A stretch of DNA of 34,441 nucleotides from Alphaproteobacteria bacterium (GTDB lineage Bacteria; Pseudomonadota; Alphaproteobacteria; GCA-2731375). Below, one piece after another: positions 1-34,441 of the stretch (position 1 is its first letter; the number at the start of each line of letters is the position of its first letter). The translations under genes and the position numbers were made by a program. The stretch is taken from contig JANQKO010000373.1 of assembly GCA_028281075.1 (NCBI GenBank), positions 1 to 34,441 of the forward strand, written 5' to 3'. Under the pieces are notes generated by a model. The model searched no databases. It was not told where the DNA came from and saw nothing but the letters and a program-made list of their open reading frames with translations.

Positions 1-100
1 CTCAATCTCGGCTACCGCGACGTTGCGGCGCTGGCCGAAGTGGTGATCGACGCGGCGCGGCTCGGCCTCGATATCGGCGGGATGGACGTGTTGCGGCATC
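1..100 (+). pseudogene. C-terminal fragment of a UbiH/UbiF-type FAD-dependent ubiquinone hydroxylase (5' part outside window; expected tail missing)
   Basis: Frame +1 reads LNLGYRDVAALAEVVIDAARLGLDIGGMDVL, matching the conserved UbiH-family motif 'GLNLGLRDVAALAEVL..A..LGLDIG..DVL'; after about nt 100 the frame becomes an Arg/Pro/Ala-rich antisense reading of the crotonase gene. Confidence 0.55.
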
Positions 101-799
101 GAACTCGGCGATGGCGGCGGCCGGCCCCTCGTCCAGCGCCCGCCGCGCGTTCAGCAGCGTGGCGCGCACGGCAAGCGGCGCCTGCTCGACGATCCGGCCC
201 GCGATCTCGGCGGCGCGGGCGAGCTCCTGTCCGGCCGGCACGACCGCCTGCACGAAGTTGAGGCGCAGCGCCGTCTCGGCGTCGAACTCGTCGCCCGTCA
301 GCAGGTACAGCATGGCGTTGCCCCAGCCCGCCCGCTCGACCATGCGGAGCGTGGCGCCGCCGGCGGCCATGATGCCGCGCTTGACCTCAAGCTGGGAGAA
401 GCGGCAATCGTCGGCCGCCACCACGATATCGGCGGCCAGCATCAGCTCGATGCCGATGGTGAACGTGATGCCCTTGACGGCCGCGACCATGGGCTTCGTC
501 CGCCGTGGCGGGTAGCGGTCGAGCGGATCGACCTGGTCGGCAGACCATTCCCGCTCGCCGGCTTCGAGCAGGGGCGCCATCCTGGCGAGATCGAGGCCGG
601 CGGTGAAATGGTCGCCATGCGCGAACAGCAGCCCGCACCAGTAATCATCGTTGTGCTCGAGCTCGGTATAGGCGGCGGCGAGCTCGGCCTGCATCTTCGG
701 CGTGAAGCCGTTCAGCTTGGCCGGCCGGTCGATGCCGATGCGCAGGATGCGGCCATCGGCCTCCGATGTGATGCGGCCGTCGGTCACGGCGTCGTTCAT
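2..799 (-). CDS. Enoyl-CoA hydratase/isomerase (crotonase) family protein, C-terminus apparently non-native
   Basis: MNDAVTDGRITSEADGRILRIGIDRPAKLNGFTPKMQAELAAAY...; crotonase-fold motifs (KPMVAAVKGITFTIGIELMLAADIVVAADDCRFSQLEVKRGIMAAGG). Start placed at the internal ATG (797-799), not the 1072 ORF start. Confidence 0.8.
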   Translation of the reverse strand: MNDAVTDGRITSEADGRILRIGIDRPAKLNGFTPKMQAELAAAYTELEHNDDYWCGLLFAHGDHFTAGLDLARMAPLLEAGEREWSADQVDPLDRYPPRRTKPMVAAVKGITFTIGIELMLAADIVVAADDCRFSQLEVKRGIMAAGGATLRMVERAGWGNAMLYLLTGDEFDAETALRLNFVQAVVPAGQELARAAEIAGRIVEQAPLAVRATLLNARRALDEGPAAAIAEFDAATRPSRRYRGRAAPRRSPLRPAPQRRGSRD

Positions 800-830
800 G
801 CGTCTCCTCCCACTCTTCCGTAACGGATCG

Positions 831-1457
831 TCAATGGCGCCGGAACAGCACCGAAAGATTGTTGGCCGGCATCTCGACGGTCCGCGCGAGGTCCAGGCCG
901 TTGGCCGCGGCGCAGGCGGCGACGTCGGCGAGATCACGAATGCCCCAGGCCGGGTTCCGCCGCCGCAGCGAGGCGTCGAAAGCAAGGTTGCTCTCGGCCG
1001 TCGGCACATCGTCGCGGATATAGGGCCCGTACATATAGAGCAGACCGCCCGGCGGCAGCAGCCGGCCGGCACCGGCCATGAGTCCCTCGCAGACCGACCA
1101 GGGCGCGATGTGGATCATGTTCGCGTTCATCACCGCGACAAGATCGGCGGCGATGTCGGCAATGCCCCAGTCGTCGCCGGTCACGTCGATGCGGCGCGGC
1201 GGCACCAGGTTCGGCAGCCCGGCCTCGGCCGCCCAGGCCGCGATGCTGGCGAGATTCCCGTCCTCGCGGTCGCTGGGCGCCCAGCGCAGCGCCGGAAACT
1301 GCGCGGCCAGATAGACGGCATGCTCGCCGCTGCCGCTGGCGGTTTCCAGCACCGTGCCGGCCGCCGGCAGCGCGTCGCGCAGCACGTCACGGATGAACTG
1401 GCGGTTGCGGGCCGTCGCCGGCGCGTGCCGGCGGGCGTCGAGATCGGGCGCGGACAT
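831..1457 (-). CDS. DUF938-type class I SAM-dependent methyltransferase
   Basis: R..APATARNRQFIRDVL...VLETASGSGEHAVYLAAQFPALRWAPSD...NANMIHIAPW...GGLLYMYGPY, characteristic of DUF938 proteins. Confidence 0.85.
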   Translation of the reverse strand: MSAPDLDARRHAPATARNRQFIRDVLRDALPAAGTVLETASGSGEHAVYLAAQFPALRWAPSDREDGNLASIAAWAAEAGLPNLVPPRRIDVTGDDWGIADIAADLVAVMNANMIHIAPWSVCEGLMAGAGRLLPPGGLLYMYGPYIRDDVPTAESNLAFDASLRRRNPAWGIRDLADVAACAAANGLDLARTVEMPANNLSVLFRRH

Positions 1458-1521
1458 GGGTCCGAATTAAGGGGGAAGCGGCCGGCAAACTCAAGGCCGG
1501 GAACGCGGAATCACGTCGGCG

Positions 1522-2796
1522 TCAGGATTCGTCCGGCACCGCCAGCCGACGTTCGATGAAGCGGCGCACGGGTGCCGGTGGGACAAGGTCGAGGGCCGCG
1601 CGCCACGCCACCCGCGCCGGTCCGGGACGGCCGAGGCGGCGCAGGAATTCGGCCCGCGTGGCCGGCAGCAGGTAATAGCGGACGAGCGCCGGATGGCCGT
1701 CAAGGCCGGCGATGGCGTCGAGGCCGGCGGCGGGGCCGTCAAGCATGGCGACGGCGACCGCGCGATTCAGGGCCAGCACCGGGGACGGGCTGCGTGTGAC
1801 GAGCTGGTCGTAGTAGCCGAGGATGGCGGCCCAGTCGGTCGCGGCGAAATCGTTGGCGGCGGCGTGGCAGGCGGCGATGCCGGCCTGCAGGTGAAAATCG
1901 CTGACATCCTCGCCCCGGCCGGCCTGTTGAAGGTGACGGAAGCCGGCGGCGATGGCCTGGCGGTCCCAACGGCCGCGGTCCTGTTCCTCGAGCAGCAGCA
2001 ATTCGCCCTCGTCGTCGAGCCGGGTCGGCAGGCGCGCGACCTGGAACTGGAGCAGGGCCGTCAGCGCGTGCGCCGTCGGGCCGCCGGTCACGGGATGGGC
2101 CGCCACCAGACCGGCCAGCCGGATCGCCGCACGGCAGATATCGGCCTGGATCAGGGCATCACCGCCGCTCGCCGCATAGCCCTTGTTGAACAGAAGGTAG
2201 ATCACGTCCAGCACCGAGCGCAGGCGCGCCGGCAGCTCGACCGGCGCCGGCACGGCGTAACCAATCTGCCGGTCGCGCAGGCGGCGCTTGGCGCGGACCA
2301 GGCGCTGGGCGATGGCCGCCTCCTCGACCAGGAAGGCCTGGGCGATCTCGCGCACGCCGAAGCCGCAGACGGTCTTCAGCGTCAGCGCCACGCGCGCGTC
2401 GGCCTGCACGGCCGGGTGGCAGCAGGTGAAGATCAGGCGCAGCTCGTCGTCGGCGATCTCCGTGGCGAAGACGGCCTCGGGCGCCTTCTCCAGCCGGGCC
2501 TCCAGCAGGTCCATCACCTCGACCGGCGCGTCCGGAAAACGCGCCCGCCGCCGCAGCACATCCAGCGCCCGGTTGCGGGCCACGCGATAGAGCCAGGCGG
2601 CGGGGTCGTCCGGCACGCCCCGGAACGGCCAGTGGCGGAGCGCACGCGTCAGCGCTTCCTGGACCACGTCCTCGACCAGGTCCAGGTTCTCCGGCCCGAG
2701 CGCGCGGGTCAGCACGGCGACCATCCGTCCCGCCTGCCGGCGGAACAGATGGTCGACCAGCAGATCGACGTCGGACGAGCGCCCGGGCGTCGCCAT
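1522..2796 (-). CDS. ECF-type RNA polymerase sigma factor with C-terminal extension (ECF42/DUF6596-like)
   Basis: Sigma2/sigma4 regions (DLVEDVVQEALTRALRHWPFRGVPDDPAAWLYRVARNRALDVLRR; CGFGVREIAQAFLVEEAAIAQRLVRAKRRLR) followed by a long helical C-terminus; adjacent to a YCII gene. Confidence 0.85.
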   Translation of the reverse strand: MATPGRSSDVDLLVDHLFRRQAGRMVAVLTRALGPENLDLVEDVVQEALTRALRHWPFRGVPDDPAAWLYRVARNRALDVLRRRARFPDAPVEVMDLLEARLEKAPEAVFATEIADDELRLIFTCCHPAVQADARVALTLKTVCGFGVREIAQAFLVEEAAIAQRLVRAKRRLRDRQIGYAVPAPVELPARLRSVLDVIYLLFNKGYAASGGDALIQADICRAAIRLAGLVAAHPVTGGPTAHALTALLQFQVARLPTRLDDEGELLLLEEQDRGRWDRQAIAAGFRHLQQAGRGEDVSDFHLQAGIAACHAAANDFAATDWAAILGYYDQLVTRSPSPVLALNRAVAVAMLDGPAAGLDAIAGLDGHPALVRYYLLPATRAEFLRRLGRPGPARVAWRAALDLVPPAPVRRFIERRLAVPDES

Positions 2797-2805
2797 GCGC
2801 CGCCG

Positions 2806-3156
2806 TCAGACCTCGTCGACCTGCCGGACCTCGATGCTGCCGCCGAAGGCAAGATGCGGGCAGGTTCCGGCGATCTCGACCGCCTCGTCGTAGTCGCCGG
2901 CCTCGATCTGGAAATAGCCGCCGATCACCTCCTTGGTCTCGGCGTAGGGGCCGTCGGTCACCGAAACACCGCCGCCGCCCGGCCGCAGCACCTTGCCGTG
3001 ATCGTCGGTCAGCTTGTCGCCGCCGACCAGCTTGCCGGCCTCGCCCATGCGCTGGCTCCAGTCGCGGTACTTCTGGATGATGCCCTGGATTTCCTCCGGC
3101 GACAGGTCACCGGCGTCGGTTGCCCGTTCGTGCAACAACAGCATGTATCTCGGCAT
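2806..3156 (-). CDS. YCII-related (DGPF) domain protein
   Basis: MPRYMLLLHERATDAGDLSPEEIQGIIQKYRDWSQRM...VTDGPYAETKEVIGGYFQIEAGDYDEAVEIA, the classic DGPF/YCII pattern. Confidence 0.85.
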   Translation of the reverse strand: MPRYMLLLHERATDAGDLSPEEIQGIIQKYRDWSQRMGEAGKLVGGDKLTDDHGKVLRPGGGGVSVTDGPYAETKEVIGGYFQIEAGDYDEAVEIAGTCPHLAFGGSIEVRQVDEV

Positions 3157-3246
3157 CGCCTTGCTCCTCCGTTGCCATGTTCATTGCCCTTCCGGACCTG
3201 AGACGAACGGCCGGCGACGGAATCGACAGGCGGCGGCGTTCCGGGA

Positions 3247-3903
3247 TCAGCCGACGTGTCCCGGCCGGCCGATCATCGACAGGAATTCGCGGCGGGTCGT
3301 CGGGTTGTCGCGGAACTCGCCCAGCATGCGGCTGGTCACCATGTCGACGCCCGGCTTGTGCACGCCGCGCGTGGTCATGCATTGATGCGCCGCCTCGACG
3401 ACGACGCCGACGCCGTGCGGCTGCATGACCTCGTTGATGGTGTTGGCGATCTGCGCCGTCATCTTCTCCTGGATCTGCAGCCGCCGGGCATAGACCTCGA
3501 CGACCCGGGCCAGCTTGGAGATGCCGACGACCCGGCGCTTGGGCAGATAGCCGACATGCACGACGCCGATGATCGGCACCACGTGATGCTCGCAATGGCT
3601 CTCGAAACGGATGTCGCGCAGCACGACCATTTCGTCGTAGCCATCGGTTTCCTCGAAGGTGCGCTGCAGCAACTCGACCGGATCGGAGGTATAGCCGGCG
3701 AAGAACTCCTCGTAGGCGCGCACGACCCGGTCGGGCGTGCCGAGCAGGCCCTCGCGGTCCGGATCGTCGCCGGCCCAGCGGATCAGCGTTCGGACCGCCT
3801 CCTCCGCCTCTTTCCGGCTGGGCCGGCGCGCGACGGCCTCGGTACGTTCTCTTGCCAGGTTCTCGGTCAAATCACTAACCCCGGCGCCCATGATGTCGTT
3901 CAT
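3247..3903 (-). CDS. folE: GTP cyclohydrolase I
   Basis: [21 protein letters not shown]...[22 protein letters not shown]...[30 protein letters not shown]...[10 protein letters not shown]: complete FolE signature. Confidence 0.95.
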
Positions 3904-4112
3904 ATCCTTACCCCCGACAGCTTACGGTGTCCCGCGCCCCACGACCACTCGTCAAGGTGCCGATCATCGGTCCCCGTCATGGCGCAAGACTTCAGGACAT
4001 AGCCCGGCAGGTACCGAATTCCAGCCCGACGGCACCCGCCCGGATGCGATTGATAACACATCTCTCGGCAGCGTGAATGGCCAGCCGGCGGGGGCGGCGG
4101 TAACATCGCCGC

Positions 4113-4571
4113 ATGCTTCGAAAACTGGTTCTCGCGATCTGCCTGTCGCTGCCGGCCAGCGCCATGGCGGCGGAATTGAGCGGCCCGTTCGAGGTCATCG
4201 ACGCCGGCACGATCGCCATCGCCGGCCAGCAGGTGCGCCTGCGCGGCATCCGGCCGCCGGCACCCGACGCGGAATGCGCGTTCCGGGAAAAGACCATCCC
4301 CTGCGGACGGGTCGCGCGCGCGGCGCTGCTGGATCTGACGGCCGGGGCGCGGGTCCGCTGCACGACGACGGGCCGGGACGGCCGGGGCCGGACGACGGCG
4401 ATCTGCCGGGCGAACGGCTACGACCTGTCCGAGGGCATGGTCTATACCGGCTGGGCGCGCGCCGCCGACGCGCGCTACCGGCGGTTCGAGGCGGATTCAC
4501 GCCAGCGCCGGCGCGGCCTGTGGCAGGGCGCGTTCGCCCTGGACGACGACACCGGCCAGGCCCGGAACTGA
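4113..4571 (+). CDS. Secreted thermonuclease (SNase-like) family protein, probably catalytically degenerate
   Basis: Signal peptide MLRKLVLAICLSLPASAMAA; SNase-like fold motifs VRLRGIRPPAPDAEC...G..A..ALLDLTAGARVRC...DGRGRTTAICRANGYDLSEGMVYTGWA...RRGLWQG. Confidence 0.7.
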   Translation: MLRKLVLAICLSLPASAMAAELSGPFEVIDAGTIAIAGQQVRLRGIRPPAPDAECAFREKTIPCGRVARAALLDLTAGARVRCTTTGRDGRGRTTAICRANGYDLSEGMVYTGWARAADARYRRFEADSRQRRRGLWQGAFALDDDTGQARN

Positions 4572-4628
4572 CAGCGCCCCCCATATTTGCTACACCCGCC
4601 GTCGAGGATGCGGTGTTAGAGCCTGTTT

Positions 4629-4654
4629 GAACATGGGCCTGTCGGCCCATGTTC
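4629..4654. repeat. Perfect 11-bp inverted repeat (hairpin) GAACATGGGCC-TGTC-GGCCCATGTTC
   Basis: Direct reading; lies between the SNase-like and IalB-like genes. No U-tract follows on either strand. Confidence 0.9.
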
Positions 4655-4694
4655 GGGGTCTTGCCGGTCGCAAACGGACACTCAGAGCACTGAT

Positions 4695-5219
4695 ATGCGG
4701 GCCGTTCTTCCAGCCTTGATACTGCTCACGGTCGTGGCGACGGAGGCCTTGGCCGCCTATGTCTTCTATTTCCGCAGCTATGGCGACTGGTCGATCGTCT
4801 GCTGGCGCGAGCTGGTCGACGACGGCAGCAAGCGCTGCCGCTTCAGCGCGCCCAGCGCCTCGCTGGACCATACGACACGCCAGAACGTCATCCTGGTGCA
4901 CGAATACGCCCCGGAACGGTTCCAGATCGCCATCGAAGTGCGCGACGACGTGCTGTCGGACCTGCCGGCATTCCTGCGTGTCGACGGCCAGGTGGTGTAC
5001 GAAACACCGGTCGATGGCGGGCTGGCGCGCTGGACCGGCGCCGACGCGATGGCCATCCTGAACCAGATGATGGCCGGCGAGCGCCTGGTCTACCGCGTCC
5101 AGACGGCGCCGGACGGGCTGCCGCACGATACCCGGATCGGCCTGGACGGGTTCGGCGACGGGCTGAACGATTACCGCCAACTGCTGCGCGCGCACGAGAT
5201 GTTCGACCCGGCGAACTGA
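4695..5219 (+). CDS. Secreted protein of the invasion-associated locus B (IalB)-like family
   Basis: Signal peptide MRAVLPALILLTVVATEALAA then YGDWSIVCWRE...RCRFS...FLRVDGQVVYETPVDGGLARWTGADAMAILNQMMAGERLVYRV...LDGFGDGLNDYRQL. Confidence 0.6.
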   Translation: MRAVLPALILLTVVATEALAAYVFYFRSYGDWSIVCWRELVDDGSKRCRFSAPSASLDHTTRQNVILVHEYAPERFQIAIEVRDDVLSDLPAFLRVDGQVVYETPVDGGLARWTGADAMAILNQMMAGERLVYRVQTAPDGLPHDTRIGLDGFGDGLNDYRQLLRAHEMFDPAN

Positions 5220-5262
5220 CACGGGCGTCCGTTCAGGCGGAACCGGGCCGGGCCGGTCCAGA

Positions 5263-5278
5263 TTCCGCGTGAGCGGAA
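5263..5278. repeat. Short hairpin TTCCGC-GTGA-GCGGAA between convergent genes (possible transcription end signal)
   Basis: Perfect 6-bp stem with a GNRA-type loop (GTGA) on the plus strand; sits just beyond the stop codons of both flanking convergent genes; short A-run follows. Confidence 0.5.
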
Positions 5279-5284
5279 AACGCT

Positions 5285-5443
5285 CTAGATCAGCGCGGCA
5301 ACCACACCGGCGATGCCGGCCCAACCGAGGACCGACAACATGCCGATCAGGCCGATCGAGCGGCGTTTGCTCATTCTCGACCGCGGCCGCGGATCGGGCG
5401 TCCGCCGACCTTCGAAACGCGTTACAGCACCGGATCCGTTCAT
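5285..5443 (-). CDS. 52-aa small membrane protein (not in supplied ORF track)
   Basis: Hand translation: MNGSGAVTRFEGRRTPDPRPRSRMSKRRSIGLIGMLSVLGWAGIAGVVAALI*; strong SD-like GGGGGGAGC immediately upstream; basic N-terminus then one hydrophobic helix. Confidence 0.6.
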   Translation of the reverse strand: MNGSGAVTRFEGRRTPDPRPRSRMSKRRSIGLIGMLSVLGWAGIAGVVAALI

Positions 5444-5951
5444 TGCTCCCCCCAAGAAAGTAAAACGGATGAAAATCTGCGGCCGACACCTCGGCTACGA
5501 AAACATGCGTCGCGGACACCTCCGGTGGCCTCTTCAGGCTCTTGGCTAAGGATGATGGGATGTTCGTGTCACTGTGGCGAAGAAGGCGGAGAGATGATTT
5601 CCCTACTCAAGCAGTTCCACCGAGCCGTTATTCGTATTCGAGCCGTCGATTACTCGGCTTGTGGCGCGGTTACGTCCCTTTGACGTCGATCATGATCAAG
5701 TAACGCCGGGATGTAAATACTGGTGATATCGCCAGCCTGCCGCCGGGCCGGTGCTTGTGTTAGAATTCACGCGCGGGACGAGGGCGTCGCATGCCGAACC
5801 GCACATCGTCGGACCGTGAGGCGCCGGCCGCGGATGTTCAAGAATGTCCGGGAAACCCGGCATATCGGGTTGACGGACGAGTCTGGGATACGACAGTCGT
5901 GCACCGTCGCCGACGAGCGGCGCGACGGCGCACCAGGATCAGGTGGTCGTA

Positions 5952-6293
5952 ATGGGTAAAGAGCCGACCGGCGCCAACAATCCAGCCGCCGCCAGCGACA
6001 TACCACCCGAACTCCTGGCCGAGGAATGGGCGAATCGGTGTCTTGGCCCGCTGCAGATACTGTCCTGGCCCGACCGCCTGGTGGCGCTGAAGGAAATGCA
6101 TGACCAGCTCCGCGACGACTTCCGCGATTTCACCGTGTTCTGCGAGGTGTTCCCCCAGTTCGTGCGCATCCTGGTCGAGCGGCTGGGCAACGAGCCGATC
6201 CATTGCCTGGAGCAGGCCCACATCTACGCGAACTCGGCCGATCCCGATCACCGCACCATGGCCGGCGCCTGGCTGAAGCGCGGCCAAGCCTGA
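5952..6293 (+). CDS. Hypothetical cytosolic protein, 113 aa
   Basis: ATG at 5952 preceded by AGGTGG; MGKEPTGANNPAAASDIPPELLAEEWANRCLGPLQILSWPDRLVALKEMHDQLRDDFRDFTVFCEVFPQFVRILVERLGNEPIHCLEQAHIYANSADPDHRTMAGAWLKRGQA; no family recognised. Confidence 0.6.
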   Translation: MGKEPTGANNPAAASDIPPELLAEEWANRCLGPLQILSWPDRLVALKEMHDQLRDDFRDFTVFCEVFPQFVRILVERLGNEPIHCLEQAHIYANSADPDHRTMAGAWLKRGQA

Positions 6294-6351
6294 CAGGCCG
6301 GCCCGAAACCACTTACCGCCGCGTCGCGGATACGGCAAGGCAGCGAATGTC

Positions 6352-6438
6352 ACCGCCAAGACGCCAAGGCACCAAGATCATGGCCACCGGCATGGTGGCC
6401 GGACTGCCTGATCCTTGGTGCCTTGGCGCCTTGGCGGT
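6352..6438. repeat. Composite palindromic intergenic repeat element with 'CGCCAAGR' direct subrepeats
   Basis: Left arm ACCGCCAAGACGCCAAGGCACCAAGATCA (6352-6380) against right arm TGATCCTTGGTGCCTTGGCGCCTTGGCGGT (6409-6438): near-perfect inverted repeat (one mismatch, one 1-nt indel); loop contains a nested hairpin GGCCACC-GGCAT-GGTGGCC. Confidence 0.85.
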
Positions 6439-6480
6439 AAACCCTGGCTGAGAGAACGACTTGGGGACGGCCGCCCCGGG

Positions 6481-9303
6481 CTAACCGCCGGACAGGCTGT
6501 CCAGCAGCTTGCGCGCCTCGTCCATGCCGGCGAAGTTGGCGTCCGCCGTCAAGATGCGTTCGAGGATCTCTTTCGCCTGATCGCGCTTGCCGGTCTTCTC
6601 CAACGCGGCGGCGTAGTGATACTGGATCTCGGCATTGTTGGGCACCATCCCGGCGGCCTCGCGCAACAGCGTCAGGGCCCGCTCGGCCTGGCCGTCACGC
6701 AGCAGGATCCAGCCCAGCGTGTCCATGATCGCCGGCGATCCCGGCGCGCCCGCATTGGCCTTCTCGGCATATTCCAGGCCGCGCGGATCGCCTTTCCTGC
6801 TGTACAGCCAGGCCAGGTTGTTCAGCACGATATTGTTGTCGGGCTGACGCTCCAGCAGCGTCTCGTGCTGGGTGACGGCCTCGTCGGATTCGCCGTTCGC
6901 CAGCAGGTCGGTGGCCAGCGCGAAGCGGATGGCATCGTCTTCCGGGTTGTCGGCCAGCCAGTCGCGCAGTTCCTGAAAGCCTACCTCGCGCTGCCCCATA
7001 TCGACCCGGGCCCGATAGCGGCGGGCGACGATACGGCTGTTGGCCTCAATCGCGAGGCCGGCATTGTAGGCCGCGATCGCCTCTTCGTAGGCGCCCTGGT
7101 CGGCCCGGACATCGCCGAGCGCCAGGTCCGCGACCGGCGACTCCGGCATCGCCGTCCGCAACCGCCCGATGATGTCGACCGCGCGGTCATGGTTGTCCTG
7201 ATTGACCTCGAGGGTGACCAGGTTGAGATAGGCCGGCACGTAGCGCGGCGCCAGCTCGATCGCCCGTTCCAGGGTTTCGCGGGCGTCGCTGATGTTCTCC
7301 ACCGACACCAGAACCTGCGCCAGCCGCTGCCGCGCCACCGGTGAATTGGGCGCCAGCGAGACGACGCGGCGGAACGCCGTCACGGCGCTGGCGGTCTGGC
7401 CGGCGGCGAACTGCGCCCGGCCCAGGGCATCGACGGCCAGCGGATTGTCCGCCATCTCCTGCACCATGGCCCGGGCGACCGTCAGCGCCGCCGACGGGTC
7501 ATTGGCCGAGAGATGATAGTCGACCAGACGCAGGCGCGGCTGCACGGACCGCGGCTGCGCCTTGATGGCCTTGTCCAGCCAGCCGATGCCGTCCTCGGCC
7601 TTCTGCTGCTGGAACGCCAGGCGGCTCAACGCCATCATGGCGGCGACGTTCTTGTCGCTAATCGTCAGGACCTGCTCGTAACGGGCCGTGGCCGCGTCGA
7701 TCTTGCCTTCCGCCAGATCGATCTGGGCCAGGTTCAGATGCGCCGGCACGAAACCGGAATCGACGCCGAGCGCCGCAGTGAAGTGGTTCCGGGCGGCCGC
7801 CAGATCACCACGACGCAGACCGATGCCGCCCAGCAGGTTGTCCGGCAGCGGGCTCTCGGTCATCGATGTCTTCAACTCGGTGGCCGCGGCTTCGGCATCC
7901 CCGAGCTGGTTTTCGCGCAGATGGGTCAACACCAGCAGGATACCGGCCTGCGTCGCGTCCGGATCGCCCTCCAGGATCTGTTCCAGCTCGGCCACGGCCT
8001 CGTCCGACTGGCCGGTCTGCAGCCGGCTGAGCGCCAGTTGCGTCGCCAGCCTTGCGTTGTCGGGCTGCACGGCGACGATGCGCTCGAGCAGCTCGGCCGC
8101 CTCGACCGGATTGCGGTCGCGCAGATAGGCGTTGGCCAGCAGCGACAGGAGCTGCAGGTCCTCGCTGCCCCGGTCCGCGACCGGCTTCAGCAGCTCGATG
8201 GCCTTGTCGGACGTGCCCTTGCGGAGATAGACGCTGGCCAGCAGCTTCCGCACCGCCAGATTGTCGGGCACCAGCCCCATGGCCGTGCGCAGATACTGTT
8301 CGGCCTGCTCAAGCTGGTTCTCGCGCGTGTTCAGATAGGCCATCAGCAACAGGCCGGCCGGATAGTTGCGCAGGAACTCGCCGGACCGCTGCAAGGTATT
8401 GATGGCTTCCTGGTTCTGCCCCTCGCGCGCCTGCCGGACGGCGACCAAGTAGTTGGCCACCGGATGCTTGGGCTGCCGGGCCAGGACCTTGTCGATATTG
8501 ACGCCGGCGTCGGCATCCTGGCCCTGGCCCACCAGAATGGCGGCACGGCCGAGATTGGCGGCCAAGCTGTCGGCATTGACGGCGAGCGCGCGATTGAACT
8601 GTTCCAACGCGCCGTCGGCATCGCCGGCGCGGCGGCGAAGCTGGCCCTTGAGGTTGATGGCCTCGATGGACTCGGCGTTCGCCGCCAGCACCTCGTCGAC
8701 GGCCGCCTCGGCCTTCTCGAGCTGGCCCATCTGCTGATACAGCAGCGCCAGGCCGTAGGTGGCCAGGGTGTCGCCCGGCGTCAGCTCCAGGGCCTTGCGG
8801 AACGCTTCCTCGGACGGCTCGAACTCACGCTTGCCGCGAAAGGCATGGCCGCGATAGCTGAGGATCCGTGACTCGATCTCGGCGCCGCGGTCGCCGCTGG
8901 CGATGTCGTTCAGAATTTCCTCGAACTTGCCCTGGTGATAATAGGCCCGCGCCAGCATGGGCGCCAGCTCGGGCGCGGTGGCGCCGCGCGACAGCGCCGC
9001 CCGCAGTTCCTTCTCCGCTTCCGCGTACTGGCGCGTCTGCAGGTAGGCCTTGCCCAGCATCAGGCGTGCATTGGCGTCGTCCGGATCGTCGCGGACGGCA
9101 TTCTTCAACTGAATGATGGCGGCGGCGATGTCGCCACCCTCGGCATAGGACTTGGCCTCGGCGATATAGGATTCGCTGCCGCGGTCCGTCAGCCGCTGAA
9201 AGACGAACGGCGCCGCGGCCGCGACCGCCACGATCAGCACCAGCAGCGCGATAAATCCCTTGCTTCTGAAGAAGCCGCCGGATGATTTCTTGCGCTTGGC
9301 CAT
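6481..9303 (-). CDS. prsT: XrtA/PEP-CTERM system TPR-repeat protein PrsT
   Basis: 940 aa; N-terminal TM anchor (GFIALLVLIVAVAAAAPFVFQ) followed by tandem TPR repeats; directly downstream of prsK-prsR. Confidence 0.9.
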   Translation of the reverse strand: MAKRKKSSGGFFRSKGFIALLVLIVAVAAAAPFVFQRLTDRGSESYIAEAKSYAEGGDIAAAIIQLKNAVRDDPDDANARLMLGKAYLQTRQYAEAEKELRAALSRGATAPELAPMLARAYYHQGKFEEILNDIASGDRGAEIESRILSYRGHAFRGKREFEPSEEAFRKALELTPGDTLATYGLALLYQQMGQLEKAEAAVDEVLAANAESIEAINLKGQLRRRAGDADGALEQFNRALAVNADSLAANLGRAAILVGQGQDADAGVNIDKVLARQPKHPVANYLVAVRQAREGQNQEAINTLQRSGEFLRNYPAGLLLMAYLNTRENQLEQAEQYLRTAMGLVPDNLAVRKLLASVYLRKGTSDKAIELLKPVADRGSEDLQLLSLLANAYLRDRNPVEAAELLERIVAVQPDNARLATQLALSRLQTGQSDEAVAELEQILEGDPDATQAGILLVLTHLRENQLGDAEAAATELKTSMTESPLPDNLLGGIGLRRGDLAAARNHFTAALGVDSGFVPAHLNLAQIDLAEGKIDAATARYEQVLTISDKNVAAMMALSRLAFQQQKAEDGIGWLDKAIKAQPRSVQPRLRLVDYHLSANDPSAALTVARAMVQEMADNPLAVDALGRAQFAAGQTASAVTAFRRVVSLAPNSPVARQRLAQVLVSVENISDARETLERAIELAPRYVPAYLNLVTLEVNQDNHDRAVDIIGRLRTAMPESPVADLALGDVRADQGAYEEAIAAYNAGLAIEANSRIVARRYRARVDMGQREVGFQELRDWLADNPEDDAIRFALATDLLANGESDEAVTQHETLLERQPDNNIVLNNLAWLYSRKGDPRGLEYAEKANAGAPGSPAIMDTLGWILLRDGQAERALTLLREAAGMVPNNAEIQYHYAAALEKTGKRDQAKEILERILTADANFAGMDEARKLLDSLSGG

Positions 9304-9364
9304 AGTCTCAGTCTCTCAAACCATTGATGTGGATGCGGCGGTCCAGCCCGCGGCCGGCTACCGG

Positions 9365-10738
9365 CTAATCGTCCTCAGTGCGCATCCCCAGGTTGCGCAT
9401 CAGGTCATAAAGGGTCGGCCGGCTGACGCCCAGCATTTTCGCCGTCTTGGAGATGTTGCCGTCGGTGGCGATCAGCACTTCCTCGACAAGCTGGCGCTCG
9501 GCATATTCGCGCGCCTCCTTCAGGGTGTGCGGGCGGTTGTCGCTGGCGTTGCGGATCAGGTTCTCGAGATCGAGGTCTTCGGCCGTCACCGTCTTGCCCT
9601 CGGCCATGATGATGGCCTTCTTCACGTTGTTCTCGAGCTGGCGGACGTTGCCCGGCCAGGAATAGCGCGAGATGGCCTGGATGGCGTCGTCGGAGAACCC
9701 GCGCAGGGACTTGCTGTACTGGGTGTTGAAACGCTCGAGGAAGAACTTCGCCAGCAGCACGCTGTCGCCGCGCCGCGACCGCAGCGGCGGGATCTCGACA
9801 CTGATTTCCTTCAGGCGGTAATAGAGGTCTTCCCGGAAGGTGCCTTCCTCGATCATCGCGTCCAGGTTCTGATTGGTGGCGCAGACGATCCGCACATCCA
9901 CCGGGATCGACTTGCGGCCGCCGAGGCGCTCGATCTTGCGGTCCTGCAGGAACCGGAGCAGCTTGGCCTGCAGGCTGGCCGGCAGATCGCCGATCTCGTC
10001 GAGAAACAACGTGCCGCCATCGGCCAGCTCGATCTTGCCGATGGTCTGCCTGGCGGCGCCGGTGAAGGCCCCCTTCTCGAAGCCGAAGAGCTCGCTCTCC
10101 AGCAGGTTTTCGGGAATCGCCGCGCAGTTGATGGCCACGAAGCCGTTGCCGGCGCGCTGGCTGGCGAAGTGGAGCGCGCTCGACAGCAGCTCCTTGCCGG
10201 TGCCGCTTTCGCCGGTAATGAGCAGCGTGACGTCGGTCGGCGCGATCTTTTCGACGGTGCGGCAGACCGCCATCATCTCGCTGTCGGCGGTGATGATGCC
10301 GCCGAAGGGCGCGCTCTCGCCGACCCGCATCAGCTTGCGGTTCTCGGCCTCCAGCTTGTAGACGTGCCAGGCCCGCTCGATGATCAGCCGCAGCATGTCG
10401 ATGTCGACGGGCTTGGCGCAGAAATCATAAGCGCCCAGGCTGATCGCGCGCACGGCGTTGGCGCGCTCCTCGTTGCCGCTGGCGACGATGACCTTGGTTT
10501 CCGGCCGCATCGACAGCAGGGCGTCGAGCGTCGCCAGCCCCTCGGTCGCGCCGTTGGTGTCGGGCGGCAGGCCGAGGTCGAGCACGACCACCGCCGGGCC
10601 ATGCCGCTCCATCGCGTCGACCGCCGATTCCCGGTCGCTGGTCAGGTGCACGTTGTGCTCCGACATGGCCCAGCGGAGCTGGCTCTGCAATCCGGGATCG
10701 TCCTCGACGATCAGAAGCTCAAGCTGGTCTGCCGCCAT
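9365..10738 (-). CDS. prsR: PEP-CTERM-box response regulator transcription factor PrsR (sigma-54-dependent, NtrC family)
   Basis: Receiver (LLIVEDDPGLQ...VVVLDLGLPPD), AAA+ (GESGTGKELLSSALH), sigma-54 contact motif FEKGAFTGA, C-terminal Fis-like HTH (NISKTAKMLGVSRPTLYDLMRNLGM). Start at ATG 10736-10738. Confidence 0.93.
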   Translation of the reverse strand: MAADQLELLIVEDDPGLQSQLRWAMSEHNVHLTSDRESAVDAMERHGPAVVVLDLGLPPDTNGATEGLATLDALLSMRPETKVIVASGNEERANAVRAISLGAYDFCAKPVDIDMLRLIIERAWHVYKLEAENRKLMRVGESAPFGGIITADSEMMAVCRTVEKIAPTDVTLLITGESGTGKELLSSALHFASQRAGNGFVAINCAAIPENLLESELFGFEKGAFTGAARQTIGKIELADGGTLFLDEIGDLPASLQAKLLRFLQDRKIERLGGRKSIPVDVRIVCATNQNLDAMIEEGTFREDLYYRLKEISVEIPPLRSRRGDSVLLAKFFLERFNTQYSKSLRGFSDDAIQAISRYSWPGNVRQLENNVKKAIIMAEGKTVTAEDLDLENLIRNASDNRPHTLKEAREYAERQLVEEVLIATDGNISKTAKMLGVSRPTLYDLMRNLGMRTEDD

Positions 10739-10739
10739 C

Positions 10740-12851
10740 TCAGCCTCGCCGTCCCGCCCGGGCCGTGGCCGGCGCGGCAAGCTCGCCCAGCCGCGGCAGC
10801 AGGACCTTGACCGTGGTCCCGGCGCCCGGCACGCTGATCACATCCAGCCGGCCGCCCATATCGCGGACCAGCTCGCGGGTCTGGTAGGCGCCGAGGCCCG
10901 AGCCCGTGCGCTTGGTCGTGTGCAGCGGGCGGAACAGCTCGTCGCGGATGAACTCGGCCTCCATGCCGGGGCCGTTGTCGGTGACCGAGAGCACGGCAAA
11001 GTCGCCCTCGACGTCGAGCGACAGCGTGATCAGCCCGTCGGCCTCCACCGCCTCGACGGCATTCTGCAGCAGATGGCCGATGACCGCGGACAACCGCGCC
11101 TCGTCGCCCATCGCCTCGATATGCTCGTCGCCGATCTTCAGCGCCACCGGCGGCACGGCGTTCAACCAGGGCCGCGCCACGTCGCGAAGCACCGGCGCCA
11201 GGGCCAGCGGCCGCACGGTCGCGGCATCGGCGCGCTCGTCCAGCTTCAACTGTCCCAGCAGCCCGCCCATCTTCTGGACGGCGTTGCGGACCGTGCGCAT
11301 GGCGTCCCGCTGGAATTCCGGATTGTCGCCGTGACGCTCGGAATTCGACAGCACCAGGGAGAGCTGGCTGGCGATGTTCTTGATGTCGTGGATGACGAAG
11401 GCAAACCGCCGGTTGAACTGCTGCAAGTGCTGGGCGTCGACCAGCGCCCGCAGCGCCGCCTCCTCGGCCAGATAGCTCGCAACCTGCTGTCCCATGGTCT
11501 TCAACAGATCGAAGTCCTCCCAATCGAGGCGGCGCGACGCCCTGGGCCGGCCGAGCACGAGAAAACCTTCCAGGCGCTGACGGCGCCGCAGCGGCAAGAC
11601 CAGCCACGCCTTGGACAATTCCTGCAACCAGCGCGGCAATCGCAGGTCCTTATATAGATCGGGACGGTTGGCGTATTCATTAAGATCGATGATCCGATTG
11701 TCCTGCTCGAGGAAGGCGATGAACGGCGTGTCGGCGCCGACGAACGGCAGCTTGCCGCCGAAGTTCCAGCGGGCGGCCGGCACATAGGCCTCGTCGTCCA
11801 CGCCCCGGACCCAGATCGCGCCGGACGGACTGTCGACGACGTCGGCCATGGCGCGGATGGCCCTGTCATGCAGGTTGCCGATGCCGTCCGAAGTGGTCTC
11901 CAGGAAACGCAGCCATTCGAGCCGGTAGTCGTAGCTGTACGAGAAGAAGTTCTTGGCGATGAACAGCCGGATCCGCGCCCGCACGGCCTCGGAAAACAGC
12001 GCCAGCAGCATGAACACGACGGCGGCGGACAGAAAGGCGGTCTGGAACAGCACGCCCCAGGCGCCGCCCCGGGTGCGCAGGTAATAGCCGACCAGCGCCA
12101 TGGCCACGAGGTAGGCGCCGCTGCCGATGATCGCGGCGGTGTGGAACACGGCGCCCCGGGACACGTGGATCTCGACCGACCATTCGCGGTTCCGGCTGGC
12201 GGCGACGGCGATCAGCGGCACGGCCAGGGCGTTGACGAGGCCGCGGCTGTCGAAGAGCTTGTCGTCGAAGCGGTTCAGCAGCAGGGCGTCGGAGTAGATG
12301 AAGAAGTCGTAAACGAAGATCAGGCCGGCGCCGATGACCAGGAACTTCTGCGCCCAGAGCGAATCCGCCGAGGCGCCACGGAAAATATTCTCAACACAGA
12401 CCAGGCCGAGCACGGCGAGCGAGAGGTAGCCGACGATGCGCAGCGTCTGCAGCGACTGGCCGAGCGCGCTGTCGGCGACCAGCCCGATGCGCGGGTCGAT
12501 CAGCACCTCGATGAGCGCCAGGCCGCCGACCAGCACCACGAGCAGGGCGACGACGCAGCGCCGCCGCCAGCTCGGCGCCAACCAGGTCGCCGTCGGCACG
12601 ATCAGGCCGCCGAGAAACAGCAGCCAGCAGGCCGTCCGGGCGATCTCGGCCAGCTCGACCGCCAGCGGGAACCGGTAGGGCGCCAGGCCGTGATAGACGA
12701 CCAGCGCCGCCCAGAGGGTGGTCACGCCGCAAGTAAGAAGCAGCAGCCGCCCGAGCGTGGTCGAGCCGCGCGCATGCAGCAGCAGCAGCGTCAGCACCAG
12801 ATAGGCGAACACCGATGCCGAATGGCTCGCGACCGTTGCGCTCATGGCCAT
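10740..12851 (-). CDS. prsK: XrtA/PEP-CTERM system sensor histidine kinase PrsK
   Basis: N-terminal multi-TM region, GAF-like middle, HisKA/HATPase C-terminus (FAFVIHDIKNIASQLSLVLSN...LLQNAVEAV...VTDNGPGM...GSGLGAYQTRELV); adjacent to prsR. Confidence 0.92.
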   Translation of the reverse strand: MAMSATVASHSASVFAYLVLTLLLLHARGSTTLGRLLLLTCGVTTLWAALVVYHGLAPYRFPLAVELAEIARTACWLLFLGGLIVPTATWLAPSWRRRCVVALLVVLVGGLALIEVLIDPRIGLVADSALGQSLQTLRIVGYLSLAVLGLVCVENIFRGASADSLWAQKFLVIGAGLIFVYDFFIYSDALLLNRFDDKLFDSRGLVNALAVPLIAVAASRNREWSVEIHVSRGAVFHTAAIIGSGAYLVAMALVGYYLRTRGGAWGVLFQTAFLSAAVVFMLLALFSEAVRARIRLFIAKNFFSYSYDYRLEWLRFLETTSDGIGNLHDRAIRAMADVVDSPSGAIWVRGVDDEAYVPAARWNFGGKLPFVGADTPFIAFLEQDNRIIDLNEYANRPDLYKDLRLPRWLQELSKAWLVLPLRRRQRLEGFLVLGRPRASRRLDWEDFDLLKTMGQQVASYLAEEAALRALVDAQHLQQFNRRFAFVIHDIKNIASQLSLVLSNSERHGDNPEFQRDAMRTVRNAVQKMGGLLGQLKLDERADAATVRPLALAPVLRDVARPWLNAVPPVALKIGDEHIEAMGDEARLSAVIGHLLQNAVEAVEADGLITLSLDVEGDFAVLSVTDNGPGMEAEFIRDELFRPLHTTKRTGSGLGAYQTRELVRDMGGRLDVISVPGAGTTVKVLLPRLGELAAPATARAGRRG

Positions 12852-12866
12852 GTCCCCAGGCTCATC

Positions 12867-14288
12867 TCAGCGCACGCCGGAGGGCCACAGGATGACCCGG
12901 ACCGTCTGCAGCAGAATAATAACATCCAGGAACAGGCTGGCATTCTTCACATAATACAGGTCGTAGGAGAGCTTTTCCTTCGCATCTTCGATGGAGGCCC
13001 CATAGGGATAGTTGATCTGCGCCCAGCCGGTGATGCCCGGCTTTACCCGATGGCGCTCGCCGTAATAGGAGATCGCCTCGCTGAGCGTGTCGACGAAGAA
13101 GGGCCGTTCGGGCCGCGGTCCGATGATGCTCATCTCGCCGCGCAGCACGTTGATGATCTGCGGCAGCTCGTCGATCCGGGTCTGGCGGATGAACGCCCCG
13201 ACCTCGGTGATCCGGTCGTCCTTCTCGGCCGCCCAGCGCGGCCCGCCGACCTGCTCGGCGTCGACGCGCATGCTGCGGAACTTGGTCAGCGTGAACGTCC
13301 GGCCGTCGCGGCCCACCCGCTCCTGCCGATAGAAGACGGGACCGGGGCTGTCGAGCTTGATCAGCAGCGCCGCCACCGCCGTGATCGGCAGGGTGAAGAT
13401 CAGCAGCAGCAGGCTGACGACCACATCGAAGGTGCGTTTGGCGGCATCGCGGAACAGGCTCTTGTCGAAGCCGTCGGAGAAGATCAGCCAATTGGGATCG
13501 AGCTCGTCGAGCATGACCCGGCCGAGCTCGCGCTCGACGAAGCTGAGATAGCCGGTGACGCGGATGCCCTGCAGCTTGCAGTTCAGAAGCGCGTGGACCG
13601 GCAGGGTCTGCGCGTCGTCCTCGGCGATGACGATCTCGTCGACATCGTGGGCCTCGACCAGCGTCAACAGGTCGTTGAGATCGGCGTTCAGGACCGGTAC
13701 CGGCAGGTCGGCCCGGGTCTCCGGCACCGTTTCCGTCAGATCGACCAGACCGACGACCTCGAACCCCTCGGCCTGGTCGCCGAGGATGCTCTGACGCAAC
13801 TGCGAGGCCCGGTCGAGACGGCCGATGACGATGATCCGCTGATGGAACATGCCGAGGTCGGCGATCATGATGAAAAGTATGCGCGTGCATAGAATCGCGA
13901 CGATGGCGAGCGCTATTCCGGCCGGCAAATAAAAATAATGACGCGGTGGGTATTTCTCGACAGGATATACGTAAAAATAAAATTTTATCAGCAGATAACT
14001 GGCAATCGCCACCATCACCAGGCCGATAAACATCCTGATGATCATTATCTGAACATTTGAGATTATGTTGCGATTATATAATCCCAGCGAGAAAAATACC
14101 GTGGCGCAGAAAATCGCCACGAAGGTCGAGAAGTAGGAAAAGCTGAACCGGCCGGCTTCCTGCGCGCTGGTCTGCGTCGACAGCAGAATGTGCGCGACGG
14201 CGAACAGCATCAGCCCCTCGATCAGCCCCAGCAGCAGGGAAGCGCGGGAGATATAGTGTCCAAAGATCCGCACGCGGGGATAGATCAC
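12867..14288 (-). CDS. XrtA/PEP-CTERM-type polyisoprenyl-phosphate sugar transferase (initiating bacterial sugar transferase)
   Basis: Multi-TM N-terminus plus C-terminal WcaJ/WbaP-type domain (KRTFDVVVSLLLLIFTLPI...SPGPVFYRQERVGRDGRTFTLTKFRSMRVDAE...RIDELPQIINVLRGEMSIIGPRPERPFFV...GITGWAQINYPYG). Start uncertain: GTG near 14288 chosen; the ORF is open to 14396. Confidence 0.9.
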   Translation of the reverse strand: MIYPRVRIFGHYISRASLLLGLIEGLMLFAVAHILLSTQTSAQEAGRFSFSYFSTFVAIFCATVFFSLGLYNRNIISNVQIMIIRMFIGLVMVAIASYLLIKFYFYVYPVEKYPPRHYFYLPAGIALAIVAILCTRILFIMIADLGMFHQRIIVIGRLDRASQLRQSILGDQAEGFEVVGLVDLTETVPETRADLPVPVLNADLNDLLTLVEAHDVDEIVIAEDDAQTLPVHALLNCKLQGIRVTGYLSFVERELGRVMLDELDPNWLIFSDGFDKSLFRDAAKRTFDVVVSLLLLIFTLPITAVAALLIKLDSPGPVFYRQERVGRDGRTFTLTKFRSMRVDAEQVGGPRWAAEKDDRITEVGAFIRQTRIDELPQIINVLRGEMSIIGPRPERPFFVDTLSEAISYYGERHRVKPGITGWAQINYPYGASIEDAKEKLSYDLYYVKNASLFLDVIILLQTVRVILWPSGVR

Positions 14289-14432
14289 GGACAAGGCCCC
14301 CCGATCGGCGGATCGGCGGGTCCGGGTTCCATCCCGCATTGGCAATCCCGGCGATCCGACGCCAACACCGGCTGGCCGGCCATGATCACGGGCCACCCAA
14401 TGCCGTTCGGAATCGTCGATACAGGCATGCGG

Positions 14433-15467
14433 CTATTGTCCGGACGCCATTCTTTGCCGCGTGAACAGCCACACACAAAACAACACAATAAGTACGACGT
14501 AGGTCATCGGTGCCGTCACGATATCGGTCAGGATTGAGACGAAAAAGCCGATCAGGCTGCGATGCTGACGCGGCTCGACCTCCGCTTCCTTCTGCCGCGC
14601 CGTCATGTCCCGGGCGCGTTCGCCGCCCGCGTATGCCCGCCCCAGGGATGACGAGCGGCCGAGCGGCCCGCCCAGCAGGTTGGAGCCGGTCTGCCCGACC
14701 TGCAGGCCCGGCACCAAGAATGGACCACTCAAGGCGTCGGGAAAGTGACCAAGGTCAACAAGCGCGCTTTTTTTTTGCTCGATCGGCACTCTGACCCGCA
14801 CGACCTGAATCGCGCCGTCATCGTCCAATACCAGGTCATCACCGACGAACAGATCATAGAACGACCCGACCAGGTTCAGGCCGACCTTGCCCATGAACTC
14901 AGGCTCTTCGCCGATCCCGCCGGCATCCGTGAAATGCGCCGCCAGCCAGCCGACGACCGCCGTCTCGTAGCCCGGAACGCCGGCCGCGCCGGCGGGCTTC
15001 TTTGCCGCCGCCGGCCCCACCGGGACGAAAACGAACTCCAGCTCGGTCGCCAGCAGCCTCGCGTCCAAGGCCTTGCGCCGGGCCCTGGGATCGGTGCCGC
15101 CACCGGGCGCCGCCAACTGTCCCGGCGCGACGGCGGGCCCGATCGGCACCAGGCCCGCGCGAAAGGATTCCAGCCATTGGCGGTGGCGCACCAGCCAGCG
15201 CTGATACGCCAGCGACGAGGCCCGATCGCCATTCTTGCGAAACGCCTGGTTATCCAGTTCGGGCAGGAACGGATACATCGGTCCCGCCGGCTCCCTGACC
15301 TGCCAGTCGGCGCCCAGGTCCGGCGCGGCCTCGGTCATGGCCGGAATATCCGTCGCCTTGTCCGGACGCGGCTTGACCGGCATGGCCTGCACCGACCACG
15401 ACGCCGCGGTACCCAACTGCAGGATAACCATGACGAGAAGCAGTAATGCGACGCGGCTTCGCATCAA
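14433..15467 (-). CDS. Uncharacterised exported protein with signal peptide and C-terminal transmembrane helix, in XrtA locus
   Basis: 344 aa; MMRSRVALLLLVMVILQLGTAASWSVQA N-terminal signal; C-terminal APMTYVVLIVLFCVWLFTRQRMASGQ; no family recognised; co-directional with the sugar transferase-prsKRT block. Confidence 0.75.
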   Translation of the reverse strand: MMRSRVALLLLVMVILQLGTAASWSVQAMPVKPRPDKATDIPAMTEAAPDLGADWQVREPAGPMYPFLPELDNQAFRKNGDRASSLAYQRWLVRHRQWLESFRAGLVPIGPAVAPGQLAAPGGGTDPRARRKALDARLLATELEFVFVPVGPAAAKKPAGAAGVPGYETAVVGWLAAHFTDAGGIGEEPEFMGKVGLNLVGSFYDLFVGDDLVLDDDGAIQVVRVRVPIEQKKSALVDLGHFPDALSGPFLVPGLQVGQTGSNLLGGPLGRSSSLGRAYAGGERARDMTARQKEAEVEPRQHRSLIGFFVSILTDIVTAPMTYVVLIVLFCVWLFTRQRMASGQ

Positions 15468-15636
15468 TTGTCTCTGTTGTTAGGTCTTAATGGCAAAGAC
15501 ATCTCCGACATTCACGCCCATGAATGGCGTTAACCCTAAACAGCAATACGGTGATCGGGGGCGTTGACTGGTGGCAGAAAACCGCTGGCTCGTTCACAAC
15601 GTGACTGGTTGTTGGCGCTTCTGCGACGGGCCGAGT

Positions 15637-15642
15637 ATAGAC
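15637..15642 (-). promoter_or_regulatory. Possible -10 element (TATACT) upstream of the 14433-15467 / sugar transferase / prsKRT block
   Basis: Minus-strand GGTCTATACTCGG in a 301-bp intergenic region; no convincing -35. Confidence 0.2.
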
Positions 15643-15768
15643 CAATCACCTGCGCTTTGCTCGATTTTGAACGCCGGCGGAGAAGCGGGCGTCTCCGGCC
15701 GTTCGCCGACACGCCTACGGATCGAACGCTCAACCTATGGTAAACCGGCGGCGCGCGGTGACCAAGCG

Positions 15769-17715
15769 CTATCCGACCGACGCCGCGCGGGTCGCGTCGA
15801 CGGGTGCCGGCGCGTCGACGCCATGCACCTGCCGCAGGAACGATTCAAACATCAATACGCTCCACAGCGCGGCGCTGTGGTCGCGGCGGCCGGCGATGTG
15901 CTGGTCCGCCAGCGACGACAGCACATCCATGTCGAAGATGCCGGTCTCCCGCAACGCCGGGCTGGCGGTGGCGGCGCGCAGCCGTTGGCGCAGCGGGCCG
16001 CGGAACCATTTCGCCAATGGCACCGAGAAGCCCATCTTCGGCCGGTAAAGAATGTCGGCGCTGACATAGGGCTCCAACGCCCGCTTGAACAGGTATTTCC
16101 CGCTCCGCCCGTTCAGCTTCAGCGCCGGCGGCAACGTCGCGGTCCACTCGACGAACGCGTGGTCGAGAAGCGGCGCCCGCGTTTCCAGCGAGTTCGCCAT
16201 GCTGGCCCGATCGACCTTGACCAGGATGCCGCCGGCGAGCCAGGTGCCGACATCGGCATGCTGCGCCTGCAGCAGGGGAATGTCGGAATCGGCCGACCGA
16301 AACGCCGCTTCCAGCAGCTCGACGGCGTGATAGCCGCCGAGCTCGCGCTTGAAGCCATCGCTGTAGAGGTCCGCGCGCATCTGATCGTTAAGCTTGGAGA
16401 CGCTGGCGAAGTACCCGGCGACCGTATCGAGCGCCAGTTCCTGGAAGGTCGATTTCGCCCGCAGCCGGCGCGGCGCCCAGTCGAGCTTGGGATAGGCCCG
16501 GCCGAGCAGGCCGAACAGCGCCCGCCGCGGCCCGGCGGGCATCGCCCGGCGCACCCGCTCCTCGGCCACATGCCAGGGATAGCGCCGATAGCCGGCCAGA
16601 AACTCGTCGCCCCCGTCGCCCGACAGCGCCACCGTCACCCGTTCGCGGGCGATGGCGCTGACGCGATAGGTCGGGATCGCGGAACTGTCGCCGAACGGCT
16701 CGTCATAGATCGTGGCCAGCCGATCGACGAGGTCGAACTCGTCGGCGTCGACCTGACGGACGAAATGGCGCGTGCCGTAGCGCTCGGCATGGGCCGCGGC
16801 ATAGGCCGACTCGTCGAACGCGCGCTGCTTGAACGAGATGGAAAAGGTATTGACCGGATCCGGCGACAGGCCGGACATCAGCGCGACGACGGCGCTGGAG
16901 TCAACGCCGCCGGAGAGGAACGCCCCGATCGGGACGTCGGATATCCGGCGGATGTCGACGGCTTCGCGCAGACGGTCGATCAGCTCGGCGCCCAGCGCCG
17001 CCTCGTCGCCTCCGGCCGCGGCGTCGAAGCGCACCCGCCAATAGGTCCTGGGCGCGGGCAGGCCGGCGCCGGTGCCGCGCCGCAGGCAGAGCGTGCTCGC
17101 CGGCGGCAGCTTGTGGACGCCGCGATAGATCACCTTGGGGTCGGGCACGTAGCCGTAGGCGAAATAGTCCTCGACGGCGCTGGCGTCGATCTCGCGCGGC
17201 AGGTTCGCGTGCACGAGCAGCGACTTCAGCTCGGACCCGAACGCGAACAGGCCGTCGGGCAGCAGGGTATAGTAGAGCGGCTTCTTGCCGAGACGGTCGC
17301 GGGCCAGGAACAGGGCCTGCGCCCTCTCGTCCCAGAGGGCGAAGGCGAACATGCCCCGCAGCCGCTCGACGCAGGCCTCGCCCCACTCCTCCCAGGCATG
17401 CACGATGGTCTCGGTGTCCGATCGCGTGCTGAACCGATGCCCGCGCGCCTCCAGCTCGGCCATCAGGGCCGGGAAGTTGTAGATCTCGCCGTTGAAGACG
17501 ACGGCGACGCTGCCGTCCTCGTTGTAGATCGGCTGGTCGCCGCTGACCAGGTCGATGATCGCCAACCGCCGGTGCCCGAGGCCGATGCCGGGGGCAAGGT
17601 GGTAGCCGTCGCCGTCGGGACCGCGGTGGGCGATGCTGTCGGTCATCCGCCGCAGCAGCGCGTGATCGATCCGGGATCGGTCGCGGGTGTCGAAAATTCC
17701 GCTTATGCCGCACAT
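15769..17715 (-). CDS. XrtA/PEP-CTERM system amidotransferase (class II glutamine-hydrolysing asparagine synthase family)
   Basis: MCGISGIFDTRDRSRID... catalytic Cys2; GEIYNFPALMAELEARGHRFSTRSDTETIVHAWEEWG; SGGVDSSAVVALMSGL synthase PP-loop. Confidence 0.93.
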   Translation of the reverse strand: MCGISGIFDTRDRSRIDHALLRRMTDSIAHRGPDGDGYHLAPGIGLGHRRLAIIDLVSGDQPIYNEDGSVAVVFNGEIYNFPALMAELEARGHRFSTRSDTETIVHAWEEWGEACVERLRGMFAFALWDERAQALFLARDRLGKKPLYYTLLPDGLFAFGSELKSLLVHANLPREIDASAVEDYFAYGYVPDPKVIYRGVHKLPPASTLCLRRGTGAGLPAPRTYWRVRFDAAAGGDEAALGAELIDRLREAVDIRRISDVPIGAFLSGGVDSSAVVALMSGLSPDPVNTFSISFKQRAFDESAYAAAHAERYGTRHFVRQVDADEFDLVDRLATIYDEPFGDSSAIPTYRVSAIARERVTVALSGDGGDEFLAGYRRYPWHVAEERVRRAMPAGPRRALFGLLGRAYPKLDWAPRRLRAKSTFQELALDTVAGYFASVSKLNDQMRADLYSDGFKRELGGYHAVELLEAAFRSADSDIPLLQAQHADVGTWLAGGILVKVDRASMANSLETRAPLLDHAFVEWTATLPPALKLNGRSGKYLFKRALEPYVSADILYRPKMGFSVPLAKWFRGPLRQRLRAATASPALRETGIFDMDVLSSLADQHIAGRRDHSAALWSVLMFESFLRQVHGVDAPAPVDATRAASVG

Positions 17716-17761
17716 GCGCTCATCATCCCCGGACAGGCCGGACCGGCGGGGTCGGCGCCCC

Positions 17762-19330
17762 TCAGTCGAAGCGCGCCGCCGCGCGCAGGACCGGCGTCAG
17801 CGGCCCGATCCCCCGCAACAGCGCGTCCATCGCGGCCAGCGCGTCGGCCTCGTCGACCTCGTACTCGGCCGAGACGGCGACGACGGCGGCCGGCCGCCGG
17901 CCCGACAGCAGCTCGGCCCGTGCCTGCAGCAACTTCGCCTCCAGTCCGCTCGCCGTGAAGGTATCATCGATCCAGTAGCGCGAGACGACAAGGCGTTTGC
18001 GCCGGTGCGACAGGACCTGGGTCAGGATCACCTGCTGCCGCTCGCCGGCCAGCTCGACCTGCGCGCGCCGATGGCCGGCGCGTTTCCAGGTGTCATCGTC
18101 GTAGAACCGGTTGTCGTGCGAGATGACCTCGGCATTGACGCGCTGGCGCCCGTAGAACGCCACGAACAGATCGACCTCGCCGGCGCCGCCGCGATAGACC
18201 TGATGCATGATGGCATCGGCGCCGGGAAAGCGCGGCCGCCAGTCGCCGGCCGCGCCGGCCGCGCGCCAGTCGCCGCCGGCCGCCGGCGGGGTCAGCACCG
18301 CGAGGTCGATGGCCGGTTCCAGCGACCGGATGTAGCCGGCATAGGCCGGCGCGACGGAAATGGCGGCGGCGATCAGCACGGCGGTGGTCACCGCGCCGAA
18401 ACGTCCGATGCCGCCCCCCGCCGCCGGCGGCGCCGCGCCGACATCGTCGTCGCCGGGGCCGTCCTCGCGGAACTGCATGCCGATGACGATCAGCAGCACG
18501 ATGACCAGCGAGAAGAACAGCCAGCCATAGACCAGATGATCGACGCCGACCGCGAGCTGATGGTCGCTGAGATGCGCGATCATGATCAGGCCGAAAGCCC
18601 GGAAGCCATTGGCGATGATCGGCACGACCACCGACAGGACCACGAACGTCGCCCGGCGGCGGTTACTGCGGTAGGTCATGTTGGCGAACAGGAAACCGAA
18701 GGCGAGCGAGGCCACCAGGAAGCGCAGGCCGGCGCAGGCTTCCGCGACCACGAAATTGCCGCTGGGGATCGAGATGAAGATGCCGTCCTTGAACACCGGA
18801 ATGCCGATCAACTGCAGCGCCAGCACCGCGAACTCGGCGGTGAAGTCCTGCAGCGCCGGCACCATGAACTCACCGCTCGGCACCAGGAAGAAGAGATAGA
18901 GAAAGGGGAACAGCAGGGCCTTGTAGACCCGCCAGCCGAACATGCTGAACAACACGATCTGGATCATGCCGAGCAACACGAAATGCTGGGCTTCCTGAAT
19001 GCTGGCGACCTCGGCGACCATGCCGACGAGCCCCGCCGGCGGCAGCAGCAGCAGCGGCCAGAGCATCGGCCGCGGCCAGATCCGCGCGAACAGGGCGCGC
19101 CGCTCCCAGATCAGGTAGAGCGTGATCGGCAGGATCAGATAGCAGTGCGTGTAGGTCGGCGACGAGTTCCAGACCCGCACGGCGCTGACCACCTCGTCCG
19201 CGTGCAGGCCGAGCAGGAACAGCAGCACCACGAGCGTCGCCGCGCCGGCCTTCCACCAGGCCGCCCGCAGCGACGCGCCGGCGTCCGCCGCCGTCGGCGC
19301 CGCCGGATCGTTCACCGCCTTGATGCTCAA
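17762..19330 (-). CDS. xrtA: Exosortase A fused to EpsI domain
   Basis: Eight-TM-type N-terminal region with exosortase catalytic motifs (VVAEACAGLRFLVASLAFGFLFA; IIANGFRAFGLIMIAHLSDH) and a C-terminal EpsI-like domain (ALEAKLLQARAELLSGR...). Confidence 0.93.
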   Translation of the reverse strand: MSIKAVNDPAAPTAADAGASLRAAWWKAGAATLVVLLFLLGLHADEVVSAVRVWNSSPTYTHCYLILPITLYLIWERRALFARIWPRPMLWPLLLLPPAGLVGMVAEVASIQEAQHFVLLGMIQIVLFSMFGWRVYKALLFPFLYLFFLVPSGEFMVPALQDFTAEFAVLALQLIGIPVFKDGIFISIPSGNFVVAEACAGLRFLVASLAFGFLFANMTYRSNRRRATFVVLSVVVPIIANGFRAFGLIMIAHLSDHQLAVGVDHLVYGWLFFSLVIVLLIVIGMQFREDGPGDDDVGAAPPAAGGGIGRFGAVTTAVLIAAAISVAPAYAGYIRSLEPAIDLAVLTPPAAGGDWRAAGAAGDWRPRFPGADAIMHQVYRGGAGEVDLFVAFYGRQRVNAEVISHDNRFYDDDTWKRAGHRRAQVELAGERQQVILTQVLSHRRKRLVVSRYWIDDTFTASGLEAKLLQARAELLSGRRPAAVVAVSAEYEVDEADALAAMDALLRGIGPLTPVLRAAARFD

Positions 19331-19386
19331 ACCCGCTCTCCTGACCGACAGGAACCCGATACTACCAAACCACGTTTTCCGCGCCT

Positions 19387-20583
19387 TTAACGCGCCAGAA
19401 GATCCCGCACCTTTTCGAAGCTCGTCCGCCAGCTATAGGAACCGAGCACGCGGTTCCTGGCCCGGCCGCCCAGGTCCGGATGCCCGCCGGCGAGGATGTC
19501 AAGCACGGTATCGGCGTATTCATCCGGATCCTCCGCAATCAGCAGATCGCGTCCCGGCACCGCGTCCAGGCCTTCCACGGCCATCGGACTGGCAACCACC
19601 GGTCTTGCCATCGCCATGCCTTCCAGCACCTTGTTCTGCACGCCGCGCGCCACCTGCAAAGGGGCGACCACGGCCCCGGCATGGGCTATGTATGGCCTAA
19701 CGTCCGCGACCCTGCCAGTGACCGTGATCACCGTCCGCGCGTCGAGGGCCTGGACCCGCCGGTCGGGATTGGCGCCGACGATAAACAGCACGGCGTTGGG
19801 CAGCCGCGCGGTGATCCGGGGCAGGACCCGCTCGGCGAACCAGATCACGGCATCGACATTGGGCCAGTAATCCATGGCGCCGGTGAAGACCAGCGGCAGG
19901 ACGCCGGCCGGATACGGATCGGCATGGCCGATCGAGGGATCGAAGAACGCGCAATCGACGCCATTGCCGACGACATGCACCCGGTCCGCGGTCGCCGGCG
20001 ACCGCGACCGGAACAGCGCCGCCTCGGCCTCGGAGACGAACAGCGTGGCGTCGAACGCCGCCGAGGCCCGACGCTCGAACTCGGCCAGCGTGCGGGCTTC
20101 CCGGCCATAGACCCAGCGGCCGGGGCCGGACTTCGCCGCCGCGTACTGGCGCCATTTGTCGGAATCGACGTCGACCATATCGACGACGCGCCGGGCGCCG
20201 TCCCAGCGCGGCCCCATCACGTAGCCGGCGACACCGGACGAAAAGACGAAGACCTTGTCCGGCTTCAGCCGGGCGGCCAGGTCGTCGAGCCAGGCGGCGA
20301 GGCGGCGGTCCCGGAAATACCGGCAGGTCAGCGGTTCCCGGCCGGCCAGCGCCGGCAGGCTGCGCAGCCTGGCGGCCAGCGGCCGCAAGGGCCGCAGCAG
20401 GCAGGAGGCGCAGCGGTCGCGCAGAACCCGCTCGTACTGCCAGTCGGCGGGGTCGTCGACGAAACTCGCCAGATGCACGCGGTACTCCTCGGCCAGACGC
20501 GACAAAAGGTTCCAAGAGCGGACCTTGTCGCCCTTGTTCGGTGGGTATGGGATGCGCTGGGAGACGAAGACCAGGTCCTGCAA
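19387..20583 (-). CDS. XrtA/PEP-CTERM system-associated glycosyltransferase (GT4-like)
   Basis: LVFVSQRIPYPPNKGDKVRSWNLLSRLAEEYRVHLASFVDDPADWQY...; C-terminal GVQNKVLEGMAMARPVVASPMAVEGL. Confidence 0.9.
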   Translation of the reverse strand: MQDLVFVSQRIPYPPNKGDKVRSWNLLSRLAEEYRVHLASFVDDPADWQYERVLRDRCASCLLRPLRPLAARLRSLPALAGREPLTCRYFRDRRLAAWLDDLAARLKPDKVFVFSSGVAGYVMGPRWDGARRVVDMVDVDSDKWRQYAAAKSGPGRWVYGREARTLAEFERRASAAFDATLFVSEAEAALFRSRSPATADRVHVVGNGVDCAFFDPSIGHADPYPAGVLPLVFTGAMDYWPNVDAVIWFAERVLPRITARLPNAVLFIVGANPDRRVQALDARTVITVTGRVADVRPYIAHAGAVVAPLQVARGVQNKVLEGMAMARPVVASPMAVEGLDAVPGRDLLIAEDPDEYADTVLDILAGGHPDLGGRARNRVLGSYSWRTSFEKVRDLLAR

Positions 20584-20587
20584 CGCA

Positions 20588-21628
20588 TCATCCTAGGTTA
20601 CGAACGATGAACGGACCGAAAGCGTTCGCGACCGGCAGCGGCAGGCGCTTCCAAAGCGCGATAAAGAGCCGGTATTTGGGGTTCAGCGGGTTCACGTCGG
20701 GAATCGCGCCACCGTTGCGCAGGTTGAACTCGTAATGCAGCGGCTCGGGCGCGAAGCCCCAATTCTTCTTGAACGAAAACGACCCCGTGCCGGCCTTGCT
20801 GCGGCCGAAGTCGAACAGCCGGCAGCCGCGCGCCATGGCCCGCTCCATGACCCGCCAATACATGAAGTCGTTGGCGCCGTAGCGGCGGGCCTCGACGGTA
20901 CCGCCGCCATAGTAGGGCAGCACCTCGTCGCGGAAGAAGAAGCTCATGACCGCGGCGACCGGCCGGCCGTCGGGGCCGGTGACGGTCAGGACCTCGCAGT
21001 CCCGGCCGAACTCGTCCCGCAGGAGGCGGAAATACCGTTTCGAGAAGACCGGGGTGCCGAGGTTACGCACGCTGGTGGCATAGACATGGTGAAAGCGGTC
21101 GACATCGTCGTCGAGCGTATCGCCGAGCTGGCCGGCCTTCAGCGCCTTGCGGACGACGGCGCGCTGCTTGCGCGGGATCGCCTTCAGGTTCGCGTCGGAC
21201 GACGGCTCGATCGGCCGCCGGAAGGTAACGTAGAGGCCGTCCTTGCAGGGCCAGTCGGCGCGGCCGCGCTCGCGGCAGCGATACTCGACGAAATCGGCGC
21301 CGACCCGGTGCATCAGGTCGACGGCATAGCCGTCGAGCGCGGCGGCCGCGGTCGGATCGCTGACGGCCGGTCCGCCATAGACGCCGAAGGCGTTCGAAAT
21401 CAGGCCGTTCGAAAAGATTCGGCTGTGCACGTGCACCAGCGGCAGGACGCCGCAGATCTCGCCGGCCCGCTCGGCATAGGCGAAATGGCAGCGATGGCCG
21501 AAGGCCCGCTCGATCACCCGCCGCCAGCCGGCGCGATGGAAGAAGGTCGCCGACGGTGTCGCGGCGACGAACGCGTCCCAGCGCGCGGCGCCGGCATCGT
21601 CCAGTCCATGTACGGTGACGGCCGACAT
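20588..21628 (-). CDS. FemAB-like XrtA/PEP-CTERM system-associated protein (GNAT superfamily)
   Basis: MSAVTVHGLDDAGAARWDAFVAATPSATFFHRAGWRRVIERAFGH...; DFGRSKAGTGSFSFKKNWGFAPEPLHYEFNLR. Start placed at ATG 21626-21628; upstream ORF part overlaps the deacetylase. Confidence 0.88.
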   Translation of the reverse strand: MSAVTVHGLDDAGAARWDAFVAATPSATFFHRAGWRRVIERAFGHRCHFAYAERAGEICGVLPLVHVHSRIFSNGLISNAFGVYGGPAVSDPTAAAALDGYAVDLMHRVGADFVEYRCRERGRADWPCKDGLYVTFRRPIEPSSDANLKAIPRKQRAVVRKALKAGQLGDTLDDDVDRFHHVYATSVRNLGTPVFSKRYFRLLRDEFGRDCEVLTVTGPDGRPVAAVMSFFFRDEVLPYYGGGTVEARRYGANDFMYWRVMERAMARGCRLFDFGRSKAGTGSFSFKKNWGFAPEPLHYEFNLRNGGAIPDVNPLNPKYRLFIALWKRLPLPVANAFGPFIVRNLG

Positions 21629-21636
21629 GCCGGCGC

Positions 21637-22593
21637 TCACCCGGTCCCGGTGGCGCCGATCCGGTACACCTGGTCCATGCGTCCCCAGGCGAAGTCCGTC
21701 AGCAGACGGCGCAGACGGCCCTGCATCCGGCCGAGGCCGGTATAGTGCCGCACCCGGGTCCGGACCGAGATCCCGGTCTGGCGCGGCTGTTCGGGATCGA
21801 CCTCCCAGGGGTGGAAATAGAAGATCCCCGGCTGCCGGTCGGCCCGGTTCACGCGCCGCATCTGCCAGCGCGACAGGCGATAGGGCAGCAGCCGGAAGTA
21901 GCCGCCGCCGCTGCACGGCAGGTTCCGGCCGAACAGGCGGACGGTGGTCATCGGGATCTCGCGGGTGCCGCCGTCGCCCGAGGGATAGAACGGAAACCGC
22001 GGCGCGTCCGGCATGCCGTAGAAATCGTGGCGCACCGGATAGATGCTGGAGCTGTAGGCGTAGCCCTCCTCGGCCAGCACGTCATAGGCCCACATGTTGT
22101 CGCCGCCGATCGAGAAGGTGGCGGCGCGATAGCCGTTGACCGGAACGCCGCCGGTATCCTCGAGCAGCCGCTTGGTGCGCCGGATGTCGGCACGGAATGC
22201 GTCCGGCGTCTGCGTGTCGGCGCGGATATGGGCGTATCCGTGGCTGGCGAGCTCGTGTCCGCCGGCGACGATGCGGCTGATCAGCGCCGGATAGCGCTCG
22301 GCCACCCAGCCCAGCGTGAAGAACGTGCCCCGCACGTCCGCGTCCGCGAAGATCCGCAGCACCCGGTCGGTGTTGCGCTCGACCCGGCAATCGAGGGTGT
22401 CCCAGTCGTCGCGGCTGATGCGGTCGGCGAAGGCCTGAACCTGGAAGTAATCCTCGACGTCAACTGTCAGCGCGTTCGTAATCGGCGAACGTCCGGCGTC
22501 CGCGGCTTCGGCGCCGACGCCGGCGCGCGGCGAGGCGGCTGTGCCGGCGTTGGGGTCGGGCGCTGCCCTCGCCTTCAACTGCGGCTGAGACAT
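21637..22593 (-). CDS. XrtA system polysaccharide deacetylase (NodB-type, DUF3473-like C-terminus)
   Basis: NALTVDVEDYFQVQAFADRI...DVRGTFFTLGWVAERYPALISRIVAGGHELASHGYAHIR...GIFYFHPWEVDPEQPRQ. Exact start uncertain (overlaps upstream ATPase). Confidence 0.9.
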   Translation of the reverse strand: MSQPQLKARAAPDPNAGTAASPRAGVGAEAADAGRSPITNALTVDVEDYFQVQAFADRISRDDWDTLDCRVERNTDRVLRIFADADVRGTFFTLGWVAERYPALISRIVAGGHELASHGYAHIRADTQTPDAFRADIRRTKRLLEDTGGVPVNGYRAATFSIGGDNMWAYDVLAEEGYAYSSSIYPVRHDFYGMPDAPRFPFYPSGDGGTREIPMTTVRLFGRNLPCSGGGYFRLLPYRLSRWQMRRVNRADRQPGIFYFHPWEVDPEQPRQTGISVRTRVRHYTGLGRMQGRLRRLLTDFAWGRMDQVYRIGATGTG

Positions 22594-23644
22594 CCTCCGT
22601 CGCTCCTTCCATTTGCTGCACCAGAACCCGCAGCACGCGGCTCATGGTCCGCTCGTTCAGCTTGACATGATCCTCGACCGCGCCGAGGCGCTTGATGACC
22701 TCGTCATATCCGGACGGGGTTCCGGCGGGCGCGGTATCCGCCGGCACCACCGCCGCCGTGTCGTCGGCCGCCGCGGCCGGCGCCACGCCCGACGTTCCAG
22801 CCGGCGCCGAGGGCTCGGAGACCATCACCTGGCGGGTCTCCGCGGCATGCTCGGCCGCCACGCGCGTGACCACCTCCCCATCGATCTTGTGCAGTTCCTC
22901 CAGGAAACCATACAGCAGCAACCGTGAACACAGCATGTTGATCAGGCGCGGCACGCCCTTGGTGTAGTCGAATACCTGCCGGAATGCCTCGTCGGTGAAT
23001 TCCGGATCGCGGTTCCAGCCCGCCATGTGCAGACGATGCTCGACATAGTGCCGGGTCTCGTCCAGCGACAGCGGGCCGAGGTGGTACGACGCCGTCACCC
23101 GCTGACGCAACTGCTCGAGCTCGGGCATGGCCAGCGTCGTGCGGAACTGCGGCTGGCCGAGCAGGAAGCACTGCAGCGGCGTGCGCGCGCCGACCTGGAA
23201 GTTCGACAGCATGCGCAGTTCCTCGAGCGCGCCGGCGGTCAGGTTCTGGGCCTCGTCGACCAGCAGCAGGGCGCGTTTACCGGTCTCGTGGAGGCTGGTC
23301 AGAAAGGCCTCGATCTTGCGCAGGAGCGTGGCCTTGTCGACATTCTCGGTCGGAATGTCGAAGGCGGAGGCCACCATCCGCAACATCTCGTCGGCATTGA
23401 GCTGCGTGCTGACAATGTTGAGGGCGAGATAGTGCTGCTTGTCGAGCGTGGCCAGCAGATGGCCGACCAGGGTGGTCTTGCCGGCGCCGATCTCGCCGGT
23501 GATGATGATGAAGCCCTCGCCCTGGCTCAAGCCATAGGTCAGGTGCGCCATGGCGCTGTTATGCACGCTGCTGGCGAAGAAAAAACTTGGGTCCGGCGTT
23601 AGCTGGAACGGCAACGCCTGCAGCCGATAGAATTCGGTATACAT
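22460..23644 (-). CDS. XrtA/PEP-CTERM system-associated ATPase (ExeA-like AAA)
   Basis: MYTEFYRLQALPFQLTPDPSFFFASSVHNSAMAHLTYGLSQGEGFIIITGEIGAGKTTLVGHLL...LLLVDEAQNLTAGALEELRMLSNFQ. Confidence 0.92.
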   Translation of the reverse strand: MYTEFYRLQALPFQLTPDPSFFFASSVHNSAMAHLTYGLSQGEGFIIITGEIGAGKTTLVGHLLATLDKQHYLALNIVSTQLNADEMLRMVASAFDIPTENVDKATLLRKIEAFLTSLHETGKRALLLVDEAQNLTAGALEELRMLSNFQVGARTPLQCFLLGQPQFRTTLAMPELEQLRQRVTASYHLGPLSLDETRHYVEHRLHMAGWNRDPEFTDEAFRQVFDYTKGVPRLINMLCSRLLLYGFLEELHKIDGEVVTRVAAEHAAETRQVMVSEPSAPAGTSGVAPAAAADDTAAVVPADTAPAGTPSGYDEVIKRLGAVEDHVKLNERTMSRVLRVLVQQMEGATEDVSAAVEGEGSARPQRRHSRLAARRRRRRSRGRRTFADYERADS

Positions 23645-23656
23645 AGCGGGCTGAAA

Positions 23657-25180
23657 CTAAAAGGTTTTTACCAGCCGCACCGAAGCAACGTTCTCGGTCA
23701 GATCGGGTTCGTTGGCATCCGTGTCGCGCCGCAGGTGACTTACCCGAAAGCTTGCCCGAACCGTCCGGCCGACGTTGTAGCCGAGCGAAGCGTTGAAGCG
23801 GAACGTGCTGGTATCGTCATTCGCATCGTCCTCCGCGTCGGTAAAACTTGCGTTAAGCGCCAGATTCAAGTCCGGTCGGAGATCCCGGTTGAAGTTGACC
23901 GACCCGCTGATGACGGTCTGTTCGCGGGCCGCCGGCTCGGTCGTGCGCTTGGTGTGGGCGAGCCGCATGCCGTAGCGGTTGCGGCCGCGGCTGCCGGACA
24001 GCGACGCCGTGAAGGTCTCGTTCCGCAGTACCGTGTCCTGGTCGCTGAGATCGAAATCGGAGTCGACCACGTCGATCGGCAGGCCCGTGCGGGTGTCGAT
24101 GAAGTTGCCGTCCTCGTCCTGGCCGATGAACAGGAAGGCGTTGTCGGCGGCGGACTGCTCGATATCGACGGTGATGTTGTAGGAGGCGTTCGCCCGCAGC
24201 GTTGGCGAAAACTCGTAGCTGCCGCTGCCGCTGTAGAAATCGTCGTCGTACCGGCGCCCGTATTCGAAGCTGAGGTCGGTGCGCGGTCCCGGGCGGAGAC
24301 GGGCGCCGACGGTCCAGATCTCGCCGAACAGGTCGTCGTCGTCCACCGAGCTGTCGTTCAGGTCTTCGTAGCCGGCGCTGCCGATCACGGAAATCATGCG
24401 GTTGACCGCGTATTCGGCGCGCGCCTGGCCGGACTTGGTGGCGAAATTGTTGTCGCTGTCGCCGCGGGCGGAGCGCCGGTAGCTGGCCTGCACCGACCAG
24501 GAGAGCTGGGTGAAGTCGGCGCCGCTGCTGAAGACCTGGGAGACCCGGTTCGTCTTGGTGTCCGACGGCGCGGTGTTGCCGTCGGAATCGTCGTTGAGCG
24601 GATCGAACACGGTCTCGCTGTAGGTGTAGCGCGTCGACGACCGCGCGAAGCCGCCGAAGTTGAAGACGTAGAGCGGGCTGACGCGGAAATTGAACACCTC
24701 GGTCTGGTTGTCGCCCAGATTCCGGTCGACGCTGGAAATCGCGCCGGTGCGGTTGTCGACGACCCGATTGAACGAGGTCTGGGCGTCGACGAACAGGTGC
24801 TCGCGGATCAGTTCGGTATTCGCCGAGCCGAGCAGCCGATGCGTCCGGCTGCTCAGTTCCGTCTCCTCCAGATACTCCTCGTAGCTGAGCGTGTAGTCGA
24901 GGTTCAGCGACAGCCGCGCGCCGGTGCCGCGGATGCTGACGCCGGACGAGCCGGAATGGATGGCGTCGGCCTCCTTGCGGCCGGCGACGCCCTGGACATT
25001 GTCGGTATAAATGGTTTCGGACTGCGCCCGCGGCGTGATCCGCCAGTCACCGGCATGCGCGGAAGAAATCGGAAAAAGAACCAAAGCCGGGCCGACGAAT
25101 GCAAATATCTGCCGCCGAATGACGGAACGACCCAGCATTGCCAAATGACACCCGACCGATAGATTAACGCGCAACTTCAC
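23657..25180 (-). CDS. XrtA/PEP-CTERM system-associated outer-membrane beta-barrel protein
   Basis: Signal peptide then GDWRITPRAQSETIYTDNVQG...; alternating beta-strand pattern, terminal ...VASVRLVKTF (aromatic C-terminus typical of OM barrels). Start uncertain (GTG 25180 or ATG 25138). Confidence 0.88.
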   Translation of the reverse strand: MKLRVNLSVGCHLAMLGRSVIRRQIFAFVGPALVLFPISSAHAGDWRITPRAQSETIYTDNVQGVAGRKEADAIHSGSSGVSIRGTGARLSLNLDYTLSYEEYLEETELSSRTHRLLGSANTELIREHLFVDAQTSFNRVVDNRTGAISSVDRNLGDNQTEVFNFRVSPLYVFNFGGFARSSTRYTYSETVFDPLNDDSDGNTAPSDTKTNRVSQVFSSGADFTQLSWSVQASYRRSARGDSDNNFATKSGQARAEYAVNRMISVIGSAGYEDLNDSSVDDDDLFGEIWTVGARLRPGPRTDLSFEYGRRYDDDFYSGSGSYEFSPTLRANASYNITVDIEQSAADNAFLFIGQDEDGNFIDTRTGLPIDVVDSDFDLSDQDTVLRNETFTASLSGSRGRNRYGMRLAHTKRTTEPAAREQTVISGSVNFNRDLRPDLNLALNASFTDAEDDANDDTSTFRFNASLGYNVGRTVRASFRVSHLRRDTDANEPDLTENVASVRLVKTF

Positions 25181-25197
25181 TCAGCAGCCGCGGGAAG

Positions 25198-26241
25198 TCA
25201 ATAGTAATACGAATAGGCGCCGAAACGGTCGCCACCCGCCTCCATCTTGGCTTTATTTAGCACGAGATTGATATTCTGGCAGCCGCCCAGCAGCGTCAGC
25301 GCCGATTCGATGGCTTTCTGGCTGGTCTTTTCCGCCTCGACCACGAACAGAAGCTGGCCGACATGCATGGCCAGCACGCTCGGCTCGCTGGTCGCCAGCA
25401 CCGGCGGGGTGTCGATGATGATGACGCGGTCAGGGTAGCGCTCGGCCAGTTCCTCGACGAGCTGCCCCATGCGGTTGCTGGCGAGCAACTCGGTCGGGTT
25501 CATCACGTCGGTGCCGGCCGGCAGCAGTGTCAGGTTCGGGATGTCCGTGCGCTTCAGGACGTCGGCGAGATCGGTCGAGGGATCGGCGACCACGTTGAGC
25601 AGCCCCTTCTCGGCGGTCACGCCCAGCATGCCCATCGACGAATGCTCGCTGGTATTGTGCATGTCGGCATCGACCAGCAGCACGTTCAGGTCATGCTCGG
25701 ACACCATGCTCATGGCCAGGTTGACCGCCGTGTGCGACTTGCCTTCGCCCGGCCGCGCGCTCGTCACCATGATCAGGTTGCCGTTGCGCGTCCGCTGATC
25801 GTCGGTCGCGAAGGCCTTCAGCAGCAGGGGCCGCTTGATGAGGCGGAATTCCTCGACGATCTGGGTTCGCTCGCCCGCCGGCACGATGCAGCCGGCAAGC
25901 TGCAGACGCACCTGATCGATCTGCACGATGCCGCCGCGTCGGCCGCCATCGGCCGACGGGGCCGCGGGACGCCCGGACACCGGTGGCCGCGGGTCATCGG
26001 CGGCGGCCGGTCGCGGCGCGGGGGCCGGCGGCGTCTCGACGCCGGACGGGGCCGGCACCACCGCCGGCGCGGCGGGGGTCGGCGCGGCCGGTGCCGGCGC
26101 GGCACTCGCCGCTGCCGGCGGCGGCATGCCCGTCGCGGCAATGCGCTGCGCCGCCTTCTCGACCAGCGACGCGCCGCCGTCCGACCGGGCGCGGTCGGCG
26201 GCCCGCTGGATCAGGCCTGGTACCCTCGCTTCCGAGCTCAT
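25198..26241 (-). CDS. XrtA-associated tyrosine autokinase (BY-kinase)
   Basis: Walker A NLIMVTSARPGEGKSHTAVNLAMSM, Walker A' LLVDADMHN, DRVIIIDTPPVLATSE; C-terminal Tyr cluster FGAYSYYY. Confidence 0.93.
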   Translation of the reverse strand: MSSEARVPGLIQRAADRARSDGGASLVEKAAQRIAATGMPPPAAASAAPAPAAPTPAAPAVVPAPSGVETPPAPAPRPAAADDPRPPVSGRPAAPSADGGRRGGIVQIDQVRLQLAGCIVPAGERTQIVEEFRLIKRPLLLKAFATDDQRTRNGNLIMVTSARPGEGKSHTAVNLAMSMVSEHDLNVLLVDADMHNTSEHSSMGMLGVTAEKGLLNVVADPSTDLADVLKRTDIPNLTLLPAGTDVMNPTELLASNRMGQLVEELAERYPDRVIIIDTPPVLATSEPSVLAMHVGQLLFVVEAEKTSQKAIESALTLLGGCQNINLVLNKAKMEAGGDRFGAYSYYY

Positions 26242-27860
26242 ATCAGTTGCGTCAACTCAAGTTCAGACATGTTCTGCCGCAACGGAACCTCGAACACGAT
26301 CAGGCCACCGAAGACCAGCAGCAGACAGACGCAGGCGACCGCGAAACCGGCGAGGCCCGCATGCTGCCGTCGTCGGTTGCCGCTGGACACGATCGCCGAT
26401 ACCGCGCCCAGCACGGGCAGGCCGAACGTGTCGCGCAGGCTGGCCGTGTTGTGGAACGAGACGTCCATCTGCGACAGCAGGTAGGCAAAGGCGATGCCGG
26501 ACCCCAGACCGGCGGCCAGCACGATCGTCATGAAGAACGGCCGGTTCGGCCCGTTCGGGATGGTCGGCACTTCCGGCGGATCGACGATCCGGAACTGAAT
26601 GTCGGTTTCGGCGTCGACGGCCTGCGCGATCTTCGCCGACTCGCGCCGGGCCAGAAGCTGCTCGTAGTTGCTCTTGATCACCGAATAGTCACGGTTCAGG
26701 CCCGACAGCCGGGCCTCGACCAGCGGCGCCGTCGTCGCCATCTTCTCGAAGTAGGCGAGGTCCTCGGCGGCCCGGTTCAATTGGCGTTCGCGCGTGGTGA
26801 CCTGGGATTCGGCATCGACCAGGCGCAGCTTGATATGCTCGTAGAGCGCGTTCGGCACCTTGGTCTTGGCGCCGCCGCCGCCGGTATCCTCGCCCTCCGC
26901 CTCGGCTTCGGCCGCCGCGAGCAGACGCTCCTCTTCCTGCGCCAACTGCTCGTGCAGGTATTCGATCTGCCGGCGCGAGGCGATCACGTCGGGATGCGCC
27001 TCGGTATAGCGGCCCAGCAGCAGCACGATCTGCCGCTCGGCTTCCTTGATCCGGCGTTCCAGCTCGACGATCGGCGAGCTCGCGGCATCGCCGCTGTTGA
27101 AGATCACCTGCGGCGTGGCGTCGACCTCGAGATATTGCGGCACGGTCGCGATCTGCTCGCGCAACTGGTCACGCAAGGCCAGCGCGTCCTGATGCTCGGC
27201 CTTGGCGCGCTCCAGCGCCGCGGCCGCGGCCTGGCGCTTGCCGACATAGCCGCCGGCGCCGCGGCCGAATTCGAGGTTGTTGGCCTTGAAGTCGGCCAGC
27301 CGGCGCTCGGCCTCCTGAAGCTGGCGCTCGTAGACGGCGAGCTGGGCCTCCAGAAAGGCGCGCGCCTTCTCCATGTCCGACCGGTTCTCGCCCAGATTGT
27401 TTTCGACGAAGATATTCACCAGCGACTGCACGACCCGCTGGGCCAGCTTCGGGTCCTCGCTCTCATAGGCGATCGTGAACAGGTCACGGCCCTGGGATCT
27501 GATCGAGATCCGCTCGGCGACACTCTTGATCAGCGCGTCCATCTCGGCGTCCGTCTCGACCGTCAGGTCGAGGTCGGTCATGCGGATGATCTCCAGCATG
27601 TTCGGCCGGCTGAGCAGGGTCCGCTTCATGAAGGCGACCTGCTGGTTCAGGTTCGGCGCCACGGTCAGGCCGCGCAGCAACGGCGCCAGCATGGTCTGGG
27701 TGTCGACATAGATCCGGGTCCGGGACTCGTACCGGTCGGGCATGTTCAGGACCACGAACCAGCCCCCCAGGCAGAGCCCCCAGGCGATGCCGGCAATGAT
27801 CCAGCGCCGGCGCCAGATGGCCCGCAAAATGGCCAGAATTTGCGTCCGCAGATCACCCAT
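26238..27860 (-). CDS. XrtA system polysaccharide chain-length determinant protein (Wzz/BexC-like)
   Basis: MGDLRTQILAILRAIWRRRWIIAGIAWGLCLGGWFVVLNMPDRYESRTRIYVDTQTMLAPLLRGLTV..., coiled-coil middle, C-terminal TM; 4-bp overlap with the kinase gene. Confidence 0.92.
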   Translation of the reverse strand: MGDLRTQILAILRAIWRRRWIIAGIAWGLCLGGWFVVLNMPDRYESRTRIYVDTQTMLAPLLRGLTVAPNLNQQVAFMKRTLLSRPNMLEIIRMTDLDLTVETDAEMDALIKSVAERISIRSQGRDLFTIAYESEDPKLAQRVVQSLVNIFVENNLGENRSDMEKARAFLEAQLAVYERQLQEAERRLADFKANNLEFGRGAGGYVGKRQAAAAALERAKAEHQDALALRDQLREQIATVPQYLEVDATPQVIFNSGDAASSPIVELERRIKEAERQIVLLLGRYTEAHPDVIASRRQIEYLHEQLAQEEERLLAAAEAEAEGEDTGGGGAKTKVPNALYEHIKLRLVDAESQVTTRERQLNRAAEDLAYFEKMATTAPLVEARLSGLNRDYSVIKSNYEQLLARRESAKIAQAVDAETDIQFRIVDPPEVPTIPNGPNRPFFMTIVLAAGLGSGIAFAYLLSQMDVSFHNTASLRDTFGLPVLGAVSAIVSSGNRRRQHAGLAGFAVACVCLLLVFGGLIVFEVPLRQNMSELELTQLI

Positions 27861-27938
27861 TTCGCTCTTTCCTTGGATCGGTTCCGGCCGGACCAAACCG
27901 GCAGGTAACCTTATAATCCAAAGTCAGTCAGGCATTCA

Positions 27939-27954
27939 TGTGACAGCAGTCACA
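27939..27954. promoter_or_regulatory. CRP-family-like operator TGTGACAGCAGTCACA
   Basis: Exact TGTGA-N6-TCACA core, 6-bp perfect dyad, in the intergenic region upstream of the chain-length determinant; second dyad GTGATCAC at 27964-27971. Confidence 0.5.
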
Positions 27955-28009
27955 TCACACAAAGTGATCACGCTACCGCACACACATAAATGATGTCTTT
28001 AAGCTCTTC

Positions 28010-28630
28010 TTAGAAGAAGCTCTGGGGCACGATGATCACGTCGCCCGGCAGCATCTCCACGTTGGCGCTGACATCGCCGTCCTTCAGGAGGTCGTCCAAT
28101 CGCACCCGGAAGCTCTTGTTCTCGCCCTCGATCCGCCGCACCACGACGGTCCGGTTGCCGGCGGCGAACTGGGTCAGGCCGCCGACGGCGATCATGACGT
28201 CGAGTACGGTCATATCGTCACGATACGGAATGGCCGACGGCTGGGCCGCCTCGCCGACCACCCGGACCTGCTGGTCGAACGGACCGACGAAACCGGTGAC
28301 GATGACGGTGACGATCGGGTCCTGGATAAACTTCTTGAGCTCTTCCTCGATGTCCCGGGCGAGCTGCGTCGGCGTCTTGTTGGCCGCCTGCAGATCCTCG
28401 ATCAGCGGCGAGGAGATCTTCCCGTCCGGCCGCACGGGCAGCGAAATGCCCAGTTCCGGGTTGCGCCAGACGAAGACGCTCAAGTTGTCGCCGGCACCGA
28501 TCAGATAGTCCGGCGTCGGCTGCTCCTCGGTGATCGTCGGCGCCAGCTCCCGGCCCGAACAGGCCGCGACCAGCATGACCGCCGCCGCCAGCGCCAAGCC
28601 ACGGACGGGAAAGAAAGCAGATTTCGTCAT
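28010..28630 (-). CDS. XrtA/PEP-CTERM system exopolysaccharide export lipoprotein (Wza-like, Poly_export/SLBB)
   Basis: Lipobox VMLVAACSG; PDYLIGAGDNLSVFVWRNPELGISLPVRPDGKISSPLIEDLQAANKTPTQLARDIEEEL...PGDVIIVPQSFF. Confidence 0.93.
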   Translation of the reverse strand: MTKSAFFPVRGLALAAAVMLVAACSGRELAPTITEEQPTPDYLIGAGDNLSVFVWRNPELGISLPVRPDGKISSPLIEDLQAANKTPTQLARDIEEELKKFIQDPIVTVIVTGFVGPFDQQVRVVGEAAQPSAIPYRDDMTVLDVMIAVGGLTQFAAGNRTVVVRRIEGENKSFRVRLDDLLKDGDVSANVEMLPGDVIIVPQSFF

Positions 28631-28751
28631 CGCCGCCTACCTCGAGGTCGCCATACATTCCACGCACCGGTTGCCGATGCGTACGCGCCGCCGCGCCCAG
28701 AGCCGGCCCGGCAACAGCAACTTGCCAACACCGCAACCTATGTGCTTTGAA

Positions 28752-28767
28752 CTAAGCAATTGTTTAG
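28752..28767. promoter_or_regulatory. 16-bp near-perfect palindrome CTAAGCAATTGTTTAG in divergent intergenic region
   Basis: Reverse complement CTAAACAATTGCTTAG; one mismatched pair; between the divergent export lipoprotein gene and the GNAT gene. Confidence 0.35.
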
Positions 28768-28859
28768 CCTGTAAGATCGCGTTTGTCAGGCGATAATTAC
28801 GTGTCCCGGCGGTTGCCGGCCGCGACGGCGCGATCGTAGGGACAGCGGGCGGCGACGAA

Positions 28860-29960
28860 TTGACTTCGAACAACGCGGCTCCGCCGCACGACGGCGCCGG
28901 CCCGGCTTTCGAGACGGACTATGCCGCCCTCTTCCGCCGGAGCGCCAGCCCGGACTATTACGCCCATCCCGACTGGTTCCGGAACCTCGCGGCAACCTGC
29001 CTCACCGCGTCCGAGAACGCCGTGCTGTTCACGGCGCGCGATGCCGATGGTGCCGCGGTCGCCGCCCTGCCGGCCAGGCGGCATGCGGCATCCGACATCT
29101 TCCCCGGCGCCCGCGCGATCGGCAGCCTGACCAACTTTTACGCCTGCAACTTCACGATCGCCGCCCGGCCGGACGCCGACCTGGCGGCCGCCTGTCGGCA
29201 GATCGTCGACGCCATGACGGCGGACGGCCACCGGCCCGATATCCTGCGCCTCGACACCCTGCCGCGCGAGGCGCCGGCCTTCGATGCCCTGGTCGCGACG
29301 ATCCGCGCGCGCGGCTGGCCGCTGCGGACCTATTTCCACTTCGGCAACTGGTTCGAGACCGTCGCCGGGCTCGGCTATGACGACTATCTCGCCCGCCGTC
29401 CGTCGCGCCTGCGCAACACCATCGCGCGCAAGCGGCGCCAGCTCGAAAAGACGCACGACGTGGACTTCGAGATCTGCCGCTCGCCGGCCGAGGTCGCGGC
29501 GGCCATGGCCGGCTACGAGACGATCTACGCGGAAAGCTGGAAGCCGGCCGAGCCGTTTCCCGCCTTCACGCCGGGACTGGCCCGGTCCGCGGCGGCGAAC
29601 GGCGCCCTGCGCCTGGGCATCTGCCGCCTCGACGGCGTGCCCGCGGCGGCCCAGATCTGGCTGACCTACGGGGGCCGCGCGACGATCTTCAAGCTGGCCG
29701 ACGCGGCCCGCCACCGCCGGCGCTCGCTCGGCACCGTGCTGACGGCGGAAATGATGCGGCACGCCCTGGAGGTCGATCAGGTGCGCGAGGTCGATTTCGG
29801 CCGCGGCGACGACGCCTATAAGCGCGACTGGCTGTCGCAGCGGCGCGAGCGCTGGGGCATCCTCGCCTGCAACCCCCGGAGCCTCAGGGGCCTGGCCGCG
29901 GCCGGGCGGCACCTGCTGCTGCCGGCGCTGAGGGACCGGCTGCGCCGCCGGCCGCGCTGA
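28860..29960 (+). CDS. Second FemAB/CelD-like GNAT family N-acyltransferase
   Basis: PDYYAHPDWFRNLAATC...GYDDYLARRPSRLRNTIARKRRQLEKTHDVDFEI...YAESWKPAEPFPAFTPGLAR...VDFGRGDDAYKRDWL (Acetyltransf_6-like pattern). TTG start codon at 28860 by the ORF track. Confidence 0.8.
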   Translation: MTSNNAAPPHDGAGPAFETDYAALFRRSASPDYYAHPDWFRNLAATCLTASENAVLFTARDADGAAVAALPARRHAASDIFPGARAIGSLTNFYACNFTIAARPDADLAAACRQIVDAMTADGHRPDILRLDTLPREAPAFDALVATIRARGWPLRTYFHFGNWFETVAGLGYDDYLARRPSRLRNTIARKRRQLEKTHDVDFEICRSPAEVAAAMAGYETIYAESWKPAEPFPAFTPGLARSAAANGALRLGICRLDGVPAAAQIWLTYGGRATIFKLADAARHRRRSLGTVLTAEMMRHALEVDQVREVDFGRGDDAYKRDWLSQRRERWGILACNPRSLRGLAAAGRHLLLPALRDRLRRRPR

Positions 29961-31185
29961 GCCGGTGGCGCGCCAGCGTCCGTTCGCAGATCTCCTCGAA
30001 GATACGCGCGACGCCGGGCGCGCTGAAATGCCGCTCGACATAGGACCGCGCGGTCGTCGCCAGCCGTTCGCTCAAGGCGGCGTCGGCCAGCAGGCGCAGG
30101 ACCTCGGCGGCAAAGCCGTCGGCCGTGTCGGCGCGCAGGTAATGTTGACCCTCGTCGAGCGGCAGTCCTTCGACCCCGATCGTGGTCGAGACCACCGGGC
30201 AGCCCATGGCCATGGCCTCGTAGACCTTGATGCGCGTGCCGCCGCCGACGCGCAGCGGAATGGCATAGACCTGCGCCGCGTGCACGTGGGGCCGGATATC
30301 GTCGACGAAGCCGGTAAAGGTCCAGGGCAGGCCGCGCCGGCGCGCCCGCTCGACCAGGTGCGCCGGCGGGTCGCGGCCGACGACGACGACGTTCGCCGCC
30401 GGCGCGGCCCGCGCCACCGTCGGCCAGATCGCGTCCATGAAGAACTCGATGCCATCGATGTTGGCGGCCCAGTTCATCGAGCCGGTGAAGACGATGGTGC
30501 CGCCCCCGGGCGGTCCCGGCGGCGGTGCCCGAAAGCCGAAGAAATCGAGATCGACGGCCGTCGGAATCGCCTCGACGACCGGGCTGCCATAGGCCTGCCG
30601 GAAATGCTCGGCATCACGCTCCGACACGGCGATCACGGTATCGAACCGCCGCAGCGCCGCCCGCTCGAACCGGACCATCTTGCGCCACTGGTCCCGCCAC
30701 ACCGCGCGGCTGACCGAATTGCCGGCCACGTCCACGTGCCGGGCGAAGATCTCGGCTTCGACGTTATGCGTGAACAGCAGCGACGCGGGCGCGAGGTCCT
30801 CGGGCGTCAGCACCGCCGCGTGCGCGAAGTCGGTGACGACCAGATCGCAGCCGCGCGCCAGCTCGGCCCGGACCGCCGCCAAACCGGCGGCCGAGCGGTC
30901 GCAGGCCACGGCGACCGGCAGCGACGACAGCAGATACGACAGCCGGCGCAGGCCGAACCACCTGCCCTGGCGGCGAAACGGCCAGTCGACGAAGCGGTCG
31001 CAGACCGCGGCGAGCTCGTCGGCATGGCGTTCCGGCTGCCCCGGCCGGGCCGGCGACAGCAGCGTGATCTCGAAGCTGCCGCCCTTCAGGCCGCGCAGGA
31101 CGTTGGTGGTGCGGATCTTGCCGCCGGCGTCGGTGGGAAACAGGAATTGCGGCGAAATGAACAGCAGCCGCGGGCGTGCCGTCAC
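29884..31185 (-). CDS. GT4-like glycosyltransferase (PEP-CTERM/EPS-associated type)
   Basis: LLFISPQFLFPTDAGGKIRTTNVLRGLKGG...GGTRIKVYEAMAMGCPVVSTTIGVEGLPL. Confidence 0.88.
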   Translation of the reverse strand: MTARPRLLFISPQFLFPTDAGGKIRTTNVLRGLKGGSFEITLLSPARPGQPERHADELAAVCDRFVDWPFRRQGRWFGLRRLSYLLSSLPVAVACDRSAAGLAAVRAELARGCDLVVTDFAHAAVLTPEDLAPASLLFTHNVEAEIFARHVDVAGNSVSRAVWRDQWRKMVRFERAALRRFDTVIAVSERDAEHFRQAYGSPVVEAIPTAVDLDFFGFRAPPPGPPGGGTIVFTGSMNWAANIDGIEFFMDAIWPTVARAAPAANVVVVGRDPPAHLVERARRRGLPWTFTGFVDDIRPHVHAAQVYAIPLRVGGGTRIKVYEAMAMGCPVVSTTIGVEGLPLDEGQHYLRADTADGFAAEVLRLLADAALSERLATTARSYVERHFSAPGVARIFEEICERTLARHRLSAAGGAAGPSAPAAAGAARPRPGP

Positions 31186-32498
31186 CAGCAGACGCCTTCA
31201 TAATCGGCGCCGTCGAGGTCTTCGAGCGCCTTGACGCCCTGGAGATCGACGATGGTCCGCCCGCCATGGCCGGCGGCGATCGCGTCGACGGCGCGCCGGT
31301 CCGCGTGCCCGATGACGATGGTGCCGGCGCCGTCGAGCGCGGCGACGGGATCGGCCACCAGCATCCGCTCGACATGCGGTATCTCGCGGTCGATGAAGTC
31401 CCGGTTGGCGCCCATCAGACGGCTCGCCTCGACATGCGGATCATGGATCGCCAGCGCGTAGCCCTTGCCGATCAGCCGCTCGGCCAGCGCCACCAGCGGC
31501 GATTCGCGCAGATCGTCCGTGCCCGGCTTGAAGGCGAGGCCGAACAGCGCCACCTTGCGCCGGCCATGGCGGGTGACCATCTCGAAGGCACGGTCGATAT
31601 GGGCGTCGTTACTGGCCAGCACCTGGTCGAGAAGCGGTAGCCGCAGCTCGGCCTCGCGGGCGAAGGCGAGCAGGCCGCGCAGATCCTTCGGCAGGCAGGA
31701 GCCGCCGAAAGCGTAGCCGGGACGCAGATAGGCCGGCGAAATGTTCAGCTCGGTATCGCGGCAGAAGATCTCCATCGCCTCGCGCCCGTCCATGCCGAGC
31801 GACTTCAGCAGCGCGCCGGCCTCGTTGGCGAAGGCGATCTTCAACGCGTGGTAGACGTTGCAGAGATACTTCACCGACTCGGCGATACGGAAGCCAGTCC
31901 GGACCACCGGCGCGTCGATGCCCTTGTACAGCGCCTCGACGGCGTCGAAGGCAGCGTTGGCGTCGGCGCCGATGATCGTGAACGGCGGCTCGTGGAAGTC
32001 GCGGACCGACCGGCCCTCGCGCAGGAACTCGGGATTGAAGGCGACGTCGAGTCCCTCGCCCAGCGTCCGCCCGGAATGGGCGGCAAGCGCCGGCGCGATA
32101 CGCGCTTCGGTCGTGCCCGGCGGGATCGTGCTGCGGGCGACGACGACGTGCGGCGTGGTCTTGTCCCGGAGCGCCAAGCCGATATCTCGGCTGACGGCGT
32201 CGATGGCGTTGAGCGACGGCGCGCCGCCGCGGCTGCTCGGGGTGCCGACCGAGATCAGCGAGATGTCGCTCTCGGCGACCGCCTCGGCCGTGTCGCCGGA
32301 GACCCGCAGGCGGCCGCTGTCGACGCCCTGCCTGACCAGGTCGTCGATATCGTCCTCGACGATGGGCGAGGCCCCCGACCGCAGCATGTCCAGCTTGCGC
32401 GGATCGACGTCGACGCCGATGACGTCATGGCCCAGCCTGGCGAAGCAGGCCGCCGAGACGGCACCGACATAGCCCATGCCGAAAATCGAAACTCTCAT
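31182..32498 (-). CDS. GDP-mannose 6-dehydrogenase-like (AlgD-type) nucleotide-sugar dehydrogenase
   Basis: MRVSIFGMGYVGAVSAACFARLGHDVIGVDVD...SPIVE...RSTIPPGTTE...FNPEFLREGRSVRDFHEPPFTIIG...PGYAFGGSCLPKDLRGL...FKPGTDDLRESPLVALAERLIGKGY; close to AlgD patterns. Confidence 0.88.
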   Translation of the reverse strand: MRVSIFGMGYVGAVSAACFARLGHDVIGVDVDPRKLDMLRSGASPIVEDDIDDLVRQGVDSGRLRVSGDTAEAVAESDISLISVGTPSSRGGAPSLNAIDAVSRDIGLALRDKTTPHVVVARSTIPPGTTEARIAPALAAHSGRTLGEGLDVAFNPEFLREGRSVRDFHEPPFTIIGADANAAFDAVEALYKGIDAPVVRTGFRIAESVKYLCNVYHALKIAFANEAGALLKSLGMDGREAMEIFCRDTELNISPAYLRPGYAFGGSCLPKDLRGLLAFAREAELRLPLLDQVLASNDAHIDRAFEMVTRHGRRKVALFGLAFKPGTDDLRESPLVALAERLIGKGYALAIHDPHVEASRLMGANRDFIDREIPHVERMLVADPVAALDGAGTIVIGHADRRAVDAIAAGHGGRTIVDLQGVKALEDLDGADYEGVCW

Positions 32499-32589
32499 CG
32501 TACGGCCGTCTCACTCGGATGCGCGCGCTGTGCTATTTCGCGACAGGCACGGGCGGCGCCGGATCGGTTCCCGGCGATCAATGCACGAT

Positions 32590-33918
32590 TCACGCCATCA
32601 CCACGTTGGACCGCCCCTCGCGCCACGGCCCGGTGGCGTTCCGGGTATCGACCACCAGCCGGCAGTTCTCGACCACCGCCGCATAGTCGACGTCGTCATG
32701 ATCGGTGCAGATCAGCGCCGCGTCATATTCGCGCAGGGCCTGGGCCGACCAGGCGATGCCGCGGCGCCCGGCCAGCGTCGCGTGCTCGCGCGTCTTCGGG
32801 ATCTCGGCGACATGGGGATCGTAATAGTCGACCCGCACGCCGCGGGCCTCCAGGGTGGCGATGATGCGAAACGCCGGGCTCTCGCGGGTATCGTCGACAT
32901 TCTTCTTGTAGGCCAGCCCCAGGACCAGGATCCGCGCGCCGTTCAGCGGCGTCGAGAACCGCATGTCGAGGGCCGTCGCCAGGCGGTCGACGACATAGGC
33001 CGGCATGCCGGTATTGACCTCGCCGGCCAGCTCGATGAACCGGGTGGCGACGTCGAACTCGCGCGCCTTCCAGGTCAGATAGAACGGATCGATCGGGATG
33101 CAGTGACCGCCCAGGCCCGGGCCCGGGTAGAACGGCATATAGCCGAAAGGCTTGCTTTTCGCCGCCTCGATCACTTCCCAGACATCGATGTCCATGCTGT
33201 CGAAGACGACCTTGAGCTCGTTGACGAGCGCGATATTCACGGCCCGGAAGATATTCTCGGTCAGCTTCACGGCCTCGGCGGTGGCGAGCGATGTCACCGG
33301 CACCACCCGCGGCACGATCCGGCCATAGAGCGCCCCGGCAAGCCGGGACGAGGCGGCATCATGGCCGCCGACGACTTTCGGAATGGTTGACGTCTCGAAG
33401 TCGATGTTGCCCGGGTCCTCGCGCTCGGGCGAGTAGGCGAGGTAGAAGTCCCGGCCGCAGACCAGGCCGGTGGCCTCCAGGACCGGCTTTACCAGCTCGG
33501 CGGTGGTGCCGGGATAGGTCGTCGATTCGAGCACCACCAGGTGCCCAGGCCGCAGATGTTCGGCCACCGTCGCCGCCGTCGCCTCCACGAAGGACATGTC
33601 CGGCTCGCGATGACGGGTCAGCGGCGTCGGAATACAGAGCAGAACCGCGTCGGCCTCGCGCAGCCGCGAGAAATCCGTCGTCGCCTGGAACCGGCCGTCG
33701 GCGACGATCCGCTCGATCGCCGAACTGGGAATGTGCTTGAGATACGAGCGGCCGGCGTTCAGCGCCGCCACCCGCTGTTCATCGACATCGAAGCCCAGGA
33801 TCGGCAGGCCCTGCCGGACGAATGCCTGGGTCAGCGGCAGGCCGACATAGCCCAGGCCGATGACGCCGACGACGTAGTCGCCGCTTTCGATGCGCTGTTC
33901 TAGCTGTTCAATCATCAT
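32590..33918 (-). CDS. UDP-N-acetylglucosamine 6-dehydrogenase-like (WbpA-type) nucleotide-sugar dehydrogenase
   Basis: VVGVIGLGYVGLPL...PTPLTRHREPDMSFV...LESTTYPGTTAELV...YLAYSPEREDPGNIDFETSTIPKVVGG...YPGPGLGGHCIPIDPFYLTWKAREFDVATRFIELAGEVNTGMPAYV; strongly WbpA-like. Confidence 0.9.
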   Translation of the reverse strand: MMIEQLEQRIESGDYVVGVIGLGYVGLPLTQAFVRQGLPILGFDVDEQRVAALNAGRSYLKHIPSSAIERIVADGRFQATTDFSRLREADAVLLCIPTPLTRHREPDMSFVEATAATVAEHLRPGHLVVLESTTYPGTTAELVKPVLEATGLVCGRDFYLAYSPEREDPGNIDFETSTIPKVVGGHDAASSRLAGALYGRIVPRVVPVTSLATAEAVKLTENIFRAVNIALVNELKVVFDSMDIDVWEVIEAAKSKPFGYMPFYPGPGLGGHCIPIDPFYLTWKAREFDVATRFIELAGEVNTGMPAYVVDRLATALDMRFSTPLNGARILVLGLAYKKNVDDTRESPAFRIIATLEARGVRVDYYDPHVAEIPKTREHATLAGRRGIAWSAQALREYDAALICTDHDDVDYAAVVENCRLVVDTRNATGPWREGRSNVVMA

Positions 33919-34134
33919 ACGATTCCCGGCTGGCGGCGGCGCGCCCGCCCGACCCGCAGCATCGGCACCAATAGTGGAAGGTTATTGGGACGATCTTCAT
34001 CTATTCGAAAGATCATTGTGTTGGAAGCTCTGTTTTAATATCTAGCGGCCCAACGCCTGCCAAGTTGAGAATCATCAGGTCCCTTCCGGCCGCGTCCGGA
34101 CCGCTCGGACCCGAGCCGTCGTCTTTTCGAAGCA

Positions 34135-34441
34135 ATGAACCGAGCCGAACCCGACATGGCCGATATGACGAAACCTGCCGCGGGCAGGCGTCCGCCCTAC
34201 CGTGTCGCCCTGGTCGGCGCCGGCAATATCGCCGAATCGCACGCCGAGGCGCTCCGCGGCATCAAGACGGCGCGGCTGACCGCGGTGGTCGATCCCGACC
34301 GCGACAAGGCCCGGGCCTTCGCGGCCAAGTGGCGCGCCGGCAAGGTACTGGCCAGCACCGACGAGCTGATCGAGGCCGGTCTCTGCGACACGGCGCATGT
34401 GCTGGTGCCGCCGGACCTGCATCGCGCCGTCGCCGAGCCGC
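34135..34441 (+). CDS. Gfo/Idh/MocA-family oxidoreductase, N-terminal part (truncated by window end; not in supplied ORF track)
   Basis: Hand translation from ATG 34135: MNRAEPDMADMTKPAAGRRPPYRVALVGAGNIAESHAEALRGIKTARLTAVVDPDRDKARAFAAKWRAGKVLASTDELIEAGLCDTAHVLVPPDLHRAVAEP, open to the end; NAD-binding GxGxxxxxH and typical Gfo/Idh strand order. Confidence 0.85.
   Translation, partial: MNRAEPDMADMTKPAAGRRPPYRVALVGAGNIAESHAEALRGIKTARLTAVVDPDRDKARAFAAKWRAGKVLASTDELIEAGLCDTAHVLVPPDLHRAVAEP

Follow-up and report, generated by a model that had tools for sequence, protein, structure and literature searches.

PEP-CTERM proteins, the substrates of exosortases, carry a near-invariant PEP motif, and upstream of most of their genes in Proteobacteria lies a sequence that contains a sigma-54 motif (Haft et al. 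2006, PMC1569441). Several components of XrtA (exosortase A) loci have been described, including PrsT, PrsK, PrsR, TIGR03013, TIGR03016, TIGR03108 and FemAB. Here we describe a protein encoded in such a locus that matches none of these components.

The XrtA locus

The window, a stretch of 34,441 nucleotides from an alphaproteobacterial genome, carries an exopolysaccharide (EPS) locus of the XrtA type. In the stretch that runs from prsT through the export gene (6481-28630), every gene except one matched an XrtA-system model above cut-off. The exception is located on the minus strand at 14433-15467, and its product is named X. The above-cut-off set comprised PrsT, PrsR, PrsK, TIGR03013, TIGR03108, exosortase A, TIGR03087, FemAB, an ATPase, a deacetylase, the TIGR03016 outer-membrane protein, a tyrosine kinase, and chain-length and export proteins. 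The described components recur in many XrtA loci, whereas proteins resembling X turned up in no more than three genomes. The features around X are as follows.

6481-12851, minus strand: prsT, prsR and prsK, model matches above cut-off
12867-14273, minus strand: sugar transferase of the XrtA system (TIGR03013), downstream neighbour of X, likely start GTG 14273
14436-15464, minus strand: coding sequence of X, 343 amino acids, ATG start (stop codon 14433-14435; in-frame TTG one codon upstream)
14436-14561, minus strand: C-terminal anchor of X, with an amphipathic stretch, Pro, TM helix, Trp and basic tail (P-x12-W-x3-R-x-R)
15381-15464, minus strand: predicted signal peptide, in the region of residues 1-28 of X (from sequence and hydropathy)
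15465-15768, minus strand: gap upstream of X, 304 bp, to the amidotransferase stop, with one weak sigma-70-like match
15769-17715, minus strand: TIGR03108 XrtA-system amidotransferase, next gene upstream of X, model match above cut-off
17762-19330, minus strand: exosortase A (xrtA) with an EpsI-type C-terminal domain, model match above cut-off

An earlier note had regarded X as the sole gene of the locus outside the XrtA families. This proved too strict, because two further genes also lie outside them: a GNAT acetyltransferase gene at 28860-29960, which matches a general family only (PF13480), and a glycosyltransferase gene at 29884-31185, which scores under the XrtA cut-off. The GNAT gene is on the plus strand in an otherwise minus-strand EPS locus and overlaps the end of the glycosyltransferase gene. 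The window yielded no tRNA, and there was no Rfam element close to X.

XrtA-locus genes are sporadic in the genomes surveyed. PrsK scored above cut-off in one of the 15 genomes of the family to which the window genome (G000) belongs, and the amidotransferase did so in 2 of the 27 genomes of one other order (that of G388) and in 1 of the 26 of another (that of G418). This distribution suggests horizontal spread or repeated loss.

Architecture of X

The open reading frame of X was confirmed, as was its organization into an N-terminal signal, a Gly/Pro/Ala-rich region and, at the C-terminus, a TM helix with basic residues after it; the tail quoted in the earlier note, VVLIVLFCVWLFTRQRM, is exact. 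The length of 344 residues given there becomes 343, since the listed start codon is TTG and the ATG at 15464 is the next codon inside. Kyte-Doolittle peaks were restricted to residues 1-28 and 302-342. The N-terminus, MRSRVALLLLVMVILQLGTAASWSVQA, is followed by MPV after a likely cut between VQA and MPV, and as read from the sequence it has the form of a type I signal peptide, made up of MRSR, VALLLLVMVILQLG and TAASWSVQA ahead of MPV. The basic cluster after the TM helix is weak (R-Q-R). GC contents at the three codon positions were 70, 48 and 80%, which is coding-like and similar to the neighbour genes. Because of the signal peptide, the hydrophobic ends and this neighbour-like codon-position GC, X is very probably the product of a genuine gene.

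No catalytic motif was evident in X, and no confident fold was obtained. The AlphaFold check proposed in the earlier note was run and yielded only a low-confidence model: without an alignment, pLDDT was 43 in the case of X and 38 in that of the C-terminal part of one of the proteins compared below (L106). Residues 304-341 were predicted as a helix in the model of X too.

Searches for relatives of X

Searches with X gave no match in Pfam (E up to 10) or NCBIfam (E up to 1) and no credible match in PDB, bearing out the proposal that X stands outside described families. The best PDB hit was a weak resemblance of residues about 130-178 to subunit A of succinyl-CoA:3-ketoacid CoA-transferase (E 0.037), which was rejected as a recurring chance similarity. 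Weak genome matches over the same residues, perhaps to the same CoA-transferase family, were likewise rejected as chance.

No credible relative of X was present in 40 related genomes, and 385 genomes of the class gave nothing convincing (best E 7e-4, chance-level); thus neither set contained a convincing homologue in a genome lacking XrtA. A scan of about 85,000 species genomes, which detects close relatives only, returned chance patterns only, and plasmids and phages gave no match. Within the family of the window genome, X was seen only in the one genome of 15 with an above-cut-off PrsK, although such cases are few.

The amidotransferase-transferase slot in other loci

XrtA loci of the class were found via the amidotransferase (30 genomes with a match, the regions being read for most of them), and 80 PrsK loci were sampled from named genomes. 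Among the loci examined, the gap between the amidotransferase and the transferase or prsK varied in content. It was empty in L074 (G346). L079, L085 and L093 had a glycosyltransferase together with a small TM protein there, whereas L081 had a 124-aa protein and L097 a polytopic one. In L077 and L106, from two other Alphaproteobacteria, the gap was occupied by a signal-peptide/C-anchored protein without PEP.

L106 slot protein (MAG Dino_bin58), ORF 6858-7847, minus strand: 329 aa
L077 slot protein (G388:C20), ORF 14482-15405, plus strand: 307 aa

These two proteins, both from one order, are homologous to each other (E 6e-8) and gave no match in family searches. Genes of this type occurred in 2 of the 27 genomes of that order, exactly those with an above-cut-off XrtA amidotransferase, though the cases are few. 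Most other signal-peptide/C-anchored proteins near these blocks were PEP-CTERM proteins, and beyond X, L106 and L077 no PEP-less C-anchored protein was found in the slot among the loci examined. The neighbourhood survey suggested in the earlier note thus uncovered similar proteins in the same slot of two other XrtA loci. No such slot protein was present in L104 (Oceanibacterium), the nearest XrtA locus by tree distance, and a search of the order of Oceanibacterium gave no further XrtA amidotransferase. A profile of the L106 and L077 proteins run over the 385 class genomes recovered its own source and noise only, and a three-sequence profile run over 36 further genomes, nearly all picked for XrtA-locus genes, returned nothing credible.

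Other features were observed around these slots. In L106, a tRNA-Val gene (8043-8117, plus strand) lies in the gap that separates the slot protein from the sugar transferase and is a possible integration point. Just downstream of the L106 slot protein, the segment 6529-6804 (minus strand) contains a perfect sigma-54 site, TTGGCACGGATCTTGCA, at 6746-6762 (minus strand). The site is directed towards a putative hydrophobic peptide of 33 aa, MEISRRFIKTLLFLAVVAALGSIYVGAALALAA. Small proteins with a single TM segment, 64-80 aa long, are encoded at L079:3948-4142, L085:4050-4292 and L098:3894-4103 (all minus strand); they adjoin the amidotransferase in the opposite direction and have a similar hydrophobic segment at the C-terminus.

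Relationship of X to the L106 and L077 slot proteins

Protein X occupies the same gap between the TIGR03108 amidotransferase and the TIGR03013 transferase as the L106 and L077 proteins. All three have a signal peptide, a variable middle, no PEP motif and no family match, and all three end in the tail P-x12-W-x3-[RK]-x-R, a motif that was defined after seeing all three. Elsewhere in the 10,556 ORFs of these loci, the tail spacing occurred only in ORFs that were short or of low complexity and had no TM helix at the C-terminus. Alignment of the last 193 residues of X with L106 gave z 3.75 (p = 0.008), compared with at most z 1.37 against 23 PEP-CTERM proteins. The alignment of X with L077 was not significant (p = 0.08), the two-sequence profile of L106 and L077 did not rank X above shuffled X, and hhalign of X against L106/L077 gave a probability of 2%.

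At 0.56 substitutions per site, the L106 and L077 slot proteins retain 6% of the self-score, while their neighbour genes retain 52-78%. Extrapolation to the window-L106 distance of 1.34, by homology-detection-failure reasoning (PMC7660931) applied with a single decay point, leads to an expectation of about 1 bit. Therefore, the lack of BLAST similarity between X and the L106/L077 proteins is expected at the distance of the window. Taken together, common descent of X and the two slot proteins is likelier than not, short of proof. It is conceivable, if unlikely, that the three represent a family not described before, which evolves very fast, consists of tail-anchored periplasmic proteins without PEP, and accompanies some of the alphaproteobacterial XrtA loci. 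In this reading, its members would be specific partners of XrtA or the EPS polymerisation complex and might, for instance, act as an adaptor or regulator of the exosortase.

The main rival to the reading of X as an accessory protein treats X as an unrelated orphan, either arisen de novo or imported from outside the sampled genomes, which happens to sit in a slot of variable content; it would have a convergent likeness to L106/L077 and no particular XrtA role. The changing content of the slot in L074, L079, L085, L093, L081 and L097, the failed profile tests, and the lack of sequence relatives in the genomes, plasmids and phages searched would all fit such an origin, as would the strand of X, which is co-directional with the block whereas the L106 and L077 genes run opposite to the transferase. 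However, architecture, tail spacing and slot are the same in three loci, the alignment with L106 gave p = 0.008, and PEP-less C-anchored proteins are otherwise absent from this slot in the loci examined. We consider this explanation possible but somewhat doubtful.

Upstream region and transcription

The intergenic region upstream of X reported earlier is present, its length being 304 bp rather than 301 bp. A scan for the sigma-54 half of a sigma-54/PrsR-type site found none upstream of X, and the single sigma-70-like match abuts the start codon, with 0.2 such matches expected by chance in the scanned stretch. Promoter support for X as the opening gene of a transferase-prsK-prsR-prsT transcript is therefore thin. 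Downstream, X is separated from the transferase by about 160 bp, given the transferase start at GTG 14273, which aligns with homologues that begin MVRIF. Because the slot counterparts in L106 and L077 face the other way, co-transcription with the block is not an essential feature. Elsewhere in the genome of X, two canonical PEP-CTERM-type genes (L237 and L239, on G000 contigs C12 and C651) have sigma-54-like sites, TGGCACAATTTTTGCG and TGGCGTGACAATTGCA, that lie close to the start of the ORF or upstream of it, consistent with control of these genes by PrsR.

Comparison with PEP-CTERM proteins

Like PEP-CTERM proteins (TIGR02595), X is encoded near an XrtA locus and has a signal peptide, judged by hydropathy and sequence, a variable passenger, and a TM helix near the C-terminus that leads into a basic end. 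Unlike them, it has no Pro-Glu-Pro before the C-terminal helix, its tail reading TDIVTAPMTYVV; at the PEP position, X has TAPM, L106 has LNPL and L077 has LHPF. It also has no TIGR02595 or Pfam match, and no sigma-54 site upstream. By these sequence features, X is not a PEP-CTERM protein. Nine above-cut-off PEP-CTERM matches elsewhere in the genome indicate that ordinary candidate substrates are available.

It might be argued that X serves as an atypical substrate whose recognition site has degenerated, with the XrtA encoded next door cutting X and then releasing or attaching it. Its plan, with a Pro before the TM helix, and its fast passenger evolution recall PEP-CTERM proteins, whose genes often lie beside these blocks. 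Nevertheless, such a role is improbable in view of the absence of a PEP motif from all three slot proteins, the lack of a model match, the nine ordinary matches already in the same genome, and the absence of a sigma-54 site where some canonical PEP-CTERM genes of that genome have one. Finally, the lack of a homologue, confinement to a single genome, a weak ribosome-binding site and overlapping antisense ORFs could point to a spurious ORF, but this is scarcely credible for 343 codons with a textbook signal peptide, a C-terminal anchor and coding-like codon-position GC, none of which the antisense ORF has.

Proposed role of X

We tentatively favour the reading of X as an accessory protein of the XrtA/PEP-CTERM exopolysaccharide locus that evolves fast, faces the periplasm and is anchored in the inner membrane; this reading may quite possibly be correct. 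X would be exported by Sec and its signal peptide removed, after which the C-terminal helix would keep it in the inner membrane. The Gly/Pro/Ala-rich body would then be periplasmic and the short basic end cytoplasmic, as the positive-inside rule, a cleaved signal peptide and a helix ending in R-Q-R together predict. Since there is no PEP motif, no cutting by XrtA is expected, and X would remain a neighbour of XrtA, PrsK and the transferase in the inner membrane. There, it may be a resident protein that serves the membrane-bound EPS/exosortase machinery as scaffold or partner, making contact through the tail helix. We infer this topology, the lack of processing and the partnership with the EPS machinery from the features described above; a scaffold, adaptor or regulator would be the simplest reading of the role.

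The earlier note had proposed a lineage-specific accessory subunit of the XrtA EPS machinery. The lack of a described family, the lack of a convincing homologue without XrtA in the genomes searched, the similar proteins in two XrtA loci and their match with the genomes of the order that have an above-cut-off amidotransferase agree with this proposal, while a subunit role in EPS synthesis is what we infer beyond them. X is very probably the product of a real gene of the XrtA locus, undescribed and lineage-restricted, and the proposal made for it in the earlier note is plausible, with support for part of it.

The case of X illustrates that a fast-evolving gene can pass for an orphan though counterparts may occupy the same slot elsewhere. 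Little is known of the functions of exosortase-A loci beyond PEP-CTERM sorting. A membrane-anchored protein with the plan of a substrate but no PEP would offer a handle on recognition by XrtA and on the coupling of sorting to polysaccharide export.
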